From assembly GCA_013178225.1 (NCBI GenBank), contig JABLXE010000013.1, positions 1 through 64,000 on the forward strand: DNA of 64,000 bases, written 5' to 3'. Source of the stretch: Methanotrichaceae archaeon. GTDB taxonomy: Archaea > Halobacteriota > Methanosarcinia > Methanotrichales > Methanotrichaceae. The notes under the pieces were generated by a model that worked only from the letters and a program-made list of their open reading frames with translations, had not been told where the DNA came from and did not search any database. Each line of letters begins with the position of its first letter. Within the stretch, counting starts at the first letter, position 1. Both the position numbers and the translations under genes were made by a program. Of the stretch, positions 1 through 64,000 are shown piece after piece.

Positions 1-171
1 CCTGGTACCGTTGCGTCGCGCTTTCCTCTGGCCTGTGCGCTCATAAGGCAAGGCTTGGATCTGGTTTAATGCCTCTTGCTGCATCACCTGATTCAAAAAC
101 CAGGTGAGCACTTGCTTCATTCCCTCGTTGCGATCGATAAGATAATCTTCTATTAATCCGGATGTATCCAT
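1..171 (-). CDS. IS256-family transposase, N-terminal part (cut by window edge)
   Basis: The first 57 residues of a mutator-type (IS256) DDE transposase are visible, starting MDTSGLIEDYL and including the family's early PYER...RNGTR segment. The same segment occurs in the complete transposase at 6525-7652. The ATG at 171 is chosen because a strong Shine-Dalgarno (GGAGGGA) lies just upstream and the residues from there align with the MDSLEP start of the other copy. The enzyme would cut and join the IS ends. The catalytic residues lie outside the window, so whether it is intact cannot be judged. Confidence 0.8.
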   Translation of the reverse strand, partial: MDTSGLIEDYLIDRNEGMKQVLTWFLNQVMQQEALNQIQALPYERTGQRKARRNGTR

Positions 172-218
172 AGCTCTGTGTCCCTCCTTGATTCGACACC
201 AATTAGGGATACAGGGCT
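1..218 (-). mobile_element. IS256-family insertion sequence, right part only
   Basis: The element runs off the left edge of the window. Its terminal inverted repeat, read from the outer end, is AGCCCTGTATCCCT at about 205-218. It matches the ends of the complete IS256 element at 6502-7704. The two elements differ clearly in protein sequence, so they are separate members of one family and not recent copies. Confidence 0.8.
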
Positions 219-529
219 CATTATATTATATCTTGTTATATTACTACTAAGTTACAGCAATTATGGCACGCTGCCGGGAAAAACGGTAATTCAAGGAAGT
301 TGAGCGCGTTTAGAACGGAATTGGTGCCAACCTCTGAGATGAACTCCCAAACACTTGGTAAATAGGAATCCTCGATTCATGATATTTATTTTTAAGTGGA
401 TACCCGCAGCTTGCAACTTAGAACTTAATACCGGTAAAAGAAACACAAATGAAATGGCACAGACATATGCTTTTAGTTGGGGACTGGACTTCCGCACGAG
501 TTTAAGAGTAAATATTCTCTTCGGTCCCT

Positions 530-731
530 CTTCGGTGTTATACCGATTCAGCATCTCAGCCAGATCGTCCATCATCACCGGCTTGCTGAGGTAGGCATCC
601 ATGCCGGCATCAAGACATCTCTTTTTATCGCCCAGTAGAGGGTAGGCCGTCAGGGCCACGATCTTTGGATCGCCCTTATGCCATCTCTCCAGTATGGCCC
701 TTGTGGCTTTCAGGACGTTCATCACCAGCAT
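530..731 (-). pseudogene. Response-regulator receiver domain relic (C-terminal half)
   Basis: The reading frame contains ATRAILE, KIVALTAYPLLGDKK and GMDAYLSKPVMMDDLAEML. These match helix 3 to helix 5 of a two-component receiver (REC) domain, including the conserved Thr/Ala after beta-4 and the Lys-Pro after beta-5. The N-terminal half with the phospho-accepting Asp is missing, and the MPEMDG-type loop is corrupted to MLVMNV. The tail after about residue 70 has no resemblance to the family. It resembles the last receiver of the hybrid kinase at 43937-47155, so it is probably the remains of another such kinase. Not expected to function. Confidence 0.6.
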
Positions 732-991
732 TTTCAGTCAATTAAACGTCTATTTGCCCCAAAACCTCAGGATTTGGCATCATGCAGGCTCAGGACCAGA
801 TAGAATGACAGGTGGGCTGGAGTAGCTGGTCTTACTATGACTGGGTGGGTCGTTTAGCGGCAAAGTGGACGGCGATCCACGGGGGCCGTAAGCCAGCAGA
901 AGTAGCATAAAAAGAGAACTCAGAGCAGATGCCTCCACCTTCGCCCCACCATTGCCTCGCCCTTTAATCCCCTTAAGAATAAGCATATACC

Positions 992-1133
992 ATGGACTTT
1001 GAGCTTTAATCCACCATCACCCTTCGTTCCTGGTCCTTCAAAGCCCTGCTTGCCCCCTAGGGATTTCTTCGTGCAGGCACTGAACCGCAATCTAAAACCT
1101 GCAGAGGTTCAGCGTGCTCTTCGTGACAGGAGA
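992..1133 (+). pseudogene. Relic of cassette gene C (MDFEL family), inverted
   Basis: Read on the plus strand this begins MDFEL, stop, STITLRSWSFKALLAP, stop. After shifts it continues FVQALNRNL, LQRF and SVLFVTG. It lines up with the start of the 170-residue cassette protein C at 10309-10821 (MDFELFPTITLRPRS, FIQALNRNL, FRVLYVTGN). Two in-frame stops and at least one base insertion destroy it. It lies in the opposite orientation to the better copies at 5.8-6.3 and 10.3-10.8 kb. Only about the first 50 codons remain. Confidence 0.7.
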
Positions 1134-1226
1134 ACTCCTTTATAAATCGAGCCACAAAAGTTGCAGTTGGCTGATTAAGATTTAGCACACAAAATGGGAA
1201 ATCGGCGAATAGGGTATTATTGCCCA

Positions 1227-2252
1227 CTACCAAGATATATCCAGATCTTCCTTTTCCTCGAGCCCTGATAACGGCGATACATCCGTGATCTGGTTATCGT
1301 CTAGATACAGCTCCGTCAGGTTAGTGAGCCTCGATAACGGCAATACATCCGTGATCTGGTTATGCCTTAGATTCAGCACCGTCAGGTTAGTGAGTCCAGA
1401 TAACGACGATACATCCGTGATCTCGTTTCCACCTAGATCCAGATATATCAGGTTAGTGAATCCAGATAACGACGATACATCCGTGATCTGATTGTCCCAT
1501 AAAACCAGATATATCAGGTTAGTGAGTCCAGATAACGACGATACATCCGTGATCTGGTTGCCACATAAAACCAGATGTGTCAGGTTAGTTAGTCCTGATA
1601 ACGGCGATACATCCGTGATCTGGTTGCCTTCTAGATTCAGCACCCTCAGGTTAGCGAGTCCCGATAACAATAATACATCCACATCCGTGATCTGGTTATG
1701 CCTTAGATTCAGCTCTATCAGGTTAGTGAGCCCCGATAACGGCGATACATCCGTGATCTGGTTTTCCTCTAGATTCAGCACCGTCAGGTTAGTGAGTCCC
1801 GATAACGGCGATATATCCGCGATCTTGTTGCCACCTAGAGTCAGGCCACCTAGAGACAGGCTCGTCAGGTTAGTTAGCGGTGACAACGGTGATGCATCCC
1901 TGATCTCGTTGTAGTTTAGATCTAGATATGTCAGGTTAGTGAGCCCCGATAACGGCGATACATCCCTGATCTCGTTGTAGCTTAGATCCAGATATGTCAG
2001 GTTAGTGAGCCCCGATAACGGCGATATATCTCTGATCTCGTTGAAGCTTATATCTAGACTTTCAAGCCCCTCCAGATCCGAGACATTGATGGGACCTTCG
2101 GGTTTATCGATGGCTTCTCTTATCGCAGCCTCGAGATTTGGATCGGAAAATATGACTCTCGATTGCTCCGTCTGATCTTGTCCGTAAGCCACAATAAATA
2201 ATAATACAAGGGATGGTAAAAACGCAAGAATTGTTTTGCCCATATACCTCAC
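1227..2252 (-). CDS. Secreted leucine-rich repeat protein (internalin-like)
   Basis: 341 residues. The protein opens with a signal peptide (KTILAFLPSLVLLFIVAYG) and a short helical cap (DPNLEAAIREAIDKPEGPI) typical of bacterial and archaeal internalin-type LRR proteins. About 12 LRRs follow, mostly 22 residues each, with the unit LTNLTxLxLxxNQITDVSPLSG. Two repeats are irregular: one carries a LGGLTLGG insertion and one reads DVDVLLLSG. There is no C-terminal anchor, so it is probably released or held by partners. LRR solenoids usually bind proteins or glycans; the ligand is unknown. The DNA repeats are close to identical in places, which suggests recent unit duplication. It stands alone among relics, and no operon partner is evident. 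Confidence 0.85.
   Translation of the reverse strand: MRYMGKTILAFLPSLVLLFIVAYGQDQTEQSRVIFSDPNLEAAIREAIDKPEGPINVSDLEGLESLDISFNEIRDISPLSGLTNLTYLDLSYNEIRDVSPLSGLTNLTYLDLNYNEIRDASPLSPLTNLTSLSLGGLTLGGNKIADISPLSGLTNLTVLNLEENQITDVSPLSGLTNLIELNLRHNQITDVDVLLLSGLANLRVLNLEGNQITDVSPLSGLTNLTHLVLCGNQITDVSSLSGLTNLIYLVLWDNQITDVSSLSGFTNLIYLDLGGNEITDVSSLSGLTNLTVLNLRHNQITDVLPLSRLTNLTELYLDDNQITDVSPLSGLEEKEDLDISW
1245..2060 (-). repeat. 66-bp tandem coding repeats of the LRR gene
   Basis: A motif containing CCGATAACGGCGATACATCC on the plus strand recurs about every 66 bases, which is 22 codons. It encodes the LRR units. The regular spacing keeps the frame, so unit number can change by recombination without breaking the protein. 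The repeats also create long antisense open frames that are artefacts. Confidence 0.8.
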
Positions 2253-2601
2253 CTATATTTTGATTAGGCGTGATAGAATAAGAATTTAAGCTACGTTAAT
2301 CCTGTAGATATTATATAGTTTCAAGAAAGAAACTGAGAAGGACCGCAATATGGCTCCTATCTCATCCATTCAAGTTTGCTACCTAATGAATGGCAGAGGG
2401 TGAGACTTCAGCTTATATTTACCGGTAATAATAGCATAAGGTTGCATCGCTGAATGTCATTGGTGCTATGCCAAGAGGTAACATCCTTCGCGAATATTTG
2501 ATTAGGCTGATATTTAAATATATCATTATCTCTTCGTGATCGCATGATGTTATGCATCGAATATATGATTCGAATTTGAGAATCTCATGCATCAACAGAT
2601 C
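2253..2601. other. Intergenic, AT-rich, no gene seen
   Basis: This holds the upstream region of the LRR gene (AT-rich stretches such as ATTATATAGTTTC near 2310). No open frame with recognisable content was found on either strand. Confidence 0.5.
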
Positions 2602-2811
2602 TTAATTCCCGAATCTCGTGCATATTTCTCTGCCGTCATATGACTCGATCGCGTCCTTCACCTCTTCCTTCATCAGAACATGCGCGAGCTTCTTAACATA
2701 GGGGGCTAGTCCCCCTGAGCTTGGATCATGATTATTTAACGCGCCGGTCCAGTTTGACCACATAGCCCTTAAGGTCCTCCACCAGGTCCACGTCGTGGTG
2801 CTGGGAAACAC
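2602..2811 (-). pseudogene. Relic of cassette gene D, internally deleted
   Basis: The start MFPST is followed directly, in another frame, by DVDLVEDLKGYVVKLDR. In the copy at 10828-11167 these two segments are separated by roughly 60 codons. The middle has therefore been lost. The upstream DNA (2812-2945) is similar to the upstream region of the 10.8-11.2 kb copy, including a TATA-like box. A tail with KKLAHVLMKEEVKDAIESYD follows but cannot be assigned. Function of the family is unknown. Confidence 0.65.
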
Positions 2812-2830
2812 GGGGATCTCTTGGGCGGAA

Positions 2831-2858
2831 GTATCATGATATTGGCTATAAAATTTTG
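2831..2858 (-). promoter_or_regulatory. Conserved upstream region of cassette gene D relic
   Basis: GTATCATGAT and TTGGCTATAAAATTTTG on the plus strand recur nearly unchanged at 11186-11214, upstream of the other gene D copy. Read on the minus strand, TTTTATAGCC resembles an archaeal TATA box about 35-40 bases ahead of the MFPST start. It may be the cassette promoter. Confidence 0.5.
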
Positions 2859-2940
2859 TAAGGGTAGCCCGATCCCAGACACCCTTTTCTCCCCATGGGT
2901 CAGCGCCTGGCGGCGCACGATGAGATACGAGAGGGATCAG

Positions 2941-2974
2941 GTAGCGAATAATCTATGGTAGCGAATAATCTATG
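2941..2974. repeat. 17-bp perfect tandem duplication
   Basis: GTAGCGAATAATCTATG occurs twice head to tail. It sits at the truncated end of the recombinase relic and probably arose by slippage or during the deletion. Confidence 0.85.
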
Positions 2975-3010
2975 CTACTCTTCTAGGAGGAGAAAATTTT
3001 TGGCGTGCAT
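2941..3010 (-). pseudogene. Relic of a tyrosine recombinase N-terminus
   Basis: On the minus strand from ATG at 3010 the translation is MHAKNFLLLEE, stop (TAG), HRLFAT. This aligns with the first 18 residues of the recombinase at 14715-15299 (MHPEDFLTLEEWHRLLAA), with Trp changed to a stop codon. The upstream 24-base palindrome at 3026-3049 matches the one upstream of the intact gene. The relic ends in a short tandem duplication and everything downstream is gone. Confidence 0.7.
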
Positions 3011-3025
3011 TCCACGGCGTATGAC

Positions 3026-3049
3026 GTCATGATAGATATATATTATGAC
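3026..3049. promoter_or_regulatory. 24-bp palindrome, copy 1 (recombinase upstream site)
   Basis: Arms GTCATgAT and ATtATGAC flank an 8-base AT-rich centre. It shares its first 16 bases (GTCATGATAGATATAT) with the site at 15315-15338 upstream of the intact recombinase. A weaker copy is at 8040-8063. It could be an operator overlapping a TATA box or a recombinase crossover site. Confidence 0.6.
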
Positions 3050-3147
3050 ATCAGCATCCTGCAACGGCGCTTTCAAAGACACTGTTTATTTTAGAATTTT
3101 AGCAAAAACTTTTCATGCTATATAGATAGTACAGACTATGAAAGCTA

Positions 3148-3320
3148 AGTGACCTGTTCTCCTGGCGATCTCGCTGATGCTCAATCCTTCGTTGAACAAA
3201 TCTCGCAACATGAGGAACTCCTCCAGGTCCAGCATCAACACAACCTCTGAGTTTTGATCTCAGAGATTGACAGCTGGACATTTTTATCCCGCCACTATTG
3301 AGCAATTTTAGACCGCCAGT
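3148..3320 (-). pseudogene. IS21-family remnant (IstA N-terminus and left end)
   Basis: The minus strand from about 3241 reads VLMLDLEEFLMLRDLFNEG followed by LSISEIARRTGHL. This is the N-terminal helix-turn-helix of IS21-family transposase IstA. The DNA upstream (to about 3320) contains the repeated motif TGGCGG...AATTGCTCAATAGTGGCGGG, as expected for an IS21 terminal region. The frame is lost after about 30 codons and no IstB follows. Confidence 0.65.
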
Positions 3321-3499
3321 GACACGCGCGACTTCACAATCAGAAAAGAGATACTTTCGTAGCTTACGAGTGCCGATGAAATGATATCGATCTATATGAC
3401 ATCGATAATAGATGGAACTCCTTTGTCGTCAATCTATACAAATTCAAAGGCTAAACCTATTGTAGTTAGAGCTTCTTTATCTCCTTTAGAGGCATATCT

Positions 3500-4702
3500 A
3501 TGAGTATCAAGTTCTTATTGACGGCATTGCTAATTGGCCTGCTGCTGATAGTCACCACTTCGGCACAAACCAATAGCAATTGGGAAAAGTCAAATGGCGG
3601 TTGGATAGTGGTTAAGAACAGCCATGTATACAACACGGGGGAACCTTTTCATCCCTGCCCTGAGCAGACCGGCTGCAATCGCTATCCAATTCATGTAGAG
3701 CATGGGATATGCATTAATGCAGTAACTTTCGACGATGCCACGGTGGGTGCTTCTTGGACCCCTCCAGATTACAATATTATTCTGGCAAAGGACTGCGGCA
3801 CTAACGAGTGGATGAGAGTTGATTGTCCAGTCGTAACAAAATTCTGGGTACCTGCCGGAACCTATACATTAACGGAGTTTACTTATGTTTCCGAAGTCAA
3901 CCCAGGAGATCCTAGTTACAGCCCTTGTAGCAACGCCTGGTCAAAAACTCCTAAGACGGTTGTAATCAAACCAGGTGATACAGTAGATTTCGGCGAGTCT
4001 GTTTTCATGAACGGACCCTGCACAGAAGGCGGTTATCCTTGTACTGGCGGCCCACTCGGCAGCAGCTCTGGCGGATGTCACAGCGGCTGGACAGGCAAAT
4101 GGGAAGTCACGTGGGGAGAGATGGACTTCGAGCGAACAGAAATGACATTACAGCAAACGGGCACTACCATAACGGGAACATACCCGTTTGACCAGGGCAG
4201 GATCCAGGGTACCATATCTGGAAATAAACTAATTGGCCAGTGGTCCGAGTCCCCGTCCTACAGTCCTCCCGATGACGCGGGCGATTTCGAGTTCACCATG
4301 TCCGACGACTGCAAATCGATTAGCGGCAAATATAGATATGGTTCATCTGGAAGCTGGAGAGACTGGAACGGCAAACTCTTGACCATCGCTGGTACAGACC
4401 TCAATGGCAATTGGGAGATGGGTGGTCCCTACAATGCCGGTGAGCCGTGCCAGATCATTCAACAGGGTAGTGCTCTTGCCTTTATAAACGAAAATGGGGA
4501 CCAATCTGAGGGAGGGTTTATAGATGAGTCTACGGTTATCGCGACCGATTGGGAAGACGGACTCAGGGGTACAATATCCGATGATGGAAACCGCATTGAT
4601 TGGGCTAATGGTACTTGGTGGGTAAGGAACAGCCATGAAGAAGGATTTGATGAGATTGAAGGTCAAGAAGAGCAACTCCTGGAATCCCTAGGCTTAATAT
4701 AA
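3500..4702 (+). CDS. Secreted protein with lipocalin-like beta repeats
   Basis: 400 residues with a clear signal peptide (MSIKFLLTALLIGLLLIVTTSAQ). The N-terminal part (about 30-190) is Cys- and Trp-rich (HPCPEQTGCNRYP, KDCGTNEW). The middle part (about 200-290) has alternating hydrophobic strands of the pattern MTLQQTGTTITGTYPFDQG, then IQGTISGNKLIGQW. This is typical of small beta-barrel repeats found in secreted proteins of unknown function. A third, related part (about 300-375) reads LNGNWEMGG...GTISDDGNRIDWANGTWW. A Shine-Dalgarno (GAGGC) precedes the ATG. The broken protein at 8342-9542 ends in a similar barrel (GTISGDTIHFDW). Function is unknown; ligand binding at the cell surface is a guess. 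Confidence 0.8.
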   Translation: MSIKFLLTALLIGLLLIVTTSAQTNSNWEKSNGGWIVVKNSHVYNTGEPFHPCPEQTGCNRYPIHVEHGICINAVTFDDATVGASWTPPDYNIILAKDCGTNEWMRVDCPVVTKFWVPAGTYTLTEFTYVSEVNPGDPSYSPCSNAWSKTPKTVVIKPGDTVDFGESVFMNGPCTEGGYPCTGGPLGSSSGGCHSGWTGKWEVTWGEMDFERTEMTLQQTGTTITGTYPFDQGRIQGTISGNKLIGQWSESPSYSPPDDAGDFEFTMSDDCKSISGKYRYGSSGSWRDWNGKLLTIAGTDLNGNWEMGGPYNAGEPCQIIQQGSALAFINENGDQSEGGFIDESTVIATDWEDGLRGTISDDGNRIDWANGTWWVRNSHEEGFDEIEGQEEQLLESLGLI

Positions 4703-5375
4703 TTCAGGTAGAATGATAAAGTGCCTGCGGGAGCTGTTGCCGAGCAGAGCGTCTGAATCACTATGACGCCTGCTCTCGAAACACTGAGCACCGACCGCAA
4801 GGGGGCAGAGTGATGCTTTTATGTCTTTGCAGACAGAAATCATCATATCTCCACAAGCAGATCCAAAGGCGGTTGGATATGTCATGGCTCTAGGAGATGA
4901 GCCTCGATAATGGCTGCAGGCTTGACAGATCATCTCTGGACTTTGCAGGGATCTTTACAGCACAATTTTAATAGGTCTTTTATTCTATTTTTCTATGAAT
5001 ATGGTACTAAACAATTACCGCTAATACCGCGCTACCCGCAAAACTGTGATTCTCCCAGGAAGTTCATCTTTAAAGTGTCTATCGACTCGATTTTAAGTGC
5101 ATATAACTTACAAAAGACTAAGTCGGTTCTTAAGGATCTCCAAAGCCTATCAAAGTTATTATAAATAAGGTTCTAAGGTTGAGAGTCCCTGTTCTACGCG
5201 ATGGATTATACAGCTTCTTTTCTGGTTTACCGATATCGAAAAATCGAGACTGGGCAATTGTCGAAAAATCATTCCATAGTGTATCTGAACAAGTAGTTTG
5301 CCCAAACGCTATAGGCATCCCCCAGGGCTTCACTCTAACTTGTATAAAATCGTATGTACAACTTCCAGATCCACG
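4703..5375. other. Gene-poor interval between secreted protein and cassette copy 1
   Basis: A short plus-strand stretch around 4815-4910 reads SLQTEIIISPQADPKAVGYV and may be a fragment of an old gene, but it could not be assigned. The rest (4930-5370) is AT-rich with only short, unconvincing frames. Confidence 0.45.
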
Positions 5376-5597
5376 TTAGATCTTGCCCTTCTTGATCATC
5401 TCCACCAGCACCGAGAACACCGCAGCCTCCAGCGGATCGTCCAGCGCATAGAAGGCCTCGCTGGAATGCTTCTTGGCCATCTCTGCCACCATCTGCCCGT
5501 AAACCTGATCCTCCTTCTTCAGCGCCCTGGAGGCCTTCAACCATCTTTCCGAGACTTCCTTCACGCCCATCCTAACGCTCTCGAAGCTCCTTCCCAT
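5376..5597 (-). CDS. Cassette protein A, copy 1 (unknown function)
   Basis: 73 residues, starting MGRSFESVRMGVKEV and ending VEMIKKGKI. It is predicted almost wholly helical, rich in Lys, Glu and Ala, with no signal peptide or membrane segment. The ATG at 5597 is chosen because gene B ends two bases upstream and the copy at 9714-10088 shares this start. Over the first 64 residues the two copies differ at one position (V/I). It is the last gene of a tight C-B-A run. I do not recognise the family. Being small, helical and translationally linked to C and B, it may be a complex subunit; that is inference. Confidence 0.7.
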   Translation of the reverse strand: MGRSFESVRMGVKEVSERWLKASRALKKEDQVYGQMVAEMAKKHSSEAFYALDDPLEAAVFSVLVEMIKKGKI

Positions 5598-5599
5598 GG

Positions 5600-5821
5600 T
5601 TACTCCCCTACCCAAAACCTCTCCGGCCAAATCCCGCCCTCGGGCAGAACCCTCTCCTCAACCATCCTGCTGTGGATCATCTCCTCCACCTCGACCGCCC
5701 GCACCCGGAAGATCTCCGCCAGGATCTCCTTGGCCGCCTGCAGCTCAGCCCGCCGGGGATCGATTGACCTGAGCGGCTCGGCCGTCGCAGTCCTGCCCTC
5801 CCGCCGGAGCAGCCATCTCAT
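5600..5821 (-). CDS. Cassette protein B, copy 1 (unknown function)
   Basis: 73 residues, MRWLLRREGRTAT through WPERFWVGE. The core RAELQAAKEILAEIFRVR and EVEEMIHSRM is a likely helical pair. Its ATG overlaps the TGA of gene C in an ATGA junction, a sign of translational coupling. Copy 2 at 10091-10312 differs at five residues. A third relative at 56387-56614 keeps AELDAAKQILAEVFSVR, EVEMMIRAR and the MWPERL ending, next to a family-B DNA polymerase gene. The family is unrecognised. Confidence 0.7.
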   Translation of the reverse strand: MRWLLRREGRTATAEPLRSIDPRRAELQAAKEILAEIFRVRAVEVEEMIHSRMVEERVLPEGGIWPERFWVGE

Positions 5822-6330
5822 GTGAAGGCCTCCAGGGTGGTCTGGCTCTCCTGCGTCCTGGGATGGGTCCTGGCCACAATCCGGGCCTCGGCTCGCGGCC
5901 CCTCGTCGAAGTATCATACCCTATCGGCGTTCTGCACCAGCTCCTCGAAATAGGGGTCCACACCGGATGCGAACAGCAGAACCGCTGCCTCCTGGGCAGC
6001 CTGCTGCAGCGCCCCGGAGACATACTCGGTCATCCCTTCCGCGTCCTCGAACAGCATGGGATCGTGCTCCACCAGGATCAGCGAGTGGCGGGCTTCCTCC
6101 AGGATGGCCATGAGCTGGAAGACCGTGAATCCTCGCTGGATCTCCAGCTCGCTGAACCTGCGGTCCAGGCGGGTAAGAACGCCGGAGTAGTTGCCGGTGA
6201 CGTACAGCACCCGGAAGCGCTGCAGGTTGAGGTTGCGGTTGAGGGCCTGAATGAACAGCTCCCTGGGAGTCACCAGAGCGTTGAGGGACCTGGGCCGGAG
6301 AGTAATGGTTGGAAAAAGCTCGAAGTCCAT
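5818..6330 (-). pseudogene. Cassette gene C, copy 1, with premature UGA
   Basis: The frame from MDFEL (ATG at 6330) is open for 138 codons. It then meets TGA at 5914-5916 exactly where copy 2 has TGG (NADRV-W-YFDEG). Beyond the stop the same frame continues YFDEGPRAEARIVARTHPR to the ATGA overlap with gene B. So a single G-to-A change has cut off the last 32 residues. The rest differs from copy 2 at about 14 positions with no frameshift. It may still make a shortened protein. The hydrophobic strand followed by acidic residues (SLILVEHDPMLFED) resembles a Walker B strand, but there is no Walker A (GxxxxGKT/S) motif, so ATP binding is not supported. Confidence 0.7.
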
Positions 6331-6501
6331 GATAATGATCAGGCGGCTCATGGGATATGAGGGCGAGGAGAGAGAGGAGCGAAGATGAATTATGCTTTAG
6401 ACTTAGTTGTGGGGGATGGTTCTTGGTTCCTCCTCCGCACCTAAATCCTATCCTCCCACGGGGAAGCGGGTAGTGTGCCGAAAATGCTGTAATTTCGTGG
6501 C

Positions 6502-7704
6502 AGCCCTGTATCCTGCTCATTCCTTTAATTCTCGTCTAACGATAGATACCTTTTGCCCGTGATCCACTCTTCATTTATATTGATCATGATGCACCCTGCC
6601 AGCCTCATCAGAGATTTATCGCTGGGAAATGCTCCCACCGGTCTGCTTCTGCGTTTCAACTCCTTGTTTATTCGTTCGATTAGGTTGGTAGTGCGTATCC
6701 TTTTCCAGTGGTCCTTCGGATAGGCCTTATAGTTCCAGAGGTCGAACCTAAACTTGTCAATGGTCTCGGCTGCCGCTGAATATCCTTGCGCCCCAAGCTC
6801 CTTAGCCAGATCCTGCAATTCCTGCTCGTCATCCAAAGCTTCTTTGAGCTTCTCGGCAATCTCCGGTCGGTCCTTCTTGGAAACGCTCTCCAGCACTGCC
6901 CTGGAGAAATGGACTTGGCAGTACTGCCAGGATGCTCCGATGAATGATGCTTCAACGGCTTTTTGAATGCCTTTATGAGCGTCAGATATCACCATCTCGA
7001 CTCCGTCCAGTCCCCGATCCTTGAGGCTTCGAAACAAAGTCATCCAAAAACCGCTGTCTTCCGATTCTGCTATGCTTGCCCCCAGGATCTCGCGAAGACC
7101 GTCTTGGCGTAATCCTACGACTATCAGCAGTGCTCGGTTTTTGTATTGGGCATTGTGTCTGACCTTGAAATAAGTTGCATCCACGAGCAGATAACGAATC
7201 CTGGCTTCAATTGGCCTCCTGAGAAACTCTTCAACTTTCTCGTCCAGGATCGCGCAGATCCGGGAGACTTCCGATGCGGACAGGCGATTGAGACCGAAGC
7301 TTTTGACCAACTCCTCCATTCTGCGAGTTGAAACGCTCTGGATATACGACTCTGCTATGGTCATGAGCAAAGCCTGCTCGACACGAGAATATCGCTCAAA
7401 TATTCTTGATTCAAAAGGAAATTCTCTAAACTGAGGCTTTTCAAGCGTTATTTCTCCAACACGGCTCTTGAGAGTTCGTGATCTTGTGCCATTTCGGTGG
7501 GCCTTTCTTTGAGGGCTGCGCTCATAAGGAAGCACACCGCTCTGCTGATAGGCCTCAAATTGCATTACTGCATTCAGAAATTCGGTAATAACCTGCTTCA
7601 GTCCGCTATTCGGATCGACAAGATAATTTATTATTGGCTCCAATGAGTCCATGCCCTGTGTCCTCCTTGATTTGGTGAGATATCTCAAGCAGGGATACAG
7701 GGCT
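6502..7704 (-). mobile_element. Complete IS256-family insertion sequence (1.2 kb)
   Basis: Terminal inverted repeats AGCCCTGTATCC-TGCT lie at 6502-6517 and 7688-7704 (one base gap) and enclose a single intact transposase gene. No exact target duplication is visible: the flanks TAATTTCG and TAATTATTG are only alike. It sits just upstream of cassette gene C copy 1, where gene D stands in copy 2, so its insertion or a linked deletion probably removed D. Confidence 0.85.
6525..7652 (-). CDS. IS256-family (mutator-type) transposase
   Basis: 375 residues from MDSLEPIINYLVDPNSG, the usual size of the family. DDE residues sit in YLLVDATYFKVR, MVISDAHKGIQKAV and TTNLIERINKELKRR, the last being the family signature around the catalytic Glu. 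The ATG at 7652 is chosen because AGGAGG lies nine bases upstream. An upstream Met would fall within the inverted repeat. No frame damage is seen, so the element may still be active. It catalyses cut-and-paste or copy-out transposition of its own IS. Confidence 0.92.
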   Translation of the reverse strand: MDSLEPIINYLVDPNSGLKQVITEFLNAVMQFEAYQQSGVLPYERSPQRKAHRNGTRSRTLKSRVGEITLEKPQFREFPFESRIFERYSRVEQALLMTIAESYIQSVSTRRMEELVKSFGLNRLSASEVSRICAILDEKVEEFLRRPIEARIRYLLVDATYFKVRHNAQYKNRALLIVVGLRQDGLREILGASIAESEDSGFWMTLFRSLKDRGLDGVEMVISDAHKGIQKAVEASFIGASWQYCQVHFSRAVLESVSKKDRPEIAEKLKEALDDEQELQDLAKELGAQGYSAAAETIDKFRFDLWNYKAYPKDHWKRIRTTNLIERINKELKRRSRPVGAFPSDKSLMRLAGCIMININEEWITGKRYLSLDEN

Positions 7705-8341
7705 TAATTATTGATCCCATGGATAGATCAAGATGTTGGCATCAATACCACAGCAAACTCTTGATTGCCAGGATTACTACTACTATTTTACATCAATATC
7801 GAGACACTACCGTATGAGGAAGGACTAATCACGGAGGCAGAATATACTTCGAAGAAGACTGAGATCCTTTCAGAATTGTGATATCATCCTCGGTTTGCTC
7901 TAATCATGGCGAATAGGAGATCAGGAATTATTCTAGCTATTTCTGATCTAATTATCTGTTTCTTATCATTTGAGTTCCATACATAATGGTGGCTGACCCT
8001 ACGAACTCCATCAATTTACTATGCATTAGCTGCATGCATGTCATAATTTAGGCATATTATGACATCGGCATCATCAAGCCGTGCGATCCTTGAATAGCAG
8101 AAAATCCATTGTTATACTGAGCCATAAAGGTTATTGATTCTGGTTTCTGTAGAACGTACTGAATTCGGTACGCCGACGCAACTAAGAAAGTCCAAATGGT
8201 GCTGCATATCGAAGTAATTTCTGATTCTGGAGCTGATCAGAAATTCATATCTCTATCAACCAGAAAAATAGATCCTTAACATGGCCAAATAGGCGAAGAA
8301 AAAGAAACTTTTCTCTCTGCCCATCAGCCACCGAGTTCAAA
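7705..8341. other. Intergenic, no gene seen
   Basis: About 640 bases, AT-rich, without a credible reading frame. It holds the third, weaker copy of the 24-base palindrome at 8040-8063. Confidence 0.5.
8040..8063. promoter_or_regulatory. 24-bp palindrome, copy 2
   Basis: Arms GTCATAAT and ATTATGAC are a perfect inverted repeat around an 8-base centre, with the same overall length as the sites at 3026 and 15315. The right flank ATCGGCATCATC resembles that of copy 1 (ATCAGCATCCTG). On the minus strand an ATG CAT GCA follows, recalling the MHA/MHP start of the recombinase, but no gene remains. Confidence 0.5.
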
Positions 8342-9542
8342 CTATCTGGTCCATCTCGACCCGCCAAATCCTCCTGTTTTTTCTGTCGCCTGCAATTCGT
8401 TGTTGGATACGATCTTCAATGTTAAGATGCCACTACTCAGGGCGCCTCCTTTAGGAACATCTGCCCAATCGAAGTGGATGGTATCGCCGCTGATGGTACC
8501 TTTGGCTACATTGGACCAGCTTGGGTTATTGGAGTCTCTTTCTCCATACCACCACAGAGTGCTTCCTAGTTGTCGCAAATAGTACTTGCCTCCATCATCG
8601 CAGTCCCATTTACCGTCCAAGGAGACGGTAGCTGGCCCGGGGGTGCACTATCTGCCCCTAATGATTCCCAGCCGCTCCAGCTTGAACCGTCCCACCATTT
8701 GTGCCAGAGAGCGTTGTCCGTCCCCTTAACAAATACATCGATGCGGTTCGGTCCCCAGGAGACTGCACCTGGTGCCGAGGTCAAAACTCCGCCTAATGAT
8801 TCCCAGCCGCTCCAGTTTGAACCGTCCCACCATTTGTGCCAGAGAGCGTTGTCGGTGCCTCTCACGAAGACGTCCAGACGATTGTTGCTCCAGGAGGAGA
8901 CTGCTGGGGCTGAGGTTAGACCTCCGCCTAATGATTCCCAGCCGCTCCAGCTGGAACCATCCCACCATTTGTGCCAGAGAGCGTTGTCCGTCCCCTTAAC
9001 AAATACATCGATGCGGTTCGGTCCCCAGGAGACTGCACCTGGTGCCGAGGTCAAAACTCCGCCTAATGATTCCCAGCCGCTCCAGTTGAACCGTCCCACC
9101 ATTTGTGCCAGAGAGCGTTGTCGGTGCCTCTCACGAAGACGTCCAGACGATTGTTGCTCCAGGAGGAGACTGCTGGGGCTGAGGTTAGACCTCCGCCTAA
9201 TGATTCCCAGCCGTTCCAGCTGGAACCATCCCACCATTTGTGCCAGAGAGCGTTGTCCGTCCCCTTAACAAATACATCGATGCGGTTCGGTCCCCATGAG
9301 ACCGCACCTGGTGAGGACGTTAAAATCCCGCCGAGGTTCTCCCAGCCGGTACTCCATGAAGAGCCATCCCACCATTTTTGCCACAGGGCATCGTCCGTTC
9401 CCATTACGAAAACATCTAGTCGGTTATTCCCCCAGGAAGAAACCGCAGGGTCCTCTTTGAAGGTGCTTATTGCGCAAGCCGGACAGATTACAGCTACTAA
9501 TACAAGAACAACAACAGAAGATAACATGATTGCTGTCTTCAT
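8342..9542 (-). pseudogene. Secreted PLL-like beta-propeller lectin, two frameshifts
   Basis: The joined product would be about 400 residues. It starts with a signal peptide ([19 protein letters not shown]), followed by about seven repeats of the type [20 protein letters not shown] and WSGWESLGG. These are the repeat of PLL/fucolectin-like propellers (DUF346 type). It ends in a beta-barrel domain ([17 protein letters not shown]...KGTISGDTIHFDW). Frame is lost at about 9085, where CCAGTTGAACC has one base fewer than CCAGTTTGAACC or CCAGCTTGAACC in the sister repeats. It is lost again in the CCCCC run near 8640. Both are homopolymer sites, so sequencing error cannot be excluded. If intact it would bind sugars at the cell surface. 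Confidence 0.75.
8711..9260 (-). repeat. 270-bp nearly identical direct repeats (two propeller blades)
   Basis: GCGTTGTCCGTCCCCTTAAC occurs at 8711, 8981 and 9250, spacings of 270 and 269 bases. The unit is 90 codons, two blades of alternating sequence type. The near identity points to recent duplication or gene conversion. The missing base in the last unit marks the frameshift position. Confidence 0.85.
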
Positions 9543-9713
9543 CTAAACCCCTCACAGCATGATTTTCCCTGTATGTTATCGTGCATGAGTGATAATTTTT
9601 TCTGTTGTGGAGTTGTGTAGCGTTAGCGAATAACAGCACAATTATACGGAGTGATCAACGTTCTCTGCAAAAGGTCTTTGGTTCCATTTGTCGTACTGGA
9701 CGAACACGTGAGG

Positions 9714-10088
9714 TTAAAAAGGAACTGAATTCTTTAGGCTAGGGAGTGATGCTTTTCTTTTAATCTTCTGCGCAATCACGTGCGGGGAACGAGATTCATT
9801 CAAGAAAATGTTGGAAACTATGACAATTGAGATAAAGACATCAAAATAAAATGCCTTTCGCGATCGATCTCTAATTTTTTGCTCGTAATCTATTTCCAGC
9901 ACCGAGAAAACCGCCGCCTCCAGCGGATCGTCCAGCGCATAGAAGGCCTCGCTGGAGTGCTTCTTGGCCATCTCCGCCACCATCTGCCCGTAAATCTGAT
10001 CCTCCTTCTTCAGCGCCCTGGAGGCCTTCAGCCATCTTTCCGAGACTTCCTTCACGCCCATCCTAACGCTCTCGAAGCTCCTTCCCAT
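9714..10088 (-). CDS. Cassette protein A, copy 2, with altered C-terminus
   Basis: 124 residues from the MGRSF start. Residues 1-64 match copy 1 with one change. After AAVFSVL the sequence turns into EIDYEQKIRDRSRKAFYF and about 40 unrelated residues, ending at 9714. Copy 1 ends normally in VEMIKKGKI. The junction at about 9896 is also where DNA similarity between the two copies stops, so the end of the duplicated block cut gene A and fused it to flanking DNA. Whether the fused tail is tolerated is unknown. It begins two bases after gene B. Confidence 0.6.
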   Translation of the reverse strand: MGRSFESVRMGVKEVSERWLKASRALKKEDQIYGQMVAEMAKKHSSEAFYALDDPLEAAVFSVLEIDYEQKIRDRSRKAFYFDVFISIVIVSNIFLNESRSPHVIAQKIKRKASLPSLKNSVPF

Positions 10089-10090
10089 GG

Positions 10091-10312
10091 TTACTCCCCC
10101 ACCCAAAATCTCTCCGGCCACATCCCGCCCTCGGGCAGAACCCTCTCCTCAACCATCCTGCTGCGAATCATCTCTTCCACCTCGACCGCCCGCACCTGGA
10201 AGATCTCCGCCAGGATCTCCTTGGCCGCCTGCAGCTCAGCCCGCCGGGGATCGATCGGCCTGAGCGGCTCGGCCGTCGCAGCCCTGCCCTCCCGCCGGAG
10301 CAGCCATCTCAT
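10091..10312 (-). CDS. Cassette protein B, copy 2 (unknown function)
   Basis: 73 residues, MRWLLRREGRAAT to WPERFWVGE, with no frame damage. It overlaps the stop of gene C by ATGA. It differs from copy 1 at T/A, S/P, R/Q, H/R and I/M only. The Arg- and Glu-rich helical core suggests protein or nucleic-acid contact, but no known motif was seen. The polymerase-linked relative at 56387 is more divergent. Confidence 0.72.
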   Translation of the reverse strand: MRWLLRREGRAATAEPLRPIDPRRAELQAAKEILAEIFQVRAVEVEEMIRSRMVEERVLPEGGMWPERFWVGE

Positions 10313-10821
10313 GTGAAGGCCTCCAGGGTGGTCTGGCTCTCCTGCGTCTTGGGATGGGTCCTGGCCACAATCCGGGCCTCGGCTCGCGGCCCCTCATCGA
10401 AGTACCATACCCGGTCGGCGTTCTGCACCAGCTCCTCAAAATAGGGGTCCACACCGGAGGCGAACAGCAGCACCGCTGCCTCATGGTCAGCCTGCTGGAG
10501 CGCCCCGGAGACATATTCTGTCATCTCTCGAGCATCCTCGTAAAGCATGGGGTCATGCTCCACCAGGATCAGCGAGTGACCGGCCTCCTCCAAAATGGTC
10601 ATGAGCTGGAAGACCGTGAATCCCCGCCGGATCTCCAGCTCGCTGAACCTGCGGTCCAGGCGGGTGAGGAGGCCAGAGTAGTTGCCGGTGACGTACAGCA
10701 CCCGGAAGTGCTGCAGATCGAGGTTGCGGTTGAGGGCCTGGATGAAAAGCTCCTTGGGGGTCGCCAGGGCGTTGAAGGACCTGGGCCGGAGGGTAATGGT
10801 TGGAAAAAGCTCGAAGTCCAT
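10309..10821 (-). CDS. Cassette protein C, copy 2 (complete, unknown function)
   Basis: 170 residues, MDFELFPTITLRPRS to TLEAFT. The pattern of strands and helices (FRVLYVTGNYSG, HSLILVEHDPMLYED, AAVLLFASGVDPYFEELVQNADRVWYFDEG) resembles the core of a RecA/ABC-like nucleotide-binding fold. A Walker B-like strand is present, but no P-loop. This is the only full-length copy in the window. Its start lies six bases after the last codon of the gene D frame, and its stop overlaps gene B, so D-C-B-A would be one transcription unit. I do not recognise the family; the fold guess is inference. Confidence 0.72.
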   Translation of the reverse strand: MDFELFPTITLRPRSFNALATPKELFIQALNRNLDLQHFRVLYVTGNYSGLLTRLDRRFSELEIRRGFTVFQLMTILEEAGHSLILVEHDPMLYEDAREMTEYVSGALQQADHEAAVLLFASGVDPYFEELVQNADRVWYFDEGPRAEARIVARTHPKTQESQTTLEAFT

Positions 10822-10827
10822 GATCGA

Positions 10828-11167
10828 TTATAGGCGGCTTATGGGATATGAGGGCGAGGAGAGGGCGGAGCGAAGGTGAATTTCTTTGACCAGGGTATGG
10901 ATGCTGATTCGATCTAGTTTGACCACATAGCCCTTCAGGTCCTCCACCAGGTCCACATCGAAGCCGCGCCTCTCCAGCAGCCTGATGGCCTGGTTCTCTC
11001 GGCAAAGGTCTTGAAGGAAAAGCGATAGTTGTCCTTATCATAGTGGTCGGCCAGCTGGCGGAAGATCTCTTTGTCCTTGAAGAGTGATTGGAGATCCAGA
11101 GCTTACCCACCTTGGACATGATAATCCGTTTGTGCTTGGGAACCACGTCGAAGGTGCTGGGGAACAT
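10828..11167 (-). pseudogene. Cassette gene D, copy 2, two frameshifts
   Basis: Joining three frames gives MFPSTFDVVPKHKRIIMSKV, then LDLQSLFKDKEIFRQLADHY and DKDNYRFSFKTFAER, then NQAIRLLERRGFDVDLVEDL and KGYVVKLDR. The result is a roughly 110-residue charged protein. The shifts lie near 11095 (GCTCTGGATC) and 10995 (GAGAGAACC). The ending DVDLVEDLKGYVVKLDR is shared with the relic at 2602-2811. The family is unrecognised; the KxxxLLxxRGFDV ending suggests a small alpha/beta domain. It would be the first gene of the cassette. Confidence 0.6.
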
Positions 11168-11185
11168 TGGGATCTGTGGGCGGAA

Positions 11186-11214
11186 GTATCATGATAATTG
11201 GCTATAAAATCTTG
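11186..11214 (-). promoter_or_regulatory. Conserved upstream region of cassette gene D
   Basis: GTATCATGAT and TTGGCTATAAAATCTTG on the plus strand match 2831-2858. The minus strand gives a TATA-like GATTTTATAGCC about 38 bases from the MFPST start. Similarity between the two loci continues about 90 bases further upstream (GGGCAGCGCCTGGCGGCGC). Confidence 0.5.
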
Positions 11215-11309
11215 TGAGGGATGGTCCTGGCCTCTGGCTCCCTTCTCCCCCCTCATCCCCCACGGGGCAGCGCCTGGCGGCGCGCGCGGACGGGAGGCGA
11301 GAAGGGCTC

Positions 11310-11631
11310 TGATCGAAAGCGCAGATATATTCGAGCGCCCGCCAAAACAATAAGTGATCACGTGAGAACTAGTGCGTGTACATGCAAGAGTTTTTATCTT
11401 ATTCTTCAGATGCTTTCAATTCAACAGGCCAAATATCTTTTGGCAATTGATCCATCCCGTATACTATGAAACAGGTTTACGATAATTGCTTGATGCTGGT
11501 CACTCGGTCATTCGATTCGATAGCGGCTAAAACGAAAAACTGCTACATAATCCAGCGCGTAAAATAGGATTAATACGTGTTAAAAGAAAAAATGTTTAAT
11601 TTTTATTCGATCTCACGAATGGCCTAGGAGG
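11310..11631. other. Intergenic, no gene seen
   Basis: The base composition changes from GC-rich (cassette upstream DNA) to AT-rich at about 11350. No credible frame was seen. Confidence 0.45.
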
Positions 11632-12405
11632 TCATGTCTCCTCGTTCGCCCATGCGTGCAAGTAATGATATGCTAGGTCGTCGGGTGCAAAGAAATCCAG
11701 CCATGAGTTTTCGGAATACGGCTTACTGGTGATAACACTTGGACTAGCATTCAGGGGAGGCTGTGATTGCATCTCTTTGGCAATTGCTGCACCTTGTTCA
11801 CCGCTTAATTGGACCATATTTTTCGGTTGCGCATTGGGTTGATCTGGCATTGGAGCATTTGCCAAACTCTCGACATGCAGAGTATTAAGTAAATTCGCGG
11901 AAATATTTTCTGGGACTATACCGAGGATCTCTAATTTTGTAGTTCCTGCAAAAACCTCGCCGCAGTCACATTTCTTGCTATCGAGCCAGGAACGGTAAGT
12001 GAAAGTAGAATCTCCTGATTTACTTAAGCTGTTGGTCTGAATACCTATTTTGTCGTCTACAGACCTGGTAGTGACTGTGGCGTTCTTATCGCGAGAGGCA
12101 ATGCATTTGACGTATCTCAATTCAGGTTCAAAGGTTGAATCTGTTGCGTTATTTGATACGACTATGCCCATCAAAATCTGTGTTTGGTTAGTGAATCGTA
12201 TATATGCAGCGTAGTTGGTGCTATTATCGCCTACCGCAGGGGGGCGAACTTCAATCGTATGATCGAATGATGTATTCAAATCAAATGAAAGTTCATATTG
12301 GTCCAAAATTATATTCTCACTTGCCCCAAACGTTACAGGAACAACTGCCATCAGTATCAAGATACTAATAGCAAGAGCCGCCATTTTGTAGAAAACGTAT
12401 TTCAT
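11632..12405 (-). CDS. Secreted protein of unknown function
   Basis: 257 residues. It has a long signal peptide (MAALAISILILMAVVPVTFG after a short basic start) and a mature part with several N-x-S/T sequons (NTSF, NSTNY, NATDS, NKNATV). A short CDCGEV segment near the middle could make a disulfide. The N-terminal 120 residues look beta-rich (YELSFDLNTSFDHTIEVRPP, AAYIRFTNQTQILMGIVV). The C-terminal 60 residues are Pro/Gln/Asn-rich, then SWLDFFAPDDLAYHYLHAW. AGGAGGAGAA precedes the ATG. No known family was recognised. It stands alone. Confidence 0.7.
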   Translation of the reverse strand: MKYVFYKMAALAISILILMAVVPVTFGASENIILDQYELSFDLNTSFDHTIEVRPPAVGDNSTNYAAYIRFTNQTQILMGIVVSNNATDSTFEPELRYVKCIASRDKNATVTTRSVDDKIGIQTNSLSKSGDSTFTYRSWLDSKKCDCGEVFAGTTKLEILGIVPENISANLLNTLHVESLANAPMPDQPNAQPKNMVQLSGEQGAAIAKEMQSQPPLNASPSVITSKPYSENSWLDFFAPDDLAYHYLHAWANEET

Positions 12406-12965
12406 GTTCTCCTCCTAATATTTATTACAGATCGATCTGAATATAAAAAATTATCTTCAGAATCTATAAAATCCTGTCTCTTTGGGGCGGGCAGAGTGCT
12501 TGTGGCAATCGTGGCGCGGGATAATGTCAAAATGACTCTTATTGTTATCGCTTATAACTTATTTCAACTCTGTACACTTAGAAATGCAGAGCACTCTAAC
12601 ATAGCGATAGCTATCGAAATTTTAGATAAGTTATCATTTATAGATATATGATATGAGGAATCATAAACCAGATGGCAATTCTAAACGTGCTTCCCAGCCG
12701 GAAAGAAAATGCCAAATCATGCTGTGGAAGATAAGATGCCTATGATAATTCTCGACTAATTTATAAATGAGGCCAATGGAATCCATTCGTTGATCTTTCA
12801 GATCCAAAAATTTTTAATACTTAAACATAAACTGTGTATGAGGATATGATTAAAATGACGTTTATAAACTGCCCATTTTAAAAAAAATATCAGCATTTAG
12901 ATTTGGTTAAATATACTCAACATGATCCGAAGGACAATAATGTGTAAAACAAAATAGGTGATTAA
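12406..12965. other. Intergenic between divergent genes, no gene seen
   Basis: 560 bases, very AT-rich towards the right. It must hold the promoters of both flanking genes; candidate TATA-like runs are ATTTTAAAAAAAATAT near 12878 and TATAGATATATGATATG near 12640. No coding signal was found. Confidence 0.5.
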
Positions 12966-14369
12966 ATGAAAAGATTCATTGGAATCCTCATTTCACTCTT
13001 ATTACTGGCATCATTTTCAAGTACATATGCCATGGCCAATGCCACTGGAAAGACCTCTGATAAAAACATTATTACAGCTACAGAGGACCCTGTGATCTTG
13101 AAGAACGACGTACTACAAAATAGGGATAGTGTCAATTATACAGAGTTGCGACATATAGTCCTCAAGGGAACCAATGAACAGATCGGCAAGGCCCTGGGTG
13201 AGATTGCCAGAGAGAATTACAATGTCAGTTTGTACTCGTATGACGATCCCATATATGCAAATGCTCACCTGATCTATATGCAGGAGAACAACCCGGCCTT
13301 TTATGAAAGGGTGAAGGGAGTGGCTGAGGCGTATAACATCTCCCTCAACTCCACAGATCTGGATCTCAGCGCTCTTTTCTACGATATGGGATCTCTTGGC
13401 TGCTCAATGGTCTACTTCCCACCATCTGTAACTTCTAACGGCCATGCCATGGTCTGCAGGAACATTGATTATTACACGTCACCCTGGGAAGTGATCTACG
13501 GCAAGACCAATGCCTCTAGCCAACCAGGCGCATTCTCCAGAAATTATGTATTGGAGCTCTATCCCGATGAGGGCTATTCGAGCCTGGTAATAGGCACCGC
13601 GGATCTGATGTCTCTTGTTATACACGGATTCAACTCCGAGGGTCTAGCCATTGAACAGCAGACTGATTTATATGGCGCCAAAGCAACAACTTTTAATGTA
13701 CCTGGTGGCATGAGCAGCGGCATATCGATACTTGGTGCTACAAGGATGATCCTGGATACCTGCAAGAGCATAGACGAGGCCAAAATAGCCCTGTTAAACA
13801 ATAGGATATACTTTGGACCTACTGGCTATCATTTCATGATTTACGATAAATACGGCAACTCCACAATAGCGGAGTTCTCACCAACGAATGGCAGCGTTAG
13901 CTTTATAGATGCTTCTAATTCCATTCGTGTGATGACCAACCACCCAGAATCCTTATCTCCCAAAGTAGACTCGATCATTAAGCACTATAACATCACAAGC
14001 CCTTACGATACTTTCATGCGCTATAAGACCCTCACAAACATCATATCGAACCACAAAGGGATGTTCACACCACAGGATATGGTTGATACACTTAGTTCTG
14101 TTAATGCTGGGGTGACCAATAATTCCATGGATATCAGAACTGAGATTAACCTTTTGCTGGATTTTACCACCAGCACTGTATCAGCCCGAGTCTATTTAAG
14201 AGACGGGCCCAAAGATCCAGTGATCGGAGGACCAACTAATATCTTCTCTAAGTTCTTTAACTTCACTCTTGAAAAAGACCTCGGTAGAACTACTGAGGAC
14301 GAAGCAGCCTTCGCCAAGGCTAGGGAACTTGGATATACGGACAGATCTACCACCATTGAGTACATATAA
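12966..14369 (+). CDS. Secreted C45-type (acyltransferase/amidohydrolase) NTN-hydrolase
   Basis: 467 residues with a signal peptide (GILISLLLLASFSSTYA). The segment MGSLGCSMVYFPP has Cys146 where peptidase C45 / acyl-CoA:6-aminopenicillanate acyltransferase-like enzymes keep their autocatalytic N-terminal nucleophile. It is followed by GHAMVCRNIDYY, the typical second strand with Arg and Asp. Later segments (GFNSEGLAIEQQT, NHP near 325) also fit NTN hydrolases. The enzyme would act outside the membrane on an amide or acyl-amino substrate; the substrate cannot be told. GGTGATT precedes the ATG by a few bases. There are many N-glycosylation sequons. It has no operon partner. Confidence 0.8.
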   Translation: MKRFIGILISLLLLASFSSTYAMANATGKTSDKNIITATEDPVILKNDVLQNRDSVNYTELRHIVLKGTNEQIGKALGEIARENYNVSLYSYDDPIYANAHLIYMQENNPAFYERVKGVAEAYNISLNSTDLDLSALFYDMGSLGCSMVYFPPSVTSNGHAMVCRNIDYYTSPWEVIYGKTNASSQPGAFSRNYVLELYPDEGYSSLVIGTADLMSLVIHGFNSEGLAIEQQTDLYGAKATTFNVPGGMSSGISILGATRMILDTCKSIDEAKIALLNNRIYFGPTGYHFMIYDKYGNSTIAEFSPTNGSVSFIDASNSIRVMTNHPESLSPKVDSIIKHYNITSPYDTFMRYKTLTNIISNHKGMFTPQDMVDTLSSVNAGVTNNSMDIRTEINLLLDFTTSTVSARVYLRDGPKDPVIGGPTNIFSKFFNFTLEKDLGRTTEDEAAFAKARELGYTDRSTTIEYI

Positions 14370-14714
14370 CCAGTAATCCCTCCCCACCATTTTTAGTGCT
14401 TCTAAAGCCAGAGTCGTATTTTATAAATACCTTCTTAACCTCGTGACCCCCCTGTTCTACGCGCCAGATTTCGTGGCTGCGGATGCGAATAATATCCAAA
14501 ATGGGATATAGCTCATAAAGATCGGGATGCCATTTTCATTCGTTTAGTGATATATGCCCAAAGCAATTATGGATCGCAAAATCTTGGAGAACATCGGTGA
14601 AAAGAAAAGGAGGGAGGGCAAAGCCGAAAGGGTAAAGGAGGTAGGAGGGAAAAACTCTATCGACTTTTGCCTGTTACTATATAGACAATTACCGAAATAT
14701 ATAGATTTCGGCCC
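14370..14714. other. Intergenic; one doubtful 54-codon frame
   Basis: A plus-strand frame at 14554-14718 (MPKAIMDRKILENIGEKKRR...) is lysine-rich and overlaps the recombinase stop by four bases. It has no family support. ATATATAGATTTCGG at the right end is AT-rich and could hold a terminator or promoter. Otherwise empty. Confidence 0.35.
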
Positions 14715-15299
14715 TTAATGAGGGCTGAGCAGGTTATCGAAGCCAGCTGATTCATAAGCCCGTCGGCGGTGATTCGGCCTGGCCTGCAGGTAAATCGCTG
14801 TGGTAGTCAGAGAGAAATGGCCTAACTGGTGCTGCAGATAGCTGATATCTATCCCAGCATCCAATGACCACCGACTGAAGCTATGCCTCAGCAAATGCGG
14901 CGTGATCCTCTTTCGATGCCTCACTTTTCCCGGCCTCGTCTCCTGGAGCCCAGATTTCTCTGCAGCTTCATCCAGCAGCCTCTGGATCTGCCGGGTCGAG
15001 ATATGGCCCTGATCTCTGCCCTCGAAGATGTATCCACTGTCCCGCCCCTGAAGATGGGCATCCAGGGCATCCTGGACAGGCTTGGGCAGAATGGAGGTGC
15101 GCTGTTTGCCACCTTTGCCGTTCACAACATGCAGGTATCCTCCTGCTCCATCCAGGTGCTCGACTCTGAGAGCTGCCACCTCTGAGACACGCAGGCCACA
15201 ACCGGCCATTAGCCACAGAAGAGCAGTCTCTCTGGAGGTAGGTGCTGCGGCCAGCAGTCTATGCCATTCTTCGAGAGTGAGGAAGTCTTCGGGGTGCAT
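14715..15299 (-). CDS. Tyrosine recombinase (phage integrase family), short form
   Basis: 194 residues holding the whole catalytic domain of a tyrosine recombinase: Arg37 (GCGLRVSE), Lys62 (NGKGGKQR), His135 and Arg138 (TPHLLRHSF), His161 (LGHFSLTTT) and Tyr170 (AIYLQ). The N-terminal core-binding SAM-like domain (about 100 residues) is absent, so it resembles short archaeal integrases. It would cut and rejoin DNA at a short inverted-repeat site. A 24-base palindrome lies 16 bases upstream of the ATG and recurs upstream of a relic of the same gene at 2941-3010. No element boundaries or tRNA target were recognised. Confidence 0.88.
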   Translation of the reverse strand: MHPEDFLTLEEWHRLLAAAPTSRETALLWLMAGCGLRVSEVAALRVEHLDGAGGYLHVVNGKGGKQRTSILPKPVQDALDAHLQGRDSGYIFEGRDQGHISTRQIQRLLDEAAEKSGLQETRPGKVRHRKRITPHLLRHSFSRWSLDAGIDISYLQHQLGHFSLTTTAIYLQARPNHRRRAYESAGFDNLLSPH

Positions 15300-15314
15300 G
15301 TACAGTCATGCGAT

Positions 15315-15338
15315 GTCATGATAGATATATTTCATGAC
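15315..15338. promoter_or_regulatory. 24-bp palindrome, copy 3, upstream of the recombinase
   Basis: GTCATGATAGATATAT is followed by TTCATGAC; the arms GTCATGA/TCATGAC are a perfect inverted repeat. Read on the minus strand its centre (AAATATATC) resembles a TATA box about 28 bases before the recombinase ATG, the spacing of a leaderless archaeal promoter. A protein bound to the palindrome would block TBP, so self-regulation is plausible. Alternatively it is the crossover site. Confidence 0.6.
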
Positions 15339-15527
15339 TTTCGGTGATTGGATTTTATCGAGTTATTATTTAGAGTCCTCTATGATGGGCGCCGGTTAAG
15401 CTATACCTCCAAAGATGAGAGCAGCAAAGGCACAATTCTACCTTATGGCGGGCATACTATCGGCCGGTATGGAAAGCCTCATGAATAATAACAGTTGTAA
15501 CCAGTTCCTATAAAGAAGGGGGTAATC

Positions 15528-15890
15528 ATGAAGTTAATCAAGGTAGACCAAGTAGCTAAAGAGCCATGGGAAGATAAATTATTTACTGGTCCGGTCACCT
15601 TGCAAGCGATTATTGGAAGAGACCTTAGTGAAAACTTCTTGATACAACAGGTAAACTTCAGCAAGGGCGTGAGGAACAAATTTCACAGCCACTCTACCGA
15701 ACAAATACTCATTGTCACGGAAGGCGAAGGTATCGTCGCCACAGATAAAGAAGAAATAACCGTCAGACCTGGGGATGTCATATTCATTCCGGCAGGGGAG
15801 AAACACTGGCATGGTGCCGCTAAAGATTGCACCTTCTCGCACATTTATGTCATGCTACCTAATCTGAAAATAACGCAAATTGAGGATTAA
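15528..15890 (+). CDS. Small cupin-domain protein
   Basis: 120 residues forming a single cupin barrel. Motif 1 is FHSHSTEQILIVTEGEGIVA (metal ligands His, His, Glu), and motif 2 is PGDVIFIPAGEKHWHGA with the third His. It is cytoplasmic with no signal peptide. GGGGGT lies six bases before the ATG. Single-domain cupins of this size include decarboxylase-like and sugar-binding proteins; the reaction cannot be assigned from sequence. It stands alone between a recombinase and a restriction-modification relic. Confidence 0.85.
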   Translation: MKLIKVDQVAKEPWEDKLFTGPVTLQAIIGRDLSENFLIQQVNFSKGVRNKFHSHSTEQILIVTEGEGIVATDKEEITVRPGDVIFIPAGEKHWHGAAKDCTFSHIYVMLPNLKITQIED

Positions 15891-15907
15891 GATATTCGCA
15901 AACGAGT

Positions 15908-16116
15908 TGGCGCGAGGCCGACGAACCACTCCGCGCCGCCCTCAAGCAGCAGTGGGACGAGATCGTCGTCGAGACGGATGGCGGCCACGCGGGAGCTGAG
16001 CCTCAATCCTGGGCCGAGATGGCGTCGGATGGCTTCCCCTACCCCCCTTCAAGTGGGATAAGGGGCGGCGGGCACATCTGCGGGCGGATCTGAATGCGAT
16101 CTATACCCATCATTAA
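15908..16116 (+). pseudogene. Relic of an Eco57I-like DNA methyltransferase/restriction protein (C-terminus)
   Basis: The frame reads WREADEPLRAALKQQWDEIV, then VETDGGHAGAEPQSWAEMAS. One base is missing in the TACCCCCCTTC run, after which the other frame continues FKWDKGRRAHLRADLNAIYT. This FKWDxxRRAxLRAxLxAxY pattern is found near the C-terminus of large Eco57I/PglX-type methyltransferases. It has higher GC than its surroundings. No upstream part of the gene remains. Confidence 0.55.
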
Positions 16117-16181
16117 ACTTTGACCGTAACTAGTGCAGCATAACACAAATTTTAAATTTAATACCCTGCCTATAATAAGTC

Positions 16182-16655
16182 ATGGCAATGAAGAGGGCAT
16201 ATGCAGTTAAGCTCAGGGAACAAGAACGAACCGAATTGATCCAATATCTTCGCAAAGGCAGGTCCTCTGCAAGAAGTCAAACTCGTGCTAGAATACTGTT
16301 GCTATCCGATGATGATCAAGAGGATGACGAAATTGTGGAGACGTTAAAGGTAAGCAAGTCGACAGTATGCCGCATCAGAAAGAGATATTGTGAAGGTGGA
16401 TTGGATTATGCATTGCGGGAAAAACCGCGCAGCGGTGCCCCTGCAAAGATAGATGGAACGATAGAAGCAAAGATAACCATGCTTGCTTGTTCAGAGCCTC
16501 CCTATGGCAGATCGAAATGGACTCTCAACCTTTTGGCAGATAGGCTCGTCGAGATGGAAGTTGTAGATTCCATCTCCAATATGACCGTCCAAAGAGTGTT
16601 GAAAAAAACCACCCATGAATCCCTGAATCACACCCGAAACATGAAAGCAGTATAA
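16182..16655 (+). CDS. IS630-family transposase, N-terminal (OrfA) part only
   Basis: 157 residues. The helix-turn-helix region (IVETLKVSKSTVCRIRKRYC, then EGGLDYALREKPRSGAPAKI) and the WTLNLLADRLVE...SNMTVQRVLKK segment are typical of the DNA-binding half of IS630 transposases. The catalytic DDE half that should follow is missing. After RVLKK the frame leaves the family (TTHESLNHTRNMKAV), and no OrfB is found before the next IS begins. TTTAAATTTAATA about 25 bases upstream is a good archaeal TATA box. Probably a dead element. Confidence 0.75.
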   Translation: MAMKRAYAVKLREQERTELIQYLRKGRSSARSQTRARILLLSDDDQEDDEIVETLKVSKSTVCRIRKRYCEGGLDYALREKPRSGAPAKIDGTIEAKITMLACSEPPYGRSKWTLNLLADRLVEMEVVDSISNMTVQRVLKKTTHESLNHTRNMKAV

Positions 16656-16828
16656 TAGGCGCATAGAAGTCCTTGGCATGGGCAGTGCAGGCCGAGAATC
16701 TTCTTTGGGACAATCGATCCCGATAAAAAAACTGGCCTGCGTTTCATGTACACCCGACTGCGTCTCTAGAACGCGAATGGTAATTCACTCAACATTTACG
16801 ATCTGCCCATGCCAGGACCAGTGATATA

Positions 16829-18078
16829 ATGGGGATGGAACGAGAAGTAGTTTGCGGGGCAGACATCCACAAGCAGTTTCTCTTAGCGACCATCTTATCC
16901 AAAGACGGTCAAAAGTTCCAGGACCGATTTGATACGAACTTCGAAGGGCTTCTGAATTTCAGACAATGGCTGCTAAATCATGGCTGTCGTAAATTAGCCG
17001 TTGAATCGACAGCGAGCTACTGGCTGCCGATCTACCTCGTTGTAGGAAAGGACGTCGAATTTATTCTGGCAAATGCCTATCAGATCAAGCATATTCCTGG
17101 TAGGAAGACGGACGTGCTTGATTCGGAATGGATCGCGGAGCTATGTCTCAAGGATTTGATATCTCCATCTCGAATCTTCTCAGAAGATGAGAGGGATTTG
17201 AGATCTATGACAAGAACCAGGGAGAGCTTTGTCGAGATGAGAACTCAAACCAAAAACAGAATTCACCAGGAATTGGAATCGGCATGCATCAAGCTCTCAT
17301 CAGTTTTTTCAGATATTTTCGGCAAATCAGGCCTCTATATTATCAGAGGCATACTAAATGGGTCGAGCATCGAGGATATTCTGGAGGGCATTCCCTCAAA
17401 GAAGCTCAAGGCCAAGAGAAAGGAAATCCAAGACGCTATCCGGGTGAACATGTCACCGGTCCAGGTAAGCCTCATCAGTCTGCTCTTGGATTCGGTTGAT
17501 ACCCTAAACAGAGAGATTGCATCAATCGATAAGCAGATCCAAGCTCTCATATCTGTACGACAAGAGGATCTGAAAATCGCCATGTCAATTCCTGGAATGG
17601 GATTCATCTCCGCATCGACTATTCTTGCCGAAATAGGGAATTTTGAGGATTTTAGGACCGGAGATAAATTGGCGGCTTATTGCGGATTAGTGCCGTCTGT
17701 CTATCAATCGGCCGGAAAGCTGATCACCGGACATATCACCAAGCGTGGCTCACCTCATGTGAGAAGGATGTTGATCGAGGTGGCACATGCCATATCCAGA
17801 ACCAAAGCCGATTCGAAGCTAAAGCGGTTTTATTTCAGAATTAAGAGCAGGCATGGTGCCAAAGTTGCCGTCGTTGCTCTGCCAGAAAGGTCGTCTGCAT
17901 ACTCCATCATCTGATCGTCAATCAGGAGATGTTCGTGGATGAGGCTACGAACAAATCCAAGCGAGCTAAGCCGGGAAGGTCTTCACCATCGTCTGAGACG
18001 ACTATTGGAGAGGCAATTCAGGTTCTCGTCAGAGCTGGATACGCGGTACAAAAAAGATCCGAGCAGGGAGGAGGATAG
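16829..18078 (+). pseudogene. IS110-family transposase with late frameshift
   Basis: The first frame gives 361 residues. The RuvC-like DEDD set is visible: Asp12 (GADIHK), Glu59 (AVESTASYW), Asp95 and Asp98 (KTDVLDSEW). The C-terminal transposase_20 domain has IPGMGFISASTILAEIGNF and KLAAYCGLVPS, and the TKRGSPHVRRMLIEVAHAI segment with the conserved Ser follows. At about 17880 a base is missing (GCTCTGCCAG): the other frame continues ARKVVCILHHLIVNQEMFVD as in intact relatives and runs to 18078. Catalytic parts are all before the shift, so the truncated protein might retain activity. IS110 elements move without terminal inverted repeats, guided by a noncoding end. Confidence 0.85.
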
Positions 18079-18140
18079 GTCACCACATCCTCCTTCATCG
18101 GATTGCTTTCATGGTAAAAAGAGAGGTTGGTTTGGGGGGT

Positions 18141-18890
18141 TCAGCTTGGTTGCGAAGGCAATGGATCAGACTTCAAGTCGGCACATGCCCCCTGCACGAA
18201 TTCATAGCCAGGCATAGGAAACGGGTATGTGTTGTTTTGGAAATCCCATGCCCATAGCGGCATGCTTGACATTATCCCACCATTTTCACCGGTGCAACTG
18301 CCGTTCATTCCCACAAACGTTTCATTCTTTATCCGACACTCACAAGTTAAGGGCTTATCTGGATTGGATGCGTTTTGGTTTTCTGTGCATGGAGCGCAGT
18401 CGCAGATAGCCCAATACTTATCCCCGCTATAACCAGTTGCGTTTTGATCACAAGCCGTTAGATTCCGCTTCAAAAGACTGCACCATCCACGATAAGAATA
18501 AGTTGATACCCAATCATACTTAGTTCCATTTACTTCATACTGTCCGGTTTTGATAGCAGTACAAATGGGAGCTTGATCTACATCGCAAGGATGTTCATTG
18601 GTACATTTGGCCAGCGTTTGGTTCTTGACCATGGTATCTTGGATTTCACTTGTGTAAACAATATGAGTTTCATTAACTCTCATACAGTCGCAATCAGCTT
18701 TGTCGCCATGCATATTGCAGTCGTTAGAGTTGGTACAAAGGGCGTGCCATCCAGTACACAAGACAAAATCCTGAGGTACATCAATATCGGTGCCACTATC
18801 AGTTTCGTTGTCAACATCCGCCAAAGATATTGATCCATAACTCATTACTATCCAGATTATACACGTGATCACTAAAAATTTGAACCTCAA
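18141..18890 (-). CDS. Secreted cysteine-rich protein of unknown function
   Basis: 249 residues beginning from a TTG codon (residue 1) with GGAGGAG just upstream. A signal peptide (FLVITCIIWIVMSYGSISLA) is followed by a mature part with about 20 Cys in spaced pairs (CDC, CDCAPC, CECR) and many N-glycosylation sequons. The pattern CTGWHALCTNSNDCNMHGDK...CDCMRV recurs loosely as CTENQNASNPDKPLTCECRI, suggesting two related disulfide-knotted domains. No family was recognised. It is probably exported and disulfide-bonded. It is flanked by the IS110 relic and MsrA, with no operon. Confidence 0.7.
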   Translation of the reverse strand: MRFKFLVITCIIWIVMSYGSISLADVDNETDSGTDIDVPQDFVLCTGWHALCTNSNDCNMHGDKADCDCMRVNETHIVYTSEIQDTMVKNQTLAKCTNEHPCDVDQAPICTAIKTGQYEVNGTKYDWVSTYSYRGWCSLLKRNLTACDQNATGYSGDKYWAICDCAPCTENQNASNPDKPLTCECRIKNETFVGMNGSCTGENGGIMSSMPLWAWDFQNNTYPFPMPGYEFVQGACADLKSDPLPSQPS

Positions 18891-19264
18891 CTTCTCTCCT
18901 CCTTAGATGATTTATCTGATACCCCATCACGCATAGCAATTTCTATCTCTCAAAGTAGATAAATCTATCACATTTTAGCATGATGTTCGGTCGGGCATGG
19001 AGAGGGGACTCAATGAGTCATATGAGAGACTCGATGAACTATTGAGTAGGCTCTTAGCCGAGAAGACTCGGGTGTAGGATCACTTTCACGCCGCATGGAC
19101 GACATACTTCAACTATTACTAAGATTAGTAGATTTGAGACGGCCACCCCCTCGTATTTACTCCCTTCGGCTGGCTCCAGCTATCCCTTTTGGAGTGGATT
19201 ACTCAATGATATCACCAGAACCATTCATCCGGAAATGCAGGAGCCTCGCCGCATCCAAGAATTG
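18891..19264. other. Intergenic; short frame only
   Basis: A 26-codon plus-strand frame at 18997 (MERGLNESYERLDELLSRLL...) could be the tail of a lost gene. Nothing else was seen. Confidence 0.35.
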
Positions 19265-19765
19265 CTATCTCGATCTTAAGGTGTGGCATGAACCGCTTTT
19301 ATGCTTCTCGAAATAGTCCTGGTGATACGCTTCGGCTTCATAGAAGGTTGATGCCGGAAGGATCTGGGTCACCGATTTGTCAATATAGATGCTTGAACGA
19401 TCGAACTCTTCTTTGGATTTCTCAGCTGCTATCCTCTGTGCCTCATTATGGTAGAAGATGGCCGAACGATATTGTGATCCTACATCCGGTCCCTGGCGAT
19501 TAAGTGTTGTTGGATTGTGAACCCTCCAGAATATTGCAAGCAACTCTTCGTAAGATACAACCTTTGGGTCGAACTTCACCAGTACGGCTTCGGCATGGCC
19601 TGTTATCCCGGTACAAACGTCCCGATATGTCGGATTAGGGTAAGTACCGTCGGTGTATCCCACGGTTGTTTCTATCACTCCTTTTGCATGCTTGAAGATC
19701 GACTCTACACCCCAGAAGCAGCCAGCGGCAAAGGTGGCAAGTTCGTAAGTAGAATCTTCGGTCAT
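19265..19765 (-). CDS. msrA: Peptide methionine-S-sulfoxide reductase A
   Basis: 166 residues from MTEDSTYELATFAAG. The signature GCFWGVE holds the catalytic Cys16. YRDVCTGITGHAEAV and YRSAIFYHNEAQ are the usual substrate-binding segments. A single Cys near the C-terminus (SGSCHTL) can act in recycling by thioredoxin. The enzyme reduces methionine-S-sulfoxide in damaged proteins. ATG at 19765 is preferred over the longer frame because a TATA-like GATTTAAATTC lies about 25 bases upstream, as in leaderless archaeal transcripts. Confidence 0.93.
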   Translation of the reverse strand: MTEDSTYELATFAAGCFWGVESIFKHAKGVIETTVGYTDGTYPNPTYRDVCTGITGHAEAVLVKFDPKVVSYEELLAIFWRVHNPTTLNRQGPDVGSQYRSAIFYHNEAQRIAAEKSKEEFDRSSIYIDKSVTQILPASTFYEAEAYHQDYFEKHKSGSCHTLRSR

Positions 19766-19864
19766 GACATCGCATATAGTGCTGGAAGAATTTAAATCAC
19801 ACTGATAGCGCATTGGGTGACAGAGGATCGCATCTAATTCATAATGGGAGTACCGTTTGCCTGA

Positions 19865-20460
19865 TTATATAATGTCATGTATTGCTCTCACCACGCTTTT
19901 CCATTCCGGGCAATAATGAACCTGATCCGAGTAATCTTCAATATCAGTTCCGTTTAGGCTCCACGGATGCAAGAAAAGAATTCCATGTCTATTGGGATCG
20001 CTCTTGACAAATTCTACGATGTTCATGTCGAGGTCATCGATCAGCACATCTGATGGTATAGTATGCTTAATTCCCGTACTGGCGCGATGGTATTTAGTTA
20101 AGGACGGAAAGTGAGTGCAGAGCCATTGTCGGTCGCCTCTTCTGCATTAGGCCGTCTGGCTGTTACCACGAAAACGTCATGACCAGCAATCTGCTCGATG
20201 CCTTCTTGAGAACCTTCTATCAGTGGCAGGCTCAGTGTGTAATCTGGGTCAGCCAGCAATCTACCTATCTCGGACCATATCTCTCTACCAGAAAAGGTCC
20301 AATGTGCTCGATTGATATCGCTTTTGAGATACTTCAGGCCGTACTCTTTTTCGATTACCTTCAGAACGGCACTTACCTGATCCGCCAATACCCCATCAAT
20401 ATCCACAGCGATCTTCAATCTTGACTCCAATCCAAATTTCATCCATTTCTTATAAACCAT
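19865..20460 (-). pseudogene. 5'(3')-deoxyribonucleotidase-like HAD protein, frameshifted
   Basis: The first frame (120 residues) has HAD motif I AVDIDGVLADQ and motif II DVFVVTARRP. Frame is lost at about 20133 (GCGACCGACAATGG). In the other frame the protein continues RQWLCTHFPSLTKYHRA, then DVLIDDLDMNIVEFVKSDPN with motif IV (IDD) and ends HDII at 19865. Joined length is about 197 residues, normal for the NT5C-type family that removes phosphate from deoxynucleotides. One missing base explains the split; whether it is real decay or a sequencing error is open. Confidence 0.75.
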
Positions 20461-20520
20461 TGTCTACTGTAGTGGCTTGTTACTTTATTTATTCGTTCTT
20501 CACTCCATTTTTCATATCGC

Positions 20521-21981
20521 TCATGAAATTACTCCTCGATAAATCGAGACCAGAGTGCCTACTATGCATAGCATTCCCGCGAGTATTACGACTCGGCTTA
20601 TGGTCATAGAAAGCAATACTGGTCCGGCCTCAATAAATGTCCCATAGTATCCAGCTTGGGCAAGCTGCATCGACACCAGAACGCCTGAAAAGGATACGCC
20701 CAGTGCCATTCCCAGGTTTCTTAGAGTGGCAGTAAAGCTGGAAGCAATGTTTATCTTTGCTTTAGGCAGTGCCCTCATTACCTCGGTGTTGTTGGGGCTC
20801 TGGAAGAAAACGCCGCCAATACCCATACACATAAAGGTGAACAGCAGCGGAAGGAGATCGTGCCCTGCACGTCCAGCCAGATAGCCAAAAAGCATCATGG
20901 AAATTGCCATGATCAACATTCCTAAGGCGGCTAAGTACCTGAACTGGTGTTTGTCGTAGATCCATCCCGTTACAGGAGCACCAAAAACCATTATGGCAGG
21001 GACAATGAGGTAGATCAATCCCACCTGTGATGCCGTATAACCCATCACGCCCTCAAAATAGAATGGCCCCAAGATGGATATCATCAGGTTGGCTACAAAG
21101 AAGATTATCATGCTGATACATGGAAGCACAAACATCCTGTAGCGGAATATGGACAGATCCAGTATCGGAGCGTCGTGCCTGGACTCAGTGATCACAAAAG
21201 CCGCAAGAGAACCTATAAAGATCAAAGCCAAGACAACAATGGACGGCTGAAAAGTAAAACTAATTGAAAGTTCGCCCAATAGAGCCATCAGCGAGACTAT
21301 AAAGGTAATCAGCGTTACCGCACCGATCCAGTCCACCTCCAAGTTGCTGGATCTATCTTCAGCGATTTTCATGTACCTGGACGAAAGAAGCAACTGAGTG
21401 AGACCAATAGGCACGTTTATGAGGAAGATGTACTTCCAGCCCAATAGATCTACGATAAAGCCGCCCAACGTTGGTCCGATTATGCTGCCGATGGCTACTG
21501 TGGCTCCAATGTAACCCATGGCTCAGCCCTGCTCACCACGAGGAAAAGAAAGGAAGATTATGGCAGAACTTATCGAAAACATCATGGCGGCCCCAGTAGC
21601 CTGGATTATCCTGCAAAGCACAAGGATGTCCAAGCTCATTGACAGCCCACAGGCTAAGGAACTGAATGTGAAGAGTGCGATCCCAAGCAAGAAGAGCCTG
21701 GCCTTTCCGGTATACTCGGCGACCTTGCCAAAGATCATGAGCAAGCTGGTGAGTGTGACCAGATAAGAGGTGATGATCATTTGTGACTGGGCGATGTTGA
21801 CATCAAAATATCCCGTAATGGTCGGAAGGGCGATGCTAACTACAGATCCATCAACCACGGCCATCAGGACGCCTGCGAGAACCAGTAACATAACCATGTA
21901 ACGGTTCTTGCTGCCCGATTCGTGACTTAAATACTGATCTTCAGCATGCATCCCGCGCCTCATTCTCTTGGAGTTCTGCAT
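20521..21981 (-). pseudogene. MFS drug transporter (DHA2 type) with in-frame UGA
   Basis: Two open stretches in the same frame (152 and 332 residues) are separated only by a TGA codon at 21523-21525 in FPRGEQG-stop-AMGYIGATV. Relatives have Arg there (RGRAMG), and CGA to TGA is one transition. Together they make a roughly 486-residue 14-helix exporter: SVVSIALPTITGYFDV, then SYLVTLTSLLMIFGKVAEYT with motif A, and GSIIGPTLGGFIVDLLGWKY with motif C. It would export toxic compounds by proton antiport. Both halves are otherwise undamaged, so the mutation is probably recent. Confidence 0.82.
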
Positions 21982-22330
21982 CTATTAGGTGGGGTTAAAA
22001 TGGACCCGTAAGTAGATTCCGGTGACAGATAAGTGAGAAGAAGAGATAAACCTGAATTGGGTCCGAGGTCATAGACGTCGAAGATATCGATATTTCGGCA
22101 TGATGTCATGGTCGGCCTCCGCTTCAGTACCTAACTTGTAGAAGGGATCGAGGCTCTGGCTTCCCCCACATGTTCGCTCCCGTCGGAAAGTATTCAGGAG
22201 TGTTCTAGGGGCCAATTTTGCCACGTGACATGGAAGCCTGATCTATTTTGCAATGAGACTGCCCTGGGCCTAGTCAATAATATCTTACAATTCCAATCGG
22301 AGTATGACGCAAGAAGAAAAATGTAATCGA
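21982..22330. other. Intergenic, no gene seen
   Basis: 350 bases between the transporter start and the end of the winged-helix gene. The left part must hold the transporter promoter. No coding frame was found. Confidence 0.4.
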
Positions 22331-22954
22331 TTATGATTTTACCGCATCTTGTGTTGCTTCAGGCCCTTTCAGTGACATCTTTTTAAGCCGCTTTTGCTCA
22401 GTACCTGCCAGTTCCGCTATCTTTTCTTTGGAGTCAACTGAATAGATCCTGACACTCTTGCCTCCCCGATACAATGGTTTAGACTTGATGTCCAGCTTGG
22501 AAAGGGCTATGCCCAATTGCCTGCTGTCCATTCCCACTGCTTTCGATACTTCCGCTGGCGTGGGTTCGCGGCTTGCTTCTAACTCGGAAAGGATGAAGTT
22601 AAGTGACTTCTTTACCGCTTCTGGAGTTGAGGCTAGAGTTTTGGCTTTAGGAGCCTTTTTGGTCTTCTTTGCCCGCGTTTTCTTGGTAGCAGCCGGTTGC
22701 ACTTGTGGCACAGAATTTCCGGTCGTTGTGCAAGCTTCCGACTCTCGTAATGAAAATATCATTGCTCGACCGCGCCGTTCTATTACGATCTTATCTTCAC
22801 GACCAAGCCAACCCAATCCACCATAAACCAAATCACGCCTGAGACCGCTCGCTTTCACGATGCTCTCGATGGAACTTGGTCCTTTCTTGTTGAGTATCTC
22901 CCATACCTGACCAGCTTTCATTCCAAATACCAATTCTGCCGTTGGCTCCGTCAT
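22331..22954 (-). CDS. Two winged-helix domains joined by a basic linker
   Basis: 207 residues from MTEPTAELVFGMKAGQVWEI. The N-terminal winged helix (about 1-70, ILNKKGPSSIESIVKASGLR) resembles the DUF2582 type. A Lys-rich linker (TKKTRAKKTKKAPKAKT) follows, then a second helix-turn-helix (LNFILSELEASREPTPAEVS). It is likely a DNA-binding regulator or chromatin protein. ATG at 22954 is chosen because a TATA-like ATATTTATAGC lies about 25-30 bases upstream. The frame extends further upstream but reads through repeat DNA. Confidence 0.75.
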   Translation of the reverse strand: MTEPTAELVFGMKAGQVWEILNKKGPSSIESIVKASGLRRDLVYGGLGWLGREDKIVIERRGRAMIFSLRESEACTTTGNSVPQVQPAATKKTRAKKTKKAPKAKTLASTPEAVKKSLNFILSELEASREPTPAEVSKAVGMDSRQLGIALSKLDIKSKPLYRGGKSVRIYSVDSKEKIAELAGTEQKRLKKMSLKGPEATQDAVKS

Positions 22955-23032
22955 AATACAAAAAAAGTCCATAATGCTATAAATATCCAGGGGGAAATCT
23001 ACTATTTTCTGAACCCTTAGGTGCAATGATAC

Positions 23033-23160
23033 CGTCGGGCTCACGCCTCCGTCGCGCCCCTCCCCAGTGAGGGCGCTCCTACGGCGCTCCGCCCTCCCTG
23101 GTTTGTAATGTGCGAACAATATGCCGTGTGCCAACTTTGTACACCATGTTGCATGCCATT
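23033..23160. repeat. Dispersed repeat, copy 1, flanking the dehydrogenase pair
   Basis: CGTCGGGCTC..., GGCGCTCCGCCCTC and GAACAATATGCCGTGTGCCA match 24701-24800 in the same orientation and order. Copy 1 has an extra GC-rich stretch inside. The two copies enclose 23.2-24.7 kb. Confidence 0.6.
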
Positions 23161-23400
23161 TGAGTAAGCCTGCCGGATGTTCTCAGCCCTAGGTTGTGAC
23201 TGTGACTTGGTTGCGCTTAGGGTTCCCGTCTGTGGCGGAGAATCGGCTCTAAATACTACCACGAGAACCGTTCCAGTATTGTGCCCCAACGAGCGAAGAG
23301 CAAAGCATTTTTTGCCTTTTGAACAAAGGTTTGACGCCTTAGAACCAGAGTGTGTTACTTATAAATTATAGAAGGTACTGTGTAATGACTGGTGGGATAA

Positions 23401-23667
23401 ATGGATGAAATTGATGTGAATATTCTAGAAGCGATCAATGCCATCTCTCCAAAGTCATTTATCAGTCCGGTTAAAGTCAATGACGTCCTGAAGCTTGACC
23501 AGGATCTGCTGGGAACTCGTCTGATATTCTTAAAGAAATCGGGCTACGTAGACATCATTAAAAGCGAGTATCCATCCAGCCTGGCACTTCCAAATTCGAT
23601 CTCAAAGGTCTACCTCACGGACTTAGGTCGTAAGGCTTTGGTGGAAAGTCGAGACTCAGCTCATTGA
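23401..23667 (+). CDS. Small winged-helix protein
   Basis: 88 residues, MDEIDVNILEAINAISPKSF through LTDLGRKALVES. The order of helices, ending in a two-strand wing (SKVYLTDLGRKAL), matches MarR/PadR-like winged helices. GGTGG lies just ahead of the ATG. It is 16 bases from the dehydrogenase start and on the same strand, so it may regulate that gene. Confidence 0.7.
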   Translation: MDEIDVNILEAINAISPKSFISPVKVNDVLKLDQDLLGTRLIFLKKSGYVDIIKSEYPSSLALPNSISKVYLTDLGRKALVESRDSAH

Positions 23668-23683
23668 GCTTCATATCGCCAAG

Positions 23684-24700
23684 ATGCCTACCTCCGAAAT
23701 GATGCGCGCTATGATCCTGGAAAGACCAGGGGAACTGCTGCAGTTGAAGGAGATTCCTGTCCCGGTGCCACGTCCAGAAGAAGTCCTCATCAAAGTGCAC
23801 GCCTGCGGAGTGTGCCGCACCGACCTCCATATAGTGGACGGAGAGCTTCCTCATCCCAAGCTTCCCCTGATTCTCGGCCACGAGATCATAGGCACAGTGG
23901 TACAAACGGGAGAGAAGGCGGACGAGTTTGCCATCGGCCAGAGAATCGGGCTTCCCTGGCTCGGATACACAGACGGAAGCTGCACCTACTGCAAAAAGGG
24001 CAAAGAGAATCTCTGCGATAATGCCAGGTTCACAGGCTACACTCTGGACGGCGGCTATGCCGACTACACAGTTGCGGACCACAGATATTGCTTTCCAGTA
24101 CCTGTATCCTATTCCGATGTGGAAGCGGCACCCCTCATGTGTGCAGGGCTTATCGGCTACAGATCCTATCATATGGCCGCAGAAGAGCCCGGCGTAAAGC
24201 GCCTGGGAATCTATGGTTTCGGGGCCGCGGCTCATATAATCTGCCAGGTGGCGGTTTATCAGGGAAAAGAAGTCTATGCCTTCACCAGAACGGAAGATAC
24301 CGCGGCACAGGAGTTTGCCTGCCGCCTGGGAGCGGTGTGGGCTGGCGGGTCAGACCAGCAGCCTCCTGAGCTGCTGGATGCAGCGATCATTTTTGCCCCC
24401 GTCGGCTCGCTCATACCGGCTGCTCTGAGAGCTTCTGCCAAAGGAGGCAGAATCATCTGCGGTGGAATACACATGAGCGACATTCCCTCGTTTCCCTATA
24501 GCATCATGTGGGAACAGAGGATGATTAGATCTGTTGCCAACCTAACCCGCCAGGATGGTCGTGAGTTTCTGAAGATTGCCCCCAAGGTCCCTGTGAAGAC
24601 CGAGGTACAGACCTATGGTCTGGAGGACGCCAATCGAGCCTTGGACGACCTGCGCCATGGCAGAATTACCGGAGCAGCCGTGCTGGATATGAATCAATGA
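23684..24700 (+). CDS. Zinc-dependent alcohol dehydrogenase
   Basis: 338 residues of the medium-chain dehydrogenase family. Catalytic zinc ligands are in ACGVCRTDLH and LGHEIIG. The structural zinc loop is C-x2-C-x7-C (SCTYCKKGKENLC). The NAD(P)-binding segment GIYGFGAAAHI departs from the usual GxGxxG. The overall sequence is closest to the single-protein AdhP/AdhA-like group with a WLGYTDGSCTYC loop. It would interconvert an alcohol and an aldehyde. The start is uncertain (MPTSEMM or a later Met). Its GC content is higher than its neighbours and it is flanked by direct repeats, which suggests acquisition. Confidence 0.88.
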   Translation: MPTSEMMRAMILERPGELLQLKEIPVPVPRPEEVLIKVHACGVCRTDLHIVDGELPHPKLPLILGHEIIGTVVQTGEKADEFAIGQRIGLPWLGYTDGSCTYCKKGKENLCDNARFTGYTLDGGYADYTVADHRYCFPVPVSYSDVEAAPLMCAGLIGYRSYHMAAEEPGVKRLGIYGFGAAAHIICQVAVYQGKEVYAFTRTEDTAAQEFACRLGAVWAGGSDQQPPELLDAAIIFAPVGSLIPAALRASAKGGRIICGGIHMSDIPSFPYSIMWEQRMIRSVANLTRQDGREFLKIAPKVPVKTEVQTYGLEDANRALDDLRHGRITGAAVLDMNQ

Positions 24701-24800
24701 CGCCGTCGGGCTCCGCATCCGGCGCTCCGCCCTCTTCGGTTGGTTATGTCGAACGATATGCCGCGTGACAACTCGCATACTATGTTGCACGCTATGGGGC
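24701..24800. repeat. Dispersed repeat, copy 2, flanking the dehydrogenase pair
   Basis: CGTCGGGCTC, GGCGCTCCGCCCTC and GAACGATATGCCGCGTG follow directly on the dehydrogenase stop codon. Same orientation as 23033-23160. Confidence 0.6.
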
Positions 24801-24801
24801 G

Positions 24802-26495
24802 TTACTTAAGGCATGAAGACCAAGACTGATGCGGAAATAGAAACATCCCCCGATCCCAATGACATATCCCACATTTCGCATTAACATTCCATTCCATTCC
24901 ATAGTACTTTTTGCAGTCCTCTCCGAGCAGCCTTAAGATCAGTTCCTGCGCCTCATTCAATTTAAGATGCTGGCTCATCACATTTTGATCATCACATACT
25001 ATTATTAAAGTTACTCTCATAAATATCTGGAACACCCATCTCATGGTTGGTTTTTGGGTTGGCTTCCTAAGTTGATTGGGAACACTATTCCCTGTCTCCC
25101 TGAGTCTTTTCCGAAGCTTCCACTCCGCGTATGAATAAACAAGCAAGCAAAGGACCATAATCATTGACAAGGCCTCGATGCGTTCCTCCTTCTTGAGAAA
25201 CACTTCAGAGACGTGGAAACTTTTGTTTTTCAGGAAGCGAAAGCCTCTCTCCACAATTTGCTGCCCTTTATAATGTTCAGCATGGTCTCCGATTCGAGAT
25301 CCAAATCATTGCTCGCTAACACGAACCTGCCAAGTTTATGGCGTTCGCGCGTTACAGATGCTTGATCGATTTCAATATCAGCTTCGATTGCATACTGGAC
25401 TATCCGCGTTTCATCCTTCTTTGGTCTTCCCCTCTTTTTTTCTACACGTTCCAAGACCATGGCGATCTTAAGATCCTTGAATTTGAGAAAAGGATGATCA
25501 CAAATCCATTTCCTTGCTGCAGCTATGGCATCTGGTTCACAAGCATACCGTTCGCGCCGCAGTGATTTGAGATCCTTTTCGGCATCGATCAGCTTTTTTT
25601 TGAAGTCTCTTATCAAACGTTTTCTCCATTCGCGCCTGCATCTCCTGAGACCAGATAACCACTGCTTTCTGAGGGATGTCTCCAAAATTCAGATAAGTAG
25701 CATGGAAAGCATAGCGTGGATCGGTTGCAGGTGTCATTTCCAGTTCTGCTGATATCAAGGCCTTTGCAGCTCCTACTGTCGCAGGAACGCGAGTGATCCA
25801 ATGAAGGTCTTTTCCAGGTAGTCTGAGGTTTTCTTCCGTATAAATAGCGCTATCTGCGACCCAGTAACTGGAATCTTCGACGGAAATGGACCCCCTAAGC
25901 CTCTGGATCATCTCCATCAAACTCTTTTTATCAGATTTGTTTCCGGAGAATGCTTGTGCAAAAAGAGGAACGCCAGACTGATTCACGACCATCCCTAAAA
26001 TAAAGCGCTTGAGATCCATTCGATTATCTTTGGCATGGCCGAAAGTAATTTCAATTGAATCCGTGCTATCTGGAGCATCGCCTTCATACTTTCCGAACAT
26101 CGAGAAATTTGTTGTATCCACATGGAGAAGATGAGTCTCTTCGGTCATTTTGCTCATGGCTTTAAGAGCAATCTCATTGAACAGCTCGGTGGAACCATAC
26201 TCGAAAATTGCATCTAATGTTCTCCCCAATGCATCATCATTCAGGTCCGATGGCGAAATGCCCTCTCCCAATAAGCTCTCGGTGGGCAGACCAATGAAAA
26301 AGTTGGAGTAGAAATAGAGGCGGGATTCAATAAAACCCAGGCCATTCAGAGTCATGGCCTTTATTATGCAGAATGACTGGCTTTATGCCGTCTGGTTTTT
26401 GGAAGCGCGCGATCTATGACCTCAGCTATGCCAAGCTCATCGAAGATTCCAGCTATTATCCCAAAATGATCGATCGCATTTGTTGATATATCCAT
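24802..26495 (-). pseudogene. IS1634-family transposase, three frameshifts
   Basis: Start MDISTNAIDHFGIIAGIFDE at 26495. Frame breaks near 26375 (TCTGCATAATAAAGG, one base short of SAIIKAM). The next part runs MTLNGLGFIESRLYF, HLLHVDTTNFSMFGKY (Asp of DDE) and YWVADSAIYTEENL (second Asp). It breaks again near 25600. The third part contains KKKLIDAEKDLKSLRRE and ETMLNIIKGSKLWREAF. It breaks at about 25250, and the last part has RGFRFLKNKSFHVSEVFLKK with the catalytic Glu region, then MVLCLLVYSYAEW. All family segments are present in order, so this is a full-length element disabled by small indels. Confidence 0.85.
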
Positions 26496-26776
26496 GCTAC
26501 TTCCCTTCGAGGAAGCATATAGTTGATCTATTAAAAAAACCTATCCATAAAAATCTGGAGAAATCATGGAGTGTTTAAACCGTTAGTGCGAAATATGGGA
26601 TCATCTGGCTTCACAGAGATAAACAATCGAATGCAAATCTCTAATCATTTATTCGTATTCCGAGAATCTAAGATAACAATATAACCTTCGTAGAGCTTAC
26701 TAAAATCAGGCTACTATAAATTATAAGGGGTCGCAGATCTGATCTGCGATCCGCTTTTGTACATCATTTGAGACCT
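26496..26776. other. Intergenic, AT-rich, no gene seen
   Basis: Contains a hairpin at 26728-26752 described separately and otherwise nothing recognisable. Confidence 0.4.
26728..26752 (-). terminator. Hairpin downstream of the C-x5-C protein gene
   Basis: TCGCAGATC and GATCTGCGA are a perfect inverted repeat around one base, extended by GGG/TCC with one wobble pair. It lies about 25 bases past the gene's stop. No strong U-run follows on the minus strand, so its role as a terminator is uncertain. Confidence 0.35.
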
Positions 26777-27836
26777 TCATTTGCTCGTTGTTCTTGTGAT
26801 GCGTGCAGGCGTATTTGTCCCCATCTCCACGCTACTTGTGGTAAGGCAGGAGCCATAAGTTATGCAGCGGATTCCGGTCGGACAACCGCTTCCACTGGGA
26901 CATGTACTCCCTGTCGCGCAACCTATAGCTGGAGCTGCTTACACAGCTTTCTCCACCCGGACAATAGCAGCCTGTTGGACAATCTCTACCCGTTATGCAG
27001 CTATTGCTGGTTGGACAATCTGAGCTTGTGACGCAGCCGCTATTTGTGGGGCAGACGGAATTGGTGCTGCATGAATCTCCAGTAGGGCATCCAGATCCTG
27101 ATGGGCAATCGCAGCCCGTCACGCAATCGCAACCTGTCGGACAATCGCTAGTGGTGACGCAGTCGCTATCGCTATGACAGAGAGAGCTGGTAGAGCATCA
27201 GCTATCAGTCGGACAGCCGCTTTGGGTTGCGCACGTAGATCCGGTAGGGCAGGTGCAATCCGTCGGGCAACTGCCATCAGTAGGACAGCTGCTCGTGGTG
27301 ATGCATCCGGTCGTCGTCGGGCAGTAGGAATTAGTAGAACATTCGCAGCCTGTGGGACATGTGTTTCCACTCGCGCAACTCGTTGAAGTTTGGCAATTGA
27401 CTCCGCTGGGGCAAATATCTCCAGTGGGGCACGAAGATCCAGTCGGGCAGTCACATCCGGTAGCGCAATTCGTACTTGTAGCACAAATTGAGTCACTGGC
27501 GCATTTAGCGCCACTTGCACATTCAATGCCGGTAGGGCAGGTCGAACCAGTTGGACAGTTGCACCCCGTTGAACATGCCGCCGCCGTCATACAATAGGAA
27601 TTGCTGGGACAACTACTGCCGCTTGAACAGCCGCTGCCTGTTGGACAGTTGGCAGCAGATGAACATTTGGTTCCTGTGGGGCAGCCGTCGGAAGTTGGGC
27701 ATGTAGAACCGGTAGGACATCTGACGCCGGTAGGAGAACCACTCGTGGTTATGCGGATGGCAGATGCCTCGGCTAGTGCTCCGTTTAATATCAGCACCAC
27801 CAAGAAGGCCGCTAGCAGTACTATCAAGCGCCTCAT
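26777..27836 (-). pseudogene. Secreted Cys-ladder (C-x5-C repeat) protein, stop and frameshift
   Basis: A signal peptide (LIVLLAAFLVVLILNGALAEA) is followed by about 50 hexapeptides of the form C-P-T-G-x-x, occasionally shortened to C-D-C or C-E-C steps. In the same frame a TGA at 27198-27200 (CPTDS-stop-CSTSS) replaces what is probably Gly (GGA). The Cys pattern then continues for about 90 residues. A frameshift near 26922 moves the pattern to another frame (CATGSTCPSGSGCPTG), which ends at 26777. Joined length is about 353 residues. Such regular Cys spacing suggests a disulfide-bonded solenoid, as in insect antifreeze proteins; that is inference from pattern only. Confidence 0.65.
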
Positions 27837-28230
27837 GTTTTTCCTCCATTTTATTTTTATGATGGGTTTGGTACTGCATTCTAATTAAGCAGGTAGGAAA
27901 ACACTATTCTTATGAGCAATCATGAATATTAATACAATTCTAAAGTAAGTATTATTTTCTAAAAAGTAATGTGAAATTTAGATATTTTGCTAGTAATGGA
28001 AGCATTCGATAATTTTGCACATTCCAGAAAACATCGATATCCTTCTCCCTAATTTGATTAAAAATAATTTTATGGAGTATCATTCTCCTCAGTTTACGAT
28101 AAGATAAGAGATCTAAATGAACCCGCCTGCACAGCCTACCTGCTAATATAGACCAAAAGAATGCTCAGTCGGCCTCATGAATAAGCCATTGATTCGAGAA
28201 TTGGTTTATAAAAATTATAGATTGACCTTC
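27837..28230. other. Intergenic, very AT-rich, no gene seen
   Basis: It holds the upstream region of the Cys-ladder gene and the downstream region of the membrane operon. Runs such as AAAAATAATTTTATGG near 28062 are AT-rich, with no coding signal. Confidence 0.5.
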
Positions 28231-30288
28231 TCATATTACGGTAATGGCCTCATGCAGGTCTTCCACCCGGCTGCTCAGATTTATCCACTCTCTCGGCGGA
28301 TTGGCGAAGATCAGCGCGGTCAGGTTTTCCTGGAAGTACTTGTCCATCAGCTTTTCGAGATCGTACATGCCTGATAGATACTCCTCCAAGTAATCGTTGT
28401 TCGCCTCCAATATCACCGCCTTGGGCTCCCCCTTGAGAGCCGGAAAATCGGTATAATTGTAGGCCAGCGGATACGCCAGGTTATAGGCGACCAGGAACAG
28501 GATGGATAATACCACCAGCGCACCTAGAGCATTTCTGCGGTTGATTATCAATAGAGCTGCTGCTGCAGCCAGAATCAGCCAGGGCAGAACGGTCTTTGCA
28601 TATCTCTCAACGCTGGATACGTACTCGATCATGGCCACAAAGAGCGTGGCGTGATCCCCGAAGGCGATGATGCCGTTGTTGAACTGAGTGCTGTCGGTGA
28701 ACATCATTACTTTGCCGTCCCCGTAATTCGTGCCGGCCATTGCCAGGTGGCGGGCGAATTGGCTGTTGAGCTTGATCCCTTCGGTGAACTCGCGGGTCAG
28801 GAAGAAGGCCGAGGTATCATTGCGGTAGTGAGAGAAATAGCTGGGTCGGGTTATGATCTCAAAGCTCGGGTCCGCCCCGTCCAGCCTCGTAAAACTGCAC
28901 CCGGTCTCCCACAATAGATCTCCTACCAGGTAGCGCGCCATTTCCGGAGGAAACTCTCCCTTTTGGCTGACTGAACCCCTGGATTCGGTGTAAATGTCCT
29001 GAACACCGGTGGGAAGGAAGGTGTAGCCCAGCTGTTCCGAGAAGGGATTAAGATGAGTGCACATACCGTATATGTCGGTATGCTCACCGATCAGTATCAG
29101 GCCGTTTCCCTGGGCCGTGAAGTTCATTATGGCATCCACTTCGGATTCATTATAGGGACTGGTAACGCACTTCAGAATCAGCACCGATGGCCGCCCCCGG
29201 GAGATGTTCTCCAGGAGCTCGAGAGATATTCCGTCGGTCAGCACGTAATCTCCGGGACTTGCCGCCGGATTTTTATCGGTCCGGTTTATGATCCATTCTA
29301 TATCATAAATGGTGGTGAGGAAATTGACCAGCCCGAAGTAATTGTTGGTGCCGCTCACCGGGTCCTGCTTGTAGGTCTGCAGATAATCCGTCCAGGTGGG
29401 TTCCCATTCGCTGTTGGTCTCATCTATTATCACCAGTGGATCAGAGCTGGAAGTGGTGGGAACGTAATAGACCAGGACCAATATGAAGAAAGCTGCCAGC
29501 AATGGGATGCTTATCCACATTGAGGCCGTCCCGCTCTTCTGCAGCCTTCGAATTGTGCCGCTCGGAATGACGATGGACATCAGGAGGACTGAAGCCAGCG
29601 GAAGCGCCAATGCTGCCGGATTATCCGGAATGAAGGCCGAGATAGCGGGCACGTAAAGAAGCTTTTGCAAAGTCAGAACCAAGAACAGGAATGGAACCAG
29701 CACTGCAGCGATCAGCGATCTCAGAAGTGATTTTCGATCGATCTCCATCATGGCGATCAGCACTATTCCTGCAACCATCAGTGCGAGGTAAAAGGGAAGC
29801 GAGATCTTCACCTCGTCCATGACTATTGGAAGATGAGTCTTGGAATGGTACAGAACCAGATAACCCATATCGTTAATATCGTAGCGAAGCCTGAGAAGGG
29901 AAGAGAAGTTCAAAAAAATTGCGTTCATGCTTTTCATCAAGAAGGAGACATCCAGGAATTGAATTGTCAATACGCCCACAAGAGCGGGTACGAAGGTCTC
30001 AATCTTCGCATTTATGGCTGCCAGCGCAACAACCAATACGATCACTAATGGCGCAAATGTACTGTTAACCAAATAAAAATAAAAAAATATAAGAGCTGCC
30101 AGTGCGACACCAATGGCCGCCAAGTCGTTCCTCTCTATCTTGTGGTCTCTGAAGGCCACCAGAAGCAATAGGGCGGAGGAGACCGCGACCATGAAGATCG
30201 AATAATCCCACAGATCAAACAGCATGATATAGCTGCCTAGCAGGAATAGGCCGGTTGCGAATGCAGCCACCTTGGACTCAAATTCCAT
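28231..30288 (-). CDS. Membrane protein with DUF4350-like domain, third gene of operon
   Basis: 685 residues. About eight membrane helices come first (residues 5-255). A large extracytoplasmic part follows with LVIIDETNSEWEPTW and PSVLILKCVTSPYNESEVDA, then GNGLILIGEHTDIYGMCTHL. This is the beta-alpha-beta core of DUF4350/GATase1-like domains seen in GldG-type ABC exporter accessory proteins. Two further helices lie near 580-620 (TVLPWLILAAAAALLII, GALVVLSILFLVAYNLAY). A last domain contains AVILEANNDYLEEYLSGMYD. No ATPase gene is nearby. It overlaps the preceding gene by 11 bases. Function is unknown; a role in cell envelope or export is a guess. Confidence 0.75.
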   Translation of the reverse strand: MEFESKVAAFATGLFLLGSYIMLFDLWDYSIFMVAVSSALLLLVAFRDHKIERNDLAAIGVALAALIFFYFYLVNSTFAPLVIVLVVALAAINAKIETFVPALVGVLTIQFLDVSFLMKSMNAIFLNFSSLLRLRYDINDMGYLVLYHSKTHLPIVMDEVKISLPFYLALMVAGIVLIAMMEIDRKSLLRSLIAAVLVPFLFLVLTLQKLLYVPAISAFIPDNPAALALPLASVLLMSIVIPSGTIRRLQKSGTASMWISIPLLAAFFILVLVYYVPTTSSSDPLVIIDETNSEWEPTWTDYLQTYKQDPVSGTNNYFGLVNFLTTIYDIEWIINRTDKNPAASPGDYVLTDGISLELLENISRGRPSVLILKCVTSPYNESEVDAIMNFTAQGNGLILIGEHTDIYGMCTHLNPFSEQLGYTFLPTGVQDIYTESRGSVSQKGEFPPEMARYLVGDLLWETGCSFTRLDGADPSFEIITRPSYFSHYRNDTSAFFLTREFTEGIKLNSQFARHLAMAGTNYGDGKVMMFTDSTQFNNGIIAFGDHATLFVAMIEYVSSVERYAKTVLPWLILAAAAALLIINRRNALGALVVLSILFLVAYNLAYPLAYNYTDFPALKGEPKAVILEANNDYLEEYLSGMYDLEKLMDKYFQENLTALIFANPPREWINLSSRVEDLHEAITVI

Positions 30289-32392
30289 CCTGTTCCCTCC
30301 CGCCCATGGACTTGAACAGGTTTTCGAGGAACAGCTTCAAGTTGGGGTCAGGATAGCTGAATACAGGCTCGTACTCAACGAAGTTTTTAAAGATGGTGTG
30401 ATCTCCTACCACGATCACCTTTCCCTGACCGATATCTTCCACCGCCATTACCGGTGTTGAGTTGCCGTACGTGGCAATGGGACTTCCTCCTAAAACTTCA
30501 GTCGCAGAATACATGGTTATGTTTCCCCAGATGCCGTCCATGAGCGGATCTTGCAGTGATCGGGCGCCGATCCTGGTCTCCTTCATATAGGGAAGGTTGT
30601 ATCCCCAGGTGGTGTAGTTGAAATAGCTGATCTCTCCCAACAGGCTGTCGTTTAAGCGCATCCCAAGCGGCACCAAGAGGGAGTTGGCAGCGGCATTTCC
30701 TGGATCGGATGGAATCTCCGCATGAAAGCCGTCAAAGACTACAAGCGTTCCGCCGCTTTGCACGTAACTTCTCAGCTTCTCGATCTCTTCCGGAGAAAAA
30801 GAGTGAGTGGGACCCATAGTAATATAAGCCGCATAATTTTGCAGGTCGTCGGGGACTGCTCCTACCAACACCGGATTGAATCCGTAGTGCTGAGCGAATA
30901 TGGCCACGAAAACGTTCTTGTACTCGTGCGGAGGTCCGTAACTTTCGATATTGGCGTGACCGATGTCCAGGGCGATCATATTTGCCGGCTCGGAGGCCAA
31001 GGGAAGCGCTGCCTGTACCTGTACCAGAACCAGCACCAGTGCTGCCGACAGCATTAGCGGCTTGACGGCAGCTAACCGGGCCCGATAAACCCCTAGCAAA
31101 ACCAGCACCACCAGCAGCACCCTGAACCAGGTGCTCTTGAGAAAGCTATTCTCGTAATTGAGATAGCTCATTACCCTGGCTATGAAATCGTAATTGTAAG
31201 GGAGATTTGGGCCGCTCATGGAATCGCTATTGGCAATTGCAAGCACCCTGCCTCTTCCATCCTCTACAGAGATAGCTATGGGGAGCACTCCGTACTCCTC
31301 GCTATTTTCCGGAACAACATTCCCCATATAGGCATGATTCTCTGCAGCCCAATCGCCTAGATCAGCCCATGTGGTGTACTTAAGGGCATATAGCACGTGA
31401 GCATCGGACCTATTGGAGTCCAGCGTGGCTCCTGCCGTCTCCTCCATGCTGTCGAAGCCCGCCAGGCTGGGAAAATGCGGCTCCCAGAGCATGCTGTAGT
31501 CGAAGTTCAGGTGCAGCCCAAAGCGATCCAAGATCGGATTTAGGGTGTTATAGCAGTCCATAATATTGGTGTGATCGCCGAGCACGAAAAGGCCGCCGCC
31601 ATCCCGTACGAAGTTGATGATGTTCTCTCTCTCCTGGCTGGAGTAATCATCTTCCGGCGTCTCCAGGACCAGTATGCTTGCGCCTTTCAGAGAATCTGGG
31701 GTCAATGCTTGATCGAGTATGGAGACGTTATAGCCTATTGTTTTCAGGTACCTCAATGTGGAATGAGTGATGGTGTCGTTATCGAAAAAGGCAGAGTCCA
31801 GTCCGTGGTGAAAGCCGTCGTAAATAATCTGGCCGTCCTTCTTCTGTGCCAGAGGATCAAGAGGGGATAAACTGATCAGAATGAGGATCAGAGAAACGTA
31901 TAGCGTGACTTTGGTAAGCGGCTTTAGATCCCGTTTCCCGGCTTCCTGCAGGTCATAAAGCACAGCCACGGCAAAGAAGGCAAGGGTCAGCAGCATCAGG
32001 ACCCAGAAGCTGAGGTTCAACCCCAGGCCGTCGACCAGCGCCAGCGGAAGCAAGATCAGCGCGCTCTTCAATAGATATTCATTTCTATAAAAATAATAGG
32101 CCACTATTAGCAGCAGAAATATATAAGGCACCGGGTTCCTTATTAAGAACAGCATAAAGAAGATTACAAGGCCGAGCACACGTGCTTTCTCAAACCGGGG
32201 CCATGCGAAGAAGATCAGGAGAGATAGTCCTGCCACCAGGTCGACGACGTACAGAGGCGTCATCAGGTGCAGATAAGCGTGAACGACTCCGACCTCCCAA
32301 ATTATGAAAAATAGGAGTGGCAGGTAAGGGATGAGATCCCTGAGTCGCAAGGGCTCTTTCGAGTTGTTGCTCATAGTAAGCGTCTCGGTCAT
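30278..32392 (-). CDS. Membrane protein with two DUF4350-like domains, second gene of operon
   Basis: 704 residues. Multiple helices fill about 1-175. A first soluble domain follows (IIYDGFHHGLDSAFFDNDTI, ASILVLETPEDDYSSQEREN, GGGLFVLGDHTNIMDCYNTL). Helices come next near 405-450 (WFRVLLVVLVLLGVY). A second soluble domain has the same logic (ALDIGHANIESYGPPHEYKN, AAYITMGPTHSFSPEEIEKL, GGTLVVFDGFHAEIPSDPGN). A short segment reading GQGKVIVVGDHTIF ends it. It shares the GDHT signature with its neighbour, so the two genes are relatives. The repeated DHT and DGFH motifs look like a conserved binding site. No enzyme activity can be assigned. Confidence 0.75.
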   Translation of the reverse strand: MTETLTMSNNSKEPLRLRDLIPYLPLLFFIIWEVGVVHAYLHLMTPLYVVDLVAGLSLLIFFAWPRFEKARVLGLVIFFMLFLIRNPVPYIFLLLIVAYYFYRNEYLLKSALILLPLALVDGLGLNLSFWVLMLLTLAFFAVAVLYDLQEAGKRDLKPLTKVTLYVSLILILISLSPLDPLAQKKDGQIIYDGFHHGLDSAFFDNDTITHSTLRYLKTIGYNVSILDQALTPDSLKGASILVLETPEDDYSSQERENIINFVRDGGGLFVLGDHTNIMDCYNTLNPILDRFGLHLNFDYSMLWEPHFPSLAGFDSMEETAGATLDSNRSDAHVLYALKYTTWADLGDWAAENHAYMGNVVPENSEEYGVLPIAISVEDGRGRVLAIANSDSMSGPNLPYNYDFIARVMSYLNYENSFLKSTWFRVLLVVLVLLGVYRARLAAVKPLMLSAALVLVLVQVQAALPLASEPANMIALDIGHANIESYGPPHEYKNVFVAIFAQHYGFNPVLVGAVPDDLQNYAAYITMGPTHSFSPEEIEKLRSYVQSGGTLVVFDGFHAEIPSDPGNAAANSLLVPLGMRLNDSLLGEISYFNYTTWGYNLPYMKETRIGARSLQDPLMDGIWGNITMYSATEVLGGSPIATYGNSTPVMAVEDIGQGKVIVVGDHTIFKNFVEYEPVFSYPDPNLKLFLENLFKSMGGREQDGI

Positions 32393-32405
32393 TGGACTAT
32401 AGGCT

Positions 32406-33176
32406 TCATATGCGCTCTTTGATCTTGGAGGCCACTTCGGGCAGCCTCTTTCTGTAACCTAGCAGCATCGCTGCAGCTATGATAATGGCCAGTCCGATTA
32501 TGATACGGTACAAATTGTCCATTAGAGACATTCGTGCACTGTAATAGTTATAATTCGCTCTAAAGACGATATCAGTATCATTTCCTGTTTGATCTGCGGC
32601 CCAGACGAGAGCGTTCTCTCCCATGATCATCTGCCTGGAAAAGGGCTCGCTGGCATTTCCCACGGTTACAACCGACGTTCCCATTCGGGCACCTTCCGGA
32701 GGAATTACCACGATCTTTGCCTCCTGCGGCTCGCCCACATTCACGCTGGTGTAGAGCGTATGTCGGTCCCCGTTTCTGGTCATCAGACCGTCCCAGTCGA
32801 AGCTTAAATTGAAATTGTAGGGTTCATTTAGCGGATACCCCGATAAGAGCATGGATATGGTCCTCTGACCGTCCTGTTCGTTCACATCAGCATCGATGAC
32901 CTGACCCAGAGAGTCCTCTCCGGCATAATTGCTGGTTTCTCCTCCCCGGAAGGAGAAGGTATAAAGAATGCTGGGCTGCTGGGGGATCAGCGTGGTAGAC
33001 CAGGTGCATCTTACGCTATCATCGTCATTGATGTCATAAATGTAAGAGTGATTAACAGGCTTAAATGCAATCTCCTGGGCACTTCCGCTGGCGGAAATGG
33101 CCAGTGCAGCCAGTAAAATAAATAACATTGGCTTAATAATAAGAATTTTAACCCGGTGTGTATCTCTGCCTGACAT
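32406..33176 (-). CDS. Exported protein with C-terminal anchor, first gene of operon
   Basis: 256 residues. A signal peptide (PMLFILLAALAISASGSAQ) is followed by an ectodomain of about 190 residues with beta-rich segments (SILYTFSFRGGETSNYAGED, YNFNLSFDWDGLMTRNGDRH) and several sequons. One C-terminal helix (YRIIIGLAIIIAAAMLLGY) comes before a basic tail, so the protein sits outside the membrane. It lies 13 bases ahead of the next gene on the same strand and is presumably the third partner of the two DUF4350-like proteins. Confidence 0.75.
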   Translation of the reverse strand: MSGRDTHRVKILIIKPMLFILLAALAISASGSAQEIAFKPVNHSYIYDINDDDSVRCTWSTTLIPQQPSILYTFSFRGGETSNYAGEDSLGQVIDADVNEQDGQRTISMLLSGYPLNEPYNFNLSFDWDGLMTRNGDRHTLYTSVNVGEPQEAKIVVIPPEGARMGTSVVTVGNASEPFSRQMIMGENALVWAADQTGNDTDIVFRANYNYYSARMSLMDNLYRIIIGLAIIIAAAMLLGYRKRLPEVASKIKERI

Positions 33177-33305
33177 GAGCTACTCTCCAAATAAACTAAT
33201 CTCTAATCCATATCACAATTCTAAGATATATTAAGTCAGCGGTTAATCAAGCTAGCCATAATATGGCAACCAATGAGCAAATAAAAGTCAAATATTATGA
33301 ATTAT

Positions 33306-33689
33306 TTAAGCGTTTTTTTGAGAAAATTCGTTGTATTCTATTTGAATCTTTTTCTCCTCTTCCCTGATACGCTTAGATAGCACTATTATAGTTATCGTTA
33401 ATAGAATTATAAACGATAAGACGAACGAAAACAGGATTAAAAGCGGCATAATCCGCCGCATGGGATCGGTATTGACAGAGCCTTTTACAGCTATGCCACG
33501 AGATCTTGACTCAAGAACAACGCGATCGGCAAAAACGGGAAAACCATGCCCAGACCGGACGATGCTCAATGAATCAATTGAGCGCTCGATTCCAAAACGC
33601 CAACCTAGCTTTTCAAAGGCACCGCAGAGCAACCATCTTTGAGATTTCGAGCCTGTTTTTGGGCAAAAGGCGGGATACAAGCCCTGCAA
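33306..33689 (-). CDS. Single-helix membrane protein of unknown function
   Basis: 127 residues. The N-terminal about 80 residues are soluble (GAFEKLGWRFGIERSIDSLS...). A membrane helix (MPLLILFSFVLSFIILLTIT) and a charged tail (SKRIREEEKKIQIEYNEF) follow. A shorter form starting at MRRIMPLL (51 residues) is also possible. It follows the next gene upstream by 12 bases, so they may be cotranscribed. No family recognised. Confidence 0.5.
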   Translation of the reverse strand: MQGLYPAFCPKTGSKSQRWLLCGAFEKLGWRFGIERSIDSLSIVRSGHGFPVFADRVVLESRSRGIAVKGSVNTDPMRRIMPLLILFSFVLSFIILLTITIIVLSKRIREEEKKIQIEYNEFSQKNA

Positions 33690-33701
33690 GGGACTGAAGT
33701 A

Positions 33702-34190
33702 TCAGGCCCCAAGACTCTGGCTGGACTCCTGATGGGAAAAGAAATCCATTATCTGCCTGAGCTTGTCCTGTATCTTGGGAATCTCTTCCTTCTGTATATC
33801 TGAGGGAAGCACCGGCAATGCAAACATCACCCCGCTGCTGAGACGCTTAAGTGCAGTCGGGCTTGCATGCTGCTCGGTCCATCTTATAGCCTGCCGGACA
33901 TCCTCGATGCTTTTTCTCATGGATTGCAGCTCGTCCTGGCGCTGCTGCTGGGTCTTTTCAGGAACACTCAGTCTCCAGGCTTCAATTAGCTCTGAGATCA
34001 AGCTTCTCTTGAGATTTTCCGGAATCTCCACCATCCTCAATAAACCGAGCGTCAAGCCAAGCTTGCAGCTCCGGAACTCCCCCTCTCTGGAAATTAGATC
34101 GTTCTTTTCGAGGATGGTCTCATAATACTCTATATGGCCGTGCAGACCGTCACAAAGCCGGAAGGCTTCAGAAATTAAAACATTGGGCAT
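33702..34190 (-). CDS. Helical cytoplasmic protein of unknown function
   Basis: 162 residues, almost all predicted helix (LISEAFRLCDGLHGHIEYYE, QRQDELQSMRKSIEDVRQAI) and ending FFSHQESSQSLGA. No signal or membrane segment and no known motif. The coiled-coil-like heptads near 85-110 suggest oligomerisation. It overlaps the small frame upstream by 16 bases and precedes the single-helix membrane gene. Confidence 0.6.
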   Translation of the reverse strand: MPNVLISEAFRLCDGLHGHIEYYETILEKNDLISREGEFRSCKLGLTLGLLRMVEIPENLKRSLISELIEAWRLSVPEKTQQQRQDELQSMRKSIEDVRQAIRWTEQHASPTALKRLSSGVMFALPVLPSDIQKEEIPKIQDKLRQIMDFFSHQESSQSLGA

Positions 34191-34384
34191 AGCTGACCTC
34201 CAATTTCGTTAGCTTGGATAAAGAGATAGGATGCAAGGCCGGCTGAGATGAGACCCACCAGCTCAGGCATCGGCGGCACCTGTGGAAACATTCCGGCAAA
34301 AGGATAAGCGATCTTCGAAAACCGAAGGATGAGATGATGAGAAAAGTTCGATCTTTTGCCTTGCTCGAAGCCCAGGTCGGTCAA
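34175..34384 (-). CDS. Possible 69-residue protein
   Basis: The frame MTDLGFEQGKRSNFSHHLIL...PELVGLISAGLASYLFIQAN overlaps the start of the helical protein gene by 16 bases. That would fit an operon, and part of it is hydrophobic. There is no family, no clear ribosome site and no homologue in the window. It may be spurious. Confidence 0.25.
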   Translation of the reverse strand: MTDLGFEQGKRSNFSHHLILRFSKIAYPFAGMFPQVPPMPELVGLISAGLASYLFIQANEIGGQLCPMF

Positions 34385-34634
34385 GGAAGGCTTTCAGGAA
34401 TCTCCTGCTGCGTTTCTCCTGACACGAAACCGCTTGCACAAATTGGTTGTTGCAGGTTCACCGAATATATCTTTTATCTCATTAGACTATATACTACTAT
34501 TTTCTGTATTTGGTTCCTATAGGTCCATTAGACAGGGCCCCGGACATTAGTTGTTTTCGCATTAGAGCCCTTAAGCCTTGATAAAAGGCCGGGAAAAAGG
34601 GACCTCCCCTAAGGAATCCCCCTCCCAAAATCGC
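34385..34634. other. Intergenic, no gene seen
   Basis: Contains GGACCTCCCCTAAGG-type GC-rich stretches near 34600 that could form a terminator for the redoxin-CcdA gene. Nothing else is visible. Confidence 0.35.
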
Positions 34635-36020
34635 TTACCAGAGTGCGAAACCGAAGTACCTCAGGGCGTAGATCACGCCTACGACGATTACTGCCAGGCC
34701 GAAGAACCTGGTGGTCCAGGTGCCGGCGGCAATGTACTTTTCTCCTATCCGGGCCCCTACGGTGCGCGAAAACGTAGCAATGGGAATTATCGGGACTCCG
34801 TGGCCCAGCCCAAAGATTAAGAGCATCATTCCTCCAGCCAGAGGCGTCACATCCTGAGCTGAAAGCCAGATCAAAACGGGAAACACCATGGAAATCGCGC
34901 ACGGAGCCCAGCCCAGGGCGAAGAATACGCCAAGAGAGAAGGCTCCGATGAACGATGAATACTTGAAAAGCCCAATTGAAGTCTTGACCGCCCTCTGGAC
35001 GAACCCCTCGCGGTCCTGATGCGGGCCATCCGGCCCTCTTCTGAAGATCGAGGTTATCGGCGCTGCAATCTCGTCCAGCGGCTTGAGATTGGAGATTCCG
35101 AGAATTATCATCAACAGTCCGGCAATCAGGTCGAATAGGCTGGCATCCCTCACGAAGACGCCGATCTGGGATATGAAGAGGCCGATTATGAAGAAGACGA
35201 GTCCCATGCCCAGGGTGAAGGCCACTCCTATTGTGAACCCCTCTCTGGAAGTGGAGATGGATTTCTTGAGGTAATCCTCTTTCCTTCTCATAGTCATGAT
35301 GTAGGAAAAGATGGCGATCATCAGGGCGATGGAGCAGGGAGCAAGAGAGGTGACAATTCCCAGGAAGAACATTCCCAGAGCCGATACTTTCTGGCTGGAG
35401 GTCTCAATTTGCAGGGCGGACCTTTCGGCTCCGTTTAAGTCTGCCAGCCTGGCCTGCAAGGCTTCAGCGCTCTGGACGCCATCTATTTCGCCTTCTCCGA
35501 CCCTGTAGACATGGTAAACAGCCGCGACTTTCCCCTCTTCATCGATCAACAGGATGGTCGGATTGGAGAAGCCGCCCCTTACATCCCAATAGTCGATGTA
35601 TTTTCCGGCGATTGAGTAAGGCTCCAGATCTTCGGTCCAAAGCCAGCTGATGTTCGTCTTCCACCACTGTTCGGCCAGAGTCTTTCCGTTGATTGAATAG
35701 GGGTTCTTGCGCAGGTTCAATGTGATGATGCGCGTCTTTGGGTCCATTTCCTCCAGCCGTCCCAGCTCTTCGATCTGGGATTTGAGGGACCTTTCGCACT
35801 CCCTGCAAATCGGATTTTCGATATTGGTTATGTGAAGAACTACCGGCTCTCCGCGGAAGTCCGACAGCGAAAACGGCTGGCCTTCAATGGTCACAGCACT
35901 GAAATCCGGAGCTGCAAGCGTATGGTTGAGATCTGATGCTTGAGACGCTGCAGGCAAGGTAAAGCTCAGGAGGATCGATAAAGAGATGAGAACGGTGAGA
36001 GCGCTTCTGTCCGCCTGCAT
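34635..36020 (-). CDS. Redoxin-CcdA fusion, membrane thiol-electron carrier
   Basis: 461 residues from MQADRSALTVLISLSIL. A signal helix is followed by a thioredoxin-like (TlpA/redoxin) domain at about 30-180: TIEGQPFSLSDFRGEPVVLH, then ENPICRECERSL with a C-x2-C, and later NPTILLIDEEGKVAAVYH. A six-helix CcdA/DsbD-like domain comes next, with its paired cysteines in LGIVTSLAPCSIALMIAI and FALGWAPCAISMVFPVLI. The C-terminal helices are LPLAGGMMLLIF-like. It would pass electrons from cytoplasmic thioredoxin across the membrane to outside thiols. The start at 36020 is chosen because the longer frame overlaps the preceding gene. An operon with 36028-36594 is likely. Confidence 0.85.
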   Translation of the reverse strand: MQADRSALTVLISLSILLSFTLPAASQASDLNHTLAAPDFSAVTIEGQPFSLSDFRGEPVVLHITNIENPICRECERSLKSQIEELGRLEEMDPKTRIITLNLRKNPYSINGKTLAEQWWKTNISWLWTEDLEPYSIAGKYIDYWDVRGGFSNPTILLIDEEGKVAAVYHVYRVGEGEIDGVQSAEALQARLADLNGAERSALQIETSSQKVSALGMFFLGIVTSLAPCSIALMIAIFSYIMTMRRKEDYLKKSISTSREGFTIGVAFTLGMGLVFFIIGLFISQIGVFVRDASLFDLIAGLLMIILGISNLKPLDEIAAPITSIFRRGPDGPHQDREGFVQRAVKTSIGLFKYSSFIGAFSLGVFFALGWAPCAISMVFPVLIWLSAQDVTPLAGGMMLLIFGLGHGVPIIPIATFSRTVGARIGEKYIAAGTWTTRFFGLAVIVVGVIYALRYFGFALW

Positions 36021-36027
36021 TCGGCCC

Positions 36028-36594
36028 TCACTCTTTCCACGATGAAGCGTTCTCTTGGTGGTAATATTCGGCATCCTGGAGATAGGCCCGGATGTCCTCC
36101 TCGCTCATGGCATCCTCTTCGCTATGCCAGACGACTGCGACCTTGCCATCCGATCCTGGGGCCAGGGTGATGAAGACCGTGGTGGGCACGTAGTAAGCTC
36201 CGCCGGTGGGACCGTAGGCCGCAAATACTTCATAGGCCTCTTTTTCGCCGCTGTCGGCCAGCAGGTCGTAGTAGGTCACCTTATCTTCCTGGTCGTCCAA
36301 GGCCTTTTCCAGGTTGGCTATCTGGACCTTGCAGGACTTGCAGTCCTCGCTGTGGTCCAATATGAGCACCGGTCTTTCTTTCAAAGCCTCCAGCACCCAG
36401 GAAGGATGTTCAACAGGGTTGCTGGCGTTTACATGCTGCTCCGGGTAACTTATCCACCAATCGCTCTTTTCCGAGCCTATCGAAAATGAGGGCTCGTAAC
36501 TATCTCCTTCTGCCAGCATCGATACCGTGAGCACGATGGATAGAATTATGACAATAGAAACCGTTAGTGATTTGAGCGCCATCTCCATGACCAT
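36028..36594 (-). CDS. Exported thioredoxin-like protein
   Basis: 188 residues. A signal/anchor helix (SLTVSIVIILSIVLTVSMLA) is followed by a thioredoxin-like fold with ERPVLILDHSEDCKSCKVQI. CKSC replaces the usual CGPC or CxxC active site, and a cis-Pro loop follows in AYYVPTTVFITL. It acts on extracytoplasmic disulfides, probably fed by the CcdA fusion encoded seven bases downstream. Confidence 0.82.
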   Translation of the reverse strand: MVMEMALKSLTVSIVIILSIVLTVSMLAEGDSYEPSFSIGSEKSDWWISYPEQHVNASNPVEHPSWVLEALKERPVLILDHSEDCKSCKVQIANLEKALDDQEDKVTYYDLLADSGEKEAYEVFAAYGPTGGAYYVPTTVFITLAPGSDGKVAVVWHSEEDAMSEEDIRAYLQDAEYYHQENASSWKE

Positions 36595-37133
36595 TTCAGA
36601 ATGCTCCTTTCATTTATCATTTTTTTGAAGACTTATCTCTCCGCTCCTTCATAATCCTTTTTCCCGGGATTGGAGAAGACCGCCAAATAGACTTTTCACC
36701 TCATAGGAGGGAAACGCTTTGAAGGTGCGATCCCGACCCCTAATCCTGCCACCCAGTCGTTACCATCATCTGACGAAGAGAAGTATATTCATATATATCG
36801 TTTGTGGGCCCAAGTCCTATTGTTGAATAATGAACTAAGTGTCAAATTTTTCAGTCAATATTGTTTTTATTCGCTCTATTATCAAGGAATGATTGTCAAT
36901 ATGAGTTAAATAATTCAATTCGACATTCGGCGAAGTTCCTTTTCGTATCGATTGAATTGGATCTGAGGTTCACGGAGATCGACCGCAATATTCGGTGGAA
37001 ATCCTTATTAGCATGGGAAATATAGCGTCAGCAGTAACAGTCCGAAGACCAGGGATTCGAGACTTGATGGACAGGTGCCGAAGTGAATATGGGATTCGGC
37101 GCATTTCCCAGGAAGGTTCCCTGAGGGGCTTTC
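36595..37133. other. Divergent intergenic region
   Basis: 540 bases between the thioredoxin and rhodanese-like genes, which point away from each other. AT-rich parts (CATATATATCGTTTG at 36790) fit promoter elements. No gene was seen. Confidence 0.45.
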
Positions 37134-38183
37134 ATGAGAGCAGCTTTGATCGCACTTCTAATTGCGCTATTCTTGATAATTCCACCGGCGGCCGATGCAA
37201 GTTGTTCCGTTGCCGGCTGCGGCGGCAGTGGCGGCGATTCCTGGGAGACCGGTGCCAGGGACTTCATGGACTCAGACGTTCCTCTGATAGGCGTTTCTCA
37301 GACCGGCACAGGCGATTCTCAGGAATTGGGGACCACCAGCAGCTTCAGGGCGGGGGCATCAGTCGTCTCGCCGGCAAACGGCACTTATCAGCAGATCGAC
37401 CGGGAGCCGACAACCGATCTCATCCTGCCGGACTTCAGGTCCGGCCTCTTCATAAAGGGCGATCTTCTGGAGCCCATATCTGCGGTCTCCGGCTCTGATC
37501 TCTTGCTGGACGTATCGAACCAGCGGATGGAAGGCCAGGGTCGGGCCAAAGGCGCAATCAGCCTGCCGGTTGGAGAGTTCCTGTACGAAAACGGCACTTT
37601 GAAGCCCGTCCCGGAGATCGCTCAGATTCTCGGCGCAGCAGGCGTGTCGAGAGATGAGCCGGCCGTGGTTTACAGCGACAGCTTCAGCTCGGGGGAGGCC
37701 ACGCTGATGGTATGGATTCTGTGTTATTTGGGCCAGGATCGGGTCAGAGCTATGGACGGCGATCTGAAACGGTGGATGTACCAGAGCCTCCCTCTGGAGA
37801 GCGTGGCCCGAACCAGAAACTCCACCACCTATGATTACCGCTTGCTCCCGGAGTTAAGAGCCGATTCCGGCTGCATCGAATCCGGAGAGCCTCAGCTGGT
37901 CGATGCCAGAACCTTCCAGGAATACGGGAAGTCCCGCCTGCCATCTGCCATCTTCATAGCGCCCGAGCAGGTGCTGGAGGACGGCAGGGTCGCAGCAGGA
38001 GAAAAGCTCAACGACACTTTTGCCAGGCTGGATAAAAACAGGCCGGTGGTGGTCTATTCTCAGGATCTGTTCAAGGCCTCGCTGGTATGGTACGCCCTGC
38101 AGCTCATGGGCTTTGACTCGCGGATCTTCAACTGGCAGGAATGGGATGTCGAGGAGCCTTCGGGCGCTTTCGTCATCCGTTGA
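37134..38183 (+). CDS. Secreted double rhodanese-like protein lacking the catalytic Cys
   Basis: 349 residues with signal peptide (IALLIALFLIIPPAADA) and a CSVAGCGGSGG segment just after it. Two rhodanese-like modules are visible (about 110-215 and 255-345): LLLDVSNQRMEGQGRAKGAI and QLVDARTFQEYGKSRLPSAI each carry the conserved Asp and the GHI-type turn. In the active-site loops, where sulfurtransferases have Cys, the sequences are VVYSDSFSSGEA and VVVYSQDLFKAS, so neither has it. It may bind but not transfer sulfur, or the early CSVAGC cysteines may serve instead. It lies near thiol-redox genes on the opposite strand. Confidence 0.75.
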   Translation: MRAALIALLIALFLIIPPAADASCSVAGCGGSGGDSWETGARDFMDSDVPLIGVSQTGTGDSQELGTTSSFRAGASVVSPANGTYQQIDREPTTDLILPDFRSGLFIKGDLLEPISAVSGSDLLLDVSNQRMEGQGRAKGAISLPVGEFLYENGTLKPVPEIAQILGAAGVSRDEPAVVYSDSFSSGEATLMVWILCYLGQDRVRAMDGDLKRWMYQSLPLESVARTRNSTTYDYRLLPELRADSGCIESGEPQLVDARTFQEYGKSRLPSAIFIAPEQVLEDGRVAAGEKLNDTFARLDKNRPVVVYSQDLFKASLVWYALQLMGFDSRIFNWQEWDVEEPSGAFVIR

Positions 38184-38257
38184 ACTGCCGGAATTCTTGC
38201 GGCCTTGAGTTCCCGCCGACATCCGGCTTTCATCTCTCATTTGGGCTTCAGCAGGGC

Positions 38258-38542
38258 TCAAATTGGCGGCTTTTTCGCCGCCACTCTGAGCCGCTCTAAG
38301 GCACTCCTGGTGAGCAGGTTGTTGTCGCAATGAGAGCCTTCCTTTGGGCTGCATACTGCAAGTATGTCCATCATTCTGTCGGCCAGCCTGTCGTATCCCA
38401 TATCCTCCAGCCGGGAGAGGAGAACGCTGGCTGATGAGTTGAACTCCCTGCATTTCGTCGCATCGGAGGCGGTCTTATTATGAAGCTTTATCAGCTCCTC
38501 AATCGCTCTCAATACCTCCCCGTCGGCCTCAGTTCCCGTCAT
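38258..38542 (-). CDS. Small helical protein of unknown function
   Basis: 94 residues from MTGTEADGEVLRAIEELIKL. Predicted helical throughout, with three Cys (ATKC, LAVC, SHC). The ATG at 38542 is chosen because GATATAAATT about 22-27 bases upstream is a good TATA box for a leaderless transcript. No family recognised. Confidence 0.55.
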   Translation of the reverse strand: MTGTEADGEVLRAIEELIKLHNKTASDATKCREFNSSASVLLSRLEDMGYDRLADRMMDILAVCSPKEGSHCDNNLLTRSALERLRVAAKKPPI

Positions 38543-38721
38543 CTTTGAGCGCAATTTATATCTGAACGTGATATTAAAACCATGCTCTCGTCCAGTATGG
38601 TCAGGTGTCTTAGCAGAGTTCTCTCATGTTCTTCGAAGATGATTGTTCCGAAAAGATCTTCAAGACGGGTGAGTGCCGTCCCGGATAGCGTAAAGGCGGG
38701 TGCTCAACAATTGGCCCAAAG

Positions 38722-39468
38722 ATGAACCGGTCAATCGCCTCCGGGACGGTTCTTTGGAACAGAGGAAGTCCCGTGCAGAGCTTGATGCCGTTCAGCATGT
38801 TCTTTCTGGACGAGTCTTTCATCCCGGATCTGATCCACCTTCAGCAGACGGTCGCCTTGAGCCTTCCCTTTCCCGAGATCTTTCGATTGCACGACGCCGC
38901 CTATTTCAGATCCCTTTTCGCGGTTGATAAGGTCGATAAAATCGATAAATCCGTGATCGGGACAATTAGCGGGGGAGGGCTGATCGGGTACAGCATAATC
39001 TGCGTTCCAGGGAACCGGGACCTGAATCTGGGGGCTCATATCAGCCTGCCCGAATCAGAGCTGAAGAAGGTGGCTCATCTGCAGGCGGTCGCCGTTCATC
39101 CCTCTTGCCGGGGAAGCGGCCTTCAGAGACTCATGATTGAGAAGCACCTGGCCTTGCTGAAAGGCACGAGATACGAGCATGTCTGCTGCACCGTATCTCC
39201 CAGGAATCCGCTGAGCCTGCGAAATCTGATGTCACAGGGATTCTTCATCAGGGGCCTGAAGCCCATGTTTTCAGGATGGTGCAGATATATTATGCATCAA
39301 AATCTGGCCGGGCCACCTGCCGTTTTCTCTCAGAGCGTGGTGATAAGCGGAAAGGACCTGAGGACTCAGCTGGAGCTGTTGAATGGCGGGCTGTTGGGAA
39401 TCGGGATTGACATGAATTCGGATGGCTTTGATCTGATCTTTGCCGGAGAGCGCAAGGCGGCTGATTGA
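38722..39468 (+). CDS. GNAT-family N-acetyltransferase
   Basis: 248 residues. The acetyl-CoA-binding motif A is clear in HLQAVAVHPSCRGSGLQRLM (R/Q-x2-G-x-G/S type pyrophosphate loop), preceded by a beta-strand pair with GLIGYSIICVPG. A C-terminal part of about 60 residues (SGKDLRTQLELLNGGLLGIG) is not typical. It would acetylate an amine on a small molecule or protein. The start is not certain: the frame opens at 38722 without a strong ribosome site. Confidence 0.75.
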   Translation: MNRSIASGTVLWNRGSPVQSLMPFSMFFLDESFIPDLIHLQQTVALSLPFPEIFRLHDAAYFRSLFAVDKVDKIDKSVIGTISGGGLIGYSIICVPGNRDLNLGAHISLPESELKKVAHLQAVAVHPSCRGSGLQRLMIEKHLALLKGTRYEHVCCTVSPRNPLSLRNLMSQGFFIRGLKPMFSGWCRYIMHQNLAGPPAVFSQSVVISGKDLRTQLELLNGGLLGIGIDMNSDGFDLIFAGERKAAD

Positions 39469-39610
39469 GTCCGTTTTATTCGTCTCAACTACAATCCGAA
39501 GCCGATATAATACATATCGAATTCAACCATAAACTCGAAAAATTTATCAAGATAGACGGGCAAGCATTTATGGATATTATAAAGAAATAATGAAGTTCGA
39601 GTGATTTTAT

Positions 39611-39985
39611 ATGGCAGGTACAAAGCTTTACGAGAGGCTGGGCGGCTATAATGCCATCGCAGCGGTGGTTGATAGTCTCATGGCTAAAATGGGAGAAGAC
39701 GCGCGCATCTCCAGGTATTTCGTCGGCCACGGCGACGATTCGAAGAGGCGCTTGCGTCAGCTTCAGATGGATATGATCTGCGAGGCCACTGGTGGACCCT
39801 GCTTTTACACCGGAAGAGATATGAAAGCCGTTCATAAGGGGCTGGGCATCAGCGGGACGGAATGGCAGACCATGATCTCTTATCTGATCGGAATACTGGA
39901 GAATTTCGGGGTTGCAGAGACTGAGCAAAAGGAAGTTTTATCCCTCCTGTCCGGCCTTAAGGGGGACATCGTGGAAAAGCCCTGA
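39611..39985 (+). CDS. Group I truncated hemoglobin
   Basis: 124 residues. It matches the family pattern from LYERLGGYNAIAAVVDSLMA through ISRYFVGH to GGPCFYTGRDMKAVHKGL, where His75 is the likely proximal heme ligand. Two Gly-rich turns (GG at 11-12 and 61-62) are conserved. It binds heme and may handle O2 or NO, unusual but known in anaerobic archaea. A TATA-like GAGTGATTTTATATGG just before the ATG suggests a near-leaderless start. It stands alone. Confidence 0.88.
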   Translation: MAGTKLYERLGGYNAIAAVVDSLMAKMGEDARISRYFVGHGDDSKRRLRQLQMDMICEATGGPCFYTGRDMKAVHKGLGISGTEWQTMISYLIGILENFGVAETEQKEVLSLLSGLKGDIVEKP

Positions 39986-40304
39986 AAGAAGAGCGGAGGT
40001 GTGGGCAGAGGGCAATTTCCGAAGCCCCAAATCCTTCCCAGGACAGGAATTGAATGCGGGCGTCTTGCTGGATGAAAAAATGAAATACAAAAGTGAACCT
40101 GCACTGCGAAACCTGCACTAAAATCCGTTCAGATCTTTCCTATTGGCGTCCTTTGCTTTCATTTTTTCTCTTCGGCAGCCCGCGGTGAAATCCAAAGCCC
40201 GCCTGATCTCCTGGCGCTAGACGTTTTTTAATTAACTCTTGAAGCTGCTCGATATTTGTTTGGCAGCGGTCAAATATTTAAGGCCAGAACTACATCTTCG
40301 CGGC
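39986..40304. promoter_or_regulatory. Intergenic region with LemA promoter
   Basis: Contains TCAAATATTTAAGG at 40268-40281, a good archaeal BRE/TATA region about 30 bases ahead of the LemA ATG. No other gene seen. Confidence 0.5.
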
Positions 40305-40907
40305 ATGGACATCCTGACTCTGGGCCTGCTGGCATTGATCCTTTTGGCAATTCTCGCTTCATACCTTATCGGCACCTACAATCGTCTGCAAAGCCTGAAG
40401 AACGGTGCAGAGGCCACGCTGTCCCAGATCAGGGTGGCCATGAAGAAGCGTCTGGACATGATCGAACAGCTGGTAGACTCGCTGCAGAGCTACGCACGGT
40501 TCGAGAGCCAGACCCTGGAGAAGATCACCACGCTCCGGTCCGGCCTCACGTCCGCGGGCGCGGAGGAGCTGTCCAGGATCAACGGAGCCTCCGCCGGGAT
40601 TGCGGGAAATATTCTGGCTGTAGCCGAGAGCTATCCCGATCTCAAGACTTCTCAGGCGGTCGTCACGACCATGGAGGCCATTAAAGAGTCGGAAGATGAG
40701 ATCGCCAGACAGAGATACACCTACAACAACATTATCCAGGAGTTCAATACCAAACTTGACACCTTCCCCTCCAGTCTGGTGGCAAGCGTTGGCAAAATGG
40801 CAAAACTTGAATATCTGAGCTTTGAGGAGGACGATCTGATCAAAAAGGGGTATCTTTCCCCGGACTTCTCCTCGGAGCCGGAACGCCCGGAGGTAAAGTG
40901 GCATTGA
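40305..40907 (+). CDS. lemA: LemA family protein
   Basis: 200 residues from [20 protein letters not shown]. One N-terminal membrane helix is followed by a long helical bundle with the family segments [20 protein letters not shown], then [19 protein letters not shown], and near the end [19 protein letters not shown] with KLEYLSFEE. Start 40305 is supported by the TATA box about 30 bases upstream. LemA proteins are widely found next to DUF2207 genes, as here, where the next gene overlaps by 10 bases. Biochemical role is not established. Confidence 0.92.
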
Positions 40908-43531
40908 GAGAAGAACAGCAGCTCACAGTCTTGTTGATAGCGGTCTTCCTGGTGGGCCTGGCAGGGCTGCTGGTCACCGGCGGGCTTCCCGGCCTGGCCA
41001 GCGATGATTTCGCCACCGGCGGTCCGGTTTATGTCCAGGAGTACCGCGCGAATCTGGATCTCAACGGCACGTTGAAAGAGAGCTACCTCTATCAGGTCAG
41101 ACCTGTTCAGACCAGCAGGCTGTTTCGCACCTGGACGATCCCGCTCACTCTTTCAGGAAGAGGCCTTAATGAGCCTCATGTAGCCTCCCGGGAGCTGATC
41201 CCATCCAGCGGCCTGGTTCCCTACGCCAAAGACTGGCAGGGCGATGTAGAAATACTCTCGGACAACCTCAGCCCGGTCTATTCGGCATCAGACCTGGCCG
41301 ATGCCGCATCCATCAGCCATCTCGCCGAATCCAATGAAGCCGGGGTCTTTCGCTCCCAGCGCTTCCCGGCCGGAGAAGAGGAAGTCGGGTACCTGTTCCG
41401 CCTGTATCCGCCCCTGGAATACGATGAAGAGTACTATCATCTCAACCTGAAGCTGGCCGACGAGCACCTGGCCTACGAGAATGCAACAGTCGCCATCCAC
41501 GATCCGCAGGGCCACATTGCCAGGATCTTTCCCCATCCTGCGACGGCGGTGGAGCGATCAGGAGACTCCTATATCATCAGGGGATACAGCCCTGCAAACG
41601 CCCTCCTAGAGGTGGAGATGCTGCTCTATCCCGCGGCATCGAAGGTGCTCGCGGGCCGTCCTGCCTACATCCCGGATATAGAGAACAGGACTCTGGCCGC
41701 AAACAGAGATATCAAACCCGCGCCGCCGTCACCCTCTTTGGGCTTGGGCGACCAGAACATAAGCATCAAGAGCTACCGGGCAGATTTCTACCTCAACGGG
41801 ACGCTGCGGGAAAATTTCCTCTATCAAATCCGCCAGCCCGGAAAGTACCGCATGCTCTATCGAAGCTGGAAGGTGCCGCTATCAGAGGGACGGGCCGCCA
41901 TCTCCGGGGCTGAGCTCCTGAGAATTTATCCTCCTGCGGATGCAACGCCATATATGAAAGACTACGGAAGAGAGGTCTATGTCCTCTCACCAAACGGCAC
42001 CTTTTATGCCGGGGAGGTCTACGACCTCTGGCCGCTGGCTTCCGGAGTATCGCAGACGGCCGCCGTTAACGAGGCCGGACACCTGGCTGAGCGTGGCGGC
42101 GTTTACGGAAATCCCGAAGTGGCCTACAGCTTCGAGTTGCATCCCTCCCTGGAAAGCGATTCTGAGAATGTTCGAATGAAGGTCCTGCTGGCAGACAGGC
42201 ATCCTGCGTTCGGCGATATTACAGTCTCCATAGACGATCCCGAGGGCTTAATCCTGAACCTCTTCTCCCAACCTCAACTGAATATCGAGCACGAAGGCGG
42301 AAAATGGATACTGCGAGGGCGGGCCGCAGAAAACCAGCCCCTAGAGCTTGACCTGCTGCTTGAAGCAGCGGTTCTGGGTCAAATGGATGGGTTCGTGGCC
42401 CAGGTACAGAACGTCGAAGATCGGATCAGGGCCGAGAACGATAGATACACCACGACCTATTTCACCTTCTCAGCTCTTGATTTTCTGATGCGCTTGTTGG
42501 TCATGCTCTTTCCGCTGGTTCTTTATTTAATATACTGCAGATGCGGAAGAGAGCTCTTCTTCGCAGTGCCAAAGACGCTTAGCACCGTTCCCAAGAAGAG
42601 AAAGCCCTGGCTGGTGAACCTGGTCTTTAAGGGCGATCCCTTCAGCTTCGATCAGGATGGATTTTATGCGACTTTGCTGGACCTCTGCCGGCGAGGCATA
42701 ATCTCCATAAAGACCGATCCGGAAGGCACATTCGAGATCCATCTCTGCAATCGAGCGCCAGAAGACGATTACGAAGCGTCGGTCCTCTCCTTCCTGAGCA
42801 GCGAGGCCAGGTCGGGCATCTTCGATCTGAGGGACTTCGAAGCCCGGGTTCAAAAAATGAGAGATCTGGCCAAGACGAGTGAGCGGTCCCGAAAGGAGCT
42901 ATATCTGCTTCACCAGAGGCTGGACGCGGTCATGAAGCATGCTGACAGCCAGGCCGCAGATGAGTTCGTGGGCGGAGGAAGATCCAAGGTGATGGCAATA
43001 GCGCTGGTGACTCTGGGAACGGTCATCGCCACAGCCGTGCTTTTCGTCATCTTCGGCCATACCTATCCTCAGCTCAAGCTGGCGGTCCTGGCCTCAGCCG
43101 TCCTTCTGCTGCAATCGGTCATACCGGTATTTGCCCCCACCGCTCTATTTGGACGGTGGAAGGGCGAGTACTACCGCGAGAAGATGGAGTGGGATGCCTT
43201 CAGGCTGTTCCTGTCGGACTTCGCCATGATCAGGAATTACGCCCCCCAGGATTTGATGATGTGGAAGGAATGGCTGGTTTATGGAACGGCCCTCGGCGTG
43301 GGCGACAAAGTGGTGGCGGCCATGGCCGCCCTGAAGGCTCCAGCAATTCCGGAGTCGCAGGCCGTTGGTTATTTCCCGATCTACATGGGGCATTCCTACA
43401 GCATGGCTTCTCAGCCAGTCATAACCTCAGGAGATGGTGGATCGGGCTCTGGTGGATCGGGATTTGGAGGTGGCGGAGGTGGCTTTGGCGGAGGAGGCGG
43501 ATTTGGAGGCGGTGGCGGTGGTGCCAGGTGA
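40898..43531 (+). CDS. DUF2207 membrane protein with duplicated ectodomain
   Basis: 877 residues from GTG with GGAGGT just upstream. A signal helix ([20 protein letters not shown]) comes first. Then come two homologous ectodomains (about 45-265 and 288-500), each opening [18 protein letters not shown] or [18 protein letters not shown] and ending EVEMLL/ELDLLL. Then a helix ([17 protein letters not shown]), a cytoplasmic DUF2207 domain with [12 protein letters not shown], two more helices (700-755), and a C-terminal tail of [17 protein letters not shown]2207 proteins normally have one ectodomain, so the duplication is unusual. It partners LemA. Confidence 0.88.
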
Positions 43532-43604
43532 GGTGTGGCAAGAGGGCGGGCGCGAGAGATGCCCCCCTGAACTCCTCTTTAGTCCTCAGGTTCTCCAACT
43601 GAGG

Positions 43605-43766
43605 CTAACGCTTCTTTATTCCGCCCTTGAGCTGCTCTACGGCGGAAAAGGCGCACTTTGCCCCGGCTGCTGCCTTATCGTAGAAGAAGATCCCAAATAC
43701 GCCGAACATTATTATCAATACCACAGACACCAGCAAGAGTGTTATAACCCAGCCTATCAAGTCCAT
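43605..43766 (-). CDS. 53-residue single-helix membrane protein
   Basis: The frame reads MDLIGWVITLLLVSVVLIIM, then FGVFGIFFYDKAAAGAKCAF and SAVEQLKGGIKKR. One membrane helix precedes a short basic amphipathic tail. A Shine-Dalgarno GGTGA lies five bases ahead of the ATG. It converges on the DUF2207 gene (73 bases apart) and is followed upstream by the hybrid kinase in the same direction. Function unknown. Short size, but coding features are convincing. Confidence 0.6.
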   Translation of the reverse strand: MDLIGWVITLLLVSVVLIIMFGVFGIFFYDKAAAGAKCAFSAVEQLKGGIKKR

Positions 43767-43936
43767 TCTCGTCACCTCATGACCATGACTCCCGGCTCCA
43801 TGGCGGGCTGCTTTTTGGGAGGTTCTTGGCTCTCCCAGATTCGCAACGGAACCAGACCGAGGCCGGGTAGGGTTTTTCCCTGTTCTCCGTAAAAAGGCTG
43901 ACGAATGTGTTACCTGCAGCAGTCAAGAGTTGGTGC

Positions 43937-46900
43937 TCAAAGGGTTGATGCAGGCGTTTTATCTTTCTTGGCCTTCTGGTTGCAGCTTTTCAGTGCCAGG
44001 CTGAGGTCCTGCATTCTGATCGGCTTGCTGATGTACTCATCCATGCCCTCGCCCAGGAATCTCTCCCGGTCTCCGTCCATGGCGTAGGCGGTCATGGCGA
44101 TAATGCAGGTATCAATGCCCAGGCGGCGAATGCGGCGGGTGGCCTCCAGGCCGTCCATCTCCGGCATCTGCACGTCCATGAAGATCACGTCATAGGATTG
44201 CTGCTCAAGAGCCTTAATGACCTCCAGTCCGTTGGATGCCAGGTCCGCTTGATAACCTAGCTTCTTCAACATGCTCAGGGCAACCCTCTGGTTTACCTGG
44301 TTGTCTTCTGCCAGCAAGATTCGAAGGGATGCCTGGCCGCTCTTGGTAAGGTCAAAGGACTCGTTAGGAGGAACCTTTTCCCGGTCTGATTTTTCCGGAG
44401 AGAATAGGTCCATCAGGCGCTGATGCAGCAGATGGGTCTTTACCGGCTTTGTGACCCAGCCTGCCACCAGGCTATCTCCCGGCAAGCTGCGTCCTACCGG
44501 AGTCAGCATGATCACCGGGCGTCCCTGTTTTTTGCCGATTGCCCTGGAAAGAGCCAGGCTGTCCGTATCCGGGATCGCTGCATCCAGAAGCACCACATCA
44601 AAATGCTTCCGGGATGAGAGTTCCACGGCCTCTCGGCCATCTGCAGCTGCGTCACCGTTCATTTTCCAGGATTGAACCGCCTTTAAAAGCATCTCTTTGG
44701 CAGTGGCGCTGTCGTCGACTATCAGGACATCTTTGCCTTTCAGGACCTCGTCACCGGTCCTCGTTTCAACTCCGGCTGCCGGCTCGGCCAGCAAAGTGAA
44801 ATGGAAGGTGCTTCCTGCCCCCGGTTCGCTTTCTGCCCAGATCTCTCCTCCCATTTGTTTGACGATGCGTTTGCTGATCGCAAGTCCCAGTCCAGTGCCG
44901 CCATAGTTTCGTTTCGAAGAAGTAGTCACCTGGCTGAAATGCTCGAAAAGCTTGCTTATATCTTCTCGGTCTATGCCTATGCCCGTATCTTCGACCGAGA
45001 AATGAAGCTTGATTTTTTTAGCCTCTTCTTGTAAGGCATCAACTCTGAGGGTAACCTCTCCTCTTTCGGTGAACTTGACAGCATTTCCCAGCAGATTCAA
45101 CAGTATCTGGCGCAGACGGCTCGCATCCCCCAGAATCCGGGCCGGCACACCGTTCTCAATTATGCAGGTGATCTCCAGCCCCTTTTCCGCCCCCTTGGCT
45201 GACACCAGGTCCAGGGACTGTTCGATGCAGCTTATCAAATCGAAGGGCTGGTGTTCCAGCACCAGCTTGCCGCCATCGATCTTCGAGAAGTCCAGGATAT
45301 CGTTGATGATGGAAAGAAGGGCATCACCGCTGCTGCGAATGGTCTCTACGTACTCCCGCTGCTCCGGTTTCAAATCAGTCTGCATCAGGAGGCCGGTCAT
45401 GCCTATTACGGCATTCATCGGGGTTCGTATCTCGTGACTCATATTGGCCAGGAACTTGGATTTGGCAATGGTTGCCGTCTCCGCATTTTCCTTGGCATTT
45501 CGCAAATCTTCCTCTGCTCTTTTTCGTTCGGTGATGTCACTAATGGATTCTATGGCCCCGTTGACGTTCCCATGTGAATCATATAGGGCAGCGGCGCTTC
45601 CCACTAGATAGGCCTCTCTTCCCCTGAGGCTGGACATGTAGGCCTCTCCGACTAGAGTTCCGTCGTCAATGAGCTTTATATCCGAATACTTGCTCCGATA
45701 TTCGGATTCCGGGTTCAGCACCAGGTCTATGAGTATGGGTCTCCTATTTCCGTAAAATGGAATGGCATATTCATAATCGCCCTTTCCCAGGATATTGGCA
45801 GCTCTAATGGAGGTTAAATTCTCAATTGCCCGGTTCCAGGCGATCACCTTGCCCTGTCGGTCGATGACAAAAGTGGGATCAGGCAAAAAGTCAATGATAT
45901 CGGAGAGCCGGCGTCGCGATTCTCTCAGTGCCGATTCGGCCTGCTCTCTCTCTGAAATCTCGTTCTGCAGATCTCGGTTGGCGATCTCCAGCTGAGAGGT
46001 CCGTTCCTTCACCCTGAGCTCCAGCCCTTCGTTAAGCCTTTTCACCTCCTCTTCGGCCCGTTTCTTTTCCGTAAGCTCATCCTGCGCTTCGTCGAAGAGC
46101 TGCGCATTCTCGTTTAATGCAATTATCTGCCGGACGATCACCAGTCCGATTATCCCCCCTAAGGCCAGGGAAAGAGCGGAGAATGATAGCGGAAAAGGGT
46201 GATCATGGCTCCAAACGAGAAGGACGAATGCTCCTATTGCACAGATGTAGGGGAGGTAGAGCGGCCATGTGTACTGGCCGTAGCGGACTCTTGAGCTGCC
46301 TTCCGCCATCTTGCGGTCTTTTTTGAGCGAATCGATGTAAATTGCTCCGGCCAGTGCAGCCAGCACAGGACCCAGGACCCAGCCGATATCCAGAAGGGTT
46401 CCCGAGACATAATCCTCCTGCAGAGACTCCTGCATAAATCCGAGGTCTACGAATATGACGACCATCAGGCTGGCCGCTATGATCAATAGCGGCCTCTGAT
46501 AGGTTGCCTCCATCTTCTTGAACAGAAGCTCCACCAGGGCGAAGAACAATACCAGATCCATCACCGGATAGGCTACTGCCAGGACCTTGGTCAGATCATC
46601 GACGCCGGATTCAGCTTCAATGGCAGGTGATATGAAAAATCCCCAGAATACGATAACGGCGGTGATCAGGACGATGCTGGTATCCAGCGTCATCTTAATT
46701 CTCTCTTTTGATGAGAGAGCCGCGGAAGGGAGGAGAAGTATGCCGATCAAGAACAGCGGATAAATAAGAAGATAAGGAACGTCTGCGGGCGAAGGAAAGG
46801 CCTCCTCGCCAAGATAAAGCTCGTAATAACACCAGATGATGTCTCCTAGCACCCAGCAGGCGTAAGAAATTGCCATCATCATCCAGGCCATGTATTCAGA

Positions 46901-47155
46901 TCTTCCGTTTCTCCTGGCGCATATCCCGGCATAGAGCAAGAAGAATGCAGCTATGCTGTTTGTGATCAAGGGGCTCAAGTCCGAAAAAACCATGAGCCTG
47001 AAGGAATCATCCCTGAGCAGATACTGTCCTATGGCATAAAACAAGACCAGCCCCGCGGCAATGAGAATCGACCTGCGGGTGGATAGCGACCAGCATTCAC
47101 CCGACTGACCTGGGTGCGGAGCGATCTCCCGGATCTGCGCATCGGATTTATCCAT
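43937..47155 (-). CDS. Hybrid sensor histidine kinase with membrane sensor and two receivers
   Basis: 1072 residues. About ten N-terminal helices (25-350) form a membrane sensor. A coiled coil (about 365-425, LNEGLELRVKERTSQLEIAN) links to a PAS domain (about 430-560, DFLPDPTFVIDRQGKVIAWN). The kinase core has the H-box NMSHEIRTPMNAVIGM with phospho-His near 574, and N, G1 and G2 boxes (LLGNAVKFTERGE, VEDTGIGIDREDI, YGGTGLGLAISKRI). Receiver 1 has Asp near 858 (LLDAAIPDTDS). Receiver 2 has Asp near 994 (VIFMDVQMPEMDGLEATR) and ends YISKPIRMQDLSLAL. It senses an unknown cue and relays phosphate within itself. No output regulator gene is adjacent. Confidence 0.93.
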   Translation of the reverse strand: MDKSDAQIREIAPHPGQSGECWSLSTRRSILIAAGLVLFYAIGQYLLRDDSFRLMVFSDLSPLITNSIAAFFLLYAGICARRNGRSEYMAWMMMAISYACWVLGDIIWCYYELYLGEEAFPSPADVPYLLIYPLFLIGILLLPSAALSSKERIKMTLDTSIVLITAVIVFWGFFISPAIEAESGVDDLTKVLAVAYPVMDLVLFFALVELLFKKMEATYQRPLLIIAASLMVVIFVDLGFMQESLQEDYVSGTLLDIGWVLGPVLAALAGAIYIDSLKKDRKMAEGSSRVRYGQYTWPLYLPYICAIGAFVLLVWSHDHPFPLSFSALSLALGGIIGLVIVRQIIALNENAQLFDEAQDELTEKKRAEEEVKRLNEGLELRVKERTSQLEIANRDLQNEISEREQAESALRESRRRLSDIIDFLPDPTFVIDRQGKVIAWNRAIENLTSIRAANILGKGDYEYAIPFYGNRRPILIDLVLNPESEYRSKYSDIKLIDDGTLVGEAYMSSLRGREAYLVGSAAALYDSHGNVNGAIESISDITERKRAEEDLRNAKENAETATIAKSKFLANMSHEIRTPMNAVIGMTGLLMQTDLKPEQREYVETIRSSGDALLSIINDILDFSKIDGGKLVLEHQPFDLISCIEQSLDLVSAKGAEKGLEITCIIENGVPARILGDASRLRQILLNLLGNAVKFTERGEVTLRVDALQEEAKKIKLHFSVEDTGIGIDREDISKLFEHFSQVTTSSKRNYGGTGLGLAISKRIVKQMGGEIWAESEPGAGSTFHFTLLAEPAAGVETRTGDEVLKGKDVLIVDDSATAKEMLLKAVQSWKMNGDAAADGREAVELSSRKHFDVVLLDAAIPDTDSLALSRAIGKKQGRPVIMLTPVGRSLPGDSLVAGWVTKPVKTHLLHQRLMDLFSPEKSDREKVPPNESFDLTKSGQASLRILLAEDNQVNQRVALSMLKKLGYQADLASNGLEVIKALEQQSYDVIFMDVQMPEMDGLEATRRIRRLGIDTCIIAMTAYAMDGDRERFLGEGMDEYISKPIRMQDLSLALKSCNQKAKKDKTPASTL

Positions 47156-47559
47156 AATTTTGCGGCCTCGTAAGAGATCTGATCCCAGCTGATGCGACTC
47201 TGGCGGCGAGAGTGCCCATCATGATGCTATTGTCGGGCATAGGTCATTAGCGCAGTTTGCGTCTCCAGCAGGTAGCACTTCGGGCAGTCGTCTTGGGATC
47301 TCTACAAAGTTAATCTTCTCCATCATTTCATAAAATATCATAATGCGGAACGGGAATCTCTTAGCCTTCGTTTAACTGCGTGCCTCCATTTATATGAAGT
47401 CATATCTCAACTTCTAATATAACAATATATCTATTTGCAGATAGGATGCCCGGTCCTTGACCTGAGACGCCCAATTTTTCTAAGATATTTTATCTTAATT
47501 AGCGTATTATTTCATGCATTAGACTTATCTCTCCTAAGGTCCCATTTCTCGCAGGTGAA
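47156..47559. other. Divergent intergenic region, no gene seen
   Basis: Carries the promoters of the kinase and of the solenoid protein. AT-rich segment AATATAACAATATATC near 47417 is TATA-like. No coding frame. Confidence 0.45.
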
Positions 47560-48099
47560 ATGCGATTGATGGAAGATTTTTCACAAATGACCCCTGAAGA
47601 TAAGCTATCGTTCGTAATCGATCATCTACACGATATGCCCGACGATATGACCGAGCAGGGCATAGAGATATTGCTCTCCTCCGGAGAGACGGAGTACGCG
47701 GCCGTGCTGGCCAGGGACAAGGGAATGACGCAGAAGGCAATCGATATATTGCTGGATTCAGGCGACTATCTCTGGGCGGGATTGATGGCCAAGAATGCCG
47801 GCCGGCTCGCAGAATCAGAGCGGATCTATCGAGACGGCCTGCAATACTATATCGATATGGAGATGTACGGTCGGGCGATCTCGGCAGCCACGGCCCTCAA
47901 GCTTTCCGCGGATGAAATAGACTCCCTGTTCCACAAGGGCGTTGAGGTGGAGAGCCGGGGAATGAACCTTGGTGCCGCCAGGGATATGATCGACTGCGCC
48001 CTGGAATCTCTGGAGATTTCAATAATGGGAAGGGACGATGAGGTCTCCTGCCAGCTGAGAGAGGCCATTTCGCAGGAACGAAAAAGGCTTGCAGAATAG
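47560..48099 (+). CDS. Alpha-solenoid (TPR-like) protein of unknown function
   Basis: 179 residues starting at ATG 47560 with CAGGTGA upstream. Repeated helix pairs with the pattern YAAVLARDKGMTQKAIDILL, YLWAGLMAKNAGRLAESERI and YGRAISAATALKLSADEIDS resemble TPR/SEL1-like solenoids that scaffold protein contacts. Cytoplasmic, no signal. It converges on rnz 17 bases downstream. Confidence 0.7.
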   Translation: MRLMEDFSQMTPEDKLSFVIDHLHDMPDDMTEQGIEILLSSGETEYAAVLARDKGMTQKAIDILLDSGDYLWAGLMAKNAGRLAESERIYRDGLQYYIDMEMYGRAISAATALKLSADEIDSLFHKGVEVESRGMNLGAARDMIDCALESLEISIMGRDDEVSCQLREAISQERKRLAE

Positions 48100-48116
48100 A
48101 AGCTTGAACCAATATC

Positions 48117-49034
48117 TCATGAATCTCTGAGCTTGATCTCCAGTTTCATGAAATCCTCAGCTATAAGCGTCCTCTCGAAGAACCGTTTGGCCTCTTGCAG
48201 AAGCCTTAAGGTGTCCTCCGAATAGCGGGAGCTTATGTGGGTGAGCACCAGCTGCCTCACTCCGGCGCGGCTGGCCAGCTGTGCCGCCTCGCTGGCCGTG
48301 CTGTGCTTCGTCTCTCTCGCCCAGTCCGCCATCTCGTCGGCCAGCGCTCCATCGTGGATCAGGAGGTCCGCATTGCGGCTGGCATCTTCTACAGACCTGC
48401 AGGGCCTGGTGTCGCCGCTATAGACGATTTTCCTGCCGGGGCGGGGGCTGCCCATGACCTGCTCCGGCCTGACGGTCCTTCCGTCTATCTCCACACATTC
48501 TCCATGCTGAAGCCTGCCGAAGAGAGGACCGGGCGGCACAGCAAGGGCTATGGCCGCTTCCCGGTCAAACCTGCCCGGCCGCTGATTCTCTCGGAGCACG
48601 TAGCCCACGCTTGGGACGCTGTGATTGGTCTCCAGGGCCTCCACTTCGTAGCCCTCCATTCTCAACACGTCTCCTGGCCACAGGTCCAGGGCCCGGATCT
48701 CGAAGTCCCGGAAGGAATGGCAGAGCGAGCGGAGGGTCTTTACCAGATCGGTGGTGCGAGCAGGGCCGGCGATGGTCAATGGCTCCTCTCTTCCCTGAAA
48801 AGCCATGGTCTCCAGCAGGCCTGGCACTCCCAGCATATGATCGGCGTGAAGATGAGTCAGAAATATATAATTCAGGTGCATCATTCCCGTTCTGGCGCGC
48901 ATCATTTGCCGCTGGGTGCCTTCACCGCAGTCGAACAGGATAAGCTCCCCCTCCCGGTTGACCAGCACCGCAGAGGGATTTCTCTCCGGAGTGGGAAGTG
49001 AGCCTGCAGTTCCCAGAAAGGTTACGTTCAGCAT
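48117..49034 (-). CDS. rnz: Ribonuclease Z (tRNA 3'-end processing)
   Basis: 305 residues of the short RNase Z form. The metal site HLHADHMLGVPGLLETMAFQ is the beta-lactamase motif. The N-terminal GSLPTPERNPSAVLV and ILFDCGEGTQRQMMRAR are diagnostic for the family. Further ligands are in GKIVYSGDTRPCRSV-like (RKIVYSGDTRP) and LTHISSRYSED. It cuts precursor tRNA after the discriminator base. Confidence 0.95.
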   Translation of the reverse strand: MLNVTFLGTAGSLPTPERNPSAVLVNREGELILFDCGEGTQRQMMRARTGMMHLNYIFLTHLHADHMLGVPGLLETMAFQGREEPLTIAGPARTTDLVKTLRSLCHSFRDFEIRALDLWPGDVLRMEGYEVEALETNHSVPSVGYVLRENQRPGRFDREAAIALAVPPGPLFGRLQHGECVEIDGRTVRPEQVMGSPRPGRKIVYSGDTRPCRSVEDASRNADLLIHDGALADEMADWARETKHSTASEAAQLASRAGVRQLVLTHISSRYSEDTLRLLQEAKRFFERTLIAEDFMKLEIKLRDS

Positions 49035-49191
49035 TCCAGACCTCGCATGTTACTCATCCGGCTGAAAGGGCCCCTCGCAGCATATCATTCTTTCGTCCAC
49101 AAAGGACGTTTCATCAAAAGCGGCCCGCTCTCTGCCAAAGTGTCCGAAAGATTTTTAATTGAAGTGCCCCGATAGTGATTAGGGGTTTAGA

Positions 49192-49647
49192 GTGAACGGC
49201 ATTCAATTAACTATATTAGCCCTGGCTTTTGCCATCATTCCGGCTGCCGGACAGCTGGACCAGGGCAGCGGTCGTGCCGTCTCGCCATATTATCAGAGCG
49301 TGGGCGGGGATTTCGGCAAAGTCTGGATTCAGAACTTTCTTGCCCAGAGCCGGCCGCCCGTGCAGACGTCCAACAACACCAGCCTCTGGAACTGGGGTGG
49401 ATCTCCCATCGACAAAACGATAGTGGACGGAAGGCTGGTTCCGAAAGACGAAAGCGGCACGGTGACCATCAGGGCTCTGGACTGGCTGGGAGAGCGGCCC
49501 CTGGGAGAGCCGGTTTACCTCAACAGCAGCTACAACCTGGGAATGGCAGCACCGATGTCTCCGCTTTACCTGTCTGACGATCCCTGGATCCGGGCACAGC
49601 AGCTCGGAACTGTGGTCAGAACTACCACCAGTTATCAGACCCTGTGA
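49192..49647 (+). CDS. Small secreted protein of unknown function
   Basis: 151 residues from GTG at 49192. A signal peptide (QLTILALAFAIIPAAGQ) precedes a mature part with no Cys and little repeat structure (LWNWGGSPIDKTIVDGRLVP). ATTTTTAATTG about 40 bases upstream is TATA-like. The stop overlaps the upstream region of the deaminase gene. Family not recognised. Confidence 0.65.
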   Translation: MNGIQLTILALAFAIIPAAGQLDQGSGRAVSPYYQSVGGDFGKVWIQNFLAQSRPPVQTSNNTSLWNWGGSPIDKTIVDGRLVPKDESGTVTIRALDWLGERPLGEPVYLNSSYNLGMAAPMSPLYLSDDPWIRAQQLGTVVRTTTSYQTL

Positions 49648-49655
49648 GAGGCGCA

Positions 49656-50126
49656 ATGATTCACGACGGCTTTATGAATGAGGCTCTGGCGGAGGCCCGG
49701 AAAGGACAAAGCGAAGGCGGTGTGCCCATAGGCGCGGTTCTGGTAAAGGATGAAGAGATCGTAGCCCGGGGCAGAAACCGGCGGGTGCAAAGCGGGTCAT
49801 CCGTTCTGCATGCCGAGATAGACTGCCTGCGACAGGCCGGGCCGGTGGCGGCCTGCCGGGGTGCCATCCTCTACACCACGCTCATGCCCTGCCTGCTCTG
49901 TGCCGGGGCTGCGGTGCAGATGGGGATTTCCAGGGTGGTGGCCGGGGAATCGGAGACCCTTTCCGGAGAACGCTGGCTCTTGGAGGCTTACGGCATCGAG
50001 GTTGAGGATCTGGACCTGGAGGAGTGCAAGGTGCTCATGAGGACGTTCATTGCCCAAAACCGGGATTTATGGGACGAGGAGCTGGGTCTATCTTCATCTG
50101 GAAAAGATAGTTTGAAGGATCTGTGA
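49656..50126 (+). CDS. Nucleoside/base deaminase (cytidine-deaminase fold)
   Basis: 156 residues from MIHDGFMNEALAEARKGQSE. The zinc site is HAEIDC (His and catalytic Glu) and MPCLLCAGAAVQMGISRVV (two Cys). GGVPIGAVLVKDEEIVARGR is the family start. The length and the C-terminal LWDEELGL fit cytosine or guanine deaminase-like proteins; TadA of tRNA adenosine is an alternative. It has AGAGG a few bases ahead and slightly overlaps the neighbour's stop, so the pair may be cotranscribed. Confidence 0.85.
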   Translation: MIHDGFMNEALAEARKGQSEGGVPIGAVLVKDEEIVARGRNRRVQSGSSVLHAEIDCLRQAGPVAACRGAILYTTLMPCLLCAGAAVQMGISRVVAGESETLSGERWLLEAYGIEVEDLDLEECKVLMRTFIAQNRDLWDEELGLSSSGKDSLKDL

Positions 50127-50270
50127 GCCCCGGACGCCTCGCATTTGCCGACCGGGGCTTGAGGGATTGCGTTTCTACTCTTTTGCTTGCGGCCAAGCCA
50201 GGATTGTGGTGCCGATCTTGGGCTTTTAGCGAAGAGTCATAAATAGTAATAGATGCTTGCTTTAGGCGGT

Positions 50271-51056
50271 ATGAGCACCACAAGAATTCTCTCCTGGAAC
50301 GTAAACGGCCTGCGGGCCCTGTACAAAAAGGGTTTCATGTCCTGGCTGAAGGAGGACGGACCCGACATCCTGTGCCTGCAGGAGACCAAGGCTCGAGAGG
50401 ATCAGTTGCCACCAGAGATCAAGAACATTCCCGGCTACCATTCTTACTTCTCGTCCGGTGATCGGGCCGGCTATGGCGGAGTCGCCCTGTTTTCGAAAGA
50501 GAAGCCGGTTGCGCTCAAAAAGACTCTGGGATGGAAGGACTTCGATGATGAAGGAAGGGCCATAGTTGCCGACTACGGCGATTTCCTGCTCTTCAACGTC
50601 TATTTTCCCAACGGCAAGGCCTCAAAAGAGCGATTACAGTATAAGTTGGAGTTCTACGACCGCTTCCTGCAGATGATCGACGGCCTGAAGGAGCAGGGAA
50701 AGGCTATCGTCTTCTGCGGCGATGTGAACACCGCTCACAAGGAGATAGATCTGGCCCGGCCCAAGCAGAACGAGAAGATCTCCGGCTTTCTGCCTGTTGA
50801 GAGGGCCTGGATAGACAGGGTGATTGAGCACGGATTTCTGGATACCTTTCGCATCTTCGAGCTTGATGGAGGACACTATTCCTGGTGGGACCTAAAGACC
50901 CGGGCCCGGGAGCGCAACGTGGGCTGGAGAATTGATTACTTCTTCGTCAGCCGGAATCTGGAGGACAGAGTCAAGTCCGCCTTCATCCTGAAGGACGTGA
51001 CCGGCTCGGACCACTGTCCGGTGGGAATTGAGCTATTGCGGGAAGATGAGAAATAA
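50271..51056 (+). CDS. xth: Exodeoxyribonuclease III / AP endonuclease
   Basis: 261 residues from [20 protein letters not shown]. All catalytic motifs of the EEP nuclease family are present: [40 protein letters not shown], and at the end [13 protein letters not shown] with the catalytic His. It cuts DNA at abasic sites in base excision repair. The start 50271 fits a TATA box (CATAAATAG) about 33 bases upstream. Confidence 0.94.
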
Positions 51057-51130
51057 TAAAATAGTGGTAATAAAATGGTGTAATGAAATGGGGGCTGCGG
51101 GGGCATTTCCTGCCCCTTCGGCCCTCCGGT

Positions 51131-52075
51131 TCAGGGACGGTACTTATAAAGTATGTCGTTTTCGGTCACCGCGTAAAGATTTCCTCCCCCGGCGTAAATG
51201 CTCTTCAGAGGAATGCTGAAGCCGCTGGTTTTTATCTGAGTCCATTGATCTGGCTGGCCGTCGTACTTCCAGATCTGCTTTCCATCCCCGGATAGACCGT
51301 AGAGCACAGTCGTTCCCAGCGGCGGCTGGCCGCAGCCGGTCACATCGACCACGAAATCCCTTCCCGGCATGCCTATTGCAAACCAGGAATCGGGGGTTCC
51401 GCTATATTGGTAAATATCTCCTGTTTCCGGTTCGGTGGCGTACAGCCAGACCCCTCCAGCATAAATCTGTTTGGCTGGACCGCCTATCTGCTGCCATTGT
51501 TCAGGAGTGCCGGAGTACTTCCACACCGCCTCGCCGCCTGGCGAAATTCCGAATAGCAGGGCCTGTCCCGGATCGCCTCCCTGCGGCCCCGGAACCCTCG
51601 TTCCGTAAGCGCCTGCAGCAGCAAATGTCTTGCCGGGGCCGCCAATCTTGGTCCATTCATACGACTGGCCTTTGTACTCGTAAATATCTCCCGTATCCGG
51701 ATTTGTGGCGTAGAGCTTGCCGCCACCGCCATATATCTTGGCAGCCGGGCCTCCTATCTGCTGCCACAGATCAGTCTGGCCGGAATAGACGAAAACGCCG
51801 GTTGCACCTGGATCAATCTTGAAGAGATCGCCGCCGGCTGCGGCGTACATCTTGCTGGCTGTTCCGATGCGCTTCCAGTCATTGGGCGTTCCCCGGTATT
51901 CGTAGATCTCCTTGCTGCTTTTCTTGACCGCGAAGAGATCGGTGGTTCCGGCATTCTGGTCGTGATTGACCACAACCGTTGATACCGGCTCGTTCCACAG
52001 CTTCTGCCACCCTGCTGCACCCGAAAAGGACAGCAGCAAGAGTGATATCGCAGCTATAGTCAGCAATTTCTTCAT
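51131..52075 (-). CDS. Secreted beta-propeller repeat protein
   Basis: 314 residues. A signal peptide (LLTIAAISLLLLSFSGAAG) is followed by about six units of roughly 45-48 residues (IYEYRGTPNDWKRIGTASKM, IYEYKGQSYEWTKIGGPGKT, IYQYSGTPDSWFAIGMPGRD). The unit W-x2-IGGPAKxIYAGGxxLYATxPETGDIYxY is typical of tachylectin-like or WD40-like sugar-binding propellers. No anchor. Ligand unknown. Compare the frameshifted propeller at 8342-9542, which is a different repeat type. Confidence 0.8.
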   Translation of the reverse strand: MKKLLTIAAISLLLLSFSGAAGWQKLWNEPVSTVVVNHDQNAGTTDLFAVKKSSKEIYEYRGTPNDWKRIGTASKMYAAAGGDLFKIDPGATGVFVYSGQTDLWQQIGGPAAKIYGGGGKLYATNPDTGDIYEYKGQSYEWTKIGGPGKTFAAAGAYGTRVPGPQGGDPGQALLFGISPGGEAVWKYSGTPEQWQQIGGPAKQIYAGGVWLYATEPETGDIYQYSGTPDSWFAIGMPGRDFVVDVTGCGQPPLGTTVLYGLSGDGKQIWKYDGQPDQWTQIKTSGFSIPLKSIYAGGGNLYAVTENDILYKYRP

Positions 52076-52194
52076 GACCTATTACCTAGCAAGCATCATA
52101 ACAATTATTTGTATAAGAATGTTCTTCAGAAAGGAGTTCCAATAGATACAAAAATTAGGATATTATTTACATTATTAATACTATTAGTATTGAG

Positions 52195-53166
52195 CTACAT
52201 CCATTCATAATGAGCCATCACTTCGGGAACGAAATCGTAGAGCAGGCTGTTTTCCACATACCCGAAAAAGAGACATCCGCCACACTCTCTGGCGGCTTTT
52301 TTCCTCAGATCTCTGGATCTGTTCCATACCTTCTCCAGGCCCTCGGAGACATTGCCCAACGGCTCCTTATACGCCCTGCAGTTCTCAATCGTCCCGTCTG
52401 AGGCCACGTGCAGAACTATGTCGCTCGCATGGCAGCGAAAAGAAGGCCTTCCGGACTTCACCATCTGCAGGTAGGTGCAGGAATTAATTATCGGCGCTCC
52501 CCCTTTCTTGAGGTCGATTAAGCGATCAATGGCCCTCTGAAATACCGCCTGGTCTTTTATGCCCAGACGGTCCCAAACCCCAGAGTCGATGCAGCTGTGC
52601 TGGAAAAGCGGCTCGAAGGAGATCCACACCTCCAGAGACCTTGCCAGATCCACCATCTCCTCCAGCTCGTTCAGGTTCGTGCCGGAGATGACGCAGTTTA
52701 TGAGCACCTCGTGGCCGAGATCCCTCGCGGTCCTGATGCCCTTCACGACCGCGGACGAATCGATTCCCCGCAGCAGCTTGTGGCTCTTTATGCCGTCTAA
52801 GGAGACGGAGAGGTAATCCAGGTCCGAAAGTTCAGGGGCCCTTTTTTCCAGCAGGACTCCGTTGGTCACCATAGAGGTGATCATTCCCGCATCTTTGGCA
52901 TATGCCAGGATCTGAGGCAGATCTTCTCGCAGCAGCGGCTCTGCTGCCCAGGCGTTGTAAACTCCTATTCCGAAGTCGCTGGCCTGATCCAGCAGGCGCA
53001 AGACCTCCGGCCTGCTCATCCCCTCTCCAGGATATCTCCAGTACTCGCAGAAGCTGCAGCGCAGGTTGCAGCGGGCGTTGATTGCATGCGAGAGCACAAA
53101 GGGCCTCCTCTTGACCCTCATCTGCCACAGGGCCTTTGCCGCCAGCTTGGGAGAAAATGTCCTCAT
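52195..53166 (-). CDS. Radical SAM protein
   Basis: 323 residues from MRTFSPKLAAKALWQMRVKR. The iron-sulfur site is NARCNLRCSFCEYWRYP (C-x3-C-x2-C), the SAM-binding GE-like GIGVYNAWAAEPLLRED follows, and a C-terminal Cys group (ENCRAYKEPLG, ARECGGCLFFG) suggests an extra cluster as in SPASM or HemN/MoaA-like maturases. The start 53166 is chosen because the longer frame overlaps the divergent gene's promoter. Substrate unknown; peptide modification or a cofactor step is possible. Confidence 0.85.
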   Translation of the reverse strand: MRTFSPKLAAKALWQMRVKRRPFVLSHAINARCNLRCSFCEYWRYPGEGMSRPEVLRLLDQASDFGIGVYNAWAAEPLLREDLPQILAYAKDAGMITSMVTNGVLLEKRAPELSDLDYLSVSLDGIKSHKLLRGIDSSAVVKGIRTARDLGHEVLINCVISGTNLNELEEMVDLARSLEVWISFEPLFQHSCIDSGVWDRLGIKDQAVFQRAIDRLIDLKKGGAPIINSCTYLQMVKSGRPSFRCHASDIVLHVASDGTIENCRAYKEPLGNVSEGLEKVWNRSRDLRKKAARECGGCLFFGYVENSLLYDFVPEVMAHYEWM

Positions 53167-53398
53167 ATGTTTTTCAGCGCTTGAGTCACTGTCTCCTGGA
53201 TTATTATGCTTTTTCCCTTTTTTCCATGGCAGCTCTGAGCTGATGCCGTCCCCATCAGGGCTAATAATATCATGATAGTCAGGCGAAGAACCCAGACTGA
53301 AATCGGCTTTAACGACAATCTTTCCCAGAATTTTATAAAGGAAAAAGGTTTTATCAGTGACAGAGCAATCATTGCCTGCCGGAGGATAGGCGGAATTG

Positions 53399-56386
53399 GT
53401 GCAGAAGGATACTCTACCAGGGGATCTGCTGGCGTGCGTGGCTGCAGCATTGGCAGCGCTGCTTCTCACCACCGGCTCAGCGGAATCATTGTTCTCAATA
53501 AGTGCCTATGCGGCTCTGGCTCTGGCCTTCTTCCTGCCGGGGTATGCTTTATCCGTGGCTGTCTTTCCCGGCAGGAACGATCTCGAGGACCGGAGCAGAG
53601 CTGCTCTGATACTTCTCTTCAGCGCGACCTCAGCATTTCTGCTGGGTCTGTTTCTGAACTTCATAGGTCATCTGAATGCTGCGTCTTTGAGCCAGCTCCT
53701 GGTGTTCCTGGCCGCAGCCGCCATCGCTGTGGCTCATCTGCACAGGTCCTCGCTTCCCAGGAGCCGCAGGTTCTCTCCCGGCCAGAGGCGAAATCTCCGG
53801 TCCACCTGGAAGATGCAGCCCTCAAAGGCACTGCCAGGCTCAGGGGCAGTCCTGCCTCTGATTTTGGTGGCACTGGTTCTGATAGCGGCCGCAGTGGGTC
53901 TGGGCCACTTCATGCATCCTCAGTCTGAAAATGGCTTTACAGAGTTTGTGGTTGATGGAAGTGAAGAGGGCTCAAGTCCCCTTCAGGCCGTGGCGGGCCA
54001 GGCCCGGGAATCGCTGGTGAGAATTGTCAATCACGAAGGTCGAAGCGAGGACTATACTCTTCTGCTGCTCTCAAACGGCCGCAAAGTCTGGTCAGACCAG
54101 CTCGAGCTGGATGATGGGGAGCAGTGGAACAGGTCTGTGAGCTATACGCTGCAGGAGCCGGGAATATCTCAGGTCCTGGATTTCCTTTTGTACCGGAGCG
54201 GCAATTCAACTTCTCCCTATCTGTCCCAGCGGCTCTTATTCGATGTCGGATCTCCGGAGAGGACCCTCGAAAGTGCAAACGCCTCCAACGAGACTGAGGC
54301 CTCCCAAGCCACTCTTGCCGGGGACTCGGCCGCCAGTTCCACACCGGCTCCAGTCGTTTTGGCCTCAACTTCGTCGTCAGGATCATCATCATCAGGATCA
54401 TCAGGCTCATCGTCAGGATCGACCTCCAGATCGACCACAAAGCCTGCTTCAGCCTCAGCCGGCAGCGAAGAAAGCACTGCCGCCGAATCATATGTGTCTG
54501 AGCCTCTGCCGCAGGCAGAAGACGGAGCGTATGACCTTTCCGGTCAGGAAGATCAATTAGACGATCAATTGGACGATCAACCGGACGGTCAATCAGATGG
54601 TCAATCGGATGATCGGTCCGATAGTCAGTCGCCGGCAGAGGCATCAGTGGCATCAGAGGCCGCCGGTGAAGAGGGCCTGACCGCGCCCTCCGAAAGCGAT
54701 GCCGGGCCAAAAGGGGCCGTCTCAGCTCCAAGCATACCAACGATTGTGCCGCTACGAAAGATCGAGGAGCTTGAGGCCAGCCTCAACTCAAGCCTTGAGG
54801 CTTCTTTACGGAATGAGGGACAGGTCGATGGTGTCGCTGAAGATCTGCCAGAAGATGAGACCCTGGGCGCGCCCTCAGAGCCTGAGGAGACCGCAGCAGA
54901 ACCGCTTGCATCAGAGCCCTCAAAGCCGGAAAATGACAGCTCCATTTCGAAAGCAGCAGAGCCTGCTTTGATAGACGTAAATTCGAGCGTTCTTGCCGCA
55001 GAGGACGAATCATCCGATAATCGAGTGCCTCAGATCACAGACCTTTATTCCGACCGGCCCAGTCCGCAGCCGCAGGGAACCACGGTGATCTGGACTGCCA
55101 AGGCCGACGATCCTGAGGACGATGCGCTTAACTACAAGTTCTACCTGGACGGTAAAGCCGTCACCAGCTGGACCAGGTCCAATACCTGGAACTGGCTGTC
55201 CACCGGCTCTCCGGCCGGAGAGCACCTGATCAGCGTATGGGTAAGAGACGGAAACCATGCCGATAAGAAGGGCTGCGACTGCTTCATGAACCGTACTTTT
55301 TCCCTGCGCTCTCCCAATGAGATGCCGGCGTTGATAGATCTCCTGCCGGATAAGTCCAGCCCCCAGCCGGCGGGAGGAAGCATTACCTGGAGGGTGAACG
55401 CCAGGGACCCTGAGGAAGACCAGATTCTCTACCGCTTCTTCCTGAACGGCCAGGCGGTCACCGACTGGCAGAAGTCGGGAATCTGGATATGGCCCACCTC
55501 GGGATTGCCCTCTGGAGACTATCAGGTCAAGGTGTGGATAAGAGACGGGATGCACGCGGCAGCCGACCGCTTTGATGCCTCCAAAGAAGCCCTCTTTTCC
55601 CTGGCCGATTCCAATTCCGTTCCGTCCCTCAACAGCTTTTCTCCCGATTTGCCGGACCCGCAAACTCCGGGGTCTGTCGTGACCTGGACGGCGGTTGCCA
55701 CCGATCCGGAAGGAGACCCCGTACTGTACAGGTTCCTGATAAACGATGCAGCGGCAACTGCCTGGTCCGGCTCCGGTTCCTGGAGCTGGAACACGACCGG
55801 CATGCAGGACGGAAACTATAAGATAGGCGTACAGGTCAGAGACGGCCTGCACGGCGATAGCGAAAAAGCAGACGGCTCAATGGACTTCACCTATACTCTG
55901 CAGTCATCCAACCAGAAACCTGCCATCTCCAGCCTGGAGGCGGACAAATCCAGCCCGCAGGCACAGGGAGCAGAGATCGCCTGGACCGCAGAGGTGTCCG
56001 ATCCGGAGGGTGACCCGGTTCTGGTGCGGTTTTTGCTTAACGGGCGGCCTCAGACCGGCTGGTCGAGATCCACTACCTGGACCTGGGACACTGGAGATCT
56101 GACGGAAGGAACCTACAGGATCGGCGTTTCGGCCAGAGACGGGCTACATGCCGATTCCGAGGGCTATGACAACTACTGGGAGACGCCCTTCGTCCTGCGC
56201 TCTGCGATAGACCAGCAGATAGATGAGCTCATGAGCACCCGCGGTCAAAATAAGGCCAGCTATCAGTCCACAGACATCGCCCTATCCGCCGACAACGATA
56301 CAACAGTGTACGCCGTCCTGGGAAAAACCAGGGATGACTCCAGCCAGAATACCGGCGTGAGAGATACCTACAGGGTTGGGGATTGA
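53399..56386 (+). CDS. DUF1616 membrane protein with four Ig-like domains
   Basis: About 995 residues; GTG 53399 or TTG 53396 is the start, after GGAGGATA. Four N-terminal helices (about 10-120) and an ectodomain (about 180-290) match archaeal DUF1616. A Ser/Gly-rich then acidic linker follows (about 320-500), including tandem DDQLDDQPDGQSDGQSDD encoded by short repeats. Then come four Ig-like or cadherin-like domains, period 99 residues (about 541, 640, 739, 838), each of the form PxxxSxxDKSSPQPxG and DPEGDPVLYRF. The end (KTRDDSSQNTGVRDTYRVGD) is unassigned. Probably a large cell-surface or S-layer-associated protein. Confidence 0.8.
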   Translation: MQKDTLPGDLLACVAAALAALLLTTGSAESLFSISAYAALALAFFLPGYALSVAVFPGRNDLEDRSRAALILLFSATSAFLLGLFLNFIGHLNAASLSQLLVFLAAAAIAVAHLHRSSLPRSRRFSPGQRRNLRSTWKMQPSKALPGSGAVLPLILVALVLIAAAVGLGHFMHPQSENGFTEFVVDGSEEGSSPLQAVAGQARESLVRIVNHEGRSEDYTLLLLSNGRKVWSDQLELDDGEQWNRSVSYTLQEPGISQVLDFLLYRSGNSTSPYLSQRLLFDVGSPERTLESANASNETEASQATLAGDSAASSTPAPVVLASTSSSGSSSSGSSGSSSGSTSRSTTKPASASAGSEESTAAESYVSEPLPQAEDGAYDLSGQEDQLDDQLDDQPDGQSDGQSDDRSDSQSPAEASVASEAAGEEGLTAPSESDAGPKGAVSAPSIPTIVPLRKIEELEASLNSSLEASLRNEGQVDGVAEDLPEDETLGAPSEPEETAAEPLASEPSKPENDSSISKAAEPALIDVNSSVLAAEDESSDNRVPQITDLYSDRPSPQPQGTTVIWTAKADDPEDDALNYKFYLDGKAVTSWTRSNTWNWLSTGSPAGEHLISVWVRDGNHADKKGCDCFMNRTFSLRSPNEMPALIDLLPDKSSPQPAGGSITWRVNARDPEEDQILYRFFLNGQAVTDWQKSGIWIWPTSGLPSGDYQVKVWIRDGMHAAADRFDASKEALFSLADSNSVPSLNSFSPDLPDPQTPGSVVTWTAVATDPEGDPVLYRFLINDAAATAWSGSGSWSWNTTGMQDGNYKIGVQVRDGLHGDSEKADGSMDFTYTLQSSNQKPAISSLEADKSSPQAQGAEIAWTAEVSDPEGDPVLVRFLLNGRPQTGWSRSTTWTWDTGDLTEGTYRIGVSARDGLHADSEGYDNYWETPFVLRSAIDQQIDELMSTRGQNKASYQSTDIALSADNDTTVYAVLGKTRDDSSQNTGVRDTYRVGD

Positions 56387-56614
56387 TTGTCCAAAGCCCG
56401 CACAGCGCCAGGCTGGCCGTTTTCCCGCAAGAGGGAGCAGTGCGGGCCGAAAGCCGGCCCCAAAAACCAGAGAGCTGCGGAGCTGGATGCAGCCAAACAG
56501 ATCCTGGCGGAGGTCTTCTCAGTCCGGATCGAAGAGGTTGAGATGATGATCCGGGCCCGCTGCGAAGATGGTTTGCGGGGCGACATGTGGCCGGAGAGGC
56601 TGTGCGTGGAGTGA
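56387..56614 (+). CDS. Lone cassette B-like protein beside a DNA polymerase gene
   Basis: 75 residues starting from TTG immediately after the stop of the DUF1616 gene (TGATTG), so probably translationally coupled. The core RAAELDAAKQILAEVFSVRI, EVEMMIRARCEDGLR and the end DMWPERLCVE align with cassette protein B at 5600 and 10091 (WPERFWVGE). The N-terminal third (KARTAPGWPFSRKREQCGPK) differs. It converges on polB 29 bases away. This is the only family member outside the decayed region. Confidence 0.65.
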   Translation: MSKARTAPGWPFSRKREQCGPKAGPKNQRAAELDAAKQILAEVFSVRIEEVEMMIRARCEDGLRGDMWPERLCVE

Positions 56615-56643
56615 TCCGGCCTGAATTTGGGAGGGCTGCCCGC

Positions 56644-58584
56644 TTAGCTTGAAGAATGGAAGACAAATGCGACCTCCTCCCATGCTTTTTCCAGCAGCTT
56701 TGCATAGTACCCGGAATCAAACCCCGATGCGTCTCTCTCCGTCTCCACCTCCCAGCGGGCTGCATCCCTGATCACATAGCCGATCTCCATGCCAGGGGCC
56801 AGAGAGATTCCCTGCCTCAGGTGAGCCTTCACCGCCGAGGCCTCCGCACACCTGCGGGAGTAGTTCAGGCGGCTTACGCGGCGGTGAATGGCCAGCTCTC
56901 TGGCATCGGCCTTCTCCAGCCCGTCCAGATGCCTCCTGTAGATCTCCCGGGCCCTGGGCTCGACCCGGCGAAACTCATTTTTGCGTCCAGCCTCTGCAAG
57001 GACCTCGAACAGCTCCTGCTGCATCTTTCGCACGTACCGGGGCGTGTCCCCCCTGCGGGCCATCACTCCCCGGATCTTGACCCTGCCCGTGTCCAGCCTG
57101 CCGAAATAGCGGTTGTAGGCCCCGGCCCCGTCAGCCATGGGCAGAAAGGCGATCCAGTCATAGGAGTCAACCTCGGTCGAGATGCCGGTCTCCCTCTCCA
57201 CCGCCTCTTTGAACCCGGAGATCGGCTCTCCCCTGACCCACAGGCAGTCCACTATTCCGTGCAGGACCTCGAAGCCCGTCTTCTCGGCCAGCTCCTTGAT
57301 CTGAATGAGCAGTTCCCTGGAGATGCCCGTGATCCTCTCGTGCACCTGGATCTGGCCGAACTTGGCGTTGCGGTAGCCGGTGTAGCCGAAGGAGACGACC
57401 AGCATCCACTTCAGGACCGAGTCCAGGCCGGCATACTCGGGGTCGGTCTTCTTCAGCTGCTTGGTCTTTATCCTGAGGTTCAACAAAGAGGACAAAACGG
57501 TGCTGAGAAAGCCCCTCTTCTCGGGATGCTCGATGGTCTCCGGAGATAGGTTGTGCTTGACGATGATCGAGGGGTAAAGCGAGGTGAAGTCTATCTGGTG
57601 GACCCGCTCGTAAACCCCTGGCTCGGGCTGAAAGATCATGCCTCCCCGGTCGCAGGCCCTCAGCTCACAGATGTTTCGTATCGCTTCTGCATCTCTCTTC
57701 CTGAAGGGAACCGCCAGGCCCCGGCGCAGGGCCTCGAAGACCTCATAGCCGGAGATAAGCGTCCCGGGCGTGAAACGGGCGGTGAGGTTGGGAGAGAGCC
57801 CGGTCAGCCTGGAGGCCATAAGCACTCCTTTCAGCCCGCCCTCGGCATAGACGAAGCTCTTGGCGGAATCTATCAGGATTCGTCCCTCGGGAATCAGGGC
57901 GCCGTCCCTGTGTTTCGTCTGCCCGTAGCTCCAGTAGGACCTGGAGGTCATCTGTTTGAAGCGGCCGCTGCGGCTTATGGTGGGGTCCAGGCCGTACCTC
58001 CTGGCCTTGTGGATTATCATGGGAATCCAGGTGTCGGCAAAGGGCATCAGGATCAGGTCCGGGTCGCGGGATCCGACCAGCTCCAGCAGATCGGCCAGTA
58101 CCTGCCTCTCCGGGCCGTGTAGCCTGCGTCTGCCGGCATCGATGCGGGTGATCTCTCCGGGGCGGTACGGATCGTCTGGTATTTGCAGCTCCATGGTGCT
58201 CAGCGGAACCTCGAAGTCCAGAGAGAACCGGGACTCGCAGCCATCCCCGCAGGGGAAGAGGTCTTTCTCGGCCAGGTAACGCTGATCCTGGCGGAGGTCC
58301 ACGTTGTACAGCTCCACCTCGAAACGGGCCTGTCTCTCGATCTTCTCGGCCACGGTCCTGCCGGCGTAGACGCAGTGGCCCTCCAGGGTTCCAAAGATGG
58401 TGCGAAAGCAGCACTGTTCAGCCCGGTAGCGGCTCTCCAGGACCTCGATCATCTCCCGGTGGGCTGGAGGGTCTTTGAGGTGCATGTAAAACGATGGCCG
58501 GTAAGCGATGGATGTCCTGGAAAGTCCCCTCTCCCGGCCCCACAGCTCCACGCAGCCCCTGTAGTACGAGTCGAAGATCCACAC
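56644..58584 (-). CDS. Divergent family-B DNA polymerase
   Basis: 646 residues from the GTG at 58584 (GGGGAGG just upstream; a start at 58635 would add 17 residues). The exonuclease domain has the ExoI-like motif FSLDFEVPLS (Asp, Glu). The palm has motif A HQIDFTSLYPSIIVKHNL (Asp, SLYPS) and motif B LKWMLVVSFGYTGYRNAKF. Motif C reads HGIVDCLWV where most family members have YGDTDS, so the first Asp is Ile but the second remains. The order is usual for PolB but the protein is shorter than typical archaeal PolB (about 780), so it may be an accessory or repair polymerase. Confidence 0.88.
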   Translation of the reverse strand: MWIFDSYYRGCVELWGRERGLSRTSIAYRPSFYMHLKDPPAHREMIEVLESRYRAEQCCFRTIFGTLEGHCVYAGRTVAEKIERQARFEVELYNVDLRQDQRYLAEKDLFPCGDGCESRFSLDFEVPLSTMELQIPDDPYRPGEITRIDAGRRRLHGPERQVLADLLELVGSRDPDLILMPFADTWIPMIIHKARRYGLDPTISRSGRFKQMTSRSYWSYGQTKHRDGALIPEGRILIDSAKSFVYAEGGLKGVLMASRLTGLSPNLTARFTPGTLISGYEVFEALRRGLAVPFRKRDAEAIRNICELRACDRGGMIFQPEPGVYERVHQIDFTSLYPSIIVKHNLSPETIEHPEKRGFLSTVLSSLLNLRIKTKQLKKTDPEYAGLDSVLKWMLVVSFGYTGYRNAKFGQIQVHERITGISRELLIQIKELAEKTGFEVLHGIVDCLWVRGEPISGFKEAVERETGISTEVDSYDWIAFLPMADGAGAYNRYFGRLDTGRVKIRGVMARRGDTPRYVRKMQQELFEVLAEAGRKNEFRRVEPRAREIYRRHLDGLEKADARELAIHRRVSRLNYSRRCAEASAVKAHLRQGISLAPGMEIGYVIRDAARWEVETERDASGFDSGYYAKLLEKAWEEVAFVFHSSS

Positions 58585-58635
58585 GGCATTAAACCTCCCC
58601 GCCTGCCCTCCCAGGATAGCTCCTGGCAGCAGCAC

Positions 58636-58972
58636 ATAAAGAGGCGAGGCGGGGAGGGCGAATGTAATTGCATAATTGTATCTATGCTATTGGATAGATA
58701 CTCAGCACCGCCATCATCTGTTCGGTGCTCAGCCGCATTCCTGAGAAGGTCGTGTTTTGTGCATTCGCGACGAGGAATAGGAAATAGCATTTTTGCAGCT
58801 GGAGAGAGCAAAGATAGAATGTCGGCCAATATGGCATAGCCAGTAAGCGAAGTCCACTTACTGCCAATCTATAATCATATAGATTTAAATTATGACATCG
58901 AAGTTCTGTGCGATTTACAAAAAGTATATATTGTTAATTGAACGAAGTTCTACGATTAGGTGGGATAGTTTT
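58636..58972. other. Intergenic with possible promoter
   Basis: The right part includes AGATTTAAATTATGACATCG near 58880, a TATA-like box whose ATTATGAC resembles half of the 24-base palindromes in region 1. No coding frame. Confidence 0.4.
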
Positions 58973-59377
58973 ATGAGATCGAAATCTTTCATTGCATTGG
59001 CACTGATAATTGCCTTATGTGCTATATCGGTTGAAAGCGCCTTTGCCCAGAATCCGCCCTTGCAAGGCTTAGTCTGGCTGCAGAGAGAGTCCTTTAGCGT
59101 GGGTGAAACGATACCCATTCACTACCTAGTCACCAGAACTGCTGACGTGACAATAACTGTCAGCGGTCCTACCGGAAATCAAAATTTTAATTTCCGTTCT
59201 GTGCGAGGAAGCACCGTGCTGACTTTTAACGGAAGGGCGGGTCAGCCTGGCGGTTGGCGCTCAGTGACTATGAGAGCAACCGCAAGCTCCAGTCCCAGAG
59301 ATACGATTACCGCTTGGACAGGCTTCTATATCAGAGGACAAACTTCGGCGCCGCCCACATTCTCTGCACCGGCATAG
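58973..59377 (+). CDS. Small secreted protein, Ig-like
   Basis: 134 residues from ATG 58973 (MRSKSFIALALIIALC, signal to AFAQ). The mature part has WLQRESFSVGETIPIHYLVT, TADVTITVSGPTGNQNFNFR and GGWRSVTMRATASSSPRDTI, a single beta-sandwich typical of Ig/PKD-like surface modules. Function unknown. It lies 12 bases ahead of the META gene's longer frame, so the two may be cotranscribed. Confidence 0.75.
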   Translation: MRSKSFIALALIIALCAISVESAFAQNPPLQGLVWLQRESFSVGETIPIHYLVTRTADVTITVSGPTGNQNFNFRSVRGSTVLTFNGRAGQPGGWRSVTMRATASSSPRDTITAWTGFYIRGQTSAPPTFSAPA

Positions 59378-59442
59378 ATTGACGAACAATGCCTGAAGTA
59401 TATGTAATGTTTGAGCATATTAATACATTGAGAGGAATGGAT

Positions 59443-60267
59443 ATGAAATTAGAAAGCTTCTTGAAATTGTCGCTACTATTTCTGGTGATTGCGGTACCAA
59501 TCGCCGGAGCTGAGAATGCCGCTGACAAGATCTTGAATACAGGCCCAAAAACAGCTACAAGCTTGGAGGGAGTTTCCTGGTCCTTGGATTCCTATCTCAG
59601 CCCCGAAGGCCAAACGGAAAACGTGTTAAATTACACTGAAATTACCGCTTTGTTTGAGTCAGGCCAGGTAACAGGAAACGGAGGATGCAATAGTTATGCG
59701 GGCAGCTATGTTACAGATGGGAATAATATCACCATCAGCCAGCTACTATCGACGATGATGTTCTGCTACGATAATATTTCGAGTCAGGAATCGATCTATT
59801 TACTAAATCTGCAGAATGCCTCCACATACAATATTTCCAATAGCCTGCTGAGGATGATGGACGCCAATGGAACCTTAATCCTGACCTATTCTGTAGTCCA
59901 GCCCCTGCCACTGGTGGGAACAAACTGGAGCATGCTGAACTACAACAACGGCCGGGAGGCAGTGGTTGGCGCTCTGGGTGGAACTGAAGTCACCGCCATC
60001 TTCGGTGCGGATGGAAATCTGACTGGCACGGCTGGATGCAACAACTACAGAGCAGGCTTCAAGGTAGATGGAAATAACATCACCATAGAGCCAGCAGCCA
60101 CCACGCGCATGTTCTGCGCCGAGCCGGAGGGCGTAATGGAGCAGGAGGCTGAATATCTGAGAGCAATCGAGAATGCAGCGACCTACAATATCGACCGACA
60201 GCAGCTCTGGCTCTTCTTTGAAAACGAGAGCATCGCTGCTATCTTCGAGAATGCCCCCGCCATCTGA
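59443..60267 (+). CDS. Secreted protein with two META domains
   Basis: 274 residues from MKLESFLKLSLLFLVIAVPI with AGAGGA six bases upstream. Two META/HslJ-like domains follow: LEGVSWSLDSYLSPEGQTEN...GNGGCNSYAGSYVTDGNNIT, and LVGTNWSMLNYNNGREAVVG...GTAGCNNYRAGFKVDGNNIT, each ending in an MMFCYDN or MFCAEPE segment. In bacteria such domains occur in heat-shock and secretion proteins. Extracytoplasmic; function unknown. The duplicated domain arrangement is of note. Confidence 0.85.
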   Translation: MKLESFLKLSLLFLVIAVPIAGAENAADKILNTGPKTATSLEGVSWSLDSYLSPEGQTENVLNYTEITALFESGQVTGNGGCNSYAGSYVTDGNNITISQLLSTMMFCYDNISSQESIYLLNLQNASTYNISNSLLRMMDANGTLILTYSVVQPLPLVGTNWSMLNYNNGREAVVGALGGTEVTAIFGADGNLTGTAGCNNYRAGFKVDGNNITIEPAATTRMFCAEPEGVMEQEAEYLRAIENAATYNIDRQQLWLFFENESIAAIFENAPAI

Positions 60268-60405
60268 GGATGCAATCAGAGAAGAATTCAAAAGGATTGG
60301 AAAAGATATGCCCGGAGGAAGAGTGCTTCCGGGCTGAAATTCCGTGAGAGTCCATTTCTTGTAACTTTGGACCCTGTAACTGTAACGTTAAGGCTGAGGA
60401 TAATT

Positions 60406-61902
60406 ATGCAAAAGATCCTTGATAAACCAAACATTCTCATTCTATGGGGTGACGATATCGGCTGGTGGAACATCAGCTTCAACAGCCGCGGCCAGATGGG
60501 CTACCGGACGCCTAATATCGACCGCATAGCCCATGAGGGCATAGCCTTCACCGACTATTACGGCCAGCAGAGCTGCACTGCAGGGCGGGCCGCCTTTATC
60601 ACCGGCCAAAATCCAATAAGGACCGGGCTGACAAAGGTCGGATTTCCTGGAGCTGACCTGGGGATTCGCCCCGAGGACCCGACCATCGCCGAGCTTCTAA
60701 AGCCGCTTGGTTATACTACGGGGCAGTTCGGCAAGAACCACCTCGGAGACAAGGACGAATTTTTGCCCACCGTTCACGGCTTTGACGAGTTCTTCGGAAA
60801 CCTTTACCATCTCAACGCCGAGGAGGAGCCGGAGCTGCCAGACTACCCTAAAAATCCTGAGTTCCGGAAGAGGTTCGGCCCCCGGGGAGTGCTGCATAGC
60901 TGGGCAGATGGAAAGGGTGGACAGAGGATCGAGGACACAGGGCCTCTAACCAGGAAGCGGATGGAGACCATCGACGACGAGGTGACGGAAGAGGCGCTGA
61001 GGTTCATCGACGAAGCCAACCGCGCAGGAAAGCCGTTCTTTGTCTGGTACAACACCGCTGCCATGCACTTCCGCACTCACCGGGCAGAGAAGCATAAGGG
61101 CAAGAGCGGCCAGGGCTTCTACAACGACGTGATGGTGGCCCACGATGAGAATATCGGAAGAATGCTTGCCAGGCTGGATGAGCTGGGAATTGCAGACAAC
61201 ACCATCGTAATGTATTCCACAGACAACGGCCCCCATTACAACAGCTGGCCTGATGCAGCCATCACCCCATTCAGGAGCGAAAAGAACACCAACTGGGAAG
61301 GTGGCTGGAGGGTGCCGTGCTTCCTGAGATGGCCGGGAAAGTTCCCGGCAGGGACTGTCCTGAACGGCATAGTGTCCCACCAGGACATGCTGCCAACACT
61401 TATGGCAGCAGCCGGGGAGCACGATATCAAGGAAAAGCTATTGCAGGGCCACAATGCCGGGGCCAAGACCTTTAGGGTTCACATCGATGGCCATAATATT
61501 TTACCCTATCTGACGGGAGAGGCCAAGGAGAGCCCCAGAAAGTCGTTCTTCTACATCAACGACGACGGGCTACTGGTCGCCCTTCGATATGAAGATTGGA
61601 AGCTGGTCTTTATGGAACAGAGGGCAAAGCAGCTTGCCTGCTGGTCTGAGCCGTTCGTTCCCCTGCGCATTCCCAAGATCTTCAACCTTCGCCAGGATCC
61701 CTTTGAACGGGCGGACGAGAACTCCAACACCTACTACGATTGGATGATCGATCACGCCTTCATGCTCGTGCCTGCTCAGGCGATAGTGGCGCAGCAGATC
61801 CAATCGCTCAAGGAATTCCCGCCCCGGCAGAAGCCGGCGTCGTTCAACCTGGACAGGGTGCTGGAACAGCTGCGGGACGCGTCCGGCGAAGGTGCGCACT
61901 AA
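60406..61902 (+). CDS. Arylsulfatase
   Basis: 498 residues from MQKILDKPNILILWGDDIGW with CTGAGGA upstream. The sulfatase signature CTAGRAAFITGQ holds Cys57, which is normally matured to formylglycine, with Arg61. Metal ligands are Asp16, Asp17 and later NTIVMYSTDNGPHYN. It would cleave sulfate esters. No signal peptide was seen. No maturase was confirmed; the radical SAM protein at 52195 could be considered but lacks positive evidence. The C-terminal half-domain of such enzymes lies separately as a relic just downstream. Confidence 0.88.
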   Translation: MQKILDKPNILILWGDDIGWWNISFNSRGQMGYRTPNIDRIAHEGIAFTDYYGQQSCTAGRAAFITGQNPIRTGLTKVGFPGADLGIRPEDPTIAELLKPLGYTTGQFGKNHLGDKDEFLPTVHGFDEFFGNLYHLNAEEEPELPDYPKNPEFRKRFGPRGVLHSWADGKGGQRIEDTGPLTRKRMETIDDEVTEEALRFIDEANRAGKPFFVWYNTAAMHFRTHRAEKHKGKSGQGFYNDVMVAHDENIGRMLARLDELGIADNTIVMYSTDNGPHYNSWPDAAITPFRSEKNTNWEGGWRVPCFLRWPGKFPAGTVLNGIVSHQDMLPTLMAAAGEHDIKEKLLQGHNAGAKTFRVHIDGHNILPYLTGEAKESPRKSFFYINDDGLLVALRYEDWKLVFMEQRAKQLACWSEPFVPLRIPKIFNLRQDPFERADENSNTYYDWMIDHAFMLVPAQAIVAQQIQSLKEFPPRQKPASFNLDRVLEQLRDASGEGAH

Positions 61903-61913
61903 AGAGGAGCAGG

Positions 61914-62177
61914 TGCATGGCAAGGGAACGCCCGGTCGAGCGCAGCTGTATATCGACCGGCAGCTTGTCGGCCAGTCTGATTTCCCCCACACGACCCCGT
62001 TTAGCCTGGGGCTTACCGGGGGCATTACCGTCGGCGCCGATCCTGGCGCGCCAGTGGCGCCCTTCTACGAGCCGCCCTTCGAGTTTACCGGTACGATCCG
62101 CATCGTAACGTTTGATCAGCGGTGAGGTGATCAAGGATAGTGAAGCCGAAATGCGCATGATTATGGCGCGGCAATAA
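61914..62177 (+). pseudogene. Sulfatase C-terminal domain relic, copy 1
   Basis: The frame gives HGKGTPGRAQLYIDRQLVG, QSDFPHTTPFSLGLTGGIT and PFEFTGTIRIVTFD, then loses frame at about 62116. The other frame continues SGEVIKDSEAEMRMIMARQ to a stop at 62175-62177. This is the C-terminal beta domain found after some arylsulfatases; it begins just past the stop of the full sulfatase but the protein lacks any N-terminal part here. It may be the lost tail of the preceding gene. Confidence 0.65.
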
Positions 62178-62322
62178 TCAGCGAGCGGGTACAGGGCACT
62201 CTTGCATTTCCCTGCACCTGCGGCATCAATGAGACTTTTCCACAAGATAGTAAATTGATTGAGATAGATCTAATTTGGCTGGACATAAACTCACCATGAA
62301 CAATTAGGAAAGGAGAAGTCAC

Positions 62323-62955
62323 ATGACCTTGATCGCGATCAACGTACTGCTGGATCCAGATGCTGCCACGGTCGAGAAGGCACAGGCGACAAACGCTCGG
62401 CTGCGAGAGAGCTATCCGGACGGTTTCGCCTTGGATGCCAACCACGCGCCGCACATCACAATTCTCCAGCGGTTTGTGCGAACGGCGGACCTCGACGAGG
62501 TCGCGAAAGCCGTGGCCGAAGTGCTACGTACAGAGCAGTCGATGAAATGGGAAAGCCATGCGACTGGCTACTATGACCTGGCCTACCAGAATCTCGGCTT
62601 GGTGGGAATCGTCATCGAACCGACCCAGGACCTGCGTCGACTTCAGCGAAGGATCATCGACGCCGTCGCCCCGTTCGCTGTGGAGAAGGGGACAGGCGAG
62701 GCCTTTGCGCCCCGTCCCGACGGCGGGGCAATCAGCCAGCCGACCGTGGACTACGTGAACAACTTCGTCGGACCCCGCACCGGCATGAACTACCACCCTC
62801 ATCTAACCGTCGGGATAGGTACCCGTGACTTTGTGGACGCTCTGAAAGCGGAGCCATTCGAGGCCTTTACCGTCCGGGCAGTATCCGTGAGCCTCTACCA
62901 GGTGGGGGATTACGGTGTCGCGCAGAGGAGGCTCTATGAACTCCAACGCTGCTGA
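62323..62955 (+). CDS. 2H phosphoesterase (2'-5' RNA ligase-like)
   Basis: 210 residues with two H-x-T-x motifs, HAPHITILQ and YHPHLTVGI, that define the 2H superfamily. The spacing (about 100 residues) is normal. GGAGAAG lies nine bases ahead of the ATG. It would act on cyclic phosphate or 2'-5' bonds. Overlap with the next gene by 20 bases suggests an operon. High GC and bacterial-type neighbours fit acquisition by transfer. Confidence 0.85.
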   Translation: MTLIAINVLLDPDAATVEKAQATNARLRESYPDGFALDANHAPHITILQRFVRTADLDEVAKAVAEVLRTEQSMKWESHATGYYDLAYQNLGLVGIVIEPTQDLRRLQRRIIDAVAPFAVEKGTGEAFAPRPDGGAISQPTVDYVNNFVGPRTGMNYHPHLTVGIGTRDFVDALKAEPFEAFTVRAVSVSLYQVGDYGVAQRRLYELQRC

Positions 62956-63877
62956 TCCGCTACCCTCCTGGAACGATGGCCCCGCCAAACAGGGGATCAT
63001 GGCGTTCATCGCCAGGGTGACAAAGGAAGGATCGCCCGACTTCTTGCCATTGGCAGAACGCATTGCCGTACACGACAACGATGGCACTCTCTGGCCAGAG
63101 AATCCGGTGCCGTTTCAGGCAGCCTTTGCCATCGACGAACTGAACCGGCGCATCCTCACTGAGCCCAAGCTCGCTTCGGATCCAATGGTGCAAGCCGCCT
63201 TGGCCGGCGAATTTGCAAAACTCCTGGAAGGCGAACACTTCGATGGTCTGATGCAGGTCTTGGCGCTCACCCATGCAGGGATGACGGTCGACGAGTTTCG
63301 TGTCGCGGTGGAGGCATGGTTCACATCGGCCAAACATCCGCGGTATGGCCGGCCCTATGACGAACTCACCTACCAACCCATGCAGGAACTCCTGTGCCAT
63401 CTGCGGGCAAATGGCTTCAAGAACTTCATCGTTTCCGGCGGCGGCGCGGACTTCATGCGCGTCTGGGTGGAACGCGTTTACGGCATACCACCAGAGCAGG
63501 TTGTCGGCTCGACAGCGCGGACGACATTCGAGCTACTCGACAGCGGACCGGTTTTGACAAAGACTCTCGACTATGTATTCGTAAACGACAGGGAGGGCAA
63601 GCCGGTCGGCGTTCATCAGTTTATCGGCCGGCGACCTACGATATGTTGTGGGAACAGTGACGGCGACCACGCGATGTTGCAGTACACCACGATCAACAAC
63701 CCGCGCCCTAGTTTCGGCCTCATCGTCCACCATACCGACAGTGAACGCGAATATGCCTACGACGCCGAGACGAAGAGCACCGGCAAGCTTGTCGAAGCCC
63801 TCAAGGAGGCCCCCAAGCGCGGCTGGCTCGTTGTAAACATGAAGCAGGACTGGAATGCCATCTTCCGGACCGAGTAG
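62936..63877 (+). CDS. HAD-superfamily phosphatase
   Basis: 313 residues from ATG 62936 with GAGGAGG four bases upstream. HAD motif I is IAVHDNDGTLWPEN (Asp nucleophile and Asp+2), motif II is FKNFIVSGGGADFMR, and motif IV CCGNSDGDHAMLQY; this order matches phosphoserine-phosphatase-like HAD enzymes. No signal. It forms an operon with the preceding 2H gene. Confidence 0.88.
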   Translation: MNSNAADPLPSWNDGPAKQGIMAFIARVTKEGSPDFLPLAERIAVHDNDGTLWPENPVPFQAAFAIDELNRRILTEPKLASDPMVQAALAGEFAKLLEGEHFDGLMQVLALTHAGMTVDEFRVAVEAWFTSAKHPRYGRPYDELTYQPMQELLCHLRANGFKNFIVSGGGADFMRVWVERVYGIPPEQVVGSTARTTFELLDSGPVLTKTLDYVFVNDREGKPVGVHQFIGRRPTICCGNSDGDHAMLQYTTINNPRPSFGLIVHHTDSEREYAYDAETKSTGKLVEALKEAPKRGWLVVNMKQDWNAIFRTE

Positions 63878-63908
63878 AGGTAACTCGTGGATGGGCGCCA
63901 TTGTGCAG

Positions 63909-64000
63909 CGCGCAGCTCTACATCGATAGCTGGCTCGTCGGCTAAACCGATATCCTTCACACCACACCGTCCAGCCTGGGGCTGACAGGGGGGATCACAG
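63909..64000 (+). pseudogene. Sulfatase C-terminal domain relic, copy 2 (cut by window edge)
   Basis: The frame reads AQLYIDSWLVG, stop, TDILHTTPSSLGLTGGIT, matching the copy at 61914 (AQLYIDRQLVGQSDFPHTTP). An in-frame TAA replaces a Gln or Lys codon. The homology runs to the end of the window, so the length is unknown. It is not a recent copy of the first relic. Confidence 0.6.

Follow-up and report, generated by a model that had tools for sequence, protein, structure and literature searches.

What kind of protein is encoded by a minus-strand stretch in which cysteine recurs at every sixth residue, and is the in-frame TGA that interrupts this stretch, followed by a change of frame, damage or a special feature? 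The locus lies at 26777-27836 of a 64,000-nucleotide stretch of contig JABLXE010000013.1 (hereafter the window) from an archaeon of the Methanotrichaceae. The genome to which the window belongs (G000; 2.98 Mb, 28 contigs, 99.8% complete) encodes MCR alpha, and the host archaeon is apparently methane-producing.

The open reading frame starts at position 27836 on the minus strand, its ATG preceded by GGAGG six bases 5', and the encoded protein begins MRRLIVLLAAFLVVLILNGALA. A signal-peptide-like segment of approximately 24 residues (27765-27836, recognized by eye) is followed by Cys hexads, with Cys at every sixth residue from codon 40 onward, and after 212 codons the frame meets a TGA at 27200-27198 (27198-27836 for this first part of the gene). 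Read across the TGA, the same frame carries 44 consecutive C-x5-C rungs (26943-27719), and 5 extra rungs follow in a different frame (26846-26920) whose own stop is at 26779-26777, giving a total of 49 Cys rungs on the minus strand. The 212-residue part alone contains 33 Cys. When its residues after position 24 were shuffled 10,000 times, C-x5-C pairs averaged 5.5 and never exceeded 13, versus 28 observed, and the longest run, 29, compared with runs of no more than 8; at the nucleotide level, a 10-rung TGY pattern gave 35 matches versus none in 100 dinucleotide shuffles. No further run of four or more rungs was found in the whole window outside the 44- and 5-rung stretches. The window ladder is far beyond chance. 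The limits of the locus, 26777-27836, are those given by a first-pass annotation of the same DNA, and the regular C-x5-C ladder that it had reported, continuing unbroken over one TGA and then meeting a frameshift, is borne out by the 44 rungs in one frame and the 5 in another. Its figure of about 50 CPTGxx steps stands as a count of rungs, but not as a description of each step: an exact CPTG is encoded 12 times over the 301 codons ahead of the frame slip, and the hexad consensus is C-(P/x)-T-(G/S)-x-x, with CPTG in some steps only.

The same design recurs elsewhere in the genome. A seven-rung pattern gave 195 matches versus 3 in a reversed control, and 16 of the 17 rows returned by the own-genome search fell on the coding strand of seven loci, namely the window copy (C5), C4, C24, C27, C7, C22, and C8; the seventeenth row, antisense to C27, was dropped. 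The six loci other than the window copy have no stops. One further intact ladder, of 233 amino acids, is present in G001, a genome of a different genus in the same family. Given six uninterrupted loci in the own genome and one in G001, the family is taken as real and the window copy as the odd one out; by their sequences, these genes appear to form a small ladder family, unnamed in the databases searched. The intact homologues by which the first-pass annotation had proposed to judge its reading thus turned up, with the same basic spacing. Irregular spacing in relatives was to count against it: a spacing of six is the commonest in all seven intact proteins, which upholds the ladder, but strict regularity does not extend to C27, C7, C22, and C8, where extra Cys are frequent.

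Beyond these two genomes the family could not be followed. A ladder profile searched against 392 genomes of the phylum matched six, and after frame reading the genuine ladders were those of G000 and G001 only; the matches in G014, G265, G198, and G118 were dropped, that in G118 for having no frame with at least five C-x5-C and the others as short simple repeats or an arginine-rich frame. The window protein, compared with 60 relatives, matched three (G000, G001, and the dropped G014 stretch); the low-complexity filter of BLAST may reduce the reach of such ladder searches. The C4 ladder found no match in plasmid or phage collections, and the pattern matches of the C4, C7, G001, and window ladders to viral contigs yielded none that was confirmed. 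A phage or plasmid origin was considered and set aside, there being no relatives of the C4 ladder in plasmid or phage records and none confirmed for the four ladders in viral contigs. No archaeal Cys-ladder protein is described in the titles and abstract openings of open-licence PMC literature, often in the best-ranked part of it only, which does not establish absence from print.

Across 283 hexads, Thr occupies position 3 (+2 from Cys) in 85% and Ser does so in 11% (Thr/Ser 96%), position 4 (+3 from Cys) is Gly, Ser, or Ala in 76% (Gly alone 56%), position 2 is Pro in 48%, and position 6 is Gly in 25%. Ser, Thr, Ala, or Val occupies position 5 in a fraction of hexads ranging from 0.44 to 1.00. 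The 81 occurrences of CPTG are written in 50 different codon spellings, and where adjacent hexads share a residue, different codons are commoner than the same codon in eight of eight genes; we therefore attribute the regularity to selection on the protein and not to a young DNA repeat. Intact ladder proteins contain 31-71 Cys, with up to 58 consecutive rungs in the longest ladders, and in several paralogues CxxC and CxxxC pairs occur as short additions. Five of the seven intact proteins have an odd total of Cys, and two of these five (G001 and C8) have a Cys in the signal region (by eye). Higher repeat periods differ (C27, 12; G001, 18; C7, 24; C4, 30 residues; none clear in the window copy), and sequence therefore cannot choose between a two-sided coil of 12 residues and a three-sided coil of 18.

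Other features are shared more narrowly. At the start of the ladder, the C4 and G001 proteins have a TTS..PTG..CPT motif in common with the window protein, and C24 carries a looser version of it. The C4, C27, and G001 proteins have in common a short tail of the ELRPETYS type (by eye), perhaps a retention or sorting signal. Tails reading ELRPETYS, IFKPQTSS, and ELKPPTSA stand at the C-termini of L139:9001-10137, L141:9072-9938, and L146:8264-8965. No such tail was seen in any frame at the end of the window copy (by eye). In C24 the ladder is followed by an additional C-terminal part of approximately 240 residues, for which no match was found in Pfam (E 0.5) or PDB (E 1).

With intact siblings at hand, the interruptions of the window copy can be assessed. 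The TGA (27198-27200) is codon 213 and lies between Cys codons 208 and 214, at hexad position 6 and thus on no cysteine rung; since position 6 is the most variable of the hexad, the Cys pattern survives whichever residue stood there. Thr or Ser is found at hexad position 3 in 28 of 28 hexads before the TGA and in 87% of 15 after it, compared with 83-100% in intact proteins. In the frame-slip region (26921-26942), the distance between neighbouring Cys codons is 25 nt, not 18, such that the slip shifts register as well as frame. Among the ladder genes found, nonsense and frame lesions are confined to this copy. Just past its 3' end, also on the minus strand, is a fragment of an IS1634-type transposase (25537-26355; aligned to positions 47-309 of a 483-position profile). 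On this sequence evidence the window copy is likeliest a damaged gene, and we take it as a recent pseudogene because in regularity its hexads remain close to those of intact copies. Other ladder copies could do the job of the broken one.

Alternatively, both lesions could be sequencing or assembly errors in a gene that is in fact intact, for which we see an appreciable but clearly minor chance. The regularity of hexads on either side of the TGA, which is about that of intact paralogues, would be expected of such a gene, as would the intact ribosome-binding site and signal segment. The slip could be of a single base provided that a register shift of two residues accompanied it (25 nt being 24 + 1), and single register shifts (Cys spacing 7) are present in the intact C4 and G001 ladders; however, the window ladder is otherwise without any register shift, two separate errors would have to fall within one gene, and the transposase fragment adjoins the ladder. 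Read-through or recoding of the TGA combined with a programmed frame slip, yielding a full-length protein, is very improbable. While the ladder does stay in frame for 15 rungs past the TGA, recoding is unlikely because the TGA falls on the variable sixth hexad position, away from cysteine; moreover, the ladder is out of register after the slip, and six other copies in the same genome have no need of recoding. No tRNA-Sec scored above the Rfam cut-off among the 150 of 427 first-look candidates of the genome that were scored, and the four matches below cut-off have counterparts in 14 of 14 control genomes. A selenoprotein or recoded UGA was accordingly rejected as an assignment, the TGA standing apart from the conserved Cys and tRNA-Sec being absent above cut-off among the candidates scored. 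The UGA of the window copy is best read as damage rather than as a special feature.

Preceding the window ladder on the same strand are three genes, which encode: (i) a 256-aa protein with a signal-like start and a C-terminal membrane segment, both recognized by eye (32406-33176; 62% identity to its G001 orthologue), (ii) a membrane protein of 704 aa that scores over cut-off for ABC_transp_aux, DUF4350, and IFT52_GIFT (30278-32392; 60% identity), and (iii) a membrane protein of 685 aa whose match to DUF4350 stays below cut-off (28231-30288; 54% identity). In G001 the orthologues of the 256-, 704-, and 685-aa genes begin 22 nt after the ladder, that of the 256-aa gene first; the ladder is thus downstream of the cluster in the window and upstream of it in G001. 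Among 392 phylum genomes, only G000 and G001 have the 704-aa gene, and they are the same two that have genuine ladders (the draws of 392 genomes for this gene and for the ladder profile followed one rule and are taken as identical), and the 256-aa gene is found in 2 of 50 family genomes, again G000 and G001. The association between ladder and cluster appears close in the two genomes on which it rests. No plasmid relative of the 704-aa protein was found.

Further upstream, on the same strand as the ladder, are genes for a redoxin plus DsbD-type membrane protein of thiol-disulfide exchange (34635-36074) and a secreted-looking thioredoxin-like protein with a CKSC motif, seen by eye, and Pfam matches below cut-off (36028-36594). 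Near these disulfide-exchange genes, at 37134-38183, is a secreted-looking protein with a rhodanese domain. No redoxin-DsbD, thioredoxin-like, or rhodanese gene was apparent in 18 kb of G001 from the ORF starts. A DUF4785-type gene adjoins both the C4 and G001 ladders (47% identical); it occurs commonly, in 25 of 50 family genomes, and so is not ladder-specific. Also beside the C4 ladder, L139:6962-8899 encodes a 645-aa protein that joins a carbon-nitrogen hydrolase and PAD_porph (peptidyl-arginine deiminase type) in one chain. Elsewhere in the window, tandem arrays occupy 1260-2043 (66 bp x 11.6, inside a 341-aa minus-strand ORF at 1227-2252) and 8657-9332 (135 bp x 5), and a series of recombinase- or transposase-like ORFs (by eye) at 14715-17914 makes the left part of the window look rich in mobile DNA.

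AlphaFold2 was given the 188 residues that precede the TGA, with no alignment, and a 72-residue stretch to which four further stretches of the window ladder had been aligned; both models were unusable, with mean pLDDT of 46.2 and 44.1. None of eight ladder members had a Pfam match at E ≤0.01, and none matched the Pfam hexapeptide model even at E ≤1. NCBIfam LpxD models weakly matched one of the eight members (E 0.06), NCBIfam collagen-like adhesins matched four of eight far below cut-off (best E 2.5e-7), and PHROG phage tail-fibre models matched some members (best E 2.9e-13); we read the adhesin and tail-fibre matches as compositional. Assignment as a collagen-like protein was rejected, as Gly does not occupy every third residue (position 1 being Cys, with Gly in 56% of hexads at position 4 and in 25% at position 6). 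Searched against PDB at E ≤10, the family profile returned two entries, the beetle antifreeze protein TmAFP (1EZG, E 0.08) and the collagen-like BclA (E 0.1). The 1EZG match spans nearly the whole chain in hexad register, with E values that are non-significant (0.08 for the profile and 0.083 for the C4 protein), and the window protein alone did not retrieve 1EZG, only three unrelated chains (E 0.94-4.2). The likeness to insect antifreeze ladders that the first-pass annotation had offered by pattern accordingly finds an echo in 1EZG as the nearest solved structure, in register at E 0.08, and its placing of a strict Cys ladder outside the cell agrees with the secreted-looking start and Cys hexads of the sequence; the disulfide-linked solenoid that it foresaw is still a prediction.

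On balance, with confidence a little above even, we interpret the locus as a damaged member of a Cys-hexad family whose products are predicted to be secreted, disulfide-stabilised rods or stalks on the cell surface. The chain would exit the cell through its N-terminal signal and be oxidised outside by envelope thiol-disulfide proteins; we infer disulfides because of the Cys spacing, the export, and the nearby exchange enzymes. Hexad would then stack on hexad to give a stiff, narrow rod with disulfides between adjacent hexads and Thr/Ser-rich faces outward, which could serve as a structural rod or stalk on the cell surface, and the three membrane proteins of the cluster may anchor, export, or assemble the ladder. 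Against this reading stand the AlphaFold means (46 and 44), and the Pro that follows Cys in 48% of the 283 hexads is, judged from sequence, awkward for a tight beta-helix. Also unfavourable to it are the repeat periods that vary among paralogues, the odd Cys totals of five of seven intact proteins, the adhesin and tail-fibre matches of some members, and a cluster association limited to two genomes in which ladder and cluster stand in opposite order. More tentatively, and in our view doubtfully, these genes might specify an undescribed archaeal surface-fibre system in which rods of up to 58 hexads with a continuous disulfide ladder are served by three membrane proteins forming a dedicated export or anchoring module, the whole being moved as a unit between rare methanogen lineages.

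In favour of the rod, disulfides are needed in archaeal sheaths (PMC6242892, PMC10593813, and PMC11576556, in the parts available). The SH/MspA sheath proteins of Methanospirillum and Methanothrix are secreted to the envelope and present in several copies per genome, and disulfides matter in the sheath that they form; the ladders, likewise in several copies, are predicted to resemble them in export and in disulfides. As described in the available parts of PMC6242892 and PMC10593813, SH/MspA proteins are set apart by having one or two Cys per monomer versus 31-71 in the ladders.

Alternatively, the Cys could remain reduced outside the cell, where they would bind metal or sulfur species in the manner of a secreted metallothionein-like buffer. 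Very high Cys content in an anaerobe, the added CxxC and CxxxC pairs of several paralogues, and the secreted-looking rhodanese gene nearby would suit such a role, but with Cys strictly six residues apart and both a Thr and a small residue fixed in each hexad, the sequence suggests geometry over ligand clusters, and thiol-disulfide exchange genes are close by; we consider this account improbable.

There is likewise only a small chance, in our estimation, that the ladder folds as a three-sided left-handed beta-helix with 18 residues per coil and unpaired core Cys, as in internal cysteine ladders. The 18-residue period of the G001 protein is what this fold would require, whereas other paralogues have periods of 12, 24, and 30 residues; Ser, Thr, Ala, or Val at position 5 and the weak LpxD match of one member fit it, but the Pfam hexapeptide model matched none of the eight. 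The leucine-rich-repeat protein internalin J (InlJ) is said to have a Cys ladder stacked at a single coil position. In FdlA, a fucoidan lyase with a beta-helix, an internal ladder of five Cys is known (PMC9410043, in the part available), and is a further point for this fold; Cys are stacked at one coil position there as well, the difference being that the five belong to a large enzyme.

Returning to the disulfide-stabilised rod, the comparison with TmAFP (Pfam PF02420) can be made residue by residue. In both, Cys recurs every six residues, extra Cys occur at spacings of 3 and 4, and the third residue after Cys is small (in 11 of 12 hexads in the printed stretch of 1EZG and in 76% of 283 in the archaeal ladders), which fits a common inside pattern. 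The beetle repeat, however, comprises 12 residues (TCTxSxNCxxAx) with a TCT face (PMC8038014, in the part available), whereas the ladders have no such face, place Thr at +2 rather than at -1 and +1, have Pro directly after Cys in roughly half of their hexads, and extend to as many as 58 rungs in a row. Membership of the TmAFP family was rejected, as the shared Cys spacing is accompanied neither by this repeat, nor by a PF02420 score over cut-off, nor by significant similarity to 1EZG. Although 1EZG is the top in-register PDB match of the family profile and of C4, an ice-binding protein of the beetle kind can hardly be credited, given zero or one TCT per protein, the absence of 1EZG from the matches of the window protein, and no Pfam AFP match over cut-off anywhere in the genome (one match, E 5.6, away from the ladder genes). 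In its available text, a study of disulfide caps in ice-nucleating proteins (PMC13288671) has no bearing on ladders.

Ladders of this kind may not be restricted to archaea. A ten-rung scan of genome contigs returned at least 118 stretches, most of those listed being low-complexity or antisense (by eye), and among the listed matches only one, L137:3768-5336 (Zixibacteria JAGVQM010000021.1), looked like a secreted coding ladder (by eye), with 48 C-x5-C steps and dockerin-like C-terminal repeats (by eye). It resembles the archaeal proteins in its signal-like start (by eye) and ladder length and differs from them in its hexad (C-P-G-x-x-T), where Thr occupies position 6 in 94% and a small residue position 4 in 19%. 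The two ladders are apparently convergent, and, as ladders of similar length are built from different hexads, the design seems to have arisen on more than one occasion.

The disulfide-ladder design was already familiar from the short antifreeze proteins of beetles, and a damaged copy alongside six intact siblings would point to turnover within the ladder family of this archaeon. Should the rods prove real, long and probably oxidised disulfide ladders are built outside the cell by an anaerobic archaeon. They would then be a candidate component of the methanogen envelope and could offer a natural scaffold on which to base stiff protein fibres, besides serving as a test case in the ordered formation of many disulfides by anaerobes.
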